Source: Sulfuricystis thermophila
GTDB lineage: Bacteria; Pseudomonadota; Gammaproteobacteria; Burkholderiales; Rhodocyclaceae
NCBI RefSeq assembly: GCF_004323595.1
Contig: NZ_AP019373.1
Span: 1,612,001-1,676,000 of the forward strand
Length of the DNA: 64,000 nucleotides
Direction of reading: 5' to 3'
Part shown: piece by piece, positions 1 through 64,000 of the stretch
Layout of the letters: each line of letters opens with the position of its first letter
Numbering within the stretch: the stretch's first letter is position 1
Made by a program: the position numbers and the translations under genes
The notes under the pieces: generated by a model
Database searches by the model: none
Told to the model about the DNA's origin: nothing
What the model saw: the letters and a program-made list of their open reading frames with translations, nothing else

Positions 1-988
1 CTTCCGTGACGATGCGCGCCGGATCGGTGCCGACCAGGGTGTTGGTGCCCTCCTCGATGGTGATCGGGCGTTCTGTGTTTTCGCGGATCGTCAGGCAGGG
101 CACGCCGAGGGCGGTGGTTTCTTCCTGCAAGCCGCCGCTGTCGGTGAGCACCACCACGGCATCCTTCCAGAGGTTGAGGAAGGGCATGTAACCTTGTGGC
201 GCGACGAGGGTGATGTCGGGTCCCAGATCGATGCCGAATTTTTCGAGGTTGGCGCGCGTGCGCGGATGCACCGGAAAGATCAACGGCAGTTCGGCAGCGA
301 TTTCCTTCAACGCCGCGGCGATGCGCGTCATCGTCTCTGATTCGTCGACGTTGCTCGGCCGGTGCAGGGTGAGCACGCCGTAGCGCGCATGGCGGCGCTT
401 GAAGGCATCGGTTTCGAAGTCGGTCTCCATGCGCGCGAGTTTTTCGGCCTGATAGAGCAGGTTGTCGACCATCACATGGCCGACGTGGTGAATCGCACTG
501 TCGGGCTTGCCTTCACGGCGCAGATGTTCGATGCCGCTCGGTTCGGTGACGAAAAACCAGTCGGAGATGCTGTCGGTGACGAGACGGTTGATTTCCTCGG
601 GCATCGACATGTCGCCACTGCGCAGGCCGGCTTCGACATGGGCGACCGGGATGTGCAACTTCTTGGCGACGATGGAACAGGCCAGCGTGGAATTGACGTC
701 ACCGACGACGAGCACTGCGTCGGGCGTTTCGGCCTGACAGAGTTCTTCGAAGGCGACCATGATCTTCGCGGTCTGCTGGGCATGGCTGCCGCCGCCCGCA
801 CCCATGAACACATCGGGCGCCGGGATGCCGAGCTCTTCGAAGAAGACGTCGTTCATCTCGCGGTCGTAATGCTGGCCGGTGTGGATGATCTTGAAGCCGA
901 GCCCGCCGTGGGCCTGCAAGGCGCGCACGATCGGGGCGATTTTCATGAAATTGGGCCGGGCGCCGGCGACGAGATAAAGTGTGCTCAT
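1..988 (-). CDS. wecB: UDP-N-acetylglucosamine 2-epimerase, 3' end cut by window
   Basis: This cytoplasmic enzyme interconverts UDP-GlcNAc and UDP-ManNAc for polysaccharide synthesis. The visible 329 residues begin MSTLYLVAGARPNFMKIAP, the typical WecB start, and continue with a GQHYD segment, VGDVNST, HVEAGLRSGD, the THRPSNVDE-like motif (LHRPSNVDE) and a DSGGLQEE motif near the cut end. The family is about 375 residues, so roughly 45 residues lie outside the window. The ATG overlaps the stop of the HEPN gene upstream as ATGA, which implies translational coupling. It is the last visible gene of the long minus-strand exopolysaccharide block. Family identity is strong; whether the product feeds this polysaccharide or another glycan is inference. 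Confidence 0.93.
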   Translation of the reverse strand, partial: MSTLYLVAGARPNFMKIAPIVRALQAHGGLGFKIIHTGQHYDREMNDVFFEELGIPAPDVFMGAGGGSHAQQTAKIMVAFEELCQAETPDAVLVVGDVNSTLACSIVAKKLHIPVAHVEAGLRSGDMSMPEEINRLVTDSISDWFFVTEPSGIEHLRREGKPDSAIHHVGHVMVDNLLYQAEKLARMETDFETDAFKRRHARYGVLTLHRPSNVDESETMTRIAAALKEIAAELPLIFPVHPRTRANLEKFGIDLGPDITLVAPQGYMPFLNLWKDAVVVLTDSGGLQEETTALGVPCLTIRENTERPITIEEGTNTLVGTDPARIVTE

Positions 989-1410
989 AGGGATGCCATT
1001 CCATCAGGCCGATGATCTTTGCTCATACTTTGCGCAAGCCGGTCGAGCCAATCGTGCATGAGTCGGCGGTAAACCGGTATTTGTCTGTAGATCTCATTGG
1101 CAAGATCTTCATTGTAGGTATGCGCAGTGAGGTTGCGATGATCGACCATGGCCAGTCCAGTGCGGGCTTCGTTTTCGTCGAGCAGGCCATTTTCGAAACA
1201 AGCGCGCACGACGGGTTTGGGCGAGGCGAGCTCGATACCAAAAAGCTCGGAAAGAACTGCCTGAGCAGCCTTCCATACCGCTTCGAAGGAATACTCGAAA
1301 CGCTGGATCGTTGCATCACGCACCACGTCGCCATCCTCGAGCGCTGCCAGCGCTTCGAGGCTGGCCAATGCGCGACGTGCCGTCGCTAGGCGTTGCTGTG
1401 CTCGGGCCAT
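985..1410 (-). CDS. hepT: HEPN-domain protein, HepT / HI0074-type (toxin-like partner)
   Basis: This is a 141-residue all-helical protein. It carries the motif R92-N-L-T-A-H97-T-Y99, which matches the Rx4HxY signature of HepT toxins and of HI0074-type nucleotidyltransferase substrate-binding proteins. In characterised HEPN/MNT pairs HepT is an RNase whose tyrosine is AMPylated by MntA. Here the partner with the MntA signature lies immediately upstream and overlaps by 25 bp. The stop overlaps the wecB start as ATGA. A role as toxin is inferred from family and gene pairing; HI0074-type proteins are alternatively described only as substrate-binding subunits. Confidence 0.85.
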   Translation of the reverse strand: MARAQQRLATARRALASLEALAALEDGDVVRDATIQRFEYSFEAVWKAAQAVLSELFGIELASPKPVVRACFENGLLDENEARTGLAMVDHRNLTAHTYNEDLANEIYRQIPVYRRLMHDWLDRLAQSMSKDHRPDGMASL

Positions 1411-1715
1411 GGGATGCCCTCCTGATCGATCGCCGCTTGCAGAGAGGGTGAAGCACGCGAATAATCGATCAGATCGATTCGAAACGGCACGTTCGATTCT
1501 TCGAGCGCTTCGCGGATCGCCGCCAGTTCGGCAGCATCGAAGTTTTGGTTGGCAATGATCGCGAGATCGATGTCCGAGGTGCGTCGCGCATCACCCCGAG
1601 CACGGGAACCAAATAGCTTCAGCTTTGCCCCCGTGCGCATCAACAATGGAGCGAGGATGCGCTCGATGGCAATCTGGTCGGCTGGGTTCAGCAGGCTTTC
1701 GATCGATTTATTCAT
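1386..1715 (-). CDS. mntA: Minimal nucleotidyltransferase, MntA-type (antitoxin-like partner)
   Basis: This is a 109-residue minimal nucleotidyltransferase. G36-S37, ten residues, then D48-I-D50 reproduces exactly the GSx10DxD motif of MntA-type enzymes, and the third acidic residue is probably in the RIDLIDY segment. Known MntA proteins transfer AMP from ATP to the HepT tyrosine and neutralise the toxin. The gene follows ugd after 51 bp, a stretch largely filled by the window's 24-bp repeat. It overlaps the HEPN gene. It sits in the same orientation as the surrounding sugar genes, so it is probably co-transcribed with them. Function as antitoxin is inference. Confidence 0.86.
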   Translation of the reverse strand: MNKSIESLLNPADQIAIERILAPLLMRTGAKLKLFGSRARGDARRTSDIDLAIIANQNFDAAELAAIREALEESNVPFRIDLIDYSRASPSLQAAIDQEGIPWPEHSNA

Positions 1716-1743
1716 ATGCTTGGATGCTGTGAATCGCCTTGCT

Positions 1744-1767
1744 TGCCGTCCCGCCAGCGCCGACTTT
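1744..1767 (-). repeat. 24-bp interspersed repeat, copy 1 (on the ugd stop codon)
   Basis: On the minus strand this reads AAAGTCGGCGCTGGC, then GG, then GACGGCA. Its first base is the last base of the ugd TGA stop. It occupies most of the ugd-mntA gap. It is the same sequence found at eight other places in the window, at 11744, 18397, 30395, 37320, 39111, 41963, 50916 and 55410. Confidence 0.85.
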
Positions 1768-2933
1768 CAATCCTGTCCGAACAGGTCGCGGCTGTAGACC
1801 TTGTCCGCCACGTCGCGGATCTCGTCGGTGATGCGGTTGGCGACGATGACATCGGCAAGACGCTTGAATTCCGCCAGGTCGCTGATGACGCGCGAGCGGT
1901 AGAACTCGGGCTCGCTGAGCACCGGCTCATAGACGATCACCTCGATGCCCTTGGCCTTGATGCGCTTCATGATGCCCTGGATCGAGGAGGCGCGGAAATT
2001 GTCCGAGCCGGCCTTCATGATCAACCGATAGACGCCGACGATCTTCGGATTCTTGCGGATGATCTCGTCGGCGATGAAGTCCTTGCGCGTGGTGTTCGAA
2101 TCGACGATCGCGCGGATCAGGTTCTGCGGCACGTCGCGGTAGTTGGCCAGAAGCTGCTTGGTGTCCTTGGGCAGGCAGTAGCCGCCATAGCCGAAGCTCG
2201 GATTGTTGTAGAAGTTGCCGATGCGCGGGTCGAGGCAGACGCCATCGATGATCTGGCGCGTATCGAGGCCGTGCGTAGCGGCGTAGGTGTCGAGCTCGTT
2301 GAAGAAGGCGACGCGCATCGCGAGGTAGGTGTTGGCGAACAGCTTGATCGCCTCGGCCTCGGTGCTGCCGGTAAACAGCACTGGGATGTCGGGCTTCAGC
2401 GCCCCCTGCTTGAGCAGGTTGGCAAAGGTCTCCGCCCGCGCAGAACGCTCGCCGACGACGATGCGCGAAGGGTAGAGATTGTCGTGCAGCGCCTTGCCTT
2501 CGCGCAGGAATTCCGGCGAGAAGATCAGATTCGTGCAGCCCAGCTCGGCGCGCGTCTTGGCGGTGTAGCCGACCGGCACGGTGGATTTGATCACCATCAC
2601 CGCAGCGGGATTGATGGCCATCACGTCGCGGATCACCGCCTCGACGGACTGGGTGTTGAAGTAGTTGGTTTCGGGATCGTAGTCGGTCGGCGTGGCGATG
2701 ACGACGAAATCGGCCCCCGTGTAAGCCTCCTGCTGGTCGAGCGTGGCGCGGAAGTTCAAGGGCTTGTGGGCGAGATAATCCTCGATCTCGGCATCGGCGA
2801 TCGGGGACACCTTGCGGTTGAGCATCGCCACCTTTTCCGGGACGATGTCGAGCGCGACGACTTCGTTGTGCTGCGCGAGCAATACGCCGATCGAGAGGCC
2901 GACGTAACCCGTTCCGGCAATGGCAATTTTCAT
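1767..2933 (-). CDS. ugd: UDP-glucose 6-dehydrogenase
   Basis: This enzyme oxidises UDP-glucose to UDP-glucuronate with two NAD+. The protein is 388 residues, the same length as the enterobacterial Ugd subtype, and resembles it throughout. It has the Rossmann motif GTGYVGLS near the N-terminus, [26 protein letters not shown] and the catalytic cysteine C253 in [11 protein letters not shown]. It lies 2 bp downstream of the UDP-glucuronate 4-epimerase gene, so the two probably form a UDP-Glc to UDP-GlcA to UDP-GalA branch. The short Ugd subtype differs from the longer betaproteobacterial dehydrogenases such as the one at 8822, which suggests separate origins. Confidence 0.96.
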
Positions 2934-2935
2934 GA

Positions 2936-3943
2936 TCAGACCTTGAAATAGTCGCGATACCAGGCGACGAAGTTGGCCACCCCCTGCTCGACCGGCGTGG
3001 CCGGCTTGTAGCCGAAATCACGCACCAGATCCTGCACGTCGGCATAAGTGTCAGGCACATCGCCGGGTTGCAGCGGCAAGAGTTCCATTTCGGCCTTCAT
3101 CCCCAGCGCCTTTTCCAGCGCGGCGATGTAGTCCATCAGCTCGACCGGGCTGTTGTTGCCGATGTTATAGACGCGCCAGGGGGCGAGGCTGCTGCCCGGA
3201 TCGGGGTGATCGCCCGACCAGTCCGGATTCGGCTGCGCGGGCTTGTCGAGCACGCGAATCACGCCTTCGACGATGTCGTCGATGTAAGTGAAGTCGCGCC
3301 GGTGCTTGCCATAGTTGAACACCGGAATCTTTTCGCCGGCGAGGATCGCCTTGGTGAATTTGAACAGCGCCATGTCCGGCCGGCCCCAGGGGCCATAGAC
3401 GGTGAAGAAGCGCAGGCCCGTGGTCGGCAGCCGGTAGAGATGGCTGTAGGTATGCGCCATCAGCTCGTTGGCCTTCTTGCTCGCGGCATAGAGCGAGAGC
3501 GGATGATCGACGTTGTGATGCACCGAGAACGGCATCGTCGTATTGGCGCCATAGACGCTGGAACTCGAGGCATAGACGAGATGCTCGACACCGTGATGCC
3601 GGCAGCCTTCGAGGATGTGGCCGAAACCGACCAGATTGCTGTCGATGTAGGCGAGCGGATTTTCCAGCGAATAGCGCACGCCGGCCTGGGCGGCGAGGTT
3701 GATGACGCGCTGCGGCTTGTGCTCGGCGAAGGCCGCCTCCATCGCCTTGCGATCGGCGATGTCGATACGCAGATGGGTGTAATGCGGGTGATGGGCGTGG
3801 CGCGCCAGGCGCGCTTCCTTGAGCGCCGGATCGTAGTAGTCGTTGTGGTTGTCGATGCCGATGACGTGATCGCCGCGTTCCAGCAGGCGCAGCGCCAGCG
3901 CCGAACCAATGAACCCGGCCGCGCCGGTGATGAGGACTTTCAT
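2936..3943 (-). CDS. NAD-dependent epimerase, UDP-glucuronate 4-epimerase type
   Basis: This is an extended short-chain dehydrogenase/reductase of 335 residues. It starts with the NAD-binding motif TGAAGFIGS. It has the SSSSVYG serine region and the catalytic YAASKK (YxxxK) motif, followed by [15 protein letters not shown], which is characteristic of UDP-glucuronate 4-epimerases of the LpsL/CapI group. The reaction is UDP-GlcA to UDP-GalA. It is placed between ugd and the XrtA-system amidotransferase, which fits supply of uronic acids to the exopolysaccharide. Substrate is inferred from motif and neighbour. Confidence 0.9.
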
Positions 3944-3970
3944 GAAGGATTCCCTGTCGTTTCGTGCATT

Positions 3971-5869
3971 TTATGCGTTCATGACATTGCGCAGGAAGGC
4001 GTCGAACATCAACAGCACCCAGATCGGCGTGCTGTGGTCGCGGCGGCCCGCTTCGTGCTGTTCGACGATGCGGCGGATCGCGTCGCGCTCGAACCAGCCG
4101 GTACCGAGCAGCGGGCCGCCGAGCAGGCCGTCGCGCACGCGTTGCCGCAGCGGCCCGCGGAACCAGCGCGCCAGCGGCACGGCGAAGCCCATTTTCGGCC
4201 GGTACATGATGTCGTGCGGCAGATGCGGCTCCATGGCTTTTTTCAACAGGAACTTGCTCTCGCCATTGCGCACCTTGAGGCTGCTCGGCAGCGTGGCGAG
4301 CCATTCGACCAGCGGATGGTCCATCAGCGGTTCGCGCACTTCGAGCGAATGCGCCATGCTGGCGCGGTCGACCTTGGTGTTGATGTCGCCGATCAGATAG
4401 GTGTGCAGGTCGAGATACTGGATCAGCGCCAGCGGGTCGTCGGTGTCGGCGCGGGCGGCATGGCGGTCGAACACGGCCTGCGCGTTGTAGCCGCCGAGCT
4501 CTGCCTTGAAGGCGGCGCTGAAGATTTGCGCGCGCTGCCAATTGCGGATCACCGAGACGCTGTGGAAATAGGCTTCGACCGAGGTGCGCGCCAAGGCTTC
4601 GAAGGTGGTCTTGGCGCGGAAGATGCGCGGCGCCCAGTCGGCCTTCGGATAGAGCCGGCCGAGCAGGCCAAACAGCGGCCGACGCAGCCCCAGCGGCAGC
4701 AGAGCGCGCAGCTTTTCCTCCATCAGATGCAACTGGTAACGGCGGTAGCCGCCGAAGCTCTCGTCGCCGCCATCGCCGGAGAGCGCCACTGTCACGTGCC
4801 GCCGCGCCAGCTGACAGACGCGGTAGGTCGGGATCGCCGAGCTGTCGGCATAGGGTTCGTCATAGAGCCTTGCCAGCGTGTCGATCAGGTCGAAATCGTC
4901 GCTCTCGACCCGGTCGACGAAATGGCGTGTGTGGTAACGCTCGGCCACCTGCTGAGCAAAGCGCGCCTCGTCATAGGCCGGATCGGAAAACGAGATCGAG
5001 CAGGTATTGACCGGTTCCGCAGACAAACCGGCCATCATCGCCACCACCGCACTCGAATCGACCCCACCGGAGAGGAAGGCGCCGAGCGGCACTTCGGCGA
5101 TCATGCGCAGGCGGATCGATTCTTCGAGCCGGCGCTCGAGCTCATGACAAGCCTCGTCGAGGCCGATGCGTTGATCGAGCGTGAAGCGCACGTCCCAGTA
5201 TTCGCGCGGCTCCGGCAGTGCCGTGCCGCCACGGCCGACTTTCAGCGTGCAGGCCGGCGGCAGCTTTTTCGCCTGTTTGAAGATGCAGCGCGGCTCGGCC
5301 ACATAACCGAGCGCGAAATATTCTTCGACGGCCAGCGGGTCGATCTCGCGCTTGAGGCCTCCGTGGGCGAGCAGCGATTTCAGCTCGGAGCCGAACAGGA
5401 AGGTGCCGTCGTCGAGCAGCGCATAGAACAGCGGCTTGACGCCGAGCCGGTCGCGGGCGAGAAACAACACTTCACGATTGCGATCCCACAACGCAAAGGC
5501 GAACATGCCGCGAAAGCGCTCGACACAGGCCTCACCCCACGCCTCCCAGGCATGGACGATGACTTCGGTATCGCTCTTGGTGTGGAAAACATGGCCGAGC
5601 GCCTGCAGTTCCGGAATCAACGCCTGGAAGTTGTAGATCTCGCCGTTGAAGACCACGCAGACACTGCCATCCTCGTTGTAGAGCGGCTGCTGGCCGGTGG
5701 ACAGGTCGATGATCGATAGGCGGCGATGGCCGAGGCCGACGCCCGGTTCGAGATGCAGCCCGCCCTCGTCCGGCCCGCGGTGGAACTGGCTTTCGTTCAT
5801 CCGCTGCAACACGTCGCGGTCGATGGCGCGCTTGCCGCGGGTATCGAAGATGCCGGTGATGCCGCACAT
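3971..5869 (-). CDS. XrtA-system amidotransferase (asparagine synthase-like)
   Basis: This 632-residue protein belongs to the glutamine-hydrolysing asparagine synthase family. Residue 2 is the Ntn nucleophile cysteine (MCGITGIFD), followed by the glutaminase domain with FNGEIYNF and the ATP-pyrophosphatase domain with FLSGGVDSSAV and LSGDGGDESFGGY. Members found in exosortase A loci are annotated as amidotransferase 1 (the TIGR03108 group). A plausible role is amidation of uronic acid carboxyls in the polysaccharide, since ugd and a UDP-GlcA epimerase are adjacent; this role is inference. The start is fixed because cysteine 2 must follow the initiator methionine. Confidence 0.92.
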   Translation of the reverse strand: MCGITGIFDTRGKRAIDRDVLQRMNESQFHRGPDEGGLHLEPGVGLGHRRLSIIDLSTGQQPLYNEDGSVCVVFNGEIYNFQALIPELQALGHVFHTKSDTEVIVHAWEAWGEACVERFRGMFAFALWDRNREVLFLARDRLGVKPLFYALLDDGTFLFGSELKSLLAHGGLKREIDPLAVEEYFALGYVAEPRCIFKQAKKLPPACTLKVGRGGTALPEPREYWDVRFTLDQRIGLDEACHELERRLEESIRLRMIAEVPLGAFLSGGVDSSAVVAMMAGLSAEPVNTCSISFSDPAYDEARFAQQVAERYHTRHFVDRVESDDFDLIDTLARLYDEPYADSSAIPTYRVCQLARRHVTVALSGDGGDESFGGYRRYQLHLMEEKLRALLPLGLRRPLFGLLGRLYPKADWAPRIFRAKTTFEALARTSVEAYFHSVSVIRNWQRAQIFSAAFKAELGGYNAQAVFDRHAARADTDDPLALIQYLDLHTYLIGDINTKVDRASMAHSLEVREPLMDHPLVEWLATLPSSLKVRNGESKFLLKKAMEPHLPHDIMYRPKMGFAVPLARWFRGPLRQRVRDGLLGGPLLGTGWFERDAIRRIVEQHEAGRRDHSTPIWVLLMFDAFLRNVMNA

Positions 5870-5872
5870 GAT

Positions 5873-7048
5873 TTATTGGCTATTCCTGTCCGAATGCTGC
5901 TCAGAAAGCAGCTGATCATAAACCTGCCGATAGGCCGCCACCATCGCCTCCAGGCTGAAGCGCCGCTCGACCTCCGCCCTGCCCGCGCGGCCATGAGCCT
6001 GCGCGATTTCGGGTTGCTGCGCATAGGCGAGGATCGCCTGGGCCATCGCTTCGGCATCGTCGGCGGCGACGAGTCGGCCGGTGTTGCCATCGCTCACCAG
6101 CTCGGGATTGCCGCCCACCCGTGTGGCGATCACCGGCAGACCGGTCGCCATCGCTTCGAGGATGGTGTTGGAAATGCCCTCGGCGAGCGAAGGCAGCACG
6201 AAACAGTCGAGGCTGCGCAGCAGTTCGGGCACGTCGTGACGCTCGCCCGGCAACCAGGCGAGATCGGCGATACCCGCCGCGGTGAGTAGTGCCTGCGCTT
6301 CTGTCCGCAAAGGCCCGTCGCCGACCATCACCAACCGCAGGCGGGGCCGCAGCTCGGGAGCGATCTCCAACGCGCGGATGAAGGCCCGCGCCAGCAGGGT
6401 TTGGTTCTTGACGGTCTGCATACGGCCGACCGTGCCGATCAGCCAGTGCTCCGGGCGCCGGAAAGGGCAGTCCGCGAAGGTCGCTTCCGACAAGCGGGCA
6501 GGATGAAATCGCTCGGCATCGACGCCGTTGTAGATCTGCGTCACCTTGCGCGATGCGATGCCAACGCGGTCGACGAGATAGCGCTGCAGATCGCGCGACA
6601 GAGCGATCCAGTGGCTGACGAAGGGGTTGTAGGCGCGGCGCACCCAACGATAGGTGGCATTGCTGCCATCGAGATCGCCGACGTCATAACCATGCTCGCC
6701 ATGCAGCCGCACCGGCACGCCCGCCAGCCGGGCCGGCACGGTGACCTCCAGCGCGGCGAGATTGCGTGAATGGACGATCGCCGGTTTGAGTTCCCGCAAG
6801 ATGCGCACCAGGCGCGGAAACAGCCGGTACAGATGCCCGGGCGGCTTGTTCAGGCTGATATAGCGTACATCGTCGCGCTGGATGCGCCGCTTGAAGTCGG
6901 TCACCTCGGTGAGGGCAAGGATCGCATGGCGGTAGGCATCTGCCGGCATGCGGTTGATCAGGTTGACGACGCCGTTTTCCAGCCCGCCGACATCGAAGCG
7001 GTAGAAGACGTGCAGGACCAGTGGCCGCTCATCGGGCTTGCCGGTCAT
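5873..7048 (-). CDS. XrtA-system glycosyltransferase, GT4 type (TIGR03088-like)
   Basis: This is a GT-B glycosyltransferase of 391 residues. The N-terminal acceptor domain contains [18 protein letters not shown]. The C-terminal donor domain contains [12 protein letters not shown] and the EX7E region [18 protein letters not shown]. The sequence resembles the sugar transferases of the exosortase A locus known as the TIGR03088 group. The ATG chosen at 7048 overlaps the stop of tviC as ATGA; a longer frame seven codons upstream exists but would extend into tviC. It probably adds one sugar of the repeat unit at the cytoplasmic face of the membrane. Sugar specificity cannot be told from sequence. 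Confidence 0.92.
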
Positions 7049-8118
7049 TTGAGATGGTCGATGTACCACGCCATCGCTTCACGCAAACCGGCATCGATGC
7101 GATGCGTCGGCGCATAGCCGAGCAGCCGTTGCGCCTTGGCAATGTCGGCGAGCGAATGGCGCACGTCCCCCGGACGGAAATCGCGATGGATCGGTTTGAA
7201 GTCGTGCAAGTGGGGATAGCGTTCTGCCAGATGCCCGACGAGGAAGTCACAAAGCTGGTTGAGCGAAGTGCGCTCGCCGACCGCGACGTTATAGACATGA
7301 TCGACGGCCAGGGGATTTTCCGTCGTCGCGGCCAGCAGATTGGCCTGCACGGCGTTGTCGATGTAGCAGAAATCGCGGCTCGTCTCGCCATCGCCGTTGA
7401 TATAGACCGGCTGGCCACCGATCATCGCGGCAATCCATTTCGGAATCACGGCGGCATAGGCGCCATTGGGATCCTGGCGCTTGCCGAAGATGTTGAAATA
7501 GCGCAGACCGATGGTCTTGAAGCCGTAAGTGCGGGCGAACACCTGGGCGTAGAGCTCATTCACCAGCTTGGTGACGGCATACGGCGAAAGTGGTTTGCCG
7601 ATCTTGTCCTCGACTTTCGGCAGATCGGGATGGTCGCCGTAGGTGGAGCTGCTCGCGGCATAGACGAAACGGCTGACCTTGGCATCGCGCGCCGCGACCA
7701 GCATGTTGAGGAAGCCGTCGATGTTGGCCTGATGGGTATTGATCGGATCCTCGATCGAACGTGGCACGCTGCCCAGGGCGGCCTGGTGCAGGACATAATC
7801 GACCGCATGCCGCGTCGCCCCCTGCTGCCACCACATCGCTTCGCGGCAGGTCGCGAGATCGCGAATGTCGCCTTCGATGAAGTGAAACAAGCCTTCCAGC
7901 TCGCTTCGTGCGCGGCCGGTGGCGGCGCTGGCATCAGCGAGCGCGGCATCGAGATTGTGGTGATAGCCGGTGGCGAAATTGTCCAGCCCGACCACACGCT
8001 GACCGAGCTTCAGCAGGGTTTCCAGCAGGTTGCTGCCGATGAAGCCGGCAACCCCCGTGACCAGCCAGGTGCGAGGGGAGGCACGCAGATAGTTACACAG
8101 TACGTCGTATGCCGTCAT
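7045..8118 (-). CDS. tviC: UDP-N-acetylhexosamine(uronate) 4-epimerase, TviC/WbpP type
   Basis: This is an extended SDR epimerase of 357 residues. NAD binding is at [12 protein letters not shown], the serine loop at ASSSTYGD and the active site at YAVTKLVNE. The motif [15 protein letters not shown] is typical of the TviC/WbpP subgroup, which acts on N-acetylated UDP-hexosamines. With TviB at 8822 it would give UDP-GalNAcA from UDP-GlcNAc. Its ATG overlaps the stop of the 63-residue gene upstream. The two genes between tviB and tviC (8115-8799) are not part of the usual tviBC pair. Confidence 0.93.
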
Positions 8119-8306
8119 GATAACGCGGATCGTTGCACAGGTGCCAGCAGTTCTTTGACCTTGTCACCCGCCTGCTGGGCGAGCAGCGGATTCTGCAACC
8201 ACATCTGGATGGCGAATTCGCGCAACTCCTCGGCCTGCTCCAGACGCAGCAACAGCGTCTCTTGCGGGATGATGACTTTGGCATCAGGTGGTACTTGTTC
8301 AGACAT
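8115..8306 (-). CDS. Small 63-residue protein coupled to a nucleotidyltransferase
   Basis: I do not recognise this family. The start is the ATG at 8306 ([19 protein letters not shown]), 8 bp inside the end of the nucleotidyltransferase gene. The stop overlaps the tviC start as ATGA, so it is sandwiched with translational coupling on both sides. The composition is acidic-helical with leucine heptads ([20 protein letters not shown]), suggesting a small helical partner. It could be the antitoxin or regulatory partner of the nucleotidyltransferase at 8299. No known motif supports this beyond gene pairing. Confidence 0.6.
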
Positions 8307-8799
8307 TCGGATCCTCTCCTCGCTGAATCTTTTCCAGTGCCTCGATATCGAGCCGATCCCTCGGTCGATTGGCATGACGTTTCAGTTCGAGCAGATCCCC
8401 GATCGAGGCAATCATCACTTTTCTGCCGAACAGTTCACCAACAACAGCGTTTTGGATCAAGCGTTCGAAAGGTACCGAAGGATGCACGAGGATATCGACA
8501 ATCTTGCCGCCAGGCTGAGACTCGCGCAGAGAAAAAGCCAGCATACCCTTTTCACGGTGCCAAGCCTCTAGCTGAGCAGAATTGCGCAGCGCGTCGAGCG
8601 GTACCGGAATGTTCGGCTGTAACCCATATTTTCTGGCAACGCCGATGAATCTTTCGAGATTTGTATCGTCCATCGCCAAAACCAGATCGATATCCAGCGT
8701 TGCGCGCATATAGCCATGCAACTGCACCGCCAGGCCACCCACCAAAACGTACGAAACCCCGGCATCGGCCAGCGATTGCAGCAGCTCGGCAATTTTCAT
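8299..8799 (-). CDS. Nucleotidyltransferase of the DUF6036/AbiEii-like group
   Basis: This 166-residue protein has a polymerase-beta-type nucleotidyltransferase core. G21-G22 lies in VLVGGLAVQLHGY and the metal-binding pair is D36-I-D38 in RATLDIDLVLAM. A later conserved block, IASIGDLLELKRHANRPRD, is typical of this group, where it is often followed by a lysine/arginine-rich helix and Asp. Relatives include AbiEii-type toxins and uncharacterised stand-alone enzymes. It lies 22 bp after tviB and overlaps the 63-residue gene. Toxin activity is not shown; the family call is supported by the motif. Confidence 0.8.
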   Translation of the reverse strand: MKIAELLQSLADAGVSYVLVGGLAVQLHGYMRATLDIDLVLAMDDTNLERFIGVARKYGLQPNIPVPLDALRNSAQLEAWHREKGMLAFSLRESQPGGKIVDILVHPSVPFERLIQNAVVGELFGRKVMIASIGDLLELKRHANRPRDRLDIEALEKIQRGEDPNV

Positions 8800-8821
8800 C
8801 GATGTGCCACCAGTCGCCTCG

Positions 8822-10168
<1,347 letters not shown>

Positions 10169-10206
10169 CGAGATTCCCCTTCGAGTTTAGATGGATGTCG
10201 TGGATT

Positions 10207-11775
10207 CTAGCGGCGGCGGGCGGCATCTTCGAGCAACGCGTCGAGCTTGTCCCCCGCAGCGGCGAGGAAATCGCTCAGTGCGGCTTCGCTGCCGGGTTCG
10301 AACGCATAGACGAAGACCGCTGCGGAGGCATCGCCCCGTCCGCTCAATTTCTCCCATGCCAATCGCAACTTGCCGAGCATGTCGTTGATGACGACGTGGC
10401 CGTCGATCCAATACCAATGCCAGACCGTGAGGCGCGGTGGATCGGCAGCCAGCAGCGCGTCCAGACTGCGCAAGGTGCTGCTATGCACGCTGACACGCTT
10501 CGCGCCCAGCGGGGCTTCGCGCTGCGCCCGCCCGACTTGTGCCCAGGCCTTGTTCGCGCTCGTCACCAAGCCATTCGACGAGCTGATCAGCTTGCGTTGG
10601 TAATTCTGGTGTTGATACCAGGCGATGAAGACACCGATGCGCTGTTCGCCCCTGGCGAAGGTCGCGTTCAGTGTCGTCGTCGGATTGGCATAGGCCGGCT
10701 GCCAGTCGGTCAGCGGCGCTTCGAGCCGTTGCCAGCCCCCTGTAGCCAGTGCTTCCGGCGATAGTTGCAGTGCCGGGAGCACCGGACCACTATCCAGCAA
10801 CGCCAGCACGCCATGGGGCGCCAGCGCGATCGACGAGGCCAAGACCATGGCCACCCACACGTTCCGTGGCTGGGGAGCAGCGCGACTTTGCCTTTCGACC
10901 CTTTCGGCCTCGGCAGGCGCCGTAGTTTCGGATTCGCGCCAGCGCAGGCCGATCGCGAACATGATCAGCATCACCGCGCCGAAGAACACCCAGCCGTAGA
11001 TCAGGTGATCGACGCCGACGGCGAGCGTGTTGCCGGAGAGGTGGCCAAGCATGACGATCATGTATGCGCGCAGCCAGTTGGCGACGACTGGCACTGCGAT
11101 CGCCACCCCGACGAAGATCAACCGGCGCTTCAGCGAGCGGTAATTGAGGTAGGCATAGAGCGTACCGACGACGATCGAGGCGATCAGATAACGGATGCCG
11201 CTGCAGGCTTCGACCACCGACCATTTGCCCGAGGGAATGACGAAATGCAGGCCTTCCTGATAGACGGGGATGCCGGAGGCACGCAAACCCATCACGGTGA
11301 ATTTCGCCGTCCAATCCATCATCGCCGGCATCACGAATTCGCCGAACGGTACCGCGAAGAACAGGAATGCGAGGGGAAAGAGGATACGTTTTGCGGCGGG
11401 AAGACCGATCACCAGCGGCACGGCGAGCACCAGCATCGCCACCAGTGCGAACTGGGTCAGCACATTCACTGCGACCAGCTCGCCCAGCAACCAGCCGAAG
11501 GCGATCAGGGCCAATGGCAGTAAGAGCCAGGGCGTGGGGCGCGGCGATTCCTGTGCCAGCAGATGGCGTTTTTCCCAGATCAACCAAAGGCTGATCGGTG
11601 GCACGAGGAAGGCATGATTGAAGGTTCCCGAACGCCACCAGATCTCGACCATCGCGCGTGCCGTGTCGAAATAGAGCGCGAGCAGCACCAGCTCGATGAC
11701 GACGAGCGCAACGCCGGCCTGCTTCCAGCCCGCAGCGGGTGCAAAAGTCGGCGCTGACGGCACGGCACTGTTCAT
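10207..11775 (-). CDS. xrtA: Exosortase A with fused C-terminal EpsI domain
   Basis: This inner-membrane cysteine protease/transpeptidase processes PEP-CTERM proteins. The 522 residues contain about eight hydrophobic segments. The catalytic triad typical of exosortases is visible: C191 in VEACSGIRYL, R236 in ANWLRAYMI and H257 in GVDHLIYGW. Residues from about 320 onward form a soluble EpsI-type domain (ending near VYAFEPGSEAAL), so this is the fused EpsH/EpsI form. The start at 11775 overlaps the stop of the upstream glycosyltransferase as ATGA. A copy of the 25-bp repeat lies within codons 3-11, giving SAVPSAPTF at the cytoplasmic N-terminus. Confidence 0.95.
   Translation of the reverse strand: MNSAVPSAPTFAPAAGWKQAGVALVVIELVLLALYFDTARAMVEIWWRSGTFNHAFLVPPISLWLIWEKRHLLAQESPRPTPWLLLPLALIAFGWLLGELVAVNVLTQFALVAMLVLAVPLVIGLPAAKRILFPLAFLFFAVPFGEFVMPAMMDWTAKFTVMGLRASGIPVYQEGLHFVIPSGKWSVVEACSGIRYLIASIVVGTLYAYLNYRSLKRRLIFVGVAIAVPVVANWLRAYMIVMLGHLSGNTLAVGVDHLIYGWVFFGAVMLIMFAIGLRWRESETTAPAEAERVERQSRAAPQPRNVWVAMVLASSIALAPHGVLALLDSGPVLPALQLSPEALATGGWQRLEAPLTDWQPAYANPTTTLNATFARGEQRIGVFIAWYQHQNYQRKLISSSNGLVTSANKAWAQVGRAQREAPLGAKRVSVHSSTLRSLDALLAADPPRLTVWHWYWIDGHVVINDMLGKLRLAWEKLSGRGDASAAVFVYAFEPGSEAALSDFLAAAGDKLDALLEDAARRR
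11744..11768 (+). repeat. 25-bp interspersed repeat, copy 2 (inside xrtA, antisense)
   Basis: On the plus strand this reads AAAGTCGGCGCTGAC, then GG, then CACGGCAC, with two differences from the consensus. It lies antisense within the first eleven codons of xrtA, where the frame reads SAVPSAPTF. The same peptide pattern (AV-P-APTF) is produced by copies 4 and 7. Confidence 0.75.
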
Positions 11776-12971
11776 GGCACGAGGGAATCGAGATGGCGGT
11801 CGATCACGGCGAGATGGGCGTCCCAACTGTAGCTGGCCAACACCCGGCGGCGGGCAGCCCTGCCAATGTTATCAGCATGGACGGGATCGGCCAGCAGCGA
11901 TTCGATGCGGGCTTGATATTCATCGGCGCTTTCGGCGACGAGCAGCTCTTCGCCGGACACAGCGGCGATCGGTTGTGCGCAGGTCGCCGAGGCGACCACC
12001 GGCCGGGCCATCGCCATCGCTTCGAGCACCTTGTTCTGGATGCCGCGGGCGATGCGCAGCGGCGCGACGACCACGGCGGCATGGGCGAGATACGGGCGCA
12101 CGTCCGGCACCGTGCCCGTTACCACGACACCCTCACCTGCCAATGCCTGCACCGTCGGGTCTGGACTGCGGCCGACGATAAAAAAGCGCAGCGCCGGATG
12201 GCGCCGCCGCAACCCGGGCAGGATTTCGTTGGCGAACCAGACCGCGGCATCGATGTTCGGCCAGTAATCCATCGCGCCGGTGAACACCAGGGGAATTTCC
12301 TCGTCGCGATAAGGCGAGTCGAACCCCTGCTCGGGCGAGAAGAACTCGGCATCGACGCCGTTGCCCATCGCCTCGACCCGTCCGGCGCACTCCGGTGCCG
12401 CGGCGAGGAACAGATCCCCCTCGGCATCGGTGACGAAGAAGGCATGATCGGCCTGGTGTGCCACCGCTCGTTCGAAGGCAAACAGTCGCTCGCCCTCACG
12501 ACGATAAAGCCAGGACAAGGGCCAGCGATGCGTCGTGGCGTACTGCCGCCATTTGGCCGAATCCATATCGACGAAATCGACCAGCGTCGGCAGCCGTTCC
12601 ATGCCGGACAGGTAATCGGCCATCACCGACGAGAACACGATTGCCGCATCGATGTCTGCCGTCTCGCAGGTGTGCCTCACCCAATCACGCAAGCCGGCAT
12701 CCCGGTAGTAAGGCAGCGACAGCGCCTCGCCGCTCAACAGGCCTTTCAGGCTGCGCAGCTTCGCCCGCCGTGGCGTCAGCCGCGCGACGCGCATGTCGGC
12801 ACAATACGCGCGCACCGCGTCGAGCCAGACTTCGTCGGCGGGATCATCGATGAAGGTGCCGAGATAGATCTCATGGCGCTGGGCCAGATGCTTCATCAGA
12901 TGGAAGGAGCGCACCTTGTCGCCCTTGTTCGGGGGATAGGGCAACCGATGCACGAGATAGAGCAGCTTCAC
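11772..12971 (-). CDS. XrtA-system glycosyltransferase (TIGR03087-like)
   Basis: This is a GT-B glycosyltransferase of 399 residues. The N-terminus LLYLVHRLPYPPNKGDKVRS is the hallmark of the exosortase-A-associated sugar transferase group known as TIGR03087. Further on come VDFVDMDSAKW, IPLVFTGAMDYWPN and the donor-site region RIARGIQNKVLEAMAMARPV. It acts at the cytoplasmic membrane during repeat-unit assembly. It overlaps xrtA and is 6 bp downstream of the FemAB-like gene. Donor and acceptor sugars are unknown. Confidence 0.93.
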   Translation of the reverse strand: MKLLYLVHRLPYPPNKGDKVRSFHLMKHLAQRHEIYLGTFIDDPADEVWLDAVRAYCADMRVARLTPRRAKLRSLKGLLSGEALSLPYYRDAGLRDWVRHTCETADIDAAIVFSSVMADYLSGMERLPTLVDFVDMDSAKWRQYATTHRWPLSWLYRREGERLFAFERAVAHQADHAFFVTDAEGDLFLAAAPECAGRVEAMGNGVDAEFFSPEQGFDSPYRDEEIPLVFTGAMDYWPNIDAAVWFANEILPGLRRRHPALRFFIVGRSPDPTVQALAGEGVVVTGTVPDVRPYLAHAAVVVAPLRIARGIQNKVLEAMAMARPVVASATCAQPIAAVSGEELLVAESADEYQARIESLLADPVHADNIGRAARRRVLASYSWDAHLAVIDRHLDSLVP

Positions 12972-12977
12972 GGGCTA

Positions 12978-14048
12978 TCAGCCGAGGTTGCGCACGATCA
13001 GCGGCCCGAGCCGATTGGTGAGCCACAGAGGCAAACGGCGCCAGGTGGCGATCATCAAGCGGTATTTCGGGTTGTTCGGGTTGTTCTGCGGAATGCTGTC
13101 GCGCTTGTAGAGACGGTATTCGTAGGACAGCGGCTTCGGCTCGAAGCCCCAGTTCTTCTTGAAGGCATAGGAGCCGGCGCCGACCTTACTGCGCCCGTAA
13201 TCGAACACCTTCAGCCCGCGCGCGCAGGCGCGCCGCATCAGTTCCCAGTACTTGAAGTCGTTGGCCGCCAGTTCGCGCGCCCGCACGTCATCGCCGGCAT
13301 AGTAGGGCAGTACCTCGTCGCGGAAATAGAAGCTCAGCACGCTGCTGACCGGCGTGCCGGCGGCATCGACGACGGTGAGGATTTCGCAATCCTGGCCGAA
13401 TGCTTCGCGCAGGCGGTCGAAATAGCGTTTCGGCAGGGCCGGGGTGCCGTGACGACGCACGTTGTCGGCATAGAGGGCGAAAAAGCGTTGCGTGTCGCTA
13501 TCGATTTCGGCGCGCAAACCGTGCTTGATGCCTTTCCTGACCATTGCGCGCTGCTTGCGCGGGATGGCCTGCAGGTTGGCCTCCTCATCCGGCAGGATCT
13601 CTTTGCGGAAAGTCACGTAAAGGTCTTGTCGCGGCCAATCGGCATGCCGTGGCGTGAGGTTGCGGTATTCGAGGTGATCGACGTCGAGCGCGCCTGCCAA
13701 GGCCTCCGCCTCGGCTTCGAGCGCTGCGGCGGCCTCCGCGCTCGTGGCGACGACCCCGCCATAGACGCAAAAAGGCAAGGACACCAGCGCATTGCCGAAC
13801 AACCGGCTCTTGACCTGCGCGAGCGGCAGGATGCCCTCGATCGCGCCCTGGCGTTCGGCAAACAGGAAATGAGTGCGATGGCCGAAGACCTCGCGCAGGA
13901 TGTCCTGCCAGGCGGTGCGGTGGAAAAAGGTCGCCTCGGGTTGTGCGGCGACGAAGGCATCCCATCGCGCGATGTCCTTGGCATCGGCAGCATCGAGCCG
14001 GCGCACCCTCAGGTCGCCAGGGCGAGACGATACAGTGGATTCGCTCAT
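12978..14048 (-). CDS. FemAB-like XrtA/PEP-CTERM-associated acyl-aminoacyl transferase
   Basis: This 356-residue protein has the double GNAT fold of FemAB relatives. Recognisable segments are FFHRTAWQDILREVFGH, YRNLTPRH and the C-terminal RSKVGAGSYAFKKNWGFEP, a signature of the exosortase-linked group (TIGR03019-like). FemAB proteins transfer amino acids from aminoacyl-tRNA to peptidoglycan precursors. In this locus the target is unknown and may be a sugar or a peptide. It overlaps the deacetylase gene by 4 bp (ATGA). Confidence 0.9.
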   Translation of the reverse strand: MSESTVSSRPGDLRVRRLDAADAKDIARWDAFVAAQPEATFFHRTAWQDILREVFGHRTHFLFAERQGAIEGILPLAQVKSRLFGNALVSLPFCVYGGVVATSAEAAAALEAEAEALAGALDVDHLEYRNLTPRHADWPRQDLYVTFRKEILPDEEANLQAIPRKQRAMVRKGIKHGLRAEIDSDTQRFFALYADNVRRHGTPALPKRYFDRLREAFGQDCEILTVVDAAGTPVSSVLSFYFRDEVLPYYAGDDVRARELAANDFKYWELMRRACARGLKVFDYGRSKVGAGSYAFKKNWGFEPKPLSYEYRLYKRDSIPQNNPNNPKYRLMIATWRRLPLWLTNRLGPLIVRNLG

Positions 14049-14875
14049 GAGCCGAGAAACACGCGGTCCATGCGGTCCCAGCAGAAATCGGTGAGCAGCC
14101 GCTCGAGCCGCTGCTCCATCCGATGCAGGTTGAGATAGTGACGAAAGCGCGTCTTCACATCGATGCCCGGGATGCGCGGCTGCGCCGGGTCGATTTCCCA
14201 GGGATGGAAATAGAACACCGCCGGTTCGCCCTCGATCTCATTGACATGGGCGATCAGGCGCCGCGAGATCGCATAGGGCAGCAGGCGGAAATAGCCACCG
14301 CCGCTGGCCGGCCAGTTGCGCAGGAAGGCGCGTACTGTCGTCGGCGGAATCTCCAGCACGCCGGCATCCGGCACATGGGAAAAGCGTGGTGCGTCGGGCA
14401 TGCCGTAATGGTCGTGGCGCACCGGATAGACGCTGGAGCTGTAACGATGGCCAGCCCGCGCCAGCGTCTCGAAGGCCCAAGCACGGTTGCTGGCGTCGAT
14501 CGAAAAACTCGGCGCCCGGTAGCCTTTCACCTCTTGGCCAGAAAGGTCTTCGAGAATCCCCTTGGCGCGCAAGACATCGTCAGCGAACGCTTCGCGTGAG
14601 AGCCGGTTTGCACGCTCATGGCCATAGCCGTGGCTGGCCAGTTCATGACCATTGGCGACGATCTCGCGCACCACGCCCGGATGACGTTCGGCGATCCAGC
14701 CGAGCGTGAAAAAGGTCGCCTTGACATTGTGCCGGTCGAGCAAGGCAAGGATACGCGCGACGTTGCGTTCGACGCGGCATTCACGCTGATCCCACTCGCC
14801 ACGATCGATGTACGGTGCGAAAGCCGAGACCTGGAAATAGTCCTCGACATCGATGGTCAGCGCATTGATCTTCAT
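14045..14875 (-). CDS. XrtA-system polysaccharide deacetylase
   Basis: This is a carbohydrate esterase family 4 (NodB-fold) protein of 276 residues with a C-terminal DUF3473 region. Metal and catalytic motifs are visible: the initial Asp-Glu-Asp in LTIDVEDYFQVS, the HxxxH pair in ELASHGYGHE and RAPSFSID. The C-terminal FYFHPWEIDP is characteristic of the exosortase group (TIGR03006-like). There is no signal peptide, so it may act before export or on lipid-linked intermediates. It overlaps both neighbours by 4 bp. Confidence 0.93.
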   Translation of the reverse strand: MKINALTIDVEDYFQVSAFAPYIDRGEWDQRECRVERNVARILALLDRHNVKATFFTLGWIAERHPGVVREIVANGHELASHGYGHERANRLSREAFADDVLRAKGILEDLSGQEVKGYRAPSFSIDASNRAWAFETLARAGHRYSSSVYPVRHDHYGMPDAPRFSHVPDAGVLEIPPTTVRAFLRNWPASGGGYFRLLPYAISRRLIAHVNEIEGEPAVFYFHPWEIDPAQPRIPGIDVKTRFRHYLNLHRMEQRLERLLTDFCWDRMDRVFLGS

Positions 14876-16005
14876 GCGTCTTCGCTTTTCGTGGCTTCCG
14901 TATCCGTCTTCTTGTCCGCAGCATTGCGGGCAGCCTTGCCGACCCGCGCGGCATCGACCAATTGCTGCAATACGCGCAGCATCATGGTGTTCGTCTGTTC
15001 GAGGCGCACCAGGCTGCGCTCGAGCCGCAGCAACCGATCGGCGATGCGCCGGTTGCTGATGCTGGTGAGCGTCTTGCCGGCCTCCTGCGCCGTCTCGGCA
15101 TCGATCTGCAGCGCCGCGCTCTCGGCCGTGGCGAAATCCCCTTCCAGCGCCTGCGGGGCGAGCAATGCCGCGGTGGTCGGTTTGGCGCCGGCGCCGATCT
15201 GGCCGCCCATCTCATTGACGACTTCCTGAACGTCTTCCTTGCCGAAAAGCTTCTTGTCGTTCAGGAATCCCAGCAGCAGCAGCCGATCGCACAAGGCGTT
15301 GATCCGGCGCGGGATGCCGCCGCTCGCTTCATAGATCGCCTGATGCGCCGCATCGTCGAACTTCGGTTCGCCCTTGGAGCCGGCACAGCGCAAGCGGTGG
15401 TAGATGTAGTCGCGCGTCTCGGCAGCGCTCAGCGGGCCAACGTGACAGGCGGCGATCACCCGCTGGCGCAGCTGCTCCATCTGCGGGCTCAACATGATGG
15501 CGCGGAATTCCGGCTGGCCGACGAGGAAGCTTTGCAGCAGCGCATGCGACTCGAACTGGAAATTCGACAGCATGCGCAATTCTTCGACGGCGCGTGGCGT
15601 CAGGTTCTGGGCTTCGTCGACGATCAACAGGCAGCGCTTGCCGCGCCGCGTGATCTCGACGAAAAAAGCCTCCAGCGCCAGGATCAGGTCGGCCTTGGCC
15701 AGATCCTTGAAGCGCACGCCGAAGGCGGCGGCGACCATGCGCAGAATGTCGTCGGCATCGAGCTGGGTGCTGACGATCTGCGCGGCGACGACCTTGTCCT
15801 TGTCGAGCGCATCGAGCAGCCCACGCACGATGGTGGTCTTGCCGGCGCCGATCTCGCCGGTGACGACGATGAAGCCCTCGTTCTGATGCAGGCCGTATTC
15901 CAGATAGGCCTTGGCGCGACGGTGCTGTTTGCTGTCGAAATAGAACGCAGGGTCGGGGTTCAGCTGGAAGGGCTTGACCTTCAAGCCGTAAAAAGCCTCG
16001 TACAT
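14872..16005 (-). CDS. XrtA-associated AAA ATPase (ExeA/GspA-like)
   Basis: This is a 377-residue ATPase beginning MYEAFYGLKVKPFQLNPDP. Walker A is TGEIGAGKTTIV, Walker B LLIVDEAQNL, and an arginine-containing sensor region follows at GGIPRRINALCDRLL. This architecture matches the secretion-type ATPases found in exosortase A loci (TIGR03015-like). The last hundred residues are low-complexity and helical. It overlaps the deacetylase and lies 9 bp after the beta-barrel gene. Its partner in export is not known. Confidence 0.93.
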   Translation of the reverse strand: MYEAFYGLKVKPFQLNPDPAFYFDSKQHRRAKAYLEYGLHQNEGFIVVTGEIGAGKTTIVRGLLDALDKDKVVAAQIVSTQLDADDILRMVAAAFGVRFKDLAKADLILALEAFFVEITRRGKRCLLIVDEAQNLTPRAVEELRMLSNFQFESHALLQSFLVGQPEFRAIMLSPQMEQLRQRVIAACHVGPLSAAETRDYIYHRLRCAGSKGEPKFDDAAHQAIYEASGGIPRRINALCDRLLLLGFLNDKKLFGKEDVQEVVNEMGGQIGAGAKPTTAALLAPQALEGDFATAESAALQIDAETAQEAGKTLTSISNRRIADRLLRLERSLVRLEQTNTMMLRVLQQLVDAARVGKAARNAADKKTDTEATKSEDA

Positions 16006-16014
16006 GCGCGCGTC

Positions 16015-17580
16015 TCAGAAGGAGGCAGAAAGCGTACCGGTTATCGCATGCTCGGTGTAATCCTGAGTGCCAACGCCGGCATTGTCGTAATTGTTCTGGC
16101 GCAGACCGATTGATGCCGTGGTGCGAACGCCGAGTTTCGTCGTGTAGAGCAGCGAGATCGAGCGCAGGCGAGAATCCTGGCCGGCGGCGTCACCGCGACT
16201 ATGCGAGGTGAGCGCATTCAGCGTCAGGTTGCTGATGGGTGAGAGCTTGTGCGCCCAGCTGCCGCTGAAGCCCGATTGACGGATGTTCTGCGTCAGCGCG
16301 AAATCGTCGAGTGCACTGACGCCGGTGCCCAACCGGGTGTTGCTGCTGCGTTGGGCAGTGAAGGTCACCGTGTTGTTCGCGCCGGTGAGTGACAGCGAAG
16401 CCTGCTGCCGCCGCTGGATGTACGGCTGGGCGGTCACGACATTGCCATAGATCAGGCTATTCGCCGGAATGCCCGCGCTTTGTAGCAATGCACTGACCAC
16501 CTGGGCGCGCGCAACGGGATCGGGAATGCTGGAAGCCAGCTGCAGGAAGAGCAGGTCGTAGGCGGTCGACACCGGTGCGGTGGTGAATTGCTGGGCCGGG
16601 ATGACCACGCTGCGGGTATCGATGAATTTCCAGGCGGTCAAGGCGGTGCGGTGGCTGAAGTCGATGGTATGACCATTGCCGAAGCTGCGTTTTTCCTTGG
16701 CCAGTTTGAGCAGCGTGCGCTCGGTGGGCGCCCAGTCGAGCCCGTAGCCGGTGACGGTGCGGTGCTGCCACTGGAGATTGCTGTAGTTGTCGGATTCCCG
16801 ACCGGCGCTGACGTTGAATTTGAGCTGTGGATCGAAGCGATATTCGAGCGTGCCGATCACACGGCTGGACTTGCTGTCCCGCACATTGAAGCTGGTGCGC
16901 TGATCCTCGGCGAGCAGCGACCAGCCGAGCAGCGCCAGCGGTGTGTTGCCAGACAGGCGACCACTCCAAATCTGCGTATCGACATCGGAGCCGGTGGCAT
17001 ACAGACCGCTATCCGCCGTGGTGCGGACATTGCGGTAGCGCAGCTCGTAGTTGACGTTGCTGGCGCCGAAATAGCCCTGCACATAGGGCGACCACTGCCA
17101 TGAGGTAGTCTGGCCGCGGTTGCCATTGATCAACTCATTGTTCGCAGTCTGCGTCCCGAACACCGAAGTGGCATGCTGGGCGACGCTGGCAAGCGCATCG
17201 AGGAACAGCCATTGCTCGACCAATTCGGCCTTGCCGGACGCCGACAGCGACATCTGATCGTTGTTGTAGCGGTTTTCGCTGGCGTAGAAGTTGTTCTGCC
17301 AGCTGAAATTGAGGTTGCCGCTGACGCGCCCGCCTTTGCCATCGATGCGGATCGCCGGCGTGATGCTGGTGATGAGATCGCTCTTCTTGTCGGCCTGCCC
17401 TGGTCGCACGTTGTCGGTGAGCGTGACGCTGCCGGAGATGCTCGGCGTGATCAGCCACGCCGGTCGACTGGTCGGAGCATCGGTGGTTTCTTGGGCCAGA
17501 GCATCCATGACGACGAAGATGCCGCCCAGCATGCAGCCCAGCAGTACTGCCGACTTGCGGGAGGTCGTGCGGGAGGTCAC
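16015..17580 (-). CDS. XrtA-associated outer-membrane beta-barrel protein
   Basis: This 521-residue protein has a signal peptide (SAVLLGCMLGGIFVVMDALAQ) followed by alternating amphipathic strands and an aromatic C-terminus (TGTLSASF), typical of outer-membrane barrels. It resembles the exosortase A locus barrels known as TIGR03016. I chose the GTG at 17580, which has AGAGGG upstream and follows the kinase stop by 19 bp. Longer ATG starts at 17637 and 17685 would lie inside the kinase gene, in its Tyr-Gly repeat. It is probably the outer-membrane pore or anchor of the polysaccharide secretion machine. Confidence 0.88.
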   Translation of the reverse strand: MTSRTTSRKSAVLLGCMLGGIFVVMDALAQETTDAPTSRPAWLITPSISGSVTLTDNVRPGQADKKSDLITSITPAIRIDGKGGRVSGNLNFSWQNNFYASENRYNNDQMSLSASGKAELVEQWLFLDALASVAQHATSVFGTQTANNELINGNRGQTTSWQWSPYVQGYFGASNVNYELRYRNVRTTADSGLYATGSDVDTQIWSGRLSGNTPLALLGWSLLAEDQRTSFNVRDSKSSRVIGTLEYRFDPQLKFNVSAGRESDNYSNLQWQHRTVTGYGLDWAPTERTLLKLAKEKRSFGNGHTIDFSHRTALTAWKFIDTRSVVIPAQQFTTAPVSTAYDLLFLQLASSIPDPVARAQVVSALLQSAGIPANSLIYGNVVTAQPYIQRRQQASLSLTGANNTVTFTAQRSSNTRLGTGVSALDDFALTQNIRQSGFSGSWAHKLSPISNLTLNALTSHSRGDAAGQDSRLRSISLLYTTKLGVRTTASIGLRQNNYDNAGVGTQDYTEHAITGTLSASF

Positions 17581-17599
17581 GGTAGCGCCCTCTGCCAGG

Positions 17600-18523
17600 T
17601 CAAGTTCGCGCAGCGCTGGCGCTGGATTTCGCCGCATAGCCATAACCGTAACCATAGCCATACCCATAACCGTGGCCATCGACATGCCCCGTCGTCTTGT
17701 TCAGCACCGCCATCTTGACCGGGCAGGACTCGATCGCGGCGATCGCATTCCTGACCTCGGCGTGCGTCGTGCTTTCGGCCTTGACCACGAGCACGACCTG
17801 GCCCATGTGCATCGCCAGCGCGCGTGCCTCGGTGGTCACCAAGAGGGGGGGCGAATCGAAGATGATGATCCGGTCGTGATAGCGCTGCGCCATATCGGCG
17901 AGCAGATGATTCATCGCCTCGCTGGCGAGCAGTTCGGTGGCCCGCGGGTGCGGCGTGCCAGCCGGCAGCACCGAAAGCTTTTCGATATTGGTTCGCAGCA
18001 GCACCTGGCTCAGATCGAGCGTCGGATCGGTGAGCACGTCGAGCAGCCCCCTTTCCTCGTCGAAGCCGAATACCTCGGGCAACGACGGACGTGCCACGTC
18101 GGCATCGACGAGCAGGACGGTGTGATCGAGCTCCATCGCGATGCTGATCGCCAGGTTCGCCGCCATGAAGGTCTTGCCCTCGCCGGGCAGGGCGCTGGTG
18201 ACCATGATCAGGTTGGCGTCCTTGACCGGCGCGGCGCCCTTGCCGCTGACATTGTGCAGCAAAGGCCGCTTGATGACGCGCATCTCGTCACCGAGCTGCG
18301 AACGCACACTGTCGGGCGTCAGGATGCCATGGGCGGTCAGCACGTTCATGTCGAGTTCGACCCGGCGCGACTGCGCAACCCCCTGGGCATCGGCGGGTGC
18401 CGTGCTGCCAGCGCCGACTTTTCGAGCGGTCTCACCTACGGACGGCTGGGGCTCAGGGGCCACCTCCACACCGGCGCGGCGCAGCTCTTCGAGACGTTTG
18501 GCGGCTTGTTCAATGATATCCAT
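17600..18523 (-). CDS. XrtA-locus tyrosine autokinase with Tyr-Gly tail
   Basis: This is a cytoplasmic BY-kinase of 307 residues. Walker A is ALPGEGKTFMAANLA, A' is LLVDADVARPS and Walker B is RIIIFDSPPLL. The C-terminus has an unusually regular GYGYGYGYGYGY run, the tyrosine cluster that such kinases phosphorylate in trans. It works with the Wzz-like protein encoded upstream to control chain length. The ATG at 18523 has GAGGGA five bases upstream. Repeat copy 3 is inside the gene (18397-18421) and contributes KVGAGSTAP in a linker before the kinase domain. Confidence 0.93.
   Translation of the reverse strand: MDIIEQAAKRLEELRRAGVEVAPEPQPSVGETARKVGAGSTAPADAQGVAQSRRVELDMNVLTAHGILTPDSVRSQLGDEMRVIKRPLLHNVSGKGAAPVKDANLIMVTSALPGEGKTFMAANLAISIAMELDHTVLLVDADVARPSLPEVFGFDEERGLLDVLTDPTLDLSQVLLRTNIEKLSVLPAGTPHPRATELLASEAMNHLLADMAQRYHDRIIIFDSPPLLVTTEARALAMHMGQVVLVVKAESTTHAEVRNAIAAIESCPVKMAVLNKTTGHVDGHGYGYGYGYGYGYAAKSSASAART
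18397..18421 (-). repeat. 25-bp interspersed repeat, copy 3 (inside kinase gene, sense)
   Basis: On the minus strand this reads AAAGTCGGCGCTGGC, then AG, then CACGGCAC, with one change from consensus. It lies in frame in the N-terminal linker of the tyrosine kinase, encoding KVGAGSTA, outside the conserved domain. Confidence 0.8.
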
Positions 18524-18531
18524 CGTATCCC

Positions 18532-20094
18532 TCAAACCGCACGGAAAATGATGATGCCGACCACGGTGATCGCCACAGCGTAAAGGCCGACGAAGGCGCC
18601 CAGCCCGGCAACGAAGCGTATCAGCGCACGGCGCTCGCGCTGCTCATCCGCCGGCGTCGTGATCAGCGAAACGGTGCCCAGCAGCGGCAGGCCACTCGCT
18701 TCGCGCAGCGTGCGCGCATCGAAGAAGGCGGGCCGCAGCTGGCTGGCGGCAAAGCTCGCCGCGAGTCCGATCAGCAGGGAAGCCACCAGGGCCAGCGAGA
18801 GCAGGATCGCACGGTTTGGTCCGACCGGTGTGCGCGAGGCACGCGGCGGATCGATCAGGCGAAAATCGGCGACGCTCGAGACATCGGTCATGCTTTCGGA
18901 GATCGAAGCCGACTCGCGCCGCTGCACGAGACTGTCATAGTTCTTCTTGTGCACCTCGTAATCACGGTTGAGCTGGGCATACTCGGCCTCGATCTCGGGT
19001 AGCAGCTTGAGCCGGCTCACCGCCTTGTTGTAGCGCGATTCATATTCGGCCACCCGCGCCCTGAGCGCCGCGATGGTCGCCTCCGTCTCGGCGAGCGAGA
19101 CTTTCATCTGTTGATATGCCGGGTTGGTGTTGACCGACACGGCCGCAGGATTGGCGGCCGCCGCCTTCTTGCGCGCAGCGATCTCCTTCGCCTTCTGTTC
19201 TTCAAGATCCTTGATGATGCGCCGTGTGCCGACCACGTCGGGATGCTGTTCGGTATAGCGCTGCAGCAAGGCATCGAGATTGCGTTTCTGGGTTTCGATC
19301 CGGCCATCGATCTCGGGAATCGAGACGGTCGACTCCAATCCCGGCGCGTCCGGCAGCAAAACCGGCTCTTCTCCGGCGAGCTGACGTTTGAGGGCGTCGC
19401 GGCTGTTTTCCGCCTCGCGCAGTTCGAGCCGCGCCTGGCTCAATTGTGCGCCCAGCTCGGCCAGACGGCCGCCAACGCCGCCTTCCTTGTCCAGCCCGAC
19501 TTCGATGTTCTGCAGCTTGAACTGCTTGAGCCGGTTTTCCGCCTCTTCCAGCTTCTTGCGGTAGAGAGCGATCTGCTCGTCGATGAACTTGCGCGCCGCA
19601 TCGGTATCGCTGCGTTTGCTGCCCAGACTCGATTCGACGAAGATCGTCGTCAGCGACTGCACGACCTTGCGGGCCCGCTCCGGATCGGTATCCCGATAAC
19701 CGAGCGTATAGAGGTTGTCACGACCGACGCTCTTGATGCTCAGCGCCGCCGTGACCTGGTCGATGAGCGCTTCCTTTTCCCGTGGCGACGTGACTCCCAA
19801 GTCGAGGTCCGCCATACGGATCAGCTTTTCGACATTCGGGCGGCTGATCAAGGTGCGGCTCAACATCGCGATCTGCTGTTCGGTGTTGGCCGGCACGGTC
19901 AAACCGGCCAACAGGGGCTTCAGCACCGAATCGGTATCGACGAAAATGCGCGCCGAAGCCTCATATTTGTCGGGGGTCACGAAAACGGCGATCGCGGCGG
20001 CCAGGCCCACGCCCCAGGCCACGAACAGCCCCAGCCAGCGGTGCAGCCACATGCCGCGCAAAACCAGCCGGGCCTGTCGTACCAGTTCTTCCAT
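18532..20094 (-). CDS. XrtA-system polysaccharide chain-length determinant (Wzz/GumC-like)
   Basis: This inner-membrane co-polymerase has 520 residues. It has a first transmembrane helix at about 20-40 (LGLFVAWGVGLAAAIAVFV), a long periplasmic coiled-coil region (about 150-390) and a proline-rich PPRASRTPVGPNRA segment. A second membrane span follows (LLSLALVASLLIGLAASFA), and a third hydrophobic segment lies at the extreme C-terminus. The third segment is typical of the exosortase group (TIGR03007-like). The kinase is a separate downstream gene 8 bp away, the Gram-positive-like split arrangement. Confidence 0.93.
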   Translation of the reverse strand: MEELVRQARLVLRGMWLHRWLGLFVAWGVGLAAAIAVFVTPDKYEASARIFVDTDSVLKPLLAGLTVPANTEQQIAMLSRTLISRPNVEKLIRMADLDLGVTSPREKEALIDQVTAALSIKSVGRDNLYTLGYRDTDPERARKVVQSLTTIFVESSLGSKRSDTDAARKFIDEQIALYRKKLEEAENRLKQFKLQNIEVGLDKEGGVGGRLAELGAQLSQARLELREAENSRDALKRQLAGEEPVLLPDAPGLESTVSIPEIDGRIETQKRNLDALLQRYTEQHPDVVGTRRIIKDLEEQKAKEIAARKKAAAANPAAVSVNTNPAYQQMKVSLAETEATIAALRARVAEYESRYNKAVSRLKLLPEIEAEYAQLNRDYEVHKKNYDSLVQRRESASISESMTDVSSVADFRLIDPPRASRTPVGPNRAILLSLALVASLLIGLAASFAASQLRPAFFDARTLREASGLPLLGTVSLITTPADEQRERRALIRFVAGLGAFVGLYAVAITVVGIIIFRAV

Positions 20095-20130
20095 CGATGA
20101 AATTCCGCCGGGTTGTCTTGACCTATTGCA

Positions 20131-20769
20131 TCAGAACCAGCTGCGCGGAATGATCAGCACGTCGCCGGGTTTCATCTCGACGTTCGCCGAGACATCGCCA
20201 CGCTTGACCAGATCCTTGAGGCGCACGCCATACTGCTTGTTGCCATCGGAAGGACGCAGGATCGAGGCGCCGTTGCCATCGGCAAAATCGGTCAGGCCGC
20301 CGACGGCGATCATCACGTCGAGCAGCGTCATCTTCTGCTTATAAGGCAACACCTGCGGTTTGGCGGCCTCGCCGATGACGCGGATCTGTTCGCTGTAGGG
20401 GCCGACGAACTGGGTGACGATCACGGTGACCACCGGATCACGGATGAATTTCGCCAGCGCCTTTTCGATGTCGCGGGCCAGTTCGGTCGGGTTCTTGCCG
20501 ATCGCCGGCAGATCCTCGATCAGCGGCGAAGCCAGCTTGCCGTCGGGGCGCACGGGCACCGACATCGATAGCTCCGGATTGCGCCAGACGACGATATTCA
20601 CGGTGTCGCCGGGGCCGATGTGATAGTTGTAATCGTCCGAAGCCGCCTGTTGCGGCGCAGGGGGATAGGCATTCGAGGCACAGCCGGCCACGAACACTCC
20701 CGCCAGGGCTACGAGCAGCAAACGCAGCATGGCCGCCCAGAAACTCCGCATGCTTCCAATTTCATACAT
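20131..20769 (-). CDS. XrtA-system polysaccharide export lipoprotein (Wza-like)
   Basis: This is a polysaccharide biosynthesis/export protein of 212 residues. The signal peptide ends in a lipobox, FVAGC, so it is a lipoprotein. The PES domain YNYHIGPGDTVNIVVWRNPELS follows, then a SLBB-type region (VIGEAAKPQVLPY) ending KPGDVLIIPRSWF. It is the first gene of the 20-kb minus-strand block. The ATG at 20769 has GAAGG close upstream; an alternative ATG at 20751 would shorten the cytoplasmic part only. It forms the outer-membrane channel or its periplasmic part. Confidence 0.92.
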   Translation of the reverse strand: MYEIGSMRSFWAAMLRLLLVALAGVFVAGCASNAYPPAPQQAASDDYNYHIGPGDTVNIVVWRNPELSMSVPVRPDGKLASPLIEDLPAIGKNPTELARDIEKALAKFIRDPVVTVIVTQFVGPYSEQIRVIGEAAKPQVLPYKQKMTLLDVMIAVGGLTDFADGNGASILRPSDGNKQYGVRLKDLVKRGDVSANVEMKPGDVLIIPRSWF

Positions 20770-20994
20770 GACCCTTCTCCCCTACCTTGAAAGTGATAGC
20801 CCCAGGCACGAACCCACTCGCGGTATTTCGCGGTGGATTCATCCACTATAACCACTCACCGTGACAATACGTTAACGGACAAACATCAATATACTTTAAA
20901 AGCATAACATAATCACTTGAATTTCTATGGCCCCGGAACTTTCCGGCATTCGAGCAATGCATTTCCGCCATATGACGAGAAATTCGTCGCTGAC
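20770..20994. promoter_or_regulatory. Divergent control region between the export block and the PrsK/PrsR block
   Basis: This 225-bp AT-rich gap separates two divergent gene blocks. For the minus strand a TATAGT hexamer (about 20845-20850) could be a -10 box. A small dyad GTGGAT-TC-ATCCAC lies at 20833-20846. For the plus strand TATACT and TTTAAA around 20890-20898 are candidates. I see no sigma-54 match here. None of the hexamers has a convincing partner at 17 bp, so only the regional call is supported. Confidence 0.45.
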
Positions 20995-22206
20995 ATGACC
21001 AAAACCTCGCCAACAAGGTCTCATCGCCGTCTTGCTCGGGACCACGGCCCACAGATGGCAGGCCAGGTCTATCTGGTACGGGTGGTTTTCAGCCTCATGA
21101 GCGTGCTGCTCGTCGCGGTCAATGACGCTTCTTGCCTTCAACAGGCCGGCGCGCACGGATTCCTGATACTCGCTGGGCTGCTCTACCCCCACCTCGGCCA
21201 TCTGTTCCTCGGCAGATTCGATGCCGACCTCCGGCACGGACATGTGCTTTTTCTGCTCGACGGTTTTTTTACCGGTGCGGTGATCGGGGCACTCGAGTTT
21301 GCCTGGCTGCCAAGCTCGGTCCTATTCGTCATCTGCCTGTTCAACTGGATGATCGTTGGCGGTATCCCGCTGACGGGGTCAGGCCTGGCGCTGTTGGTCG
21401 CCGGCGCCCTGCTTACCGGGAGTCTGCCGGCGACGCTGGCGAGCATTCCTTCGGGCTGCCCTGCTTCGCTTTGGTCGGCCGCCGCACTTTTCGCGACATA
21501 TTTTCTGATCGTCGCCCAGGTCATCCACCGCCTCATCGGTACGCTGCAGCGGCAGCAGACCCTGCTGCAGGCAAACAGCGATGCCGCCGATGCGGCGCGC
21601 AGCCGGGCCGAGCAGGCTTTGCTCTCCGCTTTTCCGCGCAGTGTTGCCCGCCAGTTGGAAACCACTGGCAAACACCCCCCCGAGCGGTTGCCGAGCGCGG
21701 ACTTGTTGCTGATCGAGCTCGACGGGTTTGCCTCCCCACCCGGCGATCTCGGGGCGCTACAGCAGTCCTGGCAAGAGTGCGACGCAATCCTGACGCGCCA
21801 TGGCATCGAGCTGATCAAAACCTGCGGCGGCCGGGCCATCGCACTCGGGCGCGACCCGTCTGGGCTGGCGGCATTGGTCGATGCGGCACAGGAAATCCTC
21901 AGCCACTTTTCAGATCATGGTGGCCAGCCCGGCAGCGAACACGTACAGCCACGGCGCGTCCTGATCCACCGGGGTGCGGTGACCCTTGGCTTGGTGCAAC
22001 CGGAACGGCTGAATCTGGATCTCACCGGCCCTGGCATCGAAGCGTTGCTGGCGCTTGCAATGCAAACCAAAGACCTCGCCCCGGAGGGGCTGATCGTCTC
22101 ACCCGCCGCATTGCGTCATTTGCGAGACACCACCGACTTTCAGCCATTTCCGGCCGAAGCCGACACGCCGCTGTTTCATTTCGCACGAATCGCCAGCACG
22201 CGATGA
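20995..22206 (+). CDS. MASE2 membrane protein with degenerate class III cyclase domain
   Basis: The 403 residues start with a MASE2-type membrane sensor (VYLVRVVFSLMSVLLVAVND, LYPHLGHLFLGR, LLDGFFTGAVIGALEF) of five to six helices. A short helical linker leads to a C-terminal half with the layout of an adenylate/guanylate cyclase. The catalytic residues are missing. The first metal Asp is Glu in LLLIELDGFA, and the second is Gly in IKTCGGRAIAL. The transition-state Asn/Arg segment is not recognisable in LDLTGPGIEALL. It is therefore probably a pseudo-cyclase. The start at 20995 retains the whole MASE2 domain; an upstream TTG frame is less likely. It overlaps the patatin gene as ATGA. Confidence 0.82.
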   Translation: MTKTSPTRSHRRLARDHGPQMAGQVYLVRVVFSLMSVLLVAVNDASCLQQAGAHGFLILAGLLYPHLGHLFLGRFDADLRHGHVLFLLDGFFTGAVIGALEFAWLPSSVLFVICLFNWMIVGGIPLTGSGLALLVAGALLTGSLPATLASIPSGCPASLWSAAALFATYFLIVAQVIHRLIGTLQRQQTLLQANSDAADAARSRAEQALLSAFPRSVARQLETTGKHPPERLPSADLLLIELDGFASPPGDLGALQQSWQECDAILTRHGIELIKTCGGRAIALGRDPSGLAALVDAAQEILSHFSDHGGQPGSEHVQPRRVLIHRGAVTLGLVQPERLNLDLTGPGIEALLALAMQTKDLAPEGLIVSPAALRHLRDTTDFQPFPAEADTPLFHFARIASTR

Positions 22207-24056
22207 GCCCCCATGCAGAACCGCTTTCTGCCCGACATGCGGCACTGGTCAGCGCAGCACTGAGTCATCTGTGTGGCACACTCGATGAAACGAGTCTCGC
22301 CGCGCTGCTGGGTGATGCCCAACCAGTTCGCATTGCCGTCGGCGACATCCTCTACCGCCAGGGGGAGCCCGGTGACTGCCTGCACGTCGTGCTCAGCGGC
22401 CGTTTACAGGTCAGGGTCAGGGACTCTGATGGCCACGAGAGAATCGTCGCCTATCCACAGCCCGGCGACGTCGTCGGTGAAATCGCCTTGTTGTCGGGTG
22501 CCGGGCGGGCGGCGACCATCACCGCAGTGCGTGATACGACCCTCGCCGCGATCCCGCGCACAGCGATCGACAAACTCGTCGCCCACCAGCCGCAAGCCTT
22601 CACGAACATCGCGCGCATGATCATCGCGCGGCTGACTGGACAGCGCGGTCACATCGCGACCCGCAGCGGCGCGCGCACCCTACTGATCGTGCCGCTCCAT
22701 CGCAGCCTTGCCACCCGCCCGTTATGCGATGCACTGCGGCTCGAACTGCTGCGTTTCGGCAGCGTGCTGCAGCTCGACACATCGGCCGCCGCGGTACGTT
22801 TCTCCGCTCCGCCGGGCCCTGATTACGGACATCATCTCGACAGCTGCGAGCAGGAACACGATTTCCTGCTGCTCGTCGCCGAGCCGGCGCCGAGCGAGTG
22901 GAACCGTATCTGCCGTGGCTATGCCGACAAGATCGTGCTGCTCGCCGATGCCGCGCTCGAACCGACCAGCACCGAATTGGAACGCTGGCTGTTCGACATG
23001 CCGGAAAGGGATCATCACGCAGACGTCCATCTGGTCCTGGTTCATCCCGTCGGCACAACGCCACAGCGGACGCGGGACTGGCTTGCGGCACGCCGGGTCG
23101 ACCGACATCATCATCTGCGCAATGGCAATCGCGAGGACATCGCGCGCCTGGCACGCTTCCTCTCTGGCCGTGCGATCGGATTGGTGCTCGCCGGCGGCGG
23201 CGCGCGCGGTTTCGCCCATCTCGGTGCGATTCGTGCGCTGAACGAAGCAGGCGTGCCGATCGACATGGTCGGTGGCGCCAGTTTCGGGGCGCTCGCGGCG
23301 ACGGGGCTGGCCCGCGGTTTGAGCGATGCCGAAAGCTTTGCTGAACACCGCATCGCCTTTACTTGCGAAGATCCGCTCGGCGACTACACGTTACCGATCG
23401 TCTCGCTGGTGCGGGGCGAGCATCTGAACCGGGTGCTGCGCAGCCATCTGCCGATGGACATCGAGGATCTGTGGCTGCCCTTCTTTGCCGTATCCAGCGA
23501 CTTGTCGGCCAACCGGGTGCGCGTGCATGAGCGCGGGCCGCTTTGGCAGGCGATCCGCGCCAGCGTATCGTTGCCGGCGATCCTGCCCCCCGTGATCGAA
23601 GACGGCCATCTGCTGGTCGATGGCGGGGTATTGAACAATCTGCCGATCGACATCATGCACAAACGCATGCAGGGCGTGATCATCGCCGTAGACCTCGCCG
23701 TCGATACGCTCGGAGAGATGGCTTACCAGCGCATTCCGGACAGCCTGGAATATCTCGCCGATCAAATCCTTCCCGGCAGACCGCACGCTGCGGCGCCCAC
23801 GCTGTCGCGTATCATCCTCCAAGTCACCACACTGGCCAGTCGCAAAGAAGTCGAGCACGCACGCAAGCTTGCCGACCTCTACCTGAATCCCCCTTTGGAA
23901 GACTTCGATTTCCTCGACTGGCGCAAGATGCGCGACATCGCCGATGCGGGTCATCGACATGCGCTGCCACGCGTGCGGGAGTGGCTCGCCCGCCATCCAC
24001 ACTATGTGCGCCGGCCAGGATTCATGAACGGCTGGCAGTTCGGCCAAGCCACCTGA
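22203..24056 (+). CDS. Patatin-like phospholipase with N-terminal cyclic-nucleotide-binding domain
   Basis: This 617-residue protein resembles the NTE/YlbK-type patatins. Residues about 35-150 are a cNMP-binding domain with an intact phosphate-binding cassette (GEIALLSGAGRAATITA). After a linker of about 170 residues comes the patatin domain: oxyanion loop LAGGGARGFAHLG, nucleophile motif GASFG and catalytic Asp in LVDGGVLNNLP. It is expected to hydrolyse phospho- or lysophospholipids at the inner membrane under nucleotide control. Its start overlaps the pseudo-cyclase stop and it precedes prsK by 6 bp. Which nucleotide it binds, if any, is unknown. Confidence 0.9.
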   Translation: MSPHAEPLSARHAALVSAALSHLCGTLDETSLAALLGDAQPVRIAVGDILYRQGEPGDCLHVVLSGRLQVRVRDSDGHERIVAYPQPGDVVGEIALLSGAGRAATITAVRDTTLAAIPRTAIDKLVAHQPQAFTNIARMIIARLTGQRGHIATRSGARTLLIVPLHRSLATRPLCDALRLELLRFGSVLQLDTSAAAVRFSAPPGPDYGHHLDSCEQEHDFLLLVAEPAPSEWNRICRGYADKIVLLADAALEPTSTELERWLFDMPERDHHADVHLVLVHPVGTTPQRTRDWLAARRVDRHHHLRNGNREDIARLARFLSGRAIGLVLAGGGARGFAHLGAIRALNEAGVPIDMVGGASFGALAATGLARGLSDAESFAEHRIAFTCEDPLGDYTLPIVSLVRGEHLNRVLRSHLPMDIEDLWLPFFAVSSDLSANRVRVHERGPLWQAIRASVSLPAILPPVIEDGHLLVDGGVLNNLPIDIMHKRMQGVIIAVDLAVDTLGEMAYQRIPDSLEYLADQILPGRPHAAAPTLSRIILQVTTLASRKEVEHARKLADLYLNPPLEDFDFLDWRKMRDIADAGHRHALPRVREWLARHPHYVRRPGFMNGWQFGQAT

Positions 24057-24062
24057 AACGCC

Positions 24063-26180
24063 ATGGAACATTCCATCTCCACCCCTTCGCTCTGGAGTTA
24101 CGGCATTGCGTGCCTGACTCATCTACTGTTCGCATTGCACCTGCTGCGCTGGCGCCATGGCAACCTGCGTGACCCGGTCGACCTGGCACTGCTCGGCGCC
24201 ACATTGGCGACGGCGCTCTGGGCGGCCGAAGCCTTTCTCCTTGCTTTGCAGCCGTTGTCCTTCCTGTTCATCGCCCATGCCATGTTCGACAGTCTGCGCT
24301 ATGCCGGCTGGTATGCCTTCACGATTCTGTTATTGCGCACGGCGACATTGGCCAGCGGACGCGCGCAACCTTTCCAGGCACGCTGGCCCTTGGCCGTCGG
24401 CCTCGGTATCGTCGTGGCGGCATTGGCGTTGCAGATTCTGCTCGCGACGGGACTATTGGCGACCGAAGTCGCCTTGCGTGGGGCACAGTACGCCGCACTG
24501 GCACAAAGCGTCTTCGGTCTGGTGCTGATCGAACAGCTGTTCCGCAACACCACCAGCGACTCGCGCTGGCACATCAAGCCACTGGGTATCGGCCTGGCGG
24601 CAGTCTTCGGCTTCGATCTCTATTTCCACTCCACCGTCCTGCTGTTCGGCCAGGTCGACAATGACAGTTTCACGGTGCGGGGACTTGCCACCGTGCTCGT
24701 CCTGCCACTGATCATTCTGACGATCTACCGGACCCGGGCGCGTAAGCTGCGCATCGCCGTTTCGCAGAGTGCCGCCTTCCAGACCACTTCGCTCGCGATC
24801 GCCGGGATCTATCTGTTGATCGCTGCCGCCGCCGGCTATTACGTCCGTTACCTCGGTGGCAGTTGGGGCGGCGCTTTGCAAATCGCGCTGCTGTTCGCCG
24901 CCACGCTGCTGATGATGGTGATGATGTTTTCCGGCACGATGCGGGCGCGCATCAAGGTGCTGGTCGGCAAACATTTCTTCCGCTACCGTTACGATTATCG
25001 CGAAGAGTGGCTCAAATTCACGCGCACCCTGTCCTCAGGCGAGAGCGCGCAACAGGTTGGTCAACAGGTGATCCGCGGCCTGGCCGACATGGTGGAGAGC
25101 CCGGCGGGAACGCTCTGGTTGCGCGAACCAGAAGGACGTTTTTACCGTCAGAGCGCCCGTTGGAACATGCCGGAATGTTCTGCCAGCGAACCCACGGACG
25201 GTTCTCTGGTGAGTTTCCTCGAAACCAGCGGCTGGGTGATCGATCTCGAGGAATATCGTTTCCGCCCAGGCCGCTACCAGGGGCTCGACCTACCCGAATG
25301 GCTGCTGGACACGCCGAACGCCTGGCTGATCGTGCCGCTCAGTCTTCCGGGCGAACTCGTCGGCTTCGTCATTCTCGCCACCGCCCGCGCGCCGCTCGAC
25401 ATCAATTGGGAAGTGAATGACCTGCTGCGCACCGCCGGCCGTCAGGCCGCCGCCTTCCTCGCCCAGCTCCAGGCCGCCGAAGCCCTGCTCGAAGCGCGCA
25501 AGTTCGATGCCTTCAACAAGATGTCGGCATTCGTCGTGCATGACCTGAAAAACATCGTCACGCAGCTGTCGCTGATGCTGAAGAATGCCGAAAAGCATGC
25601 CGGCAACCCGGAATTCCAGCGCGACATGATCGAAACGGTCGACCATGCCGTGACGCGCATGAAGCAGCTGATGATGCAGCTGCGCGAAGGGACGAAACCG
25701 GCCGATGGCGCATGCGGCGTCGATCTCGAAGCCGTCGCGCGGCGTGTCAAGAAGGCGAAGGCCCATCTGGCACCGGCCGTCGAGGTGAAGGTACGCACTC
25801 CGGTGGTCGCTCGTGGCCATGAGGAACGCATCGAACGGGTGATCGGCCATCTGGTGCAAAACGCCCTCGATGCGACACCTGCCGAGGGGCGGGTGTGGAT
25901 CGACATCGGCCGCGAAGGCAGCATGGCGACGATCGAGGTGGGCGACACCGGCCATGGCATGTCGCCGGAATTCGTGCGCGAGCGTCTGTTCAAGCCGTTC
26001 CAGACCACCAAACAGGCCGGCATGGGCATCGGCGCCTATGAAAGCCGTCAGTACATCCAGGAGCTCGGGGGTGACATTTGCGTAGAAAGTGCCGAGAATA
26101 TCGGCACGCGCTTCCTGATCCGGCTGCCGCTGATCGAAGTCTCCAAATCATCCGACCTGCAACAGGCTGAGCTTTCATGA
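24063..26180 (+). CDS. prsK: XrtA/PEP-CTERM system sensor histidine kinase PrsK
   Basis: This sensor kinase of 705 residues has eight or nine transmembrane helices in about the first 290 residues, a GAF domain (about 320-470), a dimerisation helix with H493 in FVVHDLKNIVTQL, and a HATPase_c domain. The ATPase has the N box HLVQNALDATPAEG, a G1 box GDTGHGMS and KQAGMGIGAYESRQY. The length and fused GAF match the PrsK family of exosortase A genomes. It phosphorylates PrsR. The stop overlaps the prsR start by 4 bp. Confidence 0.95.
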   Translation: MEHSISTPSLWSYGIACLTHLLFALHLLRWRHGNLRDPVDLALLGATLATALWAAEAFLLALQPLSFLFIAHAMFDSLRYAGWYAFTILLLRTATLASGRAQPFQARWPLAVGLGIVVAALALQILLATGLLATEVALRGAQYAALAQSVFGLVLIEQLFRNTTSDSRWHIKPLGIGLAAVFGFDLYFHSTVLLFGQVDNDSFTVRGLATVLVLPLIILTIYRTRARKLRIAVSQSAAFQTTSLAIAGIYLLIAAAAGYYVRYLGGSWGGALQIALLFAATLLMMVMMFSGTMRARIKVLVGKHFFRYRYDYREEWLKFTRTLSSGESAQQVGQQVIRGLADMVESPAGTLWLREPEGRFYRQSARWNMPECSASEPTDGSLVSFLETSGWVIDLEEYRFRPGRYQGLDLPEWLLDTPNAWLIVPLSLPGELVGFVILATARAPLDINWEVNDLLRTAGRQAAAFLAQLQAAEALLEARKFDAFNKMSAFVVHDLKNIVTQLSLMLKNAEKHAGNPEFQRDMIETVDHAVTRMKQLMMQLREGTKPADGACGVDLEAVARRVKKAKAHLAPAVEVKVRTPVVARGHEERIERVIGHLVQNALDATPAEGRVWIDIGREGSMATIEVGDTGHGMSPEFVRERLFKPFQTTKQAGMGIGAYESRQYIQELGGDICVESAENIGTRFLIRLPLIEVSKSSDLQQAELS

Positions 26181-27532
26181 CAAACGGAAAACCGCGCACC
26201 CTGCTGATCGTCGAGGACGATCCCGCCTTGCAAAAACAGATGCGCTGGTCGTTCGACCAGTACGAAACCCTGGTCGCCGCCGATCGCGAGAGCGCCCTGA
26301 ATCAGGTGCACCGCCATGCCCCGGCGGTGGTGACGATGGATCTGGGCCTGCCGCCCGATGCCGACTCGGTCACCGAGGGTTTTCTGTTGCTCGAACAGCT
26401 CCTGCAGATCGCCCCCGATACTAAGGTGATCGTCCTCACCGGCCAGAACGACCAGGCCAATGCGCTGCGCGCCATCGGCATGGGCGCTTACGACTTCTTC
26501 GCCAAGCCCTTCGAGCCGGAAATCCTCGGCCTGACGATCGATCGCGCCTTCCGTCTCTATGAACTGCAGCAGGAGAACCGCCGTCTGCAAATGTTGCAGC
26601 CGCCGGATGCGCTGGGTGGCCTGATCACCCGCGATCCTGAAATGCTGCGCATCTGCCGCACCATCGAGAAAGTCGCCGCCAGCAATGCCACCATTCTGCT
26701 GCTCGGCGAAAGCGGCACCGGCAAGGAGCTGCTGGCACGTGGCCTGCACGCCGCTTCGCCGCGGAGTGGGGAACGCTTCGTGGCCATCAACTGTGCGGCG
26801 ATTCCCGAAAACCTGCTCGAAAGCGAACTGTTCGGCTACGAGAAAGGCGCTTTCACCGGCGCGGCGAAAAGCACACCGGGCAAGATCGAGCTGGCACATC
26901 GCGGCACGCTGATGCTCGACGAAATCGGCGACCTGCCGCTTGCGCTGCAGGCCAAGCTGCTGCGCTTTCTGCAGGAGCGCGTGATCGAGCGCGTCGGCGG
27001 CCGCCAGGAAATCCCCGTCGATGTGCGCATCGTTTGCGCGACCCATCAGGACCTGAAAGCGCTGATCCGCGAAGGCCGCTTCCGCGAAGACCTCTATTAT
27101 CGGCTGGCCGAGATCGTCATCAACATACCCCCATTGCGCAACCGCGTCGGCGATGCCGCGCTCCTCGCGCATGCCTTCGTACGCCGTTATGGCGCAGAAC
27201 AAAAGCGCAACCTGACACTGGGTGAAGATGCCCTGAGCAGCATTGCCGCCCATAGCTGGCCCGGCAATGTGCGTGAGCTGGAAAACTGCATCAAGCGCGC
27301 CGTGATCATGGCCGATGGCAGCGTCCTGACGGCCGCCGATCTCGGCCTGGAAGCCACCGAGACTGAACCCTTGAATCTGGACCTGCGCTCGATCCGCGAG
27401 GAGGCCGAACGCAAGGCAATCCTCACCGCGCTGAGCCGCAGTAACGGCAACGTGGTGCGCACCGCCGAACTCCTCGGCGTCAGCCGTCCGACACTGTATG
27501 ATCTGATGCACAAACTCGGTCTGAAGGCCTAA
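26177..27532 (+). CDS. prsR: Sigma-54-dependent response regulator PrsR
   Basis: This is an NtrC-type activator of 451 residues. The receiver domain has D55 as phospho-acceptor ([10 protein letters not shown]). The AAA+ domain has Walker [15 protein letters not shown], the sigma-54 contact loop [12 protein letters not shown] and Walker [13 protein letters not shown]. The Fis-type HTH is [20 protein letters not shown]. In floc-forming Rhodocyclales PrsK/PrsR with RpoN is reported to control PEP-CTERM gene expression. The sigma-54 promoter at 41311-41326 in this window is an evident candidate target. Confidence 0.95.
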
Positions 27533-27572
27533 GATCGTGTCATTCTTCCAATTCCGCGCAGCGAGGCACACC

Positions 27573-30338
27573 ATGACTTCCCTCTCCCATCGTACTCTGG
27601 CCATCGCGACGCTCGTCGCCGCTCTCGTCGGCACTGCCTGCGGCGATTCTCCCGAAGCCATGCTCGCTTCGGCGAAGGAGTATCTGGCCAAGAACGATCA
27701 GGCAGCGGCGACGATCCAGCTGAAGAACGTGCTCGCCAAGAATCCCGATTCGGCGGAAGCCCGGTTCCTGCTTGGCAAAGCCCTGCTCGAAAGCGGCGAC
27801 GTGACGGCCGCCGAAGTCGAATTGCGCAAAGCGCTCGACCTCAAACATCCTGCCGACCAAGTGGTGCCATTGCTCGCCCGTGTGCTGCTCGCCCAAGGCC
27901 AGTTCAAGAAACTCGACGAGCTCGCCAAGACCCCCATCGCTTCTGCCGAGGGATTGGCCGACCTGAAAACGACGCTCGCGCAAAGCCTCGCGATGCAGGG
28001 CAAGCCCGATGCCGCACGCGCGATGCTCGACGAAGCACTGGCGGCGAAGGGCGATTTCGCGCCCGCCCTGCTCGTCAAGGCGCGCATCAAGGTGGCCGAC
28101 AACGATCTGGCCGGTGTGCGCGCGATCATCGATGGCATCCTCGCCAAGACGCCACAGGATGTGAATGCCCTGCTCTTCAAGGCCGACCTGTTGAATGTCG
28201 AAGGCAAGACGGCGGAAGCCATCGCCACCTACGAACAAGCCGTCCAGCTCAAGCCGCAGGCGCTCAATGCCCATGCCGCGCTGATCATGATCCATCTCCG
28301 CGAGCGCCAGCCGGACAAGGCCGCCAGGCAACTCGAGGCGATGCAGAAGGTGGCGGCCAAACACCCCTTGACTTACTACATGCAGGGGTTGCTGGCCTTC
28401 AGCAAGAAGGATCTGCCGACTGCGAAGACTGCCGTCGACAATTTGCTGAAACTCCAGCCCGACAGCCCGCAAGGGCTGCAGCTCGCCGGCCTGGTCGCCT
28501 ATGAGAGCCGTTCCGATCTCCAGGCACAGGATGCCCTGCGCAAGGCGTTGCAAAAGGCGCCGGGGCTGGCGCTCGCCAGGCGCACCCTCGTGCTGTCCTA
28601 TCTGCGCAGTGGCCAGTCGGCCAAGGCCGTGGAAACTCTGCAGCCGGTGCTCCAGGGCAAAGATACTGCACCCATCTGGCTCGAACTGGCGGGCAACGCC
28701 TATCTGCAAAATGGCGATGCCAAGACTGCCGAGGAATATTTCCAGCGCGCAGCCAAGATCAATCCGCAGGACAAGAAGACGCAGACTGCGCTGGCACTCG
28801 CGCGCCTGCGCGGCGGCCATGCAGCCGAAGCCTTGGACGAACTCGAGGAAATCGCCGCGACCGATACCGGCACCAGCGCCGACATGGCGCTGATCGTCGC
28901 CAGCATTCGGGCAAGACAGTTCGACAAGGCCCTCGAAGCGATTGCCCAACTGGAAAAGAAACAGCCAGACAATCCGGTGGTGCACAACCTGCGCGGCGGC
29001 ACCCTGCTGGCGAAAGGCGACCAGGCTGGTGCGCGCAAGAGCTTTGAAAAAGCCTTGACGATCAACCCGGCCTATCTGCCGGCCGCGAGTGCGCTCGCGC
29101 AGATGGATCTACGCGCCAATCAGCCGGAACAGGCTCAGAAACGTTTCGAAGCGGTGCTGGCGAAGGACCCGAAGAACGTCCAGGCGATGCTCGCGCTCGC
29201 CGAACTGCGCGCGCGCACCGGGGCCAAGTCCTCTGAGGTGATCGAACTGATCAACCGCGCGATCGCCGCAGCCCCCACCGAGCCCGCGCCGCGTCTGGCG
29301 TTGATCGGTGTCCATCTGCGCGACCAGAACAAGGACAAGGCCCTCACCGCGGTGCAGGGAGCCCTCGCCGCAATTCCCGACCGGCCGGAACTGCTCGATG
29401 TCGCCGGGCGCATCTACCAGATGAACGGGGATACCCAGCAGGCATTGACCATTTACGGCAAGCTAGCAAACCTGATGCCGACCTCGCCGCAGCCCTATCT
29501 GCGCATGGCCGAAATCCAGCTTCTCGCCAAGAATCGGGAAGGCGCACGCAGCAGCCTGACCAAGGGGCTGTCGATCCTGCCGGATTCGCTGCCGCTGCAT
29601 CGTGCACTGATCCAGCTCGACCTCGATGAGGGCAAACTCGACGCTGCGCTCGCCAAGGCGCGCGAAATCCAGAAAAGCCAGCCGCAGCAGAGCATCGGCT
29701 ACCTCTTCGAAGGCGATGTGCATGCGGCGAACAAAGCCTGGGCACAGGCGGCGAATGCCTATCGCAACGGACTGAAAGCCGCGCCGGCGACGGAACTCGC
29801 GCAACGGCTGCATGCCGTGCTGCTGGCCGACGGCAAGGCCAGCGAGGCGAAGGCCCATGCCGACGCCTGGCTCAAACGACACCCGAAAGACAACGGCTTT
29901 CGCCTTTATCTCGCCGAACAGGCGAACCGGCGCAAGGATTACGCGACGGCCGCGACACACTATCGCACCCTGTTGGCCGCCGAACCGGACAATCCGGCGC
30001 TGCTCAACAATTTCGCCTGGACGCTCGGGCAGATGAAAGACCCGCAGGCCATTGCATTGGCCGAGCGCGCCAACACGCTCGCGCCGAACCAGCCGGCGAT
30101 CATGGATACGCTCGGAATGTTGCTCGTCGACCGCGGCGATGGCAAACGCGGCATCGAGCTCCTCGCCAAGGCGGTCGAGCTGCAACCGCAGGCCGCCGGT
30201 ATCCGGCTCAACTATGCGAAGGCCTTGATCAAGACGGGTGACAAGACGACCGCTCGCCAGCAGCTCGAAGAGCTCGCCAAGCTCGGCGAACGTTTCCCGG
30301 CGCAAGCGGAAGTCGCGGAGCTCCTGAAGAAGCTGTAA
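27573..30338 (+). CDS. prsT: XrtA/PEP-CTERM system TPR lipoprotein PrsT
   Basis: This 921-residue envelope protein consists almost entirely of tetratricopeptide repeats after a signal peptide (IATLVAALVGTAC). The cysteine after GTA may be lipidated, although the box is not canonical. Over twenty TPR-like units can be seen, such as ARFLLGKALLESGDVTAAE and LLNNFAWTLGQMKDPQAI. Its length and lysine-rich repeats match the PrsT family, about 900 residues. I chose the ATG at 27573, which has GAGG seven bases upstream, over an upstream GTG. It follows prsR by 40 bp and probably scaffolds secretion components. Confidence 0.93.
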   Translation: MTSLSHRTLAIATLVAALVGTACGDSPEAMLASAKEYLAKNDQAAATIQLKNVLAKNPDSAEARFLLGKALLESGDVTAAEVELRKALDLKHPADQVVPLLARVLLAQGQFKKLDELAKTPIASAEGLADLKTTLAQSLAMQGKPDAARAMLDEALAAKGDFAPALLVKARIKVADNDLAGVRAIIDGILAKTPQDVNALLFKADLLNVEGKTAEAIATYEQAVQLKPQALNAHAALIMIHLRERQPDKAARQLEAMQKVAAKHPLTYYMQGLLAFSKKDLPTAKTAVDNLLKLQPDSPQGLQLAGLVAYESRSDLQAQDALRKALQKAPGLALARRTLVLSYLRSGQSAKAVETLQPVLQGKDTAPIWLELAGNAYLQNGDAKTAEEYFQRAAKINPQDKKTQTALALARLRGGHAAEALDELEEIAATDTGTSADMALIVASIRARQFDKALEAIAQLEKKQPDNPVVHNLRGGTLLAKGDQAGARKSFEKALTINPAYLPAASALAQMDLRANQPEQAQKRFEAVLAKDPKNVQAMLALAELRARTGAKSSEVIELINRAIAAAPTEPAPRLALIGVHLRDQNKDKALTAVQGALAAIPDRPELLDVAGRIYQMNGDTQQALTIYGKLANLMPTSPQPYLRMAEIQLLAKNREGARSSLTKGLSILPDSLPLHRALIQLDLDEGKLDAALAKAREIQKSQPQQSIGYLFEGDVHAANKAWAQAANAYRNGLKAAPATELAQRLHAVLLADGKASEAKAHADAWLKRHPKDNGFRLYLAEQANRRKDYATAATHYRTLLAAEPDNPALLNNFAWTLGQMKDPQAIALAERANTLAPNQPAIMDTLGMLLVDRGDGKRGIELLAKAVELQPQAAGIRLNYAKALIKTGDKTTARQQLEELAKLGERFPAQAEVAELLKKL

Positions 30339-30342
30339 GGCG

Positions 30343-31245
30343 ATGCGCTGCAATTCCCTTTTCCGCCTTTGGCCTTTCGCGCTTCTCGCGCTGGGTGCCG
30401 TCCTGCCAGCGCCGACTTTCGCGAGGGAGGATCCTGGCCCCGGACATTGGCGTCAGATGCGTGAGGAAGCCCGCGCCTATGAACATGGGGAAGGTGTGAC
30501 CAAGGACCCGGCGAAAGCCTATGCGCTGTATTGCGCGGCGGCGAAAGCCGGCGATGCGGAAGCGCAATACAGTCTGGGCTGGATGATCGCCAATGGCCGC
30601 GGCGTGCCACGCGACGATGCCGTCGCCGCCTACTTCTTCAGCCTCGCCGCCGGACAGGGGCACGAACCCTCGCGGCAAATGCTGCGTTTCGTCGGTGCGC
30701 CGACAGACAAGACTCCGGAATGCCTGCGCGATCCGCCGCCTGCCGCAGACCTGGCCGATGACATCGAATTCAGCAGCGAGGAGCAGCGCCGATTGGCCGA
30801 GCTGGTCAAGCGTCTTGCTCCGGAATACGGTATCGAACCGCGGCTGGCACTCGCCATTGCGCGCACCGAATCGAATCTCAACCCACGCGCCGTCTCGCCG
30901 AAGAACGCTCAGGGTTTGATGCAGCTGATCCCGGAAACCGCCGTGCGCTTCAACGTCAAGAAGCCCTTCGATCCCGAACAGAACGTGCGCGGCGGCCTTG
31001 CTTACCTACGCTGGCTGCTGGCCTATTTCCGCGGCGACGTCGCCCTTGCCGCTGCGGCCTACAATGCCGGCGAAGGCGCGGTCAACCGCTTCCTCGGCAT
31101 TCCGCCTTTTGCCGAAACGCGCGAATATGTGAAGCGCATCCTGGAATTCTTCCGCCGCCACGAACACCCGTACGACGCCTCGGTGACGGAGCCTTCGCCT
31201 GAACTACCGAAGATCCTGCACCGCCTCTCCAGAGTCCGATCATGA
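30343..31245 (+). CDS. Sel1-repeat lytic transglycosylase
   Basis: This is a periplasmic muramidase-like protein of 300 residues. It has a signal peptide (FALLALGAVLPAPTFA), two Sel1 repeats (YEHGEGVTKDPAKAYALYCA and AQYSLGWMIANGRGVPRDDA) and a SLT domain. The catalytic Glu lies in ARTESNLNPRAVS, followed by GLMQLIPETA and AAYNAGEGAV. It opens peptidoglycan, perhaps for assembly of the secretion complex. Repeat copy 4 makes the end of the signal peptide, encoding GAVLPAPTF right before the likely cleavage site. It overlaps the next gene as ATGA. Confidence 0.92.
   Translation: MRCNSLFRLWPFALLALGAVLPAPTFAREDPGPGHWRQMREEARAYEHGEGVTKDPAKAYALYCAAAKAGDAEAQYSLGWMIANGRGVPRDDAVAAYFFSLAAGQGHEPSRQMLRFVGAPTDKTPECLRDPPPAADLADDIEFSSEEQRRLAELVKRLAPEYGIEPRLALAIARTESNLNPRAVSPKNAQGLMQLIPETAVRFNVKKPFDPEQNVRGGLAYLRWLLAYFRGDVALAAAAYNAGEGAVNRFLGIPPFAETREYVKRILEFFRRHEHPYDASVTEPSPELPKILHRLSRVRS
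30395..30419 (-). repeat. 25-bp interspersed repeat, copy 4 (in signal peptide codons, antisense)
   Basis: On the minus strand this reads AAAGTCGGCGCTGGC, then AG, then GACGGCAC, a perfect consensus match. It is antisense within the first 26 codons of the lytic transglycosylase gene, where it encodes AVLPAPTF around the signal-peptidase site. Confidence 0.85.
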
Positions 31246-32015
31246 AGCCGCGGCTTCCCGGGCAGCGGCTCTTTGCGCTGCTCTTCTGCCTGATGCTCGC
31301 GCTGCCGGCGCGAGCCGGGCTGCCCGACACGATCGAACGCATCAAGCCCGCGCTGGTCGTCGTCGGCCTCTACAACAAACTGAAAAGTCCCGCCTTCCAA
31401 ATGCGTGGCACCGGCTTCGCCGTTGGCGACGGCCGGCTAATCGCCACCAACGCGCATGTCGTGCCGGAAACCATGGGAAACGAGCCCGGCCAAGATCAGC
31501 TGGCCATCCTCGCCAGGTTCGGCAGCGAGCGACGCGTGATCGCGGTTCGCCTGGTGACGCGCGATGCCGACCACGACCTGGCACTGCTGCGCTTCGATGG
31601 GCCACCGTTGCCTACCGTGACGCTCGGCGACTCCGATACCGTGCGCGAAGGCCAGGCCGTTGCCTTCAGCGGCTTCCCGATCGGCAGCGTGCTGGGGTTC
31701 TCGCCGGTCACCCACCGCGGCATCGTCTCCTCGATCACGCCGATCAGCGTCCCTGGCAATACCGCCAGCCAGCTCAAGACGCCTTCGATCCGCAGCCTGC
31801 GCTCTGGCCCTTTTCCCATCTTCCAACTCGATGCGACTGCTTATCCTGGCAACAGCGGCGGGCCACTGTTCGATGCCGATACCGGTGAAGTGATCGGCAT
31901 CCTCAACATGGTGTTCATCAAGACGACCAAGGAAGCCGTGTTGGAAAAACCGTCGGGAATCAGCTATGCGATCCCGATAAAGCACCTGAAAGAACTGATC
32001 GGTGCCGAGAAATGA
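31242..32015 (+). CDS. Periplasmic trypsin-like serine protease
   Basis: This S1C/DegP-like protease has 257 residues and no PDZ domain. A signal peptide (LFALLFCLMLALPARA) is followed by the triad: His in IATNAHVVPE, Asp in RDADHDLALLRF and Ser in TAYPGNSGGPLFD. It may process envelope or PEP-CTERM-related proteins. It is translationally coupled to the lytic transglycosylase and ends 5 bp from the convergent nucleotidyltransferase gene, the end of the plus-strand block that starts at 20995. Confidence 0.9.
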   Translation: MKPRLPGQRLFALLFCLMLALPARAGLPDTIERIKPALVVVGLYNKLKSPAFQMRGTGFAVGDGRLIATNAHVVPETMGNEPGQDQLAILARFGSERRVIAVRLVTRDADHDLALLRFDGPPLPTVTLGDSDTVREGQAVAFSGFPIGSVLGFSPVTHRGIVSSITPISVPGNTASQLKTPSIRSLRSGPFPIFQLDATAYPGNSGGPLFDADTGEVIGILNMVFIKTTKEAVLEKPSGISYAIPIKHLKELIGAEK

Positions 32016-32020
32016 ATCCC

Positions 32021-33130
32021 TCAGCCTGCTTGGCCGCCGACGGCTTCCTGGGCGTTTGTAGCGTCATCGACCCGCTTTTCCGGCAACAAAGCCTTGCGGG
32101 ACAGATGATAGACAAGCAGAAAAAATGGCATGCGCAACCAGTGTGAGCGGACATAGAGAGCGAATCGGGCGGCAGGCGTCCCGAAACGGCGACAGGAGGC
32201 ATGTTCCGGTTGCAAGGCACGCATATAGCAAAAATCCATCGCCAGACGAACGGCAGCGGCCGGCTGGCTGATGTTAGCCAGTACTTGTTCGGGCATGGGT
32301 GTACCCAGGAGCCGATGCGTATACCTCAGTGCATAGAACAACGGCCGTTCCAGGCCGAGATCCCTTGCCCTTGGCAGAAGGTCCGCCCAGAAAGCGGCAT
32401 TTTTGCCGAAATGGCGCAGGAGCGCATCGAGATCGAACAAATCCCGCAAACCGTTGTGCAATTCCCCCTCGTGGAAGAGGTGGGCAGCACTATGCAGCAC
32501 CATGTCGATCGGCTGCAGGATGAAAAAATTCTCATGGGCCGACAGCGGCACCGGAGCATCCCACAATGCGGAGGTATTCACCTTGATACGTGCCGTCAAC
32601 GGCAGGATGGCGTGATGCACGTCGATGACCGTACCGCGCTTTTGATGCATCAACGGCGGGATCTCATGCATCCATTGCCGGTAATACCGTTGATAGTAGG
32701 CATCGTGATGGCTGCTGCTCCAACCATGCCGAATCAGTGCCGCCTCGGCGTGATCGATGCGTTCTTTCGGGACGAGGATGTCGACATCCGAAAAGACCCT
32801 GCCCCTGGCCGGCGGAAGTTCAGCCATCACATAAGCTGCGCCCTTCAACAATACGGCAGGAATATCCTCTGCTGCCAGAGCCTCATGGATACAGCGAACC
32901 TCCCAGCGAATCGCACGTGCCTGCTGGTCCGCAACTGCCAGAGCGGAGAACAGATGGGATCGTGGCGCCTGGGGAACCCTCTCCAGTAGCCCAAATGAAG
33001 CAAGTTCGGCGGCGAGCTTGCCGAGGAGATTCGCACGGCGGCCCTGGCGCACGAGCAGATCCCATTGTGCCGCTGTCAGCGCCAGCGAACGCTCCGGTTG
33101 TAACAGGGTTTGCGTGATCAAAGCCGACAT
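32021..33130 (-). CDS. Nucleotidyltransferase family protein (PF14907-like)
   Basis: This 369-residue protein has a nucleotidyltransferase core: VLLKGAAYVMAELPP, then the metal-binding DxD in VFSDVDILVPKE. A long helical C-terminal region follows. The family is common beside exosortase loci and beside lasso-peptide-type tailoring genes. The ATG at 33130 is 4 bp after the stop of the HPr-kinase-like gene. A longer frame to 33223 overlaps that gene and is rejected. With the kinase and PqqD-like genes it forms the HPr-rel-A set. Its substrate is not known; it may nucleotidylate the product of the kinase step. Confidence 0.87.
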   Translation of the reverse strand: MSALITQTLLQPERSLALTAAQWDLLVRQGRRANLLGKLAAELASFGLLERVPQAPRSHLFSALAVADQQARAIRWEVRCIHEALAAEDIPAVLLKGAAYVMAELPPARGRVFSDVDILVPKERIDHAEAALIRHGWSSSHHDAYYQRYYRQWMHEIPPLMHQKRGTVIDVHHAILPLTARIKVNTSALWDAPVPLSAHENFFILQPIDMVLHSAAHLFHEGELHNGLRDLFDLDALLRHFGKNAAFWADLLPRARDLGLERPLFYALRYTHRLLGTPMPEQVLANISQPAAAVRLAMDFCYMRALQPEHASCRRFGTPAARFALYVRSHWLRMPFFLLVYHLSRKALLPEKRVDDATNAQEAVGGQAG

Positions 33131-33134
33131 GTCT

Positions 33135-34052
33135 TCAATCTGATGTGGACGCAGCCAAAGAATCGAATGCCTGCATGGCGTCTTCGAGATCGCCGTAGCT
33201 GAATTCGTAGCAATCGCAGCCATCGATCATCCGGGTAATGATCTCGAATCCCCTGCGCCCGTGGATATCGTAATTGAAGGATTCCTGGGCAACCCTGAGA
33301 CAGGTCTGCCCCTTGCTGAATGGGAGGAAAGTCGCTGGCGTATCGGGCAGATACTTCGGAAATACGACCCAGGCCGGCACGGCCACTTCGTCGATGCGCC
33401 GAACGCTGTCGGCAGGTGGGCGCATCAGCGCCACCATTCCCTTGCGTGTGTCATGTACCGGTGATGTCATCACGCATTCAGGAACGAAGCGCCTGATGAT
33501 CTCGATCGATCGATTCTTGAGGTTGATCGGTCGCGCCAGCGGCACGAGCTGGCCGGTATCGACCGCCAACAAGGCCAATTCATCCGAGAGCAGACGCCAG
33601 CCACGGTTGACCAATGCGGCACAGAGGGTGCTTTTCCCCGAGCCTGGTGGCGCGGGCATGATCACTGCTCTTCCGCCACGTTCGATCACCGCGGCGTGGA
33701 TGATCAGGAATTGATGGGCATGCGAGGCGATGCACCAGTTGAGCCCCCATTCGAGCATCGGATAAGCCTGATCCAGCGGTAAGGGATGGAACGTTGGCAT
33801 GCCGTCGAAATGAAAATCGACCTGAGGCCTGATCCAGCGTCTGAGCCCCCTTGCGCGTCGCAATTCGATATGGAAATCCGCAAACGAACCAGGCTCTGCG
33901 ACCGAGAAATCCGCATACATTTGGAGTAGCACATCGGCTAGGCCAGGGGCGTCGCTGCGTATGGATACGACAAACGGCGAGAGCTGCAACCAAAGCCCTT
34001 CCGCCCTCAAGCTGGCAGTAATTCGTGAAAGGGTCGAGTCGGCCAGCCTCAA
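33135..34052 (-). CDS. HprK-related kinase A
   Basis: This 305-residue protein has the core of HPr kinase/phosphorylase: H119 in IIHAAVIER, Walker A PPGSGKST at about 135-142 and D157 in RLLSDELAL. The N-terminal 110 residues are unrelated to the HPr kinase N-domain. The layout matches HprK-related kinase A (TIGR04352-like). Related kinases in lasso peptide clusters phosphorylate a serine of the precursor peptide. Here the substrate is unknown; the PqqD-like protein overlapping upstream suggests a peptide or protein substrate. Confidence 0.9.
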   Translation of the reverse strand: MRLADSTLSRITASLRAEGLWLQLSPFVVSIRSDAPGLADVLLQMYADFSVAEPGSFADFHIELRRARGLRRWIRPQVDFHFDGMPTFHPLPLDQAYPMLEWGLNWCIASHAHQFLIIHAAVIERGGRAVIMPAPPGSGKSTLCAALVNRGWRLLSDELALLAVDTGQLVPLARPINLKNRSIEIIRRFVPECVMTSPVHDTRKGMVALMRPPADSVRRIDEVAVPAWVVFPKYLPDTPATFLPFSKGQTCLRVAQESFNYDIHGRRGFEIITRMIDGCDCYEFSYGDLEDAMQAFDSLAASTSD

Positions 34053-34333
34053 TCGTCTCTCAGCTCCAGAAGACCAACCGTTTCGAGGCGGGTGAGTGTC
34101 GCGTGAATGTAGTCGCGCGAATGCTCATCGATAGGCAGTTCGAAGCTCGAAGCCAAATGACGGACGATTTCCTCACGCGGCCGCACCGAATCGGAAAGAT
34201 ACACGAGGACTGCCAAGGAAAGGGGGTCGAGCAGATGGGTATCGCCAGAGAGCACATCATAGGCGACGGCCTCGTCTTCCCAAGACTTGACTAGGAAACG
34301 ACCAGTCCGATCCAGCCCGAAACGGAGTTCCAT
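34049..34333 (-). CDS. HPr-rel-A system PqqD-like peptide chaperone
   Basis: This 94-residue protein has the PqqD/RRE winged-helix pattern: VLSGDTHLLDPLSLAVLVYL, then RPREEIVRHLAS and a C-terminal YIHATLTRLETVGLLEL. PqqD-like domains bind leader peptides and present them to modifying enzymes. The stop overlaps the kinase start as ATGA. A strong hairpin between this gene and the candidate substrate gene lies upstream. It corresponds to the TIGR04353-like group. Role as recognition element is from family knowledge; the partner peptide is inferred. Confidence 0.88.
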   Translation of the reverse strand: MELRFGLDRTGRFLVKSWEDEAVAYDVLSGDTHLLDPLSLAVLVYLSDSVRPREEIVRHLASSFELPIDEHSRDYIHATLTRLETVGLLELRDD

Positions 34334-34356
34334 GTCAACGATCGCCAGACGTAAAC

Positions 34357-34386
34357 AAACAAACCGCGCACCAGCGCGGTTTGTTT
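34357..34386. terminator. Perfect 12-bp hairpin between candidate substrate gene and PqqD gene
   Basis: The arms are AAACAAACCGCG and CGCGGTTTGTTT with loop CACCAG. On the minus strand the hairpin is followed by TGTTTGTTTA, a moderate T tract. It would reduce transcription from the 34424-35008 gene into the PqqD/kinase/nucleotidyltransferase genes, making the upstream protein more abundant than the enzymes. Confidence 0.75.
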
Positions 34387-34423
34387 TCCGAGATGGCTCG
34401 GCGAATATGCTTGAAGCTCTTTT

Positions 34424-35008
34424 TCAGCCAAGCAACCAATTGGCCTGGAGATATTGTCTGATTTGCGACCGTCCCCACACCACATTATTGACGGGATCAC
34501 TGTAGCTCCCCGTCGCCATTTGCTGCAGTTGCACCAAGGTCAGGCAGTTATTGCGCGCCACCGGATTGTATTGCAGATTCAGCCAGGCAGTCACGATGTC
34601 CCGTTTGAAGCCTGGCTGCAGGTCCTTGATTTTCGTCGTATCACCGGCAAATGCACTTTCAAGTCCCGGAATCTGCTGTAGCTGGGTATTCTTGGTTACA
34701 CCACCTGGCAACTGACCTTGATGTGCTTGCCAATAATCCTTCCAGCCCGAAAAGGTCTTGACTCCATTGATGTCGAAGCCGGCTGGGTCGTCCCAATGGG
34801 GATCATTCCGTGGCCGATGACTGGCGAAAGTCAAAGACCCACCCGCCGATGGCGATTTGCAATGGCAAGCCAGAACCGAACGGCTCGACAAAGTGAGCAC
34901 CACCGGCGCGACCACCGTGCCAAGCTTCAGCAAACGGCGGCGACCTTCACTCTTGGCGACCGGTCGTTCCTCGTCAGGGGAAAGGGTCGGATTTTCAGAA
35001 GTGTTCAT
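34424..35008 (-). CDS. Tat-like secreted protein, candidate substrate of the HPr-rel-A set
   Basis: I do not recognise a named family. The 194 residues start with a polar region, then a twin-arginine-like signal (GRRRLLKLGTVVAPVVLTL) ending SRSVLAC. C48 and C50 follow directly (LACHCKS). C48 could be a processed or lipidated N-terminus, but the box is atypical. The mature part has no membrane helix, is rich in Q, N, G and W, and ends QANWLLG. Small proteins with such APVVLTLSSRS signals are common in exosortase genomes. It has an AAAGG ribosome site six bases upstream and is the first gene before the hairpin and the PqqD-kinase set. Confidence 0.75.
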   Translation of the reverse strand: MNTSENPTLSPDEERPVAKSEGRRRLLKLGTVVAPVVLTLSSRSVLACHCKSPSAGGSLTFASHRPRNDPHWDDPAGFDINGVKTFSGWKDYWQAHQGQLPGGVTKNTQLQQIPGLESAFAGDTTKIKDLQPGFKRDIVTAWLNLQYNPVARNNCLTLVQLQQMATGSYSDPVNNVVWGRSQIRQYLQANWLLG

Positions 35009-35145
35009 GATGCGCCTTTGCTCTACAACGTCCCAAATAATGCCTATTACACATTAAGCAAATTTTACGCCAGATTTTAAAAATTCACCAAAAACAAAGC
35101 ATTGACAAATCATTCTCGCTGTTGGTGTAAGAGTTTTCGACACCA
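35009..35145 (-). promoter_or_regulatory. AT-rich promoter region of the candidate substrate gene
   Basis: On the minus strand TTGGTG and TAAAAT are 18 bp apart, about 25-55 bases upstream of the AAAGG ribosome site, a fair sigma-70 match. A second option is TTGTCA further upstream. The region is clearly more AT-rich than its surroundings. Confidence 0.35.
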
Positions 35146-36531
35146 TCACTGAGCACCTTTACCTCCCACCACGACCCCCACTGTTTCGAACAGGATCACC
35201 AGATCGAGCAGTAGGGTATGATTTTTTACGTAATATAGATCGTATTGCAATTTCTGCGCCGCATCGTCGACGCTCGATCCATAGTGGTAGCGCACCTGCG
35301 CCCAGCCGGTCACGCCGGGCTTGACGCTATGGCGCACGGCATAGAACGGAATCTCCTTGGTCAGCTGATCGACGAAATAGGCACGTTCCGGACGGGGGCC
35401 GACCATGCTCATGTCACCCTTGAGGACAGAGAACAATTGCGGCAGTTCGTCGATGCGCAACTTGCGGATGATGCGTCCGACTCTCGTCACGCGTGTATCG
35501 TTTTTCGACGCCCAGCGCGGGGTGCCGTCCTTCTCCGCATCCTTCTTCATGCTGCGAAACTTGATTACGTTGAACAGACGGCCGTTCAATCCCACCCGCT
35601 CCTGGCGATAGAGAATTGGGGGACCATCCTCGATCAGGATGGCCAGCGCGGTGATCAGCATCAAGGGTGAGAAGACGATCAGCAGGAGCGTCGCGACGAC
35701 GATGTCGAAGATGCGTTTGACCACCGTCCGCCCAGTGTTTTGACGAAAACCGTCGCCGAAGATCAACCAGCCGGCACGCAGCGCATCGAGACGGATCTGG
35801 CCCAGCATGCGCTCGAAATGGCTCGACATGTCGAGCACCAGGACCCCCGAAAGACGGCAGTCGAGCAATTCGCGCAGCGGCATCCGGCCGCCGCGTCGCT
35901 CGCCGATGGCGACGACGATCTCGTCGACTTTCAGTTCATTGACGACATCGACGAGGCTTTTCTCTCGCGGAATGAGCATCTCCTGCGGCACCATCACCGG
36001 TTCGCTCGGATGTCCCGGATAAAACCCGACGATACGCACCGTCTGGTCCTCCTTGCTCAACGAGGCCGCAACCGATGCCGCATGTTCGCCAGCGCCGAAA
36101 ATCAGCAGACGCAGCGTCACCAATGCGCGCTGACGCCGGTGGCTGGCCATCACCCGATAGCTCAGCATGCCGAACAGGGCCGCCATACCGGACAGTTCGA
36201 GCAGATTACGGTCGGCATTGACCGACGGCAGGATCAGGAAGATCACATAGGCCACCGGGATCGACAGGTGCAGCGACAGCACCGCCCGCGCGCGCGAATC
36301 CTCGATCGTCCGGTCGTGGATGCGCTGATAGAAGCCCAGCCAGGCATTGATCGCCAGCATCACCAGCGACAGGATGGCCGCGTAGATGGCGACCAGTCCG
36401 TAATCAACCGGCAGGCCGTTTTTGACCCACATCACGGCGACGAGAATGCCGACGAAGACGAAGCCGAAGTCGAAAATCACCTCGAGCAGAGTATCGGGGC
36501 GAAAAGTATGCCCCATCGTCTTCAGCGGCAT
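35146..36531 (-). CDS. XrtA-type undecaprenyl-phosphate sugar phosphotransferase
   Basis: This polyisoprenyl-phosphate hexose-1-phosphate transferase has 461 residues. Four N-terminal transmembrane helices are followed by a CoA-binding-like Rossmann region (LLIFGAGEHAASVAAS). The catalytic C-terminal domain has a membrane helix (IVVATLLLIVFSPLM), KFRSMKKDAEKDG, RKLRIDELPQLF, SMVGPRPERAYFV and VKPGVTGWAQV. It matches the exosortase-associated group TIGR03013. It starts exopolysaccharide repeat-unit assembly on undecaprenyl phosphate. It lies apart from the other sugar genes, after the ABC permeases. GAGGAG six bases upstream supports the start. Confidence 0.95.
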   Translation of the reverse strand: MPLKTMGHTFRPDTLLEVIFDFGFVFVGILVAVMWVKNGLPVDYGLVAIYAAILSLVMLAINAWLGFYQRIHDRTIEDSRARAVLSLHLSIPVAYVIFLILPSVNADRNLLELSGMAALFGMLSYRVMASHRRQRALVTLRLLIFGAGEHAASVAASLSKEDQTVRIVGFYPGHPSEPVMVPQEMLIPREKSLVDVVNELKVDEIVVAIGERRGGRMPLRELLDCRLSGVLVLDMSSHFERMLGQIRLDALRAGWLIFGDGFRQNTGRTVVKRIFDIVVATLLLIVFSPLMLITALAILIEDGPPILYRQERVGLNGRLFNVIKFRSMKKDAEKDGTPRWASKNDTRVTRVGRIIRKLRIDELPQLFSVLKGDMSMVGPRPERAYFVDQLTKEIPFYAVRHSVKPGVTGWAQVRYHYGSSVDDAAQKLQYDLYYVKNHTLLLDLVILFETVGVVVGGKGAQ

Positions 36532-36555
36532 GCCAGCTCCTCAGAAACGAACTAG

Positions 36556-36589
36556 CGCAATGATAACCGATGCCTGGGGCATCATTGCG
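36556..36589. terminator. Nested dyad between permease and sugar transferase genes
   Basis: The outer arms are CGCAATGAT and ATCATTGCG. Inside them GATGCC and GGCATC form a second stem. It has no T tract on either strand, so it may be an RNA stability element or a weak attenuator rather than a true terminator. Confidence 0.4.
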
Positions 36590-36602
36590 ACGAGCGCAAA
36601 AC

Positions 36603-37823
36603 CTACACCCCTTGGCGCAAGGCCTCGGCAATCTGCATGCGGCTGACCTTGCGTGCCGGCAGGATCGAGGCGAGGGCTGCTGCCAACAGCCCGGTGAGAA
36701 AAGCCAGACCGATCACCTCCGGCACCACCAACACCTTGGAGATGTAGCCCTGATCGGCATTCGGCGGTGGTGGCATCGGAATGCCGACTTGCGAGATTGC
36801 CAGCGCCAGCACGACACCGATCACGACCCCCAGCAGACTGCCGATCAATCCGAGGCAGACGCTTTCCGTCACGATCAAGCCGAATACCCGAGAGGCGCGA
36901 TTTCCCAGCGCCAGCATGGTGCCGAACTCGCTGACGCGCTCGAAGATGCCGATATTCACCGTGTTCGAGACAGAGAGCAGCAGCATCACCAGAATGATGG
37001 CGGTGAGAAATCCAAATTGCTGGCGATAGAGCGTCACGGTCTGGTTGTAGAACTCGTCGAGATCCTGCCAGGTACGCAGCTCGAACTCTTTTCCGGCGAA
37101 CTGCCGGCGCAAGGTTTCTGCCGCAATGCCGGTGGCCGCGGTGTCTTTGAGCAGCAGCACGCCGAGCTGCGCGCCCGGTGTCGCCAGCAGCTCCTGTGCC
37201 GCCGCAAGCGAAATGCGCACTGCACGCGCGTCGTAATCCTTCGAAAAGGTCTGGAAGACGCCGACGATTTCGAAATCGAGCAGATTCGTCGCCCCCCCAG
37301 GGGTGCTGACCAAGAGCGATGCCGTATCGCCAGCGCCGAGTTTCAGCGCCTTGGCGACGCCGGCGCCGATCATCATGCCGAAGCGGTCCTGGTCGGTCAT
37401 CCGCCGCCCCGAAACCACTGTCAGATAACTCGCCAGCCGGGCTTCGCGATCCGGCTCGACCCCCTCACCGATGATCGGCCAATCGCTGCGGCCATTGCCC
37501 AGCAAGCCAGAAAAGCCGAGGCGAAACATCACGTCCGCGACACCATCCATCGCAACCATTTGACGACGTACCCCTTCCACATCGTCGATCAGGTAACGCT
37601 CGGGCTGCTGGCTGCCATACTCCCAATAACCGCGCCGCGCCACCTGGATGTGCCCGGTGTTCGAGCGGATCGTCGCCTCGCCGGTCTCGATGATCGTGTC
37701 CTCGATGAATCCGCCCGCCAGGATCAGGGCCACGACACCGAAGACGATCGACGCCAGCGTCATCGCGGTGCGGCCGCGGTGACGGAAGATGTTGCGCAAC
37801 GCCAGTTTCAGCAATCCTTGCAT
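36603..37823 (-). CDS. FtsX/MacB-type ABC permease (first of two)
   Basis: This is an inner-membrane permease of 406 residues with the LolC/LolE/MacB layout: one N-terminal helix (GRTAMTLASIVFGVVALILAGG), a large periplasmic domain, and three C-terminal helices (FGFLTAIILVMLLLSV and following). The ATG at 37823 is 7 bp after the stop of the second permease; the longer frame to 37853 overlaps that gene. The divergent repeat copy 5 lies inside, encoding KLGAGDTAS. It probably pairs with the permease upstream and the ATPase at 45095. Confidence 0.9.
   Translation of the reverse strand: MQGLLKLALRNIFRHRGRTAMTLASIVFGVVALILAGGFIEDTIIETGEATIRSNTGHIQVARRGYWEYGSQQPERYLIDDVEGVRRQMVAMDGVADVMFRLGFSGLLGNGRSDWPIIGEGVEPDREARLASYLTVVSGRRMTDQDRFGMMIGAGVAKALKLGAGDTASLLVSTPGGATNLLDFEIVGVFQTFSKDYDARAVRISLAAAQELLATPGAQLGVLLLKDTAATGIAAETLRRQFAGKEFELRTWQDLDEFYNQTVTLYRQQFGFLTAIILVMLLLSVSNTVNIGIFERVSEFGTMLALGNRASRVFGLIVTESVCLGLIGSLLGVVIGVVLALAISQVGIPMPPPPNADQGYISKVLVVPEVIGLAFLTGLLAAALASILPARKVSRMQIAEALRQGV
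37320..37343 (-). repeat. Divergent interspersed repeat, copy 5 (inside permease gene, sense)
   Basis: On the minus strand this reads AAACTCGGCGCTGGC, then GA, then TACGGCA, with two differences from the consensus. It shares AAACTC with copy 9. It encodes KLGAGDTA, a plausible native segment of the permease periplasmic domain, so chance resemblance cannot be excluded. Confidence 0.5.
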
Positions 37824-37830
37824 CGTCTGC

Positions 37831-39054
37831 CTACTTGTTCTTGCGCAGCGCATCGACGATCATCATGCGCGAGGCTTTCCAGGCCGGATACAGACTCGCC
37901 AATACCGTCGTCACCACGGCGATACCCATCGCCTCTGCCGCAATGGTCGGGGTCAGCAAAATCCGGGCGACGTAGCCACGGGTCAAACCGGGCGGCGGCG
38001 GCATTTCGATCCGCAACGCATCGACCCCGATGCTGGCCAGCCACGCCAAGAGCAAGCCGCTGATGCCGCCCAGCAAGCCGATCAACGCGCCTTCGGCCAG
38101 GAACTGGTTCAGCACGGCACGCCGCCGCACCCCCAGCGCCATCATCGTGCCGATCTCGCCGGTGCGCTCCATTACGCTCATCATCATCGTGTTGCCGATG
38201 CCGAGCAGGATGATCGCAAAGACGATGAAGCGCACCACGTCGAGTTGCTGGCGAAACAGATCGACCGCCCGCGCATAGAACTCGGCAAGCTGATCCCAGG
38301 TACGCACCTCGAACTGGCGGGGGTCGAACTGCCGACGCAAGGCTTCGGCCACGCCAGCGGTGTTTTCCGTCTTGTCGAGATACACCAGCCAGCTGTGAGC
38401 TCCGGACACCTTGAGCAGCTTGCGTGCGGCATCGATCGGCACCAGCAGCGCGCTATCGTCATAGGCCTTGCTGACCGATTCGAAAATACCGGCGATGTTG
38501 GCATCGATGGCGCTCAAACCGCTGCCAGGATTATCGACCAGGAGCACCACGGCATCGCCGGGTTGTGCCCCCAGTTGCAAGGCAAGCCCTTTGCCCAGCA
38601 GGATCTTGTTTCGATCATCCGCAGTCAGCTTGCGTCCGGCGACGATGCGCAGCGCCCGATCGCCCGTCAGATCGGTGGCCGGATTGAAGCCTTCCCCGAT
38701 GAAAGAGAGCGTCGTTTCCCCCTTGCTCAAGAGACCCGAGAAAGCCAACCGCGCTCCCCAGGCGCGAACATGGTTTAGTTTTGCCAAGGAAACCGCGGCA
38801 GCGTCGTCGGGCAACAGGAAACGAAATGGATCGGCCCGCCCGTCCTCATGGTAACGAGGTCGCGTCACTTGGATATGCGCGTATTGCGATTCGATCGTCG
38901 CCTCGCGGAAATCGAAGAACATCCAGGCGATGTAGCCGTTTGCCACTGCCAGCGCAGCGATACCGAAAGCCACGGAGAACACTGCGATGAGCGCCCGCCG
39001 CCGCTGGCGCAGCAGGTTGCGCAGGACGAGGGGGAACAAGGCAAGGACGCGCAT
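37831..39054 (-). CDS. FtsX/MacB-type ABC permease (second of two)
   Basis: This 407-residue protein has the same architecture as its downstream neighbour: the N-terminal helix ALIAVFSVAFGIAALAVANGY, a MacB-like periplasmic domain and C-terminal helices (VRFIVFAIILLGIGNTMMMS). The pair probably forms a heterodimer like LolC/LolE. The start is at 39054 (MRVLALFPLVLRNLLRQRR); the frame is open further upstream to 39153 but that region contains repeat copy 6. No ATPase is adjacent. The nearest is at 45095, separated by five genes in the same direction. Confidence 0.9.
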   Translation of the reverse strand: MRVLALFPLVLRNLLRQRRRALIAVFSVAFGIAALAVANGYIAWMFFDFREATIESQYAHIQVTRPRYHEDGRADPFRFLLPDDAAAVSLAKLNHVRAWGARLAFSGLLSKGETTLSFIGEGFNPATDLTGDRALRIVAGRKLTADDRNKILLGKGLALQLGAQPGDAVVLLVDNPGSGLSAIDANIAGIFESVSKAYDDSALLVPIDAARKLLKVSGAHSWLVYLDKTENTAGVAEALRRQFDPRQFEVRTWDQLAEFYARAVDLFRQQLDVVRFIVFAIILLGIGNTMMMSVMERTGEIGTMMALGVRRRAVLNQFLAEGALIGLLGGISGLLLAWLASIGVDALRIEMPPPPGLTRGYVARILLTPTIAAEAMGIAVVTTVLASLYPAWKASRMMIVDALRKNK

Positions 39055-39110
39055 GGTGTGGAAAGCGAGCCTGGCCGATGATACCGAAGTTCCGCAGGGC
39101 ACGAACCGAT

Positions 39111-39135
39111 AAAGTCGGCGCTGGCGGGGCGGCAC
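39111..39135 (+). repeat. 25-bp interspersed repeat, copy 6 (intergenic)
   Basis: On the plus strand this reads AAAGTCGGCGCTGGC, then GG, then GGCGGCAC, one change from consensus. It lies between the ATP-grasp gene end (39143) and the second permease start (39054), and fills much of that gap. Confidence 0.85.
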
Positions 39136-39142
39136 GAGCTGG

Positions 39143-40303
39143 CTACAACTCATTCACCCATCGATGCACCTTGCGGTCGGCATGGCGCTTGAGAAATTCG
39201 CGCGTTTCTCTCTTGAGCAGCCCGCGACCAAGCAACTGGACGATCTGTGTTCCTCCCATGTCGTTCAATTCGATGATCGCCGGCCCTCGATCCGTGAGCG
39301 CGAAATCCCAGTGATGCACCCTCATCAAGGGGAAGACTCTCCCGGCTTCCCGACAGATATCGAGCATCGTAGTCCAACCTGGAAGATGAAAGCCGAGGAA
39401 AGGATGCCCTGTCACTGGATGACGCTCGAGCAACTGTGCGGTCGGCCAAAAACCATTGACGACCCGCTCGACTCTCCCAGAGGACAGGTCCACCCCTGCC
39501 ACCAAGTTGCCGTAAGCCCCCATGTGGAAGTTATCCACAGTGTTCGGCGGCACGGCGATCTTCCATGCTGCCGCAATCGGAATGACGCCGTCCGGCCCAT
39601 TCAAACAGATCAAGCGTATGCCGCTGATTGCAGACCAACCCGTCAATTTTTCGATTTCAGGGGCGTTGCGCAAGATCTGCTGAAAAAGGAACCCACATTC
39701 AGGACGGTGATAACGTCGATCGACCGGCTCGTTGAGGCGTTTCGAAAACTCGGCTATCGTGATCGTACGACCGCCCGCAAGAAGCAGGCTGTCGTCCTCC
39801 CGCCGATAACCGAGCAAAGCGAGCGCTCCTTCGCCTTGCTGCGAATAGGCAGGTTTTGAATAAAGTGGATATTCGGCCTCCTCGCGCAAAAATTCCACGA
39901 CCGATTCGATCGTGGCAAGATGCCTGCAGCCCGAGAGCGGCAATTTGCTAGCCGGATGGTAGCAGGCCAGGATTGGTGCCACCGGCAAACCCGCTGCTTG
40001 CGCAATCTGCGCAAACACCAGCTTATCCCATGCAGGCAGCACGACATGACGCGGGTTCAACGCGAAATTGAAAGGGTCTTGCAAGCGCCAGCCGAGAAAA
40101 TCCGCTTGCCCTTCCCCTGACAAGTAATTTTCATCGTATAGCCTGAACCAGTAGTAGTCGGTAATGCCGCATTGACCACCGGCATGTTTCAGCGCCCATA
40201 TTTCGCGCGCTTGGCTCAGCAAGCTCTTTCCGGTCTGCTTCTCAGCCAGGGATACCCATTCGCGGTATTCCTTCAGCCGCGCCAACAGATCATCGATACG
40301 CAT
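39143..40303 (-). CDS. Sugar-transfer-associated ATP-grasp protein
   Basis: This 386-residue protein resembles PF14397. An N-terminal region with YYWFRLYDENYLSG leads to an ATP-grasp core with YPLYSKPAYSQQGEGA (nucleotide-binding Lys) and a C-terminal metal site HHWDFALTDRGPAIIELND. ATP-grasp enzymes join a carboxylate to an amine or similar group through an acylphosphate. The family occurs in capsule loci but the reaction is not known. The ATG at 40303 was chosen because the frame upstream runs into the terminator of the PEP-CTERM gene. Confidence 0.85.
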   Translation of the reverse strand: MRIDDLLARLKEYREWVSLAEKQTGKSLLSQAREIWALKHAGGQCGITDYYWFRLYDENYLSGEGQADFLGWRLQDPFNFALNPRHVVLPAWDKLVFAQIAQAAGLPVAPILACYHPASKLPLSGCRHLATIESVVEFLREEAEYPLYSKPAYSQQGEGALALLGYRREDDSLLLAGGRTITIAEFSKRLNEPVDRRYHRPECGFLFQQILRNAPEIEKLTGWSAISGIRLICLNGPDGVIPIAAAWKIAVPPNTVDNFHMGAYGNLVAGVDLSSGRVERVVNGFWPTAQLLERHPVTGHPFLGFHLPGWTTMLDICREAGRVFPLMRVHHWDFALTDRGPAIIELNDMGGTQIVQLLGRGLLKRETREFLKRHADRKVHRWVNEL

Positions 40304-40319
40304 AACATGAACATAAACG

Positions 40320-40345
40320 AAAAACGGCCCCGAAGGGCCGTTTTT
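40320..40345 (-). terminator. Rho-independent terminator of the PEP-CTERM gene
   Basis: The stem is AAAAACGGCCC paired to GGGCCGTTTTT with a TTCG loop on the minus strand, and ends in T5. It lies 28 bp after the PEP-CTERM stop codon, so the cargo gene makes a discrete transcript separate from the ATP-grasp gene. Confidence 0.85.
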
Positions 40346-40372
40346 CTTGGAGCGCACAAAACCGATACTACG

Positions 40373-41251
40373 TCACGCGTTCCTGCGACGACGCAGACCA
40401 GCCAGACCAACGAGGCCGAGACCTACCAGCGCCATCGAAGCAGGCTCAGGGATTTCGCGAATACGCATTAGCACGCTTAAATCGCTGATCACCCCTTCAG
40501 CAGTCCATACCGTGCAAACACCGCTACCGTCACAGCCCGGAAAGTTCGTGGAGGAGTTATGGAAGAGCCCAATACCAAAGTCTGCCTCAAAAGTCTTGCC
40601 ATCAATCGAGAACGTGATTGGAGCGAAACTCGTCAGTTGAAACTTGAAGAGGTCATCACAGATACTATTGTTCGGAGCACCGGCAGCGCAGTCACCAGGC
40701 ACATTGCCCACATTCATCGTCTCCGTAAATGTAATGGGTACCTGATGATATGGATCATTGTAAAGCCCTATAGACAAATTGGAACCAATCGTAGCTTTTT
40801 TAAGCGTGAAGGCACTACCGCTGATCGTGCTGTTTTTATGATACAGGGTGGTGATCGGCTGATACGCACCCCACAGACCGATATCAGCCCCAGTAGTCAC
40901 ACTCCCGGTCAGGCCAGTGACACGCAATCCGCTATAGACAGTATTTACATCGCCGCTAATGGTGAAGGGGTCAGTAAGCATCAGCCCACCGTTGTTCTTA
41001 CTGGGCAGACCCCAAGCAATCGTATCGAAAGTTCCTACCGGAGGCGTCACGCCCGACAAATGCTCATACCAGCGAATACTGTCATCCGCACCTTGGTTGT
41101 CAGTGCTGGTCAATGATGAAGATGAAGTCTCGAAACCTGAGCTTTGTGCAAAAGTTAGGGTGGTTGGCGAGTAAGCAGCTTGAGCCTCTAAAGCACCAAG
41201 GGCGACTGATCCAGCGATGATCGTTGCAAGAGTGTTACGAAAGGTTTTCAT
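40373..41251 (-). CDS. PEP-CTERM sorting-domain protein (XrtA cargo)
   Basis: This exported protein of 292 residues has a signal peptide (IIAGSVALGALEAQAA) and a C-terminal PEP-CTERM tag (IPEPASMALVGLGLVGLAGL, then RRRR). The body is Ser/Thr/Gly-rich beta-type sequence with two Cys pairs, containing LYHKNSTISG that recalls the THxN family of PEP-CTERM proteins. XrtA cleaves at the PEP motif. The ATG at 41251 has AAGGAG seven bases upstream. An ATG at 41281 has GGAGG but a poorer signal peptide. Base composition is markedly more AT-rich than its neighbours. It has its own sigma-54 promoter and terminator. Confidence 0.95.
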   Translation of the reverse strand: MKTFRNTLATIIAGSVALGALEAQAAYSPTTLTFAQSSGFETSSSSLTSTDNQGADDSIRWYEHLSGVTPPVGTFDTIAWGLPSKNNGGLMLTDPFTISGDVNTVYSGLRVTGLTGSVTTGADIGLWGAYQPITTLYHKNSTISGSAFTLKKATIGSNLSIGLYNDPYHQVPITFTETMNVGNVPGDCAAGAPNNSICDDLFKFQLTSFAPITFSIDGKTFEADFGIGLFHNSSTNFPGCDGSGVCTVWTAEGVISDLSVLMRIREIPEPASMALVGLGLVGLAGLRRRRNA

Positions 41252-41310
41252 TTGGTTGCTCCTTCTTTTGGGGTGTCTCATAAAAAAAGTACCTCCGACA
41301 GACGTTCTTA

Positions 41311-41326
41311 AGCAAACCCCATACCA
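41311..41326 (-). promoter_or_regulatory. Sigma-54 (-24/-12) promoter of the PEP-CTERM gene
   Basis: The minus strand reads TGGTATG, GGGT, TTGCT. GG and GC are 12 bases apart, matching TGGCACG-N4-TTGCW at all invariant positions. Transcription would start near 41300, about 50 bases before the ATG at 41251. A dyad CCAGATAATTAACTGG at 41324-41339 touches the -24 end. PrsR, encoded at 26177, is the expected activator. Confidence 0.8.
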
Positions 41327-41394
41327 GATAATTAACTGGCTGTTTTAGTTTGTATTTTTTTAGGATAGGCTTTTTTTCCTGGACCGACTGTAAA

Positions 41395-42867
41395 TTATTC
41401 CGACAATTCCTCTGTCGCGAGACCTCCAGGTCTCTGCCTCCCGAGGTAATCAAACTTACGCTCATAGTCGATCGTTTTACCATAAGGGAACTGATCGTAT
41501 CGTAAGGCATGGACCTCAACCACTGTTCCTAGCAGTTTGCTAGAGAGCAAAGTCTGCAACCTTTCAACAACAGTTGATTCTTCGATTGAAATATCACGTA
41601 CTGATTGGATTTCCCATAAAAGCCGGTCGCCACAGAGGCTGATGTGATGCGCACCGCTCAGATGTCGGGCTATCAATGGATCGCTGTAGATCGCTTCCTT
41701 GAACAGATCGACATGCCCCCCACCCGGCAAACGATCCTTCGCGCGGCCATGCAATGCAACCACGGGAGCTGAGGGAAGCGGCAAGGCGGGGGCCAGGGCG
41801 GCCACCCGCAGGCGATCGATGAATTGCAGGCGATCACCGGTGGCATAACGCATCAGCGGCACGGGAGCCTTTTCGTCCATCACCGTCACGACCAGATCGC
41901 CCACTCCATGCTCATCTGGGTCGATCACCTCGACGAATGTCCGCAAGGGATTGAAAACCATGAAAGTCGGCGCTGGCGAGACGGCACTGTCCTGTCCTGT
42001 CAAATTTTTCGACAGTTCGGGATCACGGCTGCAAGCCCGTCGCAAGGCGATGGTCTCTCGCGTTTCGTTGAAAAGGTTCAGGCCGAGTTCGCCGACCCCC
42101 ATCGAACTGCCGATCAGGCCGCTGGCCGGATCGTCGGGATCGATGCCCAACACGCCGGCGAGGTAATCGCGGAAGGTTTCGGGAAACGTTTCCTCGCCGA
42201 CGATGACATGGATGCGAAAGCGGCGCCAGTCGAGACCGATGTCCTGAGAGTAGTCGCACAGTTTTTTCAGGAACAGCGGATCGCCACACAAGATGATCTG
42301 CTCGAACAGCGGCCCGGCCTTGTCCACGATCGCACAGGCCATGTCCTCGCGAACGCTGACATTGGCGATGCAAACCAGATTGGAAGTGAAAGTCACGCCC
42401 ATCGGCAGGCAGTTGACCAGCAAGGTGCGGCGGCGACCGACGTCGAACGCGAGGTCGAGACCGAGGTCGATCAACCGTGCCGCGTCGCGCAGCTGCTTTT
42501 TGCTACTGAGACCAAAGGCGAAGCCATTCCCGCCATGCCCGGAACTGGTGATGATCAAGGCCAGATCCTCCGGCCGAACATCGTCGCAAAGCAGTTCGGC
42601 GAGGGGGAAGCGGCGGAAGGTATTGGCTTTTTCGAGGATCGGGCAACGGGCGACGAAATCCTCGACCGTCCTGACACTTTCCGGATCGACGCCGGCCTCG
42701 GCGAGCAAGACGCGATACGCCGCGCAAGCACGCGCCGCACGGCGGAAGGCTGGCAACAGCCATTTCTCTCCCGAACGAATGAGGCTTTCAGGGTCGGCAG
42801 CGGCGAGTCTTGCCTTGATGAGACGACGCTCGATGGCAGAGAAAAAGGCGTGCATCGACAGCCGCAT
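41395..42867 (-). CDS. CapK/LuxE-like acyl-activating enzyme
   Basis: The 490 residues resemble phenylacetate-CoA ligase/CapK proteins of the adenylate-forming family: FRRFPLAEL, a glycine-rich loop region IITSSGHGGNGFAFG, YATGDRLQFID and a C-terminal HGRAKDRLPGGGHVDLFKEA. The loop lacks the usual SSGTTG pattern, so adenylation may be altered or lost. Enzymes of this group activate fatty or aromatic acids. The acyltransferase gene just upstream (5 bp away) is a natural partner. Repeat copy 7 lies inside and encodes SAVSPAPTF. Start at 42867 or 42855. Confidence 0.78.
   Translation of the reverse strand: MRLSMHAFFSAIERRLIKARLAAADPESLIRSGEKWLLPAFRRAARACAAYRVLLAEAGVDPESVRTVEDFVARCPILEKANTFRRFPLAELLCDDVRPEDLALIITSSGHGGNGFAFGLSSKKQLRDAARLIDLGLDLAFDVGRRRTLLVNCLPMGVTFTSNLVCIANVSVREDMACAIVDKAGPLFEQIILCGDPLFLKKLCDYSQDIGLDWRRFRIHVIVGEETFPETFRDYLAGVLGIDPDDPASGLIGSSMGVGELGLNLFNETRETIALRRACSRDPELSKNLTGQDSAVSPAPTFMVFNPLRTFVEVIDPDEHGVGDLVVTVMDEKAPVPLMRYATGDRLQFIDRLRVAALAPALPLPSAPVVALHGRAKDRLPGGGHVDLFKEAIYSDPLIARHLSGAHHISLCGDRLLWEIQSVRDISIEESTVVERLQTLLSSKLLGTVVEVHALRYDQFPYGKTIDYERKFDYLGRQRPGGLATEELSE
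41963..41987 (+). repeat. 25-bp interspersed repeat, copy 7 (inside CapK-like gene, antisense)
   Basis: On the plus strand this reads AAAGTCGGCGCTGGC, then GA, then GACGGCAC, a full consensus match. It is antisense in the gene at 41395-42867 and encodes AVSPAPTF in a loop after the predicted nucleotide-binding half. Confidence 0.85.
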
Positions 42868-42872
42868 CCGGG

Positions 42873-43700
42873 TCAGAGCTTGCCGAAATGCCCCAATTTG
42901 TATTTCACCAGCGTGGTGATCAGGAGCCAGTCGGAAATCGGTTCATCCTGGAACCAGGCGAGCAGGAAGCGGTTGGCGTTGTTGAGCGCGCTTTCGAGCT
43001 GGCGCAAATCGGCGAGATAGGTCGTCACCGGACCGTAATAATCCGTTTCCGGCCCCACCGGCACGAAATGGAAGCCCATGCGATCCAGCAGGCGGGCCAG
43101 CCCCTTCTCCATCGCGGCATACCAGAAACGAATGCCGTTTTGCCGACTGTAGCGATACATTTCCCGATACATGCCGAGCATGATCTGCGGGCTGCGATTA
43201 CGCCGGTTGCGGTGTTTGAAGACATGCGGGGGTTCGGGAGCAATTTCGCTGGCGCTGCCATGCTGCTGGAATTCCCGCGTCACCCCCTGCAAGTTGTCGC
43301 CGGCACGCCGTCGATAATTCTTCTTGACGATCAGGCGAGAAACCTCGGCACACTGCTCCTTGGGAGGAAAAGCGAAGTCCGGGAATACCGCGCAATGCTC
43401 CTCGAAAGGGAAGATCTGCTCCCCTCTGGCCAACACCAAACGAACCGTGCCGACGATTTCGCCTTCGGCATTCTGCGCCGAAATGTGGATCGAGCGCTCG
43501 TCATACTCATCGGTTTCGAGCCCCGAAGGGTATGCGGCGGAATCGAGATACCGACATTCTTCGCAATACACCTCGTAGCGCAGACGGGCGATGGCGCGGA
43601 ACACCTCCCCCTCCTCCTCCCTCGACAGCAGGCGACGAAAAGAGAAACTCGGCGCAAGCAGATCCCGCTTGCCATGATGGGTGAGTAGTTCAACCAACAT
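42873..43700 (-). CDS. PEP-CTERM/exosortase-associated acyltransferase
   Basis: This GNAT-like acyltransferase of 275 residues has IARLRYEVYCEECRYLD near the N-terminus, IVGTVRLVLARGE and CAEVSRLIVKKNYRRR. These are typical of the autoinducer-synthase-like group assigned TIGR03694. Relatives are N-acyl amino acid synthases that use acyl-ACP. It lies 22 bp from the outer-membrane barrel gene and 5 bp from the CapK-like gene. Acyl substrate and acceptor are not known. Confidence 0.9.
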   Translation of the reverse strand: MLVELLTHHGKRDLLAPSFSFRRLLSREEEGEVFRAIARLRYEVYCEECRYLDSAAYPSGLETDEYDERSIHISAQNAEGEIVGTVRLVLARGEQIFPFEEHCAVFPDFAFPPKEQCAEVSRLIVKKNYRRRAGDNLQGVTREFQQHGSASEIAPEPPHVFKHRNRRNRSPQIMLGMYREMYRYSRQNGIRFWYAAMEKGLARLLDRMGFHFVPVGPETDYYGPVTTYLADLRQLESALNNANRFLLAWFQDEPISDWLLITTLVKYKLGHFGKL

Positions 43701-43722
43701 TAGACCGTTTCATGAAAATACC

Positions 43723-45093
43723 TCAATAGGAATAGCGCAGCTCGGTATAGACCCGATCCTGCGCGCTGTAACGACCAAAATACCCCAGCGTCGGCCCATG
43801 GAACACGTCCGCCCCCACGACCAGCCGCCAGTTCTTCTCGAACATCCAGTTGAGCTTCGGCCGCAGCATCCAGTCGCTGCGGTTCAGGCTCGCGACCCAG
43901 AGCACCTCGGCTTCGAGTCCCGGCCGCAGTTTTCCATTCACCAATACACTATAGCCATTCTCACGCTTTTCTTGCAGCAAATCCGGATCGCGATGATTCG
44001 TCACGAGACTTTGAAAAAGCTGCAGGTTGAGGCGTGTTTCCGCCGGCAGGACGAAATCGAGCCCCACCACCCAGTCGAGCGTGTTCTGACGCGCGAGCCC
44101 ATCGTCATCGGCAAGCCGCAGCACGGTCAATCCCCGACCTTTCGTATAGACCGCCTCGGCCTTGAGTACCATCGTGCCGAAGTCTTTCGCCAGCGTGCCG
44201 CCGTATTGCGAGATACGGTCATGGCGCGCCTCATAACTGATCACGCCTGCGACGCCATCGACCGTGCGGTAGAACGTCGGTGCCGCATCGGTGCTGCGGT
44301 AGTAGAACGCAGTGACGTCCCAACCGTTCTTCAGCCAGCCACCACGCAGACCATAGTTGCCATTGGCGGGGCGGCGCGAGGGCTTCTGTTCATTCAGATA
44401 CCGCGTCGCATAACCCGGATATTCCGGCTGTGCCGGAAAAAATTCCGCCCCGGGCTTGCCGCTTTCATCGTAGCTCGGCACGGGAATCCAGAGGAGTTCG
44501 CCGTGGAAGTCGCCACTGAAATACTCGGCACGCGCCGCCCATTGGGGAATACGCATGATGTTGAATTCGGGCAGGATGAATTCGCGCATATCGCGTGCCG
44601 ACACGACATCGGCAAAAAACAGTCCGACCATCTCTCCCCACACCACCTGCTGACGCCCGAGTCGGAAGTCCCAGTCGCCCGCGCCGAAATCGAGATAGTT
44701 CTCGCGCAGCGTGAGATTGAAGCGCTGGTCCTCCGCCACGGCACCCGGGTAATGATCCGTGACAGAAAAAACCGCGTCGTAATCGGCGCGCGCACTCATC
44801 TTCCACTTGAGCCCCTCCCCGAACCGTCCCTTGGCGCCAAACTCGATGCGCCCCAGCATTTTCGACCAATGCACGGGCCGGCTCGTGGTTCGCGCCAGTT
44901 CGAATTGCGCAAAGCCATGCACACCCTCCGCGCCTCCCGATGCCCCCTTCCCCGCAAGTGCAGCCTGTTGGGCATCATCCTTGGCCGCTTCACGCAACAG
45001 CGCCTCGATGTCTTCGGGAACCTCTGCCCAGACAGCGCCGATGAGCAACCACGCAACGGCAAAGAGACATCCGCTCTTCATCACCCTCTTCAT
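43723..45093 (-). CDS. DUF1302-type outer-membrane beta-barrel protein
   Basis: The 456-residue protein has a signal peptide (SGCLFAVAWLLIGAVWA) and a barrel-like pattern of alternating aromatic strands, ending RVYTELRYSY with terminal aromatic residue. Segments such as FRLGRQQVVWGEMVGLFFADVVSARD are characteristic of DUF1302/DUF1302-like proteins. The start at 45093 has GGGAG eight bases upstream and lies 1 bp after the ATPase stop. Several DUF1302-type proteins occur next to MacB-like or RND lipid exporters. It is a candidate outer-membrane receiver. Confidence 0.85.
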   Translation of the reverse strand: MKRVMKSGCLFAVAWLLIGAVWAEVPEDIEALLREAAKDDAQQAALAGKGASGGAEGVHGFAQFELARTTSRPVHWSKMLGRIEFGAKGRFGEGLKWKMSARADYDAVFSVTDHYPGAVAEDQRFNLTLRENYLDFGAGDWDFRLGRQQVVWGEMVGLFFADVVSARDMREFILPEFNIMRIPQWAARAEYFSGDFHGELLWIPVPSYDESGKPGAEFFPAQPEYPGYATRYLNEQKPSRRPANGNYGLRGGWLKNGWDVTAFYYRSTDAAPTFYRTVDGVAGVISYEARHDRISQYGGTLAKDFGTMVLKAEAVYTKGRGLTVLRLADDDGLARQNTLDWVVGLDFVLPAETRLNLQLFQSLVTNHRDPDLLQEKRENGYSVLVNGKLRPGLEAEVLWVASLNRSDWMLRPKLNWMFEKNWRLVVGADVFHGPTLGYFGRYSAQDRVYTELRYSY

Positions 45094-45094
45094 T

Positions 45095-45880
45095 TCAATC
45101 TCCCGACCCATCCAGACTACTCCCTTCACCTTCTGCGCTCATCACGAGTTCGCTGCCAGGACGATGCAGATTGATCGTTCCCCACTGCTTGCCCTTGCGC
45201 ACGCCAAGCTGCCACAACACGCCATCCTGGATACGCACCAGGCGGTTGGACATTTCCATCACGCGTTGATCATGGGTGGAAAAGATGAAGGTCGTGCCCA
45301 GTTCCTTGTTGATCTTGCGCATCAAACGGAGAATTTCCGTCCCGGTGGTTTGATCCAGATTGGCCGTCGGCTCATCGGCCAAAACGATGTCGGGCTGGAT
45401 TGCCAAGGCCCGCGCGATCGCCACCCGCTGACGCTGTCCGCCGCTCAACTGGTTGGGGCGATGATCGGCATATTTGCTCAACCCGACCATGTTCAGATAA
45501 AAAGCCACGCGTCTGCGCCGCTCCTCTTTCGAGACATCCTTGCGATAGAGCAAGGGATATTCGACGTTTTCGGCAGCGGTCAGCACCGGGAACAGATTGA
45601 AGGTCTGAAAAATGAAACCGATCTTGTGTGCCCGCAGATCCGCCAGTTGGTCGCTCGTCCAGTTCGTGACATCCTGATCATTGATGTATATCCAGCCTTC
45701 CGTCGGCCGATCGATGCAACCAATCAGGTTCAGCAAGGTGGTCTTGCCGCTGCCGGAGGGGCCTGCAATCGCCATGAACACACCGCGTTCGATGTGCAGT
45801 GTAATATCCGACAACGCTTGAACGATCTGATCGCCCAGCAGATACTCCTTGAACACCCGCTCGATTCGTACAACATGCAT
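45095..45880 (-). CDS. LolD/MacB-type ABC transporter ATPase
   Basis: This is an ABC ATPase of 261 residues: Walker A GPSGSGKTT, signature LSGGQRQRVAIARAL, Walker B IVLADEPTANLD and H-loop FSTHDQRVM. The closest type is LolD/MacB, which energises FtsX-type permeases. The two such permeases encoded downstream (36603, 37831) are the obvious partners. A C-terminal extension of about 35 residues (LGVRKGKQWGTINLHRPGSE) is longer than in LolD. The ATG at 45880 starts the ABC fold; a frame up to 46018 lies opposite the LolA-like gene and is rejected. Confidence 0.92.
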   Translation of the reverse strand: MHVVRIERVFKEYLLGDQIVQALSDITLHIERGVFMAIAGPSGSGKTTLLNLIGCIDRPTEGWIYINDQDVTNWTSDQLADLRAHKIGFIFQTFNLFPVLTAAENVEYPLLYRKDVSKEERRRRVAFYLNMVGLSKYADHRPNQLSGGQRQRVAIARALAIQPDIVLADEPTANLDQTTGTEILRLMRKINKELGTTFIFSTHDQRVMEMSNRLVRIQDGVLWQLGVRKGKQWGTINLHRPGSELVMSAEGEGSSLDGSGD

Positions 45881-45961
45881 CGTTCGCTCCGATTGGCGAG
45901 CCGAGATTCGCCGGTGGTCTCCCCGCCTTTTCCCCGGTGACATTTGAAACGAGGAGAATGC
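45881..45961. promoter_or_regulatory. Divergent promoter region for the ABC ATPase and LolA-like genes
   Basis: An 81-bp gap separates the two start codons. GAGGAG at 45951-45956 is the ribosome site of the plus-strand gene. A short dyad (GGCGAG/ATTCGCC at about 45895-45912) is present. I see no clear -35/-10 pair. Confidence 0.3.
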
Positions 45962-46786
45962 ATGCAAATCGCAAGAGAATCCTGCCATTTCCGACGCAGT
46001 TTGGCAATTCATTTTCATCTAGCATTGGTTGGCACCGTCCTTGCGCTGTTTGCGGGAGGCCCAGTGCTGGCGCAGAGCCCCTCAGGCCAGGTGGTCGAGG
46101 GAATTCCTGCCGATCCGCTTGCCCAGGAGATATTGCTCAAGGCCGACCAGATCCGTTTCCCCAAGGAAAGTTTCCAGGTCGATATCAGCATCGTTTCGAA
46201 GCGGGCGGATCAAACGACCGAGAGCAAAAAGTTTCAGGTTCTATCGAAAGGCAATGACAAGACCGTCGTCATTACCACCGAGCCGGCAGCGGAACGCGGC
46301 CAGACCCTCTTGATGAGCGGCCGTGACCTCTGGATCTTCCTGCCCGAAGTATCACAGCCCGTCCGCCTGTCTCTGGCTCAACGGCTGACCGGCCAGGTTG
46401 CCAATGGCGACCTGGCCCGCGCCAACTTTTCGGGTGACTATCATCCCCACCTCTTGCGCAACGAGACGATCGACGGTGAAACCTATCACGTGCTGGAACT
46501 GCGCGCCGTGGACCGCAGCGTGACCTACCCGCGTGTGTTGTATTGGGTGAACCAGAAAAATGCCCACCCATTCAAGGCTGAGTTCTATTCACTCTCTGGT
46601 CGCTTGCTGAAAACCTGTCGTTACGAAAATTTTCGCACCATGGCGGGCAAGGTACGGCCCACGCGCCTCGTCATGGAAGATGCGCTTCGCGCCGGGGAAC
46701 TGTCGATCCTCGAATACAACGACATGAAGATTCGCGAATTGCCGGACAAACTGTTCACCAAGGAGTATCTGAAGAAGATCGACTGA
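45962..46786 (+). CDS. LolA-like periplasmic outer-membrane lipoprotein-sorting protein
   Basis: This 274-residue protein has a signal peptide (LALVGTVLALFAGGPVLAQ) and the PF17131-type fold signature: DVSISIV-like strand VDISIVSKRAD, TLLMSGRDLWIFLPEV, NFSGDYHPHLLRNE and VEYLD-type end LSILEYNDMKIRELPDKLFT. Such proteins accompany FtsX/MMPL lipid exporters and probably carry lipid across the periplasm. It is transcribed divergently from the ABC ATPase. The ATG at 45962 is five bases after GAGGAG. Confidence 0.9.
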   Translation: MQIARESCHFRRSLAIHFHLALVGTVLALFAGGPVLAQSPSGQVVEGIPADPLAQEILLKADQIRFPKESFQVDISIVSKRADQTTESKKFQVLSKGNDKTVVITTEPAAERGQTLLMSGRDLWIFLPEVSQPVRLSLAQRLTGQVANGDLARANFSGDYHPHLLRNETIDGETYHVLELRAVDRSVTYPRVLYWVNQKNAHPFKAEFYSLSGRLLKTCRYENFRTMAGKVRPTRLVMEDALRAGELSILEYNDMKIRELPDKLFTKEYLKKID

Positions 46787-46789
46787 GCC

Positions 46790-47800
46790 TCACCCCGGAA
46801 ACCCATCCGGGTTGGCGCTCTGCCAGCGCCAGGCATCGGCGCACATCGCGGCGAGGTCCTTTTCGGCGCGCCAGCCGAGCAGTTCGGCGGCGCGCGTCGG
46901 ATCGGCATAACAGGTCGCGACATCGCCCGGGCGGCGTGGCGCGATACGGTAAGGCACCTTGCGGCCGCTGGCGGCTTCGAAGGCCTTGACCATTTCGAGC
47001 ACCGAATAGCCACGGCCGGTGCCGAGATTCACCGTCAGCAGCCCGCCTTGCCGCTCCAGCGCGGCCAGCGCGGCGAGATGCCCTTTGGCGAGATCTACGA
47101 CATGGATGTAGTCGCGCACGCCGGTGCCGTCGGGCGTCGGGTAGTCGTTGCCGAACACCGACAGGCAGGGCAGCTTGCCTACCGCCACCTGAGCGACATA
47201 GGGCATCAGGTTGTTGGGGATGCCATTCGGGTCTTCGCCGATGCGCCCAGAGGGATGCGCGCCGACCGGGTTGAAATAGCGCAGTAGCGCGATTTTCCAG
47301 TCCGGTTCTGCACGATGGAGATCGCGCAGGATGTCCTCGATCATCAGCTTCGAACGGCCGTAAGGATTGGTCGCCGACAGCGGCACATCCTCGCGGATCG
47401 GCACACTGACCGGATCGCCATAGACGGTGGCCGAGGAGGAGAACACCACGGTCTTCACCCCTGTCTCGGCCATCGTCTCGAACAGGGTGATGCTGCCCGA
47501 GACGTTGTTGTCGTAGTAACGCAGCGGCTGGGTGACCGATTCGCCGACTGCTTTCAGGCCGGCGAAGTGGATCACCGCGTCACAGCCTTTCAGTGCCGCG
47601 CGCAGCGCAGTGCGGTCGCGGATGTCGCCACGCACGAATTCCGGCCGGCTACCGGTAATCTCGCTGATGCGCTCGAGCACCGCCGGTTTGCTGTTGGAAA
47701 GGTTGTCGATGATCCTGACGCGGTGCCCGGCCGCCAGCAGCTCCACTGCGGTGTGGCTGCCGATGTAACCGAGCCCGCCCGTGACGAGACAGTGTGCCAA
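46790..47800 (-). CDS. galE: UDP-glucose 4-epimerase
   Basis: This is an extended SDR epimerase of 336 residues with the GalE-specific pattern: [40 protein letters not shown], active site [11 protein letters not shown], and [18 protein letters not shown]. It interconverts UDP-glucose and UDP-galactose, supplying galactose for the exopolysaccharide. It is 2 bp after the NarL-type regulator gene and probably co-transcribed with the two-component pair, an unusual grouping. Confidence 0.96.
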
Positions 47801-47802
47801 GT

Positions 47803-48486
47803 TCAGCGCCCTTTGGTTTGACCCGCGACCTTCTGCTCGACGGCGAACACCGCCGCCTCGACGCGCGAGGTGAGATTGAGCTTGGCGAGGATGTGGCGCA
47901 CATGCAGCTTGACCGTGTCATGGCTGATGTCGAGCGCACGGCCGATCGCCTTGTTCGACAGGCCTTGGGCCAGATACTCGAGGATCTCGCGCTCGCGTGC
48001 CGTGAGCTGCTGCAGCGCATCGTTCTTGGGCGGCTGCGTGCCGCCCTGCAGCAGGTTCACCAGTTTCAGGGTCATCGCCGGCGCGACGACGGTTTCTCCA
48101 CGCATCACGCGCTGCACGGCATCGACGACGTCATCCGGTTCCATGTCCTTGAGCAGATAACCTTGCGCGCCCGCTGCAAGTGCGCTGGCGAGATCATCTT
48201 GATCGTCGCTGACGGTGAGCACCAGCATCGGGCCGCGCCAACCGCTGGCGCGAATCTGCCGCAACAGCGCCAGTCCGCCATGAGGTGGCATGTTCAGATC
48301 GGTGATGACGACATCGAACGGCTCACTTTCGAGCAGTTTCAGGGCCTCGTCTCCATTGCCGGCAATGCCGGCGATATGGATCGGACCACGCTTTTCGAGT
48401 AGTTCGGCCAGCCCCTTGCGGAACAGGGTGTGGTCGTCGGCGAGCAGCACGCGGATGCGTTCGTTCGGCGGCAGAACTTCACTCAT
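47803..48486 (-). CDS. NarL/FixJ-type response regulator
   Basis: A 227-residue regulator with a receiver domain (phospho-acceptor Asp in [13 protein letters not shown]) and a LuxR-type HTH ([21 protein letters not shown], then [15 protein letters not shown]). The start overlaps the histidine kinase stop as ATGA. The pair resembles NarX/NarL or related nitrate/redox systems. It lies directly upstream of galE, so control of sugar supply is possible but not shown. Confidence 0.93.
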
Positions 48487-49730
48487 GGAGCAACCTTGTG
48501 GTTATTCGGACCGATGGCCGGGAAAGTCAGACGCACGCGAAAACCGCCCTCTGGCAAGTTGGCCACCTCGACGCGACCGCCGATCAGCCGCGCGCGTTCG
48601 CGCATGATCGACAAGCCGAAATGGTCGCGCAGCTGCGGAATATCGTCCAATTCACCGCTGCGGTTGGCGATGGCGAAGAAGTTCGGGCCGCCCCGACCGT
48701 TGTCGTCGATGGTGACCACATAGTAATCGCCGGCGCCTTCGAGCGTCAGACGGGCGTGGGTGGCGCCAGAATGGCGGCTGACGTTCGCCAGCGCTTCCTG
48801 CACGATGAAGAACACCTGCGCTTCCTGATCGACCGACAGTCGCAGATCGACCACCCGGTTCGAATACTCCAGCGCGATGCCGGTGCGGTCCTGAAACGTC
48901 GCAGCAATGCTGGCCAGTGCCTGTTGCAAGCCCATCGGATCCATGCGGCTGCGAAACTGCACCAGCAGCTCGCGCAGTTGCCGGTAAGCCTCATCGATCG
49001 CCTGGCCGACGTCACTGGCGTATTTCCCGGCGAGCTCGCCATTCGTGCCATCGGGGTCGAGCAGCGCATCCTGCAGCAGGGCGATGCGCACTTTCATGTA
49101 GGCGAGCGTCTGCGCCAGCGAATCATGCACCTCGGCCGCCATCATCTGGCGCTCGTTCATCAGCTTGATGCGCAGGTTCTCGCGCTTGAGATGGGCATTC
49201 TCGAGCGCCATGCCGAGGTGCTCGCCGATCGAGCGGAACAGCAGCGCGACTTCTTCGGGAAGTTCGAAACGCTCGGGCAAGAACAGGTTGTAAATGCCTT
49301 GCAGTCGGCCGCCATGCTGCAGTGGCACGACCACCATGGCCTGGCAGTCGTTGCCGAAATAGGCATGATGCGTGCGTTTCGCGCACGCGCCCAGATCGAT
49401 TTCGTAGCGCGAATGCTCGTCGAGGAGCGCCCCGCCGCAATGCCCACAATCGATCGGCACGAGCCGCTCGCGCTCGACCACTTCGCGCGGCAGGCCGCGC
49501 GCCGCGACCAGCCGCAGATGCTTGCCGTCGGTGGTGACGACGCGCACCGCACCGGCGCTCGCTTTGGCAAGCCGCAGCATCGTGCCGAGAAAGCGGCCGA
49601 GCAGTTCCTCGACGTCATCCTCGTCCGCCAGATTGGCCGACACTTCGGAAAAGATGTCGAGCACCTGCAGCTGGGTGCGCTCGTCGGCCTGGACTTCCGG
49701 CAGTTCGCTCGGATACTCGGGGGCGTTCAT
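48483..49730 (-). CDS. NarX-type sensor histidine kinase with cysteine-bearing GAF domain
   Basis: This cytoplasmic sensor kinase of 415 residues has no membrane helix. A GAF domain covers about residues 25-170, followed by HisKA_3 with the phospho-acceptor His in AAEVHDSLAQTLAYMK and a HATPase domain (VQEALANVSRHSGA, DNGRGG). The GAF contains Cys-x2-Cys (DCGHCGG), a third Cys in LGACAKR and a fourth in NDCQA, a spacing that could hold a metal or sense redox state. The ligand is unknown. It overlaps the regulator gene. Confidence 0.92.
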   Translation of the reverse strand: MNAPEYPSELPEVQADERTQLQVLDIFSEVSANLADEDDVEELLGRFLGTMLRLAKASAGAVRVVTTDGKHLRLVAARGLPREVVERERLVPIDCGHCGGALLDEHSRYEIDLGACAKRTHHAYFGNDCQAMVVVPLQHGGRLQGIYNLFLPERFELPEEVALLFRSIGEHLGMALENAHLKRENLRIKLMNERQMMAAEVHDSLAQTLAYMKVRIALLQDALLDPDGTNGELAGKYASDVGQAIDEAYRQLRELLVQFRSRMDPMGLQQALASIAATFQDRTGIALEYSNRVVDLRLSVDQEAQVFFIVQEALANVSRHSGATHARLTLEGAGDYYVVTIDDNGRGGPNFFAIANRSGELDDIPQLRDHFGLSIMRERARLIGGRVEVANLPEGGFRVRLTFPAIGPNNHKVAP

Positions 49731-49798
49731 CGGAGAAGCTTAATCCGCAAGCTTGAAAGGCACATTTTAACGTGCATGGCTGCCGCACCGATGGCCCT

Positions 49799-50362
49799 TC
49801 ACCGCGGCAAAGGCCAAGTCCCGCTCAGGGTCTTCTCGGCCCAGAGCAATGCAGCGATGGTCTTGGCATCGGTGATCTCACCATCGCGCACCGCGAGCAA
49901 CGCATCGGCAAGCGAAAGCTCGCAGAGCTCGAGAATCTCGCCGTCGTCGAGTTCGGCACCGACGAAGCTGAGCCCTTCGGCCCAGAAGATTTCGATCCGT
50001 TCGTCGGAATAGCCGATGCAAGGATGCAGCGTGCCGAGATGACGCCAGGTGCGGGCCTTATAGCCGGTTTCCTCGCGCAGCTCACGGCGCGCGGTGTCGA
50101 GGATGTGCTCGCCAGGATCGATCTTGCCGGCGGGAATTTCCAGGAATACCCGGCGCAGCGGATGACGATACTGACGCTCGAACAGCAGCTTGCCATTGTC
50201 GAGCACGGCGATGATCACCACCGCGCCCGGATGCTTGACATATTCGCGCCAGGATTCGTCGCCGTCGGGCAGGCGCACCTTGTCGGAAAACACTTTCAGG
50301 AGCCGGCCGTCGAAAACCTGTTCGCTTTCCAGGGTTTCCTCGATGAATTCGCTTTCATCCAT
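49799..50362 (-). CDS. Nudix hydrolase, ADP-ribose pyrophosphatase type
   Basis: The 187-residue protein has a full Nudix box (GKIDPGEHILDTARRELREE, then TGY) and upstream EIPAG typical of NudF-like ADP-ribose diphosphatases. It hydrolyses ADP-ribose or related nucleotide sugars to AMP and sugar phosphate. It is divergent from the gene at 50465. Substrate is inferred from subgroup. Confidence 0.88.
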   Translation of the reverse strand: MDESEFIEETLESEQVFDGRLLKVFSDKVRLPDGDESWREYVKHPGAVVIIAVLDNGKLLFERQYRHPLRRVFLEIPAGKIDPGEHILDTARRELREETGYKARTWRHLGTLHPCIGYSDERIEIFWAEGLSFVGAELDDGEILELCELSLADALLAVRDGEITDAKTIAALLWAEKTLSGTWPLPR

Positions 50363-50387
50363 ATCGTTCGTAGGGGATTGATTCGTC

Positions 50388-50415
50388 TTGAACTTTACCA
50401 GATCAGCGATATCTT
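50388..50415 (+). promoter_or_regulatory. Candidate sigma-70 promoter of the 150-residue protein gene
   Basis: TTGAAC at 50388-50393 and TATCTT at 50410-50415 are 16 bp apart, and the gene's AAGGAG ribosome site follows about 40 bases later. Match is moderate. Confidence 0.35.
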
Positions 50416-50464
50416 ATGAATGCATCAATGCGCTTTTTGCCCACCCCAACCCAAGGAGAAAAAC

Positions 50465-50917
50465 ATGTCGTTCATCCCCAACTTCGACAGCGATGGCGTC
50501 GTCACCATCAACCGTGTCATCCTCAAACCGCAATTTTCCGTCGAGGACCTCGAGGAGCGCGTCGCGCTCTTGTGTGAGAACGTCAAGACCTACCATTCGG
50601 ACACCGGCTTCATCGGCGGCATGGTCGTGCTAAACAGTGGTCAGGTCTCGAACGAAGGCAGCACCGTCGGACAGGCCGTCGCCAGCCCCCTCAAGGACCG
50701 CGAGGCGCTGATCATCACCTTCTGGCGCTCTTTCGAGGAGCACGAAGCCTCGCACCGCAGCGAGACCTTCCAGCCGCTGTTCAAGAATGTGCTGGAGCTG
50801 TGCGAGAACGGCAACGAAGAGATCGCCTACCGCATGCTCTGGTCGGGCAAGGCTTACTCACCCGCCGAAGCCGCCGAAGCCCGCGCCGCGAAGGAGCGCT
50901 ACCTGAAAGCCGCATAA
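50465..50917 (+). CDS. Conserved hypothetical protein, 150 residues
   Basis: I do not recognise a named function. The soluble protein has a pattern of alternating strands and helices (VVTINRVILKP, ALIITFWRSFEEHEASH) like dimeric alpha/beta-barrel (ABM-type) proteins, without cofactor motifs. The strong AAGGAG site seven bases before the ATG indicates good expression. Its TAA stop is the start of repeat copy 8 and a hairpin follows, so it is a single-gene unit. Confidence 0.7.
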   Translation: MSFIPNFDSDGVVTINRVILKPQFSVEDLEERVALLCENVKTYHSDTGFIGGMVVLNSGQVSNEGSTVGQAVASPLKDREALIITFWRSFEEHEASHRSETFQPLFKNVLELCENGNEEIAYRMLWSGKAYSPAEAAEARAAKERYLKAA

Positions 50918-50940
50918 AGTCGGCGCTGGCAGGACGGCAC
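50916..50940 (+). repeat. 25-bp interspersed repeat, copy 8 (on a TAA stop codon)
   Basis: On the plus strand this reads AAAGTCGGCGCTGGC, then AG, then GACGGCAC, a perfect consensus match. The first two bases are the last two of the TAA stop of the gene at 50465, as in copies 1 and 9. Confidence 0.88.
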
Positions 50941-50947
50941 CCCCAGC

Positions 50948-50971
50948 AAGACGGGCTTCAGGGCCCGTCTT
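50948..50971 (+). terminator. Hairpin after the 150-residue protein gene
   Basis: A perfect 9-bp stem, AAGACGGGC with GCCCGTCTT, and loop TTCAGG. There is no long T tract, so termination may be inefficient. It lies 8 bp after repeat copy 8. Confidence 0.55.
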
Positions 50972-51069
50972 GCGGGAGCTTTGCGTCAAACGCCTTGACA
51001 GCCGACCGCAGCCACTCGCGTTTGATCAACCGGCGGGTGGCCGAGGTCGGCGATGCGGAGTTAGGCTGA

Positions 51070-51102
51070 GGCAACGCTGAACAATCAGGGATGAGCGTTG
51101 CC
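51070..51102 (-). terminator. Hairpin after the thiolase gene
   Basis: GGCAACGCT and AGCGTTGCC pair around a 15-base loop, 3 bp beyond the thiolase stop on the minus strand. The sequence GGCAACGCTGAACAA resembles one end of the MITE-like element at 52329, so it may be a remnant of the same element. Confidence 0.5.
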
Positions 51103-51105
51103 TTA

Positions 51106-52290
51106 TTAGAGCCGTTCCCAAATCGTCGTGATGCCCTGGCCGCCGCCGATGCACATCGTCGCCATGCCGTAGCGGCCGTTGATGCGGATCAGCTCATGCA
51201 ATAGCTTGGTGATGATCACCGCGCCGGTGGCGCCGACCGGATGGCCCAGCGCGATCGCGCCGCCATTCGGGTTGGTCTTGACCGGATCGAGGCCAAGGCC
51301 CTTCATCACGGTCAGCGACTGTACCGCGAAGGCTTCGTTGGATTCGATCACATCCATCTGATCGAGATTGAGCCCGGCTCTTTGCAGGGCGACCTTGGAA
51401 GAAGGAATCGGGCCTTCGCCCATCACGTCGTTGGGCACGCCGGCGATGGCATAGCTGACCAGGCGTGCGATCGGCTTGTGGCCACCGGCGGCCGCCTTTG
51501 TGGCATCGGCGAGCACGAGGAAGGCAGCGGCGTCGTTGATGCCCGACGCATTGCCGGCGGTGACCGTGCCGTCCTTCTTGAAGGCGGGCTTCATCTTGGC
51601 GAGGCTCTCCATCGTCGTACCTGGCCGTGGATGCTCGTCGGTGTCGAAGACGACCTCACCCTTACGGGTCTTCAGCGTGATCGGCACGATCTGGCTCTTG
51701 AAGCGCCCCTCGGCGATCGCCTTGGCAGCCCGCGCCTGCGATTCGACGGCGAAGGCGTCTTGCTCTTCGCGCGTGATGCCGTGTTTGGCCGCCAGATTCT
51801 CGGCCGTAATGCCCATGTGACCGGCACCGAACGGGTCGGTCAACACGGCGACCATCGCATCGATGGCCTGGGTGTCGCCCATGCGCGCGCCGGAACGCAG
51901 CGCCGGCAAAAGATAAGCACCGCGCGACATCACTTCGACACCACCCCCCACGCCGAAATCGGCATCACCGAGCATGATCGCCTGGGCGACATTGACGATC
52001 GCCTGCTGGGCGGAACCGCACAAGCGGTTGACCGCAAAGGCGGTCGAGCTCATCGGCATACCCCCCTGGATCGTCGCCACCCGGGCGACATAGGGATAGC
52101 GCGACTCGGTCGGGATCGTGTTACCGACCGCGGCGAAGGTCACCTGATTGGGGTCGACGCCAGCGCGCTCGATCGCGGCCTTGACGACCAGCCCCCCCAG
52201 CTCGGCGGGTTCGATGCCGGCGAGCGAGCCACCGAAAGTACCAACAGCCGAACGCACGGCACTGAGAACGACTACTTCCCTGCTTGACAT
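51106..52290 (-). CDS. Acetyl-CoA C-acyltransferase (beta-ketothiolase, BktB-like)
   Basis: This thiolase of 394 residues resembles BktB/PhaA enzymes of betaproteobacteria. The catalytic Cys is in VNRLCGSAQQA. ESNEAFAVQ, the His in LGHPVGATGA and the second Cys in MCIGGGQG complete the site. It condenses two acyl-CoA or cleaves 3-ketoacyl-CoA, in PHA or fatty-acid metabolism. The ATG at 52290 has AAGGAG upstream. The flanks on both sides carry related repeat-like sequences (51070 and 52329), which suggests the gene sits in a recombination-prone site. Confidence 0.93.
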   Translation of the reverse strand: MSSREVVVLSAVRSAVGTFGGSLAGIEPAELGGLVVKAAIERAGVDPNQVTFAAVGNTIPTESRYPYVARVATIQGGMPMSSTAFAVNRLCGSAQQAIVNVAQAIMLGDADFGVGGGVEVMSRGAYLLPALRSGARMGDTQAIDAMVAVLTDPFGAGHMGITAENLAAKHGITREEQDAFAVESQARAAKAIAEGRFKSQIVPITLKTRKGEVVFDTDEHPRPGTTMESLAKMKPAFKKDGTVTAGNASGINDAAAFLVLADATKAAAGGHKPIARLVSYAIAGVPNDVMGEGPIPSSKVALQRAGLNLDQMDVIESNEAFAVQSLTVMKGLGLDPVKTNPNGGAIALGHPVGATGAVIITKLLHELIRINGRYGMATMCIGGGQGITTIWERL

Positions 52291-52328
52291 ACTCCACTCC
52301 TTTTTTGAGATTGAAAGAAACCCGCTCG

Positions 52329-52473
52329 GGAAACGCTGAAGAAGTCGTCGCGAGCGGCCGGAGGGCAAGGCGCACGGAGCGCAGGATGCGAGACATACCT
52401 GGTAGGTAGGCGAGCATCCGAGCACCGCGCAACACCGCCATCCGGTCGCGCAGCAGACTTAATCAGTGTTTCC
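52329..52473. mobile_element. MITE-like palindromic element, 145 bp
   Basis: The ends are imperfect inverted repeats: GGAAACGCTGAAGAAGTC at one end and the complement of GGAAACACTGATTAAGTC at the other (15 of 18 match). The arms continue to GGCCGGA and TCCGGTCGCG. Inside, GGATGCGAG and GCGAGCATCC form an inner dyad around ACATACCTGGTAGGT. It has no open reading frame. It directly abuts the stop codon of the CobD-like gene and lies 38 bp before the thiolase start. Confidence 0.7.
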
Positions 52474-53397
52474 CTAGCCCACCCAACTTGCCACGGTCAA
52501 CAGAGCCAGCAACAACAGACACAATACCAATGCGCGCCATACCAGACCGATGGCGCTTTGCAGATGCTCGACGTCGGCTTCGTCGCCGAGTCCGAGCCCC
52601 GACCGGGCTGCCCCTTCCTCTTCGAGCGGCAGCGGCTGGCCGAGTCGGATGCCAAGAGCGCCGGCACCGCTGGCGAGCAGGATGCCCGCCGCCGCATCCG
52701 GCCATTGTGCTGCCTGCGTGCGCCAGCAATACACCGCATCCTCGAAATCGCCGACGATCGCAAACGTCGTTGCCGTCACGCGCACCGGCAGCCAGTCGAG
52801 AACGGCGAAGGCACGGCGGGCAAAGACGCCGAAAGGTGCCTCCGCCTCGGGCACACCGGCCCTGAACCACCAGGCTTCGGCCGTCGTCAGTGCCAGTCGA
52901 TAAAGCACCGCGCCGGCCGGCCCGAGCACCAGAAACCAGAACAGCGGGGCGAAGACATGACGATGCGAGCTGAGGATGCCCTGCTCGATCGCCAACTGCG
53001 CGATCGCGCTCGGCCCGAGACGCTCAGCAGACTGCCCGCGCCACTCGGCGAGCAAATGACGGGCGCGCTCGATCTCGCCCATGCGCAGCGCGAGCTGGAT
53101 GTCCGTGAAGTAATGGCTGAACTGGCGAAAGCCGAGCAGGAAATAAAGCACCAGCACATCGAAGCCGAAGGCCAGCACGACATGGATGGCCTCCAGCACG
53201 TAATGCACGACGAATGTCAGCAGCGCCGGCAGGCCGACCCCGGCGAGCCAAGCGAACATGCCATGACGGACCTCGCCCGCGTTGAAGTGCCGCTCTAGAA
53301 AGCGTGCATAGGCGGACAGCATGGCAAACACCTGGGCGGCAGGGGTTGCCCTGAGCTGCTCGAGCACGAGGACGCAGAGAAGGCTGAGAAACGTCAT
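52474..53397 (-). CDS. CobD/CbiB-family membrane protein
   Basis: This 307-residue protein has four to five membrane helices (FLSLLCVLVLEQLRATP, LPALLTFVVHYVLEAIHVV, LVLCLLLLALLTVASW). The LALTTAEAW and FAVLDWLPVRVTATTFAIVGDFEDAV segments match the CobD/CbiB or AmpE-like family. CobD proteins attach aminopropanol to adenosylcobyric acid, but no other cobalamin gene is near. AmpE-like membrane signalling is the alternative. The start at 53397 begins MTFLSLL. The stop abuts the MITE-like element. Confidence 0.8.
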   Translation of the reverse strand: MTFLSLLCVLVLEQLRATPAAQVFAMLSAYARFLERHFNAGEVRHGMFAWLAGVGLPALLTFVVHYVLEAIHVVLAFGFDVLVLYFLLGFRQFSHYFTDIQLALRMGEIERARHLLAEWRGQSAERLGPSAIAQLAIEQGILSSHRHVFAPLFWFLVLGPAGAVLYRLALTTAEAWWFRAGVPEAEAPFGVFARRAFAVLDWLPVRVTATTFAIVGDFEDAVYCWRTQAAQWPDAAAGILLASGAGALGIRLGQPLPLEEEGAARSGLGLGDEADVEHLQSAIGLVWRALVLCLLLLALLTVASWVG

Positions 53398-53452
53398 GAA
53401 GGCGATTGACAAAGGCTTGTGTCGAAGATATCACACTCGCCTGTGGCCCAGC

Positions 53453-54052
53453 TTACACGCGGCGAGACAGGACTTCGCGCAGACTGACCAGGATGCTGGC
53501 GGTCGCCCCCCAGATGAAATAGCCGCGCCACGGCACCGCCCAGAAGCTGCGCCGCTGCCCATCGACGACAACGGTTTCACGACGGTAATTCGCCGCATCG
53601 AGAAAAAACTCCAGCGGCACCTCGAAGACCTCATCCACCTCGAAGTCGTCGAGCCGCAGGTTGAGGGGTGGCGCGACGATCCCGACCACCGGAGTGATGC
53701 GGAAACCGGTGGTGGTGAGATGATCCGGCAAGGTGCCGAGCACCTCGAGCTGTCCGGTCTCGATGCCGACCTCTTCGTGGCTTTCCCGCAAGGCCGTGTC
53801 AATGGGCGTCGCATCCCGGGACTCGCAACGTCCACCAGGAAAGCTCACCTGCCCGGCATGGTCGCGTAGGTGAGCGGTGCGCTGGGTGAGCAGCACGGTG
53901 AGGCCGCTTTCGCGGTCGACGATCGGCACCAGCACGGCCGCCGGGACGAGCGAGGCTTCGGGGACAGGCGGAGTCTTCGTCACCGGCGCCGTCGCTGCCG
54001 GAGCGAAGTTGAGCCGCAGCCAGTCGACCGACAAAGGCGCAACGGCCGACAT
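53453..54052 (-). CDS. Nudix hydrolase, CoA pyrophosphatase type
   Basis: The 199-residue protein has the UPF0035 motif VLLTQRTAHLRDHAGQVSF joined to the Nudix box PGGRCESRDATPIDTALRES, then HEEVGI. Members (NudL/YeaB) hydrolyse CoA to adenosine 3',5'-diphosphate and phosphopantetheine. The stop-start distance to the retropepsin gene is 1 bp, so they are probably co-transcribed. Confidence 0.9.
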   Translation of the reverse strand: MSAVAPLSVDWLRLNFAPAATAPVTKTPPVPEASLVPAAVLVPIVDRESGLTVLLTQRTAHLRDHAGQVSFPGGRCESRDATPIDTALRESHEEVGIETGQLEVLGTLPDHLTTTGFRITPVVGIVAPPLNLRLDDFEVDEVFEVPLEFFLDAANYRRETVVVDGQRRSFWAVPWRGYFIWGATASILVSLREVLSRRV

Positions 54053-54053
54053 C

Positions 54054-54716
54054 TCAATAGCGCTGCACCAGCGTCAGCGTGGTCCCGTCGCGGCGCATTT
54101 CCATGCGATTGAGGAAGCTCATGCCGAGCAGCACCACCGGCATGTCGTGTTCGTGGACGGTGGCTTCCACGTCGCGCAACGTGATGTTGCCGACCCGGAC
54201 GCTGCCGAGCCGCACGCGCCAGATGCGCGCGATGCCATTGGCCGTCTGCGTCATGCCCGGGGTTGCATTGCTCAAATCGACGCGCGCCCGGCGTGCATCA
54301 GCAGCGCCCAGCGAAACCAAGGTCGCACCGGTATCGACGAGGAAACGCATCGTCTCGCCATTGATGCTGCCGTTGACGAAGAAATGCCCCTGACCATCGG
54401 CGGTCAGTACCACCGCGGGCTTTTCGGCCTGCGGCGAGGAAACGACGCTCTGACCGATCTGCATGCGCCGGCGCTTGCCGTCGATCTCGAACACCGCGGC
54501 ACCGGGTTCGATGGCGACGAGCTTCACCCCCTCGGCAGACCGCTCGCCCAGCGACAACATCTGGCGCCGGCCGCCATCGATCACCACCAGCGCCTTGTCG
54601 GCCATCAGGCCGACGAGCGCGATGTCCGACGCCAGTGCGCTGCCGGCGAGGAGACCGAGCAATGCGACGCTACAATGAGCGGATAGTTTTTTTGCGTTCC
54701 AGCCAAAATCTCTCAT
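54054..54716 (-). CDS. Retropepsin-like aspartic protease (TIGR02281 type)
   Basis: The 220-residue protein has a signal-like N-terminus (VALLGLLAGSALAS), an unknown N-domain and a retropepsin fold with the catalytic Asp in MRFLVDTGATLVSLG. As in the clan AA family, only one DTG is present per chain, so it would work as a dimer. It is envelope-located. The ATG at 54716 overlaps, on the opposite strand, the ATG of the amidotransferase gene (54715). Confidence 0.88.
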   Translation of the reverse strand: MRDFGWNAKKLSAHCSVALLGLLAGSALASDIALVGLMADKALVVIDGGRRQMLSLGERSAEGVKLVAIEPGAAVFEIDGKRRRMQIGQSVVSSPQAEKPAVVLTADGQGHFFVNGSINGETMRFLVDTGATLVSLGAADARRARVDLSNATPGMTQTANGIARIWRVRLGSVRVGNITLRDVEATVHEHDMPVVLLGMSFLNRMEMRRDGTTLTLVQRY

Positions 54717-55410
54717 GAAACCCATCGCCATCTTTCGTCACAGTGCCGGGGAAGGTCCCGGCTATTTTGCCACGTTCCTCGATGCGCACGGCATTCCCTG
54801 GCGGTTGATTTGCATCGATGCCGGCGAGCCGGTACCGGGGAGTGTGAGCGATTTTTCCGGGCTGTGCCTGATGGGCGGGCCGATGAGCGTCAATGACGAC
54901 CTACCTTGGATCCCGCCATTGCTCGCGCTGATCCGCGCGGCTGCCGCGGCGGAGATCCCAGTCATCGGCCATTGTCTGGGCGGACAGCTCATCAGCAAGG
55001 CGCTCGGCGGGGTGATCACGAAGAACTCGGTCAAGGAACTGGGCTGGGGCGAGGTCACGGTCTGCGACCCTGCGGCCCACGACTGGCTGGGCGACATCGA
55101 ACGCTTCGAAGCCTTCCACTGGCATGGCGAGACCTTCTCGATCCCGCCCGGCGCGACACGCATCCTGAGAAGCGCCTGGTGCGAAAATCAGGCATTCGTT
55201 CTCGGCCCGCATCTGGCCATGCAATGCCATGTCGAGATGACCGAGGCGATGATCCGGCTCTGGAACCGCGCCTGGGCCGACGAGCGTGCCACGCCAGGCC
55301 CATCAGTGCAGACGCCGGAAGAAATGTACGAAAACATCGAGGCGCGCCTCGCCGCGATGCGCGTCGCCGCCGATCGGCTCTACACCCGCTGGATCGCCGG
55401 CCTGCAGTGA
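54715..55410 (+). CDS. Class I glutamine amidotransferase-like protein
   Basis: The 231-residue protein has the triad of class I amidotransferases: Cys in VIGHCLGGQLISKALGG, and His-Glu in MQCHVEMTEAMI. The substrate-side partner is not present, so it is a stand-alone gamma-glutamyl hydrolase-like protein as in many proteobacteria. Its start codon overlaps the divergent retropepsin start. Its stop codon carries repeat copy 9. Confidence 0.9.
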   Translation: MKPIAIFRHSAGEGPGYFATFLDAHGIPWRLICIDAGEPVPGSVSDFSGLCLMGGPMSVNDDLPWIPPLLALIRAAAAAEIPVIGHCLGGQLISKALGGVITKNSVKELGWGEVTVCDPAAHDWLGDIERFEAFHWHGETFSIPPGATRILRSAWCENQAFVLGPHLAMQCHVEMTEAMIRLWNRAWADERATPGPSVQTPEEMYENIEARLAAMRVAADRLYTRWIAGLQ

Positions 55411-55433
55411 AACTCGGCGCTGGCGAGACGGCA
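55410..55433 (+). repeat. 24-bp interspersed repeat, copy 9 (on a TGA stop codon)
   Basis: On the plus strand this reads AAACTCGGCGCTGGC, then GA, then GACGGCA, with one change from consensus. Its first base is the last base of the amidotransferase TGA stop. Confidence 0.82.
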
Positions 55434-55443
55434 TCCAGCCGGC

Positions 55444-55938
55444 TCAGTCTCGGAAGTTGCCGTAGCTGAGCGGATAGTCGGTGACCGACTTCTTGACCAG
55501 CGCGATCGCGGCTTGCAGGTCGTCGCGCTTGGCGCCCGATACGCGCACGGCATCGCCCTGGATGGTCGCCTGCACCTTGAGCTTGCTGTCCTTGATCAGC
55601 TTGACGATCTTCTTCGCCAGTTCCTGATCGATGCCGCTCTTGATCTTCAGCTCCTGCTTGGCCTTGTGGCCGGAAACGCTCTCGACTTTGCCGAGCTCGA
55701 GCCGCTTGGTGCTCTCGCGTTCCTTCTTCTCCATCTCGGGAAACAGGATGTCCTTGATCTGTCCGAGCTGGAATTCGGAATCGCCCCAGATCGTGATCAC
55801 CTTGTCCTTTTCGTTGAGTTCGGCCTTCGCGCTGGTGCCCTTGAAGTCGTAACGGTTGCCGATCTGGCGGCCGGCGACATCGACGGCGTTTTTGATCATT
55901 ACCATGTTGGCTTCGGAAGTGATGTCGAACGACGGCAT
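55444..55938 (-). CDS. yajQ: YajQ family nucleotide-binding protein
   Basis: This 164-residue protein begins MPSFDITSEANMVMIKNAVD, the YajQ signature, with NRYDFKGT, then LKVQATIQGDAVRVSGAKRDDLQ. Members bind nucleotides including c-di-GMP in some species and affect stress response and virulence. It stands before ppnP and the argG block on the minus strand, 12 bp from ppnP. Confidence 0.95.
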   Translation of the reverse strand: MPSFDITSEANMVMIKNAVDVAGRQIGNRYDFKGTSAKAELNEKDKVITIWGDSEFQLGQIKDILFPEMEKKERESTKRLELGKVESVSGHKAKQELKIKSGIDQELAKKIVKLIKDSKLKVQATIQGDAVRVSGAKRDDLQAAIALVKKSVTDYPLSYGNFRD

Positions 55939-55950
55939 GGCTTCACCCGC

Positions 55951-56271
55951 TCATCCGAAGTGGCAAACGTAATGATAGGGCTCGCCCGTCACTTCGATGT
56001 CGAACGAGGAGTTGCCGGGCACCCGGAACGATTCGCCCGCCGCGCAGGTTTGCCACTCCCCGCCAGCGATGCGATAGCGGCAGCTGCCGGCAATGGTTTC
56101 CATGATCTCCGGCGCGCCGGTATTGAAGGTGAGCGTTGCGGGCAGAATCACGCCGACGCTCTTTTTCGTGCCGTCGGCGAAGATCACCGTGTGACTCACA
56201 CATTTGCCATCGAAATAGACATTGGCTTTCTTGATCACGGAAACGCCATCGAATTGACTGGACTGGCTCAT
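55951..56271 (-). CDS. ppnP: Pyrimidine/purine nucleoside phosphorylase
   Basis: This 106-residue cupin-type protein matches PpnP (YaiE): [41 protein letters not shown] and [13 protein letters not shown]. It splits nucleosides with phosphate. The ATG at 56271 overlaps the DUF2788 gene stop; a start four codons upstream is also open. Confidence 0.92.
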
Positions 56272-56492
56272 TGGATTCCCCACATTTTCTGGATGATGCT
56301 CTTGGCGACGAAGCCGAGCATGCCGAAGGCGAGCACGAAGAACAGGGCGAAGGTGCCGAGCTTGCCGGCCTTCGAGCGCCAGGCCAGCTCGCCGATGATG
56401 AACAGCATGTAGAGCATGAAGGCGCCCAACCCGAAGGTGACGCCGAATTCGGCGATCTGCGACTCGGTGAAGCCAAAGACCGTTGCTTCCAT
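56268..56492 (-). CDS. DUF2788 small membrane protein
   Basis: A 74-residue protein with two transmembrane helices ([17 protein letters not shown] and [19 protein letters not shown]) flanked by basic residues. It resembles DUF2788. Function unknown. It overlaps ppnP by 4 bp (ATGA). Confidence 0.88.
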
Positions 56493-56506
56493 GCTGTCGC
56501 CTGGGC

Positions 56507-57763
56507 TTATTTCCGCGATCGTCCGGCGCGCTTCAGGCGCGCGTTTTCGGCGATACGCATGCGCAGCGCATTGAGCTTGATGAAGCCGCCCGCATCCTTC
56601 TGGTCGTAGGCGCCGGCATCGTCCTCGAAGGTGGCGATGGTCGGATCGAACAGCGAATCGGTCTTCGAATCACGCGCCACCACGGCAACCGAGCCTTTGT
56701 AGAGCTTGACGCGCACCCAGCCATTGACGTTCTGCTGCGTGTGGTCGATCAGCACCTGCAGGGCCTTCCTCTCCGGGCTCCACCAGTAACCGTTGTAGAT
56801 CAGACTCGCGTAGCGCGGCATCAGATCATCCTTGAGGTGTGCGACTTCCCGGTCGAGGGTGATCGACTCGATGGCACGATGGGCTTTGAGCAGAATCGTG
56901 CCGCCGGGTGTTTCGTAGCAGCCGCGCGACTTCATGCCGACATAGCGGTTTTCGACCAGGTCCAGCCGGCCGATGCCGTGCCTGCCGCCGATCTGGTTCA
57001 GGGTGGCGAGCAACTCGTGGGCTTTCATCTTCTTGCCGTCGATCGCGACGAGATCGCCGTGCGCGAATTCGAGCTCAAGGTATTCCGGCTTGTTGGGCGC
57101 TTTCTCCGGCGCCACGGTCCAGCGCCACATCGATTCCTCGGCCTCTGCCGACGGATCTTCGAGATGACGGCCCTCATAGGAGATATGCAGCAGGTTCGCA
57201 TCCATCGAATACGGCGAGCCGCCCTTTTTGTGTTTCATCTCGATCGGGATGCCATTGGCTTCGGCATAGGCGAGCAGCTTCTCGCGCGACAACAGATCCC
57301 ACTCGCGCCAGGGCGCGATGATCTTGACATTGGGCATCAGCGCATAGGCGCCGAGCTCGAAGCGCACCTGGTCATTGCCCTTGCCGGTGGCGCCATGGGC
57401 GATGGCGTCCGCGCCGGTCTTCTTGGCGATCTCGACGAGCCGCTTGGCGATCAGCGGCCGCGCGATCGAGGTGCCGAGCAGATATTCGCCCTCGTAGATC
57501 GTGTTGGCGCGGAACATCGGGAAGACGAAATCGCGCACGAACTCCTCGCGCAGATCGTCGATGAAGATGTTCTTCGGTTTGATGCCGAGCTTCAACGCCT
57601 TGGCGCGTGCCGGCTCGAGCTCTTCGCCTTGACCGAGATCGGCGGTGAAGGTCACCACCTCGCAGCCGTAGGTGTCCTGCAACCACTTGAGGATGACCGA
57701 AGTATCCAGCCCGCCCGAATAGGCCAGCACGACCTTTTTGATGCCCGATTTCGCTTTCGCCAT
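56507..57763 (-). CDS. argG: Argininosuccinate synthase
   Basis: It joins citrulline and aspartate using ATP, the seventh step of arginine synthesis. The ATP pyrophosphatase motif is [42 protein letters not shown] and the C-terminal [17 protein letters not shown] complete the family pattern. I chose the ATG at 57763 because the AAGGA site is nine bases upstream; an ATG at 57772 overlaps the argF stop and is possible. It forms an argD-argF-argG cluster on the minus strand. Confidence 0.96.
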
Positions 57764-57768
57764 GATGT

Positions 57769-58692
57769 TCATTCCTTCACCGTGCCCAATACAAGATATT
57801 CCAGCAATGCTTTCTGTGCGTGCAGCCGGTTCTCGGCTTCATCCCAGACGACGCTCTGCGGCCCGTCGATCACCTCGGCGGCAACCTCTTCGCCGCGATG
57901 TGCCGGCAGGCAGTGCATGAACAGCGCATCTGGCTTCGCCACCCGCATCATCTCGCCATCGACCTGCCAGTCCTTGAACGCCTTCATGCGCGTTTCATTC
58001 TCGGCCTCGAAGCCCATCGAGGTCCACACGTCGGTGGTGACGAGATCTGCGCCGCGCGCCGCATCCATCGGGTCGGCGAACTGCTCGAAATGATCGGTGC
58101 CGTAAAGTCCGGCGCGCTCGGGCTCGACTTCATAACCCGGCGGTGTGGAGACGTGCACGTTGAAATCGAGCACCTCGGCGGCCTGCAGCCAGGTGTTGCA
58201 CATGTTGTTCGAGTCACCGATCCAGGCTACCGTCTTGCCCTGGATGCAGCCGCGATGCTCGATGTAGGTGTAGATGTCGGCGAGGATCTGACACGGGTGG
58301 TATTCATTGGTGAGACCGTTGATCACCGGCACACGCGAATGACGCGCGAAGCGTTCGATGATCTCCTGCTCGAAAGTGCGGATCATCACCACATCGGACA
58401 TGCGCGAGATGACCTCGGCGGCGTCTTCCACGGGTTCGCCGCGGCCGAGCTGCGAGTCACGCGTATTGAGGTAAATCGCCGAGCCGCCGAGCTGCTGCAT
58501 GCCGGCTTCGAAAGAAAGACGCGTGCGCGTGCTCGCCTTCTCGAAGATCATCACCAGTGTGCGGTCCTCGAGCGGCCAGTATTTCTGGTAGGACTTGAAG
58601 CGCTGCTTGATGATGCGCGTGCGCTCGAACAGATACTCGAACTCGGTGCGGGAAAAATCCTTGAACTGCAAGAAGTGTCTCGGCTTGTGCAT
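57769..58692 (-). CDS. argF: Ornithine carbamoyltransferase
   Basis: It makes citrulline from ornithine and carbamoyl phosphate. The carbamoyl-phosphate loop is [15 protein letters not shown], followed by the HPCQILADI motif and the C-terminal [12 protein letters not shown] signature. Length 307 is normal. The ATG at 58692 has GAGGAG five bases upstream. It lies 9 bp after argD and is coupled to argG. Confidence 0.96.
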
Positions 58693-58701
58693 CACGACTC
58701 C

Positions 58702-59874
58702 TCAGCCGGCCAGGAAATGCCGCACCACCGCGACGAGCTTGTCCACCAGCTCATCGGCCTCCGCATCGCTCATCACCAGCGGCGGCAGCAGGCGGATCAC
58801 CTTTTCGGCGGTGACGTTGATCAGAATGCCGGCTTCCAGACCGGCAGCCACCAGGGCCGCGCACGGACGATCGAGCTCGATGCCGAGCATCAGGCCTTTG
58901 CCGCGGATGCCAACGACGCCGCCGATCCCCTTAAGCCCCGCCGCGATGCGCTCCTGCATCCGCGCGCCCAATGCCGCAGCGCGCGCGGGCAGATCCTCGT
59001 CTTCGAGCACCGTCAGGGTCGTCAGGGCGGCGACGCAGGCGAGCGGATTGCCGCCGAAGGTAGAACCGTGGTTGCCCGGCTTGAAGACGCCGTTCGCCCG
59101 CCCGGCGGTCAGACAGGCGCCGACGGGAACGCCGGAGCCCAGGCCCTTCGCCAGCGTCATCACGTCGGGCAGGATGCCGGCATGCTGGAAGGCGAACCAC
59201 TGGCCAGTGCGACCGATACCGCATTGCACTTCGTCGAGCATCAGGAGCCAACCCTGCGCGTCGCAGATCTGCCTCAAGCCACGCAGGAACTCGTCATGAC
59301 AGACGTTGATGCCGCCCTCACCCTGTACCGGCTCGAACAGCACGGCGACGACGTTGCGGTTGTTCGCCGCCACCTGCTCGATCGCCGCCAGATCGTCGAA
59401 GGGCACGCGCACGAAACCTGGCACAAGAGGTTCGAAACCCGCCTGCACCTTGCGGTTGCCGGTGGCGGAAAGCGTCGCCAGGGTACGGCCGTGGAAGGAC
59501 TGTTCCATGACGATGATCGCCGGTTGCTCGATCCCCTTGCCGTGGCCATAGAGCCGCGCCAGCTTGATCGCCGCTTCGTTCGCCTCGCAGCCGGAATTGC
59601 AGAAAAAGACCTCGTCCATGCCGGAAAGCCGCGCCAGGCGTTCGGCCAACTGCTCCTGCTCGATCACCCGATACAGATTCGAGACGTGGATCAGGCGATG
59701 CACCTGTCGTTCGAGCGCCGCCGTGAGGCGGGGGTGATTGTGACCAAGGGTATTGACCGCGATGCCGGCGATGCCATCGAGGTAGCTCTTCCCATGCTCG
59801 TCGAAGAGGCGGCAACCTTCGCCATGGGTGAAGGCGATGGGCTGCCGGGCATAGTTGTTCATCAGGTGCGACAT
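58702..59874 (-). CDS. argD: Acetylornithine aminotransferase
   Basis: A class III PLP aminotransferase of 390 residues. It has the PLP lysine in TLAKGLGSGVPVGA, LMLDEVQCGIGRTG and FCNSGCEANEAAIKLAR. It converts N-acetylglutamate semialdehyde to N-acetylornithine and probably also succinyldiaminopimelate. First gene of the argD-argF-argG block. Start is 59874; MNNYAR at 59862 is a possible alternative. Confidence 0.95.
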   Translation of the reverse strand: MSHLMNNYARQPIAFTHGEGCRLFDEHGKSYLDGIAGIAVNTLGHNHPRLTAALERQVHRLIHVSNLYRVIEQEQLAERLARLSGMDEVFFCNSGCEANEAAIKLARLYGHGKGIEQPAIIVMEQSFHGRTLATLSATGNRKVQAGFEPLVPGFVRVPFDDLAAIEQVAANNRNVVAVLFEPVQGEGGINVCHDEFLRGLRQICDAQGWLLMLDEVQCGIGRTGQWFAFQHAGILPDVMTLAKGLGSGVPVGACLTAGRANGVFKPGNHGSTFGGNPLACVAALTTLTVLEDEDLPARAAALGARMQERIAAGLKGIGGVVGIRGKGLMLGIELDRPCAALVAAGLEAGILINVTAEKVIRLLPPLVMSDAEADELVDKLVAVVRHFLAG

Positions 59875-59913
59875 GTTCCGCTCCGCGGTTGCAAACAGGG
59901 AAACGTCATCCGC

Positions 59914-59944
59914 AAAAAGCGACGGCGGCCCGTGCGGCCGCCGT
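59914..59944 (-). terminator. Perfect hairpin upstream of argD
   Basis: ACGGCGGCC and GGCCGCCGT pair with loop GCACG on the minus strand, followed after two bases by TTTTT. It lies about 40 bp before argD. It either ends transcripts from the rpsT side or serves as an attenuator of the arg genes. Confidence 0.65.
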
Positions 59945-60229
59945 GCTTTCTTACTGCGGGGAATCGATCATAAGTGAAAATCGACAGGCTGTGTAGCCTC
60001 GTCTTTCGATCCGCCCATAAACCCAGATTGTCCATTAGACCGGGCTGATGCGCGATGAGCATGCGAAACGGTCATTTCATCGCCCTACACGGCGGCTTTC
60101 GGGCTGCGGGCGGCATCTTCGCGCCCCCGCTCCTCGCCAATAGACACCGTTATTGGCTCGTCGCGCGGACGCAAACCTGCTCGCCCTCGCCTGCGAAACC
60201 CGCTCGTGTTCCAATGGACAATCTGGGAT

Positions 60230-60264
60230 AAAAAACGCGCGGACGCCCATTCGACGCCCACGCG
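60230..60264 (-). terminator. rpsT terminator
   Basis: The minus strand reads CGCGTGGGCG, nine bases of loop, CGTCCGCGCG, then T6. The stem is 10 bp with two G-T pairs. It lies 23 bp after the rpsT stop. Confidence 0.8.
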
Positions 60265-60287
60265 ATTCTTTGCGATGCCTGCCGGGC

Positions 60288-60548
60288 TCAGAGCGCCTTG
60301 ATCGCGGCGGAAAGACGACTCTTGTGACGCGCGGCGGCGTTCTTGTGGATGATCTTCTTGTCGGCGATCGAATCGATGATGCGCTGCGATTCCTTGAAGA
60401 TCGCCTGGGCGGACGCCTTGTCGCCGGCGGCGACGGCCTTGCGCACCTTCTTGATCGCGGTGCGCAGCCGGGAACGCAGGCTCATGTTGTGGGCGCGGCG
60501 CTTGATCGCCTGGAGGGCGCGTTTGCGGGCTTGTGCGGTATTGGCCAT
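60288..60548 (-). CDS. rpsT: 30S ribosomal protein S20
   Basis: The 86-residue basic protein starts [20 protein letters not shown] and ends [18 protein letters not shown], the S20 signature. It binds 16S rRNA. It is divergent from murJ, the common arrangement in betaproteobacteria, and monocistronic with a strong terminator. Confidence 0.97.
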
Positions 60549-60643
60549 GAAACGTTGCTCGATGGATGTTCGGAAAGGCGCGGATTATAGGAGCACTCGC
60601 ACGCGGATGCAAGAAGCCAGTGCGAGCCTGTAACATCCGCCCC

Positions 60644-62182
60644 ATGAACCTATTACGCACCCTGGCCACCGTGAGCAGCCTGACGCTGCTGTCGCGCATT
60701 CTCGGCTTCGTGCGCGATTTCGTGATCGCCCGCGCCTTCGGCGCCGGAATGTTCACCGATGCCTTCTTCGTCGCCTTCCGGCTGCCCAATCTGCTGCGCC
60801 GCATGTTCGCCGAGGGCGCCTTCTCACAGGCCTTCGTGCCCATGCTGGCTGAATACCGCCAGCAGCGCAACGCCGAGGAGACCAAGACCCTGGTCGATCG
60901 CGTCGCCACCCTCCTCTTCCTCGTCGTGCTGCTCGTCACGCTGCTCGGCATCCTCGGCGCCCCGCTCTTGATTCTCGTCTCCGCCCCGGGTTTCGCCGCC
61001 GACGGCGAGAAGTTCGCCCTCACCGTGACGCTCACGCGCATCACTTTTCCCTACATCCTGTTCATGGCCCTGGTGGCACTCTCGGCGGGCATCCTCAACA
61101 CCTGGAGCCGTTTCGCCTTGCCGGCATTTACGCCAGTGCTGCTGAACCTTTCCTTCATCGGCATGGCGCTGTTCGCGGCGCAGTGGTTCGATCCCCCGGT
61201 GATGACGCTGGCCTGGGCGGTGTTCCTCGGCGGCTTGCTGCAACTGGCGATCCAGCTGCCGGCGCTGAAAAAAATCGGCATGCTGCCGCGTTTCGATTTC
61301 GCTCCCCATGACCCCGGCGTGCGGCGTATCTTGAAGCTGATGGCGCCGGCGCTGCTCGGCGTCTCCGTGGCGCAAATCTCGCTGCTGATCAACACCATCT
61401 TCGCCTCCTTCCTGGCCTCCGGCAGCGTCTCCTGGCTGTATTACGCCGACCGGCTGATGGAGTTTCCCGCCGGCCTGCTCGGCGCGGCGCTGGGCACGAT
61501 CCTGCTGCCGAGCCTCGCCAAGGCGCACAGTGGCGGCAGGCCAGAAACCTTCTCCGCCCTGCTCGACTGGGGCCTACGCTTGACCTTCCTGCTCACGCTG
61601 CCGGCCGCGCTGGCGCTCGCCATCCTCGGCGTGCCACTGCTCGCGACACTATTCCAGCACGGCGCCTTCACCGCCAACGACGTCCTCCAGACGCGCCAGG
61701 CGCTGGTCGCCTACAGCATCGGCCTGATCGGGCTGATCCTCGTCAAGGTGCTCGCACCGGGCTTCTATGCGCAGCAGAACATCCGCACGCCGGTGAAGAT
61801 CGCGCTCGTGACGCTCGCCGCCACCCAGGCGATGAATCTCGCTTTCATCGGGCCATTCAAGCACGCCGGCTTGGCCCTCGCGATCGGGCTGGCCTCGTGT
61901 CTGAACGCCTGGCTGCTGTTTCGCGGACTCAAGCAGCGCGGCGCCTATCGGCCGCTGCCCGGCTGGCCGATGTTCGCGGCAAAGCTCGTCGTGGCGCTGG
62001 TGGCACTGGCGCTGACGCTCTGGTTCGGCATGGGCGAAGAAGCCAACTGGCTGACCGCGTCGAGCTGGATGCGTGTCACGCACCTGTCCCTATTGGTCGT
62101 TGGCGCAGCCGCGACCTATTTCGGCACGTTGTGGCTGCTGGGGTTTCGCTTGCAGGATTTCCGCCGCCGCGCCGTGCCGTAG
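60644..62182 (+). CDS. murJ: Lipid II flippase MurJ
   Basis: The 512-residue inner-membrane protein has 14 hydrophobic segments. The MurJ pattern begins [27 protein letters not shown], split here by the [20 protein letters not shown] region with the conserved arginines. [15 protein letters not shown] follows. It flips lipid II for peptidoglycan synthesis. The ATG at 60644 begins [12 protein letters not shown]. Confidence 0.96.
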
Positions 62183-62219
62183 TGCCGCTCCACCAGCGCC
62201 GCGTTTGCGTCAAAAGAAA

Positions 62220-62247
62220 CGGGCAGTCCCGTCGCCGGAACTGCCCG
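62220..62247. terminator. Bidirectional terminator between murJ and hppA
   Basis: CGGGCAGTCCC and GGAACTGCCCG form a stem with one mismatch and loop GTCGCC. It lies between the convergent murJ and hppA genes, with A-rich sequence on one side (AAAAGAAAC). Confidence 0.75.
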
Positions 62248-62271
62248 CTCGTCACTGACCTGGAATATCGA

Positions 62272-64000
62272 TCAGGCGATCAGCGGCACGATCAAGAGTG
62301 CCACGATGTTGATGATCTTGATCAGGGGGTTCACCGCCGGGCCGGCCGTATCCTTGTAGGGGTCGCCCACGGTATCGCCGGTCACCGCCGCCTTGTGCGC
62401 ATCCGACCCCTTGCCACCATAGTTGCCCTCTTCGATGTACTTCTTGGCGTTGTCCCAGGCACCGCCGCCGGTGGTCATCGAAATCGCGACGAACAGGCCC
62501 GTGACGATCGTGCCGAGCAGCACGCCGCCGAGCGCGCGCACGCCGGCACTGACGCCGCCGATCGCCGGCATCAGGAAGTTCATGCCGATCGCCACCGCCA
62601 GCGGTACGACCACCGGCAACAGCGAGGGGATCATCATTTCCTTGATCGCCGCCTTGGTCAGCATGTCGACGCAGGTGCCGTATTCCGGCTTGGCCTTGCC
62701 TTCCATGATGCCCTTGATTTCGCGGAACTGGCGCCGCACCTCGACGACCACGGAGCCCGCCGCACGACCGACCGCTTCCATGCCCATCGCAGCGAAGAGG
62801 TAAGGCACCATGCCGCCGACGAACAGGCCGATGATGACCGCCGGATCGGAGAGGTCGAAGAGGAACTTCACGCCCGGCTTGAAGGCTTCCAGCGCGTGGG
62901 TGAAGTCGGCGAACAGCACCAGCGCGGCCAGCCCCGCGGAGCCGATCGCATAGCCCTTGGTCACCGCCTTGGTGGTGTTGCCGACCGCATCGAGCGGGTC
63001 GGTGACGCCACGCACGGAATCCGGCAGTTCGGCCATTTCGGCGATGCCGCCGGCGTTGTCGGTGATCGGGCCGTAGGCGTCGAGGGCGACGATGATGCCG
63101 GCCATCGACAGCATCGAGGTCGCCGCGATGGCGATGCCATACAGACCGCCGAGCGTATAGGCCGCCCAGATCGAGCCGCACACGGCGAGCACTGGCCAGG
63201 CGGTGGCCTTCATCGACACGCCGATGCCGGCGATGACGTTGGTGCCATGGCCCGTGGTCGAAGCTTGCGCGATGTGGCGCACCGGTGCGTATTCGGTCGC
63301 GGTGTAGTACTCGGTGATGTAGACCATCAGGCCGGTCAGCACCAGACCGATCACCGCTGCGCCGTACAAACGCATCTGCGAACCGCCGGAAATGCCCAGC
63401 ACCTGGTCGAGCAGATGGTCATCGACGATCCAGCCGGTCAGCGGATAGAAGGCCACCAAGGCCAACAGACCGGCGACGATCAGGCCCTTGTAGAGCGCAC
63501 TCATGATCTTCTGCCCTGGCGAAGCCTTGACGAAGAAGGCGCCGAGGATCGAAGCGATGATCGCGAAACCGCCGAGCACCAGCGGATAAAGCACCGCGGA
63601 ATTCGCCATCGCCTCACCGCCCGCCTTGAACAGCAGGGCGCCGAGCAGCATCGTCGCGACGGTCGTCACCGCATAGGTCTCGAACAGGTCGGCCGCCATG
63701 CCGGCGCAGTCGCCGACGTTGTCACCGACGTTGTCGGCGATCACCGCCGGGTTACGCGGGTCATCCTCAGGGATACCGGCTTCGACCTTACCGACCAGGT
63801 CGGCGCCGACGTCGGCACCCTTGGTGAAGATGCCACCGCCGAGACGGGCGAAGATCGAGATCAGCGAGGAACCGAAGCCGAGGCCCACCAGCGGATGCAG
63901 GATGTGGTCGAGACTCTGGTCACCCTGGGTGGCTTTGAGATAGGCATAGAAACCGGCCACACCCAACAGGCCCAGGCCGACCACCAACATGCCGGTGATC
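62272..64000 (-). CDS. hppA: Membrane-bound proton-translocating pyrophosphatase, 5' end cut by window
   Basis: This integral membrane enzyme couples PPi hydrolysis to proton export. 576 residues are visible of about 670-700. Substrate-site motifs are [20 protein letters not shown] (acidic and Asp-rich) and the second [10 protein letters not shown] with [14 protein letters not shown]. The Lys in GNTTKA is typical of the K+-independent subgroup; K+-dependent enzymes have Ala here. It is convergent with murJ. The N-terminus, about 100 residues, lies beyond 64000. Confidence 0.96.

Follow-up and report, generated by a model that had tools for sequence, protein, structure and literature searches.

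A proposed leader-guided serine-modification operon and its candidate exported substrate in Sulfuricystis thermophila

What does a kinase-nucleotidyltransferase pair act on when a PqqD-like protein, but no obvious peptide, is named along with it? The question is raised by a locus of Sulfuricystis thermophila that lies within the window, the whole 64,000-nucleotide stretch of DNA analyzed here. The initial annotation had described adjacent, coupled genes for a PqqD-like protein, an HPr-kinase-like enzyme, and a DxD nucleotidyltransferase, with a secreted-looking protein of 194 residues encoded upstream in the same orientation. All four are present as claimed and form an operon on the minus strand:

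34424..35008, minus strand: 194-residue exported protein, proposed dedicated substrate, N-type (open reading frame, locus comparison, leader profile)
34049..34333, minus strand: PqqD_rel_X, predicted RRE-like leader-binding protein (TIGR04353, 58.5 bits, cut-off 35)
33135..34052, minus strand: HprK-related kinase A (TIGR04352, 404.4 bits, cut-off 200)
32021..33130, minus strand: NTP_transf_5 nucleotidyltransferase (PF14907, 204 bits)

The last three genes are the full NCBIfam HPr-rel-A set: the TIGR04352 kinase and the TIGR04353 PqqD family peptide chaperone both pass their curated cut-offs, and the adjacent PF14907 nucleotidyltransferase lies behind them; we take this enzyme to be part of the HPr-rel-A definition. 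The match of the PqqD-like protein to PF05402 is below its cut-off (16 bits vs 23.4). The kinase starts with TTG and overlaps the stop of the PqqD-like gene. The nucleotidyltransferase frame is open over 32021-33223, and the ATG at 33130, just past the kinase stop, is the more likely start than the frame's end at 33223. The Walker A, His, and Asp residues reported as intact in the kinase (Lys140, His119, and Asp157) are invariant among 41 aligned kinases (alignment A3, 40 of 120 kinases plus the window's). The nucleotidyltransferase has a Pol-beta-type fold, and across 40 alignment rows its DxD (D112/D114, numbered from 33121) and D167 never vary (A5, 39 of 79 enzymes plus the window's). In the genome, the HprK_rel_A model scores above its cut-off at a single site, with one weak second match elsewhere. 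Sequence searches of the PDB gave no useful relatives for the nucleotidyltransferase, the kinase, or the substrate profile. In the literature collection searched, no paper mentions the HPr-rel-A names or accessions and no experimental study of the set was found, and no substrate family for HPr-rel-A was found among Pfam and NCBIfam models. What we add to this system is a proposed substrate together with the leader and Ser motifs it carries.

The initial annotation had suggested looking for the 194-residue family next to HprK-related kinase A in other genomes, and the outcome was favorable. Starting from the protein, the kinase was present at 26 of 26 matched loci. Starting from the kinase, 184 of 201 loci had a leader-profile match immediately upstream, with a profile trained on many of the loci searched and without five uncertain precursors (L209, L224, L263, L275, and L302). 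The test on named loci is cleaner: outside the training set, the protein was directly upstream of the kinase in 74 of 78, a denominator that reflects three loci identical in DNA to earlier ones (L260 to L104, L264 to L139, and L262 to L216), two of which are in the training set. The 17 loci without an immediately upstream leader-profile match were of several kinds. The precursor sits behind the nucleotidyltransferase, not directly upstream of the kinase, in L255 and L257; it was recognized by means other than the leader profile in L095, L187, L188, L190, L193, L199, L240, and L263 (by eye only in L188 and L190). L273 and L275 have no upstream leader match and are cut by contig ends, and five loci (L196, L201, L211, L212, and L290) have a kinase without a recognizable precursor. 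PqqD was undetected in 12/121 loci and in 8/80 named loci.

Genome searches with the leader profile gave a similar association. Some of the genomes searched had supplied leaders to A6, the leader alignment, which omits 4 of 46 selected leaders (L205, L209, L298, and L302), and scoring in the first pass was limited to 127 candidates for each genome, so that a further weak copy may escape. No match at E ≤ 1e-4 was found in 4 of 30 kinase-positive genomes. The kinase was absent from 2 of 140 profile-positive genomes, one with a weak match containing stops (G523) and one with a match at a contig end (G747). In 5 of the 140, what matched was part of a giant open frame and not a precursor (in G665, and possibly others, beside the true precursor). 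Protein-kinase distances, available as 41 pairs from 138 genomes with both genes, include one outlier, G566, at 7.5 kb. In both directions, the link between the 194-residue family and the trio is far stronger than chance would give.

What unites the members of this family is the leader, which in the window protein precedes a cluster of conserved residues:

34838..34951, minus strand: residues 20-57, Tat-like leader (RR at 23-24, APVVLTLSSRSVLA) up to the Ser motif (leader alignment A6)
34859..34861, minus strand: Cys50 codon, conserved (64/65 in A1; 46/46 in A4)
34847..34849, minus strand: Ser54 codon, candidate acceptor (64/65 in A1; 46/46 in A4)
34835..34837, minus strand: Ser58 codon, candidate acceptor (65/65 in A1; 45/46 in A4)

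Alignment A1 consists of the window protein and 64 loci classed as N-type by eye, and omits 15 C-type loci and L165; A4 combines the window protein with 45 of the 62 longer precursors from named loci, and its 46/46 is flattering because 17 divergent sequences were dropped. A2 omits L120, the start of which was mis-called. The Tat motif of the window protein, SEG-RRRLLKLG, fits the Tat-like family consensus RRxLxK...APVxxTLxSRPALA, with R23 in 64/65 and R24 in 65/65 rows of A1. The features of a Tat substrate (twin-arginine motif, hydrophobic stretch, and AxA-like end) are present, and a TatC gene lies elsewhere in the genome. One specific leader is common to otherwise dissimilar proteins of N-type and C-type and to short peptides. 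A minimal family member has 74 residues (L109), and leader peptides of 56-87 residues, up to three per locus, adjoin distant kinases. In N-type members, the Ser motif is followed by a conserved region of ∼130 residues (W89, W93, A141, N144). The window protein has no Pfam or NCBIfam family match, and its homologues gave only stray matches to these models. No known fold could be assigned, as the predicted structure is weak (pLDDT 68; <50 at residues 57-83) and a PDB search with the model gave no match at E ≤ 0.001. No copies were found on plasmids or phages, and no PADLOC defense families were matched.

Two architectures of the Ser motif occur. The N-type, which is the window's, has C-x(2,3)-S-x3-S directly after the leader; the C-type has CxxS[FLIV] near the C terminus. 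Type co-segregates with the kinase: on a kinase tree of the 184 loci with a leader match, rather than all 201, there are 3 changes of type vs 46 when labels are shuffled. The 53 C-type labels were assigned by tail pattern in 48 loci and by hand in 5 (L118, L121, L155, L158, and L285), and the N-type comprises the remaining loci, S-x3-S having played no part in the assignment. A loose tail pattern found in 53/53 C-type loci is partly circular, since the same pattern assigned the type; the strict form C..S[FLIVA] occurs in 38/53 C-type loci (shuffled mean, 1.9) vs 0/131 N-type loci. This co-segregation might simply reflect that the genes are linked in one operon and inherited together.

Conservation also bears on where modification might occur. 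The initial annotation had proposed the QANWLLG end or a CHC motif as sites. The window protein ends in WLLG, with no conserved Ser/Thr there, and a conserved near-C-terminal Ser motif is found in the C-type branch only. Within CHC, conservation is limited to the second Cys (Cys50). It speaks against the first Cys and the C-terminal QANWLLG as sites and points to Ser54 and Ser58, behind the leader, as candidate acceptors. These serines, with the conserved Cys50 beside them, might instead be conserved for folding.

The neighborhood holds genes of another system:

31242..32015, plus strand: HtrA-like trypsin-type protease, convergent neighbor (family match)
35146..36531, minus strand: XrtA/PEP-CTERM sugar-phosphate transferase, upstream neighbor (TIGR03013)
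27537..30338, plus strand: XrtA system TPR protein PrsT (TIGR02917)
10207..11826, minus strand: exosortase A (XrtA) with EpsI domain, ∼20 kb away (TIGR03109)

An HtrA-like homologue occurs in 61 of 200 kinase loci, and this protease is inferred to be a candidate maturation protease. The exosortase company described earlier is real but not universal. Within the same taxonomic family, all 40 kinase-positive genomes have an exosortase vs 7 of 20 kinase-negative ones. Outside it, XrtA exceeds the cut-off in 30/41 kinase-positive genomes (G164 counted among them) vs 4/39 kinase-negative genomes. Of 18 kinase-positive genomes selected chiefly in lineages that lack XrtA, 7 have some exosortase and in 11 none was found, which speaks against full exosortase dependence. 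The XrtA/PEP-CTERM exopolysaccharide locus is thus found mainly in the same genomes, and in the window in the same neighborhood, yet it is separable from the trio.

We consider it rather likely that this is a free-standing, leader-guided Ser-modification operon with the upstream exported protein as its dedicated substrate, which the trio probably decorates before export from the cell. Judging from the families involved, the protein would be made with its specialized Tat-type leader, the PqqD-like RRE protein would bind this leader and recruit the kinase, and the HprK-type kinase would phosphorylate a conserved Ser behind the leader, Ser54 and/or Ser58 (in the sister architecture, a near-C-terminal Ser). 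The Pol-beta-fold nucleotidyltransferase may then place a nucleotide or sugar on the phosphate. The leader and TatC suggest that, once modified, the protein would pass the inner membrane by way of Tat, with removal of the leader. The outcome would be a decorated Ser near the mature N terminus, in cells that mostly also have the XrtA exopolysaccharide system.

Other readings fit parts of these data. Strong XrtA co-occurrence and the adjoining XrtA sugar transferase in the window would suit a trio that modifies another target, such as an intermediate of XrtA-dependent synthesis (exopolysaccharide or lipid), with the upstream protein as an operon carrier or receptor. We regard this as unlikely: a PqqD-like protein implies a peptide ligand, the leader is shared by dissimilar proteins as expected of a recognition tag, the Ser motifs are conserved, and the picked genomes include those with no exosortase found. 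Also quite unlikely is a RiPP-like role for the exported protein, in which it would be a precursor and the actual product a small peptide freed after modification, for example a Ser-motif stretch cut out by the neighboring HtrA-like protease. The minimal forms (L109 and the leader peptides) and the frequency of the HtrA-like homologue agree with such a precursor, but the conserved region behind the N-type Ser motif suggests a lasting protein, and a lasso B2-type leader protease (PF13471, Transglut_core3), which the initial annotation had likewise noted as absent, has no match in the whole genome.

Other system-specific Tat chaperones exist, and the PqqD-like protein and kinase might serve Tat quality control only, as a leader chaperone making a transient covalent change or none. 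The Tat-like tag and the small PqqD-like protein encoded alongside accord with this role; we nevertheless find it very improbable, as neither the conserved active site of the kinase nor the separate, likewise conserved nucleotidyltransferase has a role in simple proofreading, and the Ser motifs, which lie outside the leader, vary in step with kinase type. That an ordinary Tat protein happens to stand beside the trio in this genome would fit its generic Tat features alone, is contradicted by the co-occurrence counts, and is scarcely credible.

Should the dedicated-substrate reading hold, leader-guided Ser phospho-capping, described for a few lasso peptides, would serve generally to decorate exported proteins in many environmental Proteobacteria and would have a sister branch of short peptides. 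With a proposed substrate, a leader to bind, and one or two candidate Ser residues now named, function is directly testable. More tentatively, and with somewhat less than even confidence, HPr-rel-A and its sub-threshold relatives may form a class of widespread systems in which a Tat-type leader guides the phospho-capping of Ser. In such a class, the RRE would read a shared Tat-type tag, and the kinase and Pol-beta nucleotidyltransferase would together equip a conserved Ser with a sugar or nucleotide in phosphodiester linkage; the Tat-exported product would be a surface or matrix protein (N- and C-types) or a small RiPP-like peptide (short-peptide branch). Cytoplasmic RiPP-style tailoring would then be joined with Tat export, in many hosts with an XrtA exopolysaccharide matrix.

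Known systems share parts of this scheme. RRE (PqqD-like)-dependent RiPP systems likewise have a discrete PqqD-like protein, a conserved leader, and adjacent modifying enzymes; here, however, a Tat-type export signal serves as the leader, and the substrates mostly have the size of proteins. MenT and ANT(2'') have the Pol-beta-type fold of the window nucleotidyltransferase, with 12-15% sequence identity over the aligned part, but differ in context and substrates. Lasso tailoring (PadeK/ThcoK/SyanK and PsmK plus PsmN, acting on paeninodin and pseudomycoidin) also pairs an HPr-kinase-like enzyme with a nucleotidyltransferase and a Ser acceptor, and the leader-binding B1 protein of lasso clusters is the counterpart of the PqqD-like protein. 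Unlike in lasso tailoring, the substrate here is a Tat-leader protein of ∼200 residues, and its predicted acceptor follows the leader in the N-type and lies near the C terminus in the C-type. A parallel is offered by PsmN, which is reported to have given hexoses on the phosphate, a result for which a review allows two readings (PMC9266682). The characterized kinases considered here use a C-terminal Ser as acceptor, and no conserved Ser is found at that end of the window protein; its Ser motif lies near the mature N terminus instead.

The exported protein and the trio are encoded by four head-to-tail genes:

34424-35008, minus strand: 194-residue protein, first of the four genes
34049-34333, minus strand: PqqD-like protein, over the curated cut-off of NCBIfam TIGR04353
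33135-34052, minus strand: HprK-like kinase, over the curated cut-off of NCBIfam TIGR04352
32021 to about 33130, minus strand: nucleotidyltransferase (NTase), PF14907

TIGR04352 and TIGR04353 form the "HPr-rel-A system" of NCBIfam, for which the window kinase and PqqD-like protein both qualify. In a whole-genome search, the kinase family exceeded its cut-off at a single place in the host genome. The 194-residue protein has a Tat-like signal at its N-terminus, and the same genome encodes TatC. The protein matched none of the Pfam or NCBIfam models, and 65 members of its family gave only stray model matches, in one or two members each, the best of which was to a Tat signal (E = 6e-4).

The association of this protein family with the trio, which the initial annotation proposed to follow up in other genomes, is borne out from both sides. 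Matches to the window protein were obtained in 23 of 150 genomes of the same family (its own genome counted), yielding 26 loci, and the kinase is present in all 26 within the ∼3 kb fetched. Conversely, one iterated profile matches upstream of the kinase in 80 of 81 loci, comprising 80 fetched kinase neighborhoods and the window; at the sole exception, L165, a leader protein was recognized by eye. The sample was extended by 40 kinase loci: a phylum-wide search supplied 30, and the same family another 10. A separate collection was retrieved by kinase alignment alone, and its best 80 of 164 loci span Rhodoferax, Nitrotoga, Gallionella, Thiobacillus, Massilia, Accumulibacter, Methylomonas, Alteromonas, and others. 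Here, the exported protein is encoded directly upstream in 76 of the 80, or in 74 of 78 when two copies of training loci are left out; at L255 and L257, it is located behind the NTase instead, L273 is interrupted by a contig end, and no exported protein was found at the L290 locus of a Phycisphaeraceae MAG. The kinase occurs in 138 of 140 genomes carrying the protein profile versus 169 of 395 genomes overall.

Three loci (L257, L291, and L268) have two precursor copies each, with some copies following the NTase or lying farther upstream. At two others, HprK_rel_A is over its cut-off and neither PqqD nor a precursor was detected nearby, with the NTase missing (L196) or distant (L212); these sets are possibly decayed or rewired.

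A profile of about 38 residues, covering the leader and the start of the sequence that follows it, matches directly upstream of the kinase in 184 of 201 loci (1.92 Mb searched), and the five remaining matches are extra or displaced copies ≤2.9 kb from the kinase. Of 30 kinase-positive genomes searched in full with this profile at E ≤ 1e-4, 26 give exactly one hit, at the kinase locus; of 30 kinase-negative genomes, only G316 gives a hit, at a single site ∼2.7 kb from a sub-threshold kinase relative. No further Tat signal of these genomes reached that threshold among the candidates scored. From these searches, the leader is a specific tag, in keeping with a PqqD-type reader.

Lasso-peptide tailoring offers a parallel. 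According to two reports (PMC8498205, PMC9266682), PadeK phosphorylates the C-terminal Ser of the precursor before folding; in pseudomycoidin, PsmK phosphorylates and the action of PsmN results in one or two hexoses on the phosphate, whether it works as a glycosyltransferase or nucleotidylates before a host enzyme acts. The window set has the same kinds of enzymes plus a PqqD-like leader binder but, unlike lasso tailoring genes, adjoins a Tat-leader protein. A whole-genome search found no lasso B2-type protease in the host, in agreement with the initial view that this is not a lasso cluster. By analogy, we infer an order in which the PqqD-like protein would bind the leader, the kinase would phosphorylate a Ser of the exported protein, the phosphate would then be capped, and Tat would export the capped product.

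A search of the open-access literature on HPr-rel-A or HprK-related kinase A, exosortase-linked PqqD, and Tat precursors found no paper, and term searches of two RRE papers gave no mention of kinases, HprK, or exosortases; earlier notice of the system may exist.

The precursors have two architectures. In the N-type, which includes the window protein, C-x(2,3)-S-x3-S directly follows the leader and is often lengthened to S-x3-S-x3-S. All 65 aligned members keep Ser58 and 64 keep Ser54; a second, trimmed alignment (n = 46; the window protein belongs to both) gives counts of 45 and 46, respectively. All 131 N-type precursors contain S-x3-S (68 on average after shuffling); 106 contain the triad whose third position is Ser or Asn (13 after shuffling), and 104 the Cys-containing form (12.5 after shuffling). 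A C-terminal site in the 194-residue protein, as first suggested, is not supported, and the conserved Ser54 and Ser58 follow the leader; of the CHC motif, the other proposed site, only the second Cys stands, as a neighbor of the Ser motif. C-type precursors mostly lack the N-type motif and carry [ST]..CxxS[FLIV] near the C-terminus (e.g., SCWNS and TCFAS), with the strict form present in 38 of 53 C-type tails (shuffled, 1.9) and in none of the 131 from N-type proteins.

When 184 kinases are placed on a tree, the N/C labels require 3 changes (shuffled-label mean, 46; 0/500 as low), with C-type kinases in one clade of 45 and one of 7, plus the doubtful L159. Ser-motif position tracks kinase type, which would follow if the kinase acts on the motif; a linked operon that is simply inherited together would also produce this agreement.

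A minimal C-type precursor (L109:3287-3508; 74 residues) consists of the leader and about a dozen residues ending in CNASLI and is a natural first test substrate. The conserved domain that follows the Ser motif (about positions 79 to 190 of the profile) also matches within giant leaderless open frames of 1597 to 3467 residues (G627:C13, G668:C2, G665:C1, G050:C65, and G702:C38) and by itself may be a surface-protein module.

Among 20 loci fetched around kinase relatives scoring below the HprK_rel_A (TIGR04352) cut-off, 8 by strict count (L306, L315, L317, L318, L320, L321, L322, and L324) contain one or more ORFs matching the leader at E of about 0.01 or better; L314 has a weaker match (E = 0.048), and the remainder showed no leader match of note. 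Short ORFs at these loci include:

L315, 4656-4853, 5140-5373, and 5625-5885, minus strand: three at one locus
L318, 4576-4746 and 6212-6388, plus strand: two at one locus
L317, 2349-2564, minus strand: one
L324, 4976-5200, plus strand: one
L321, 2946-3206, plus strand: one
L320, 4045-4212, minus strand: one

The leader-bearing ORFs are mostly 56 to 87 residues long (one has 149), and their leader, SRRxFLKKxAYVAPAILTLxAxPxxA, precedes G-S and a short polar core. Near several of them lie genes for PqqD-like proteins and, in many cases, for NTP_transf_5. From these features, they look like RiPP-like precursors of a sister branch. Kinase relatives of about 100 bits at L307 to L311 and L313, with PqqD-like and NTP_transf_5 proteins and no leader match, are another branch.

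The window set sits within an XrtA exopolysaccharide locus that also includes FemAB, chain-length and tyrosine-kinase genes, PrsK, PrsR, PrsT, and EpsB_2. Two features concern us here:

10207-11826: XrtA
31242-32015, convergent with the operon: HtrA-like trypsin-type protease

Within the family, an exosortase is present in 40/40 kinase-positive versus 7/20 kinase-negative genomes tested; outside it, XrtA exceeds its cut-off in 30/41 versus 4/39, and among 18 kinase-positive genomes chosen largely from XrtA-less lineages, 7 have any exosortase. From these counts, the kinase-exosortase link is strong, yet the system can live alone. Of 200 kinase loci, just 12 contain the XrtA sugar transferase and 24 contain PrsT; the chromosomal neighborhood usually differs from that of the window. 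A homolog of the HtrA-like neighbor is found in 61 of 200 kinase loci and is a lead for a possible maturation protease.
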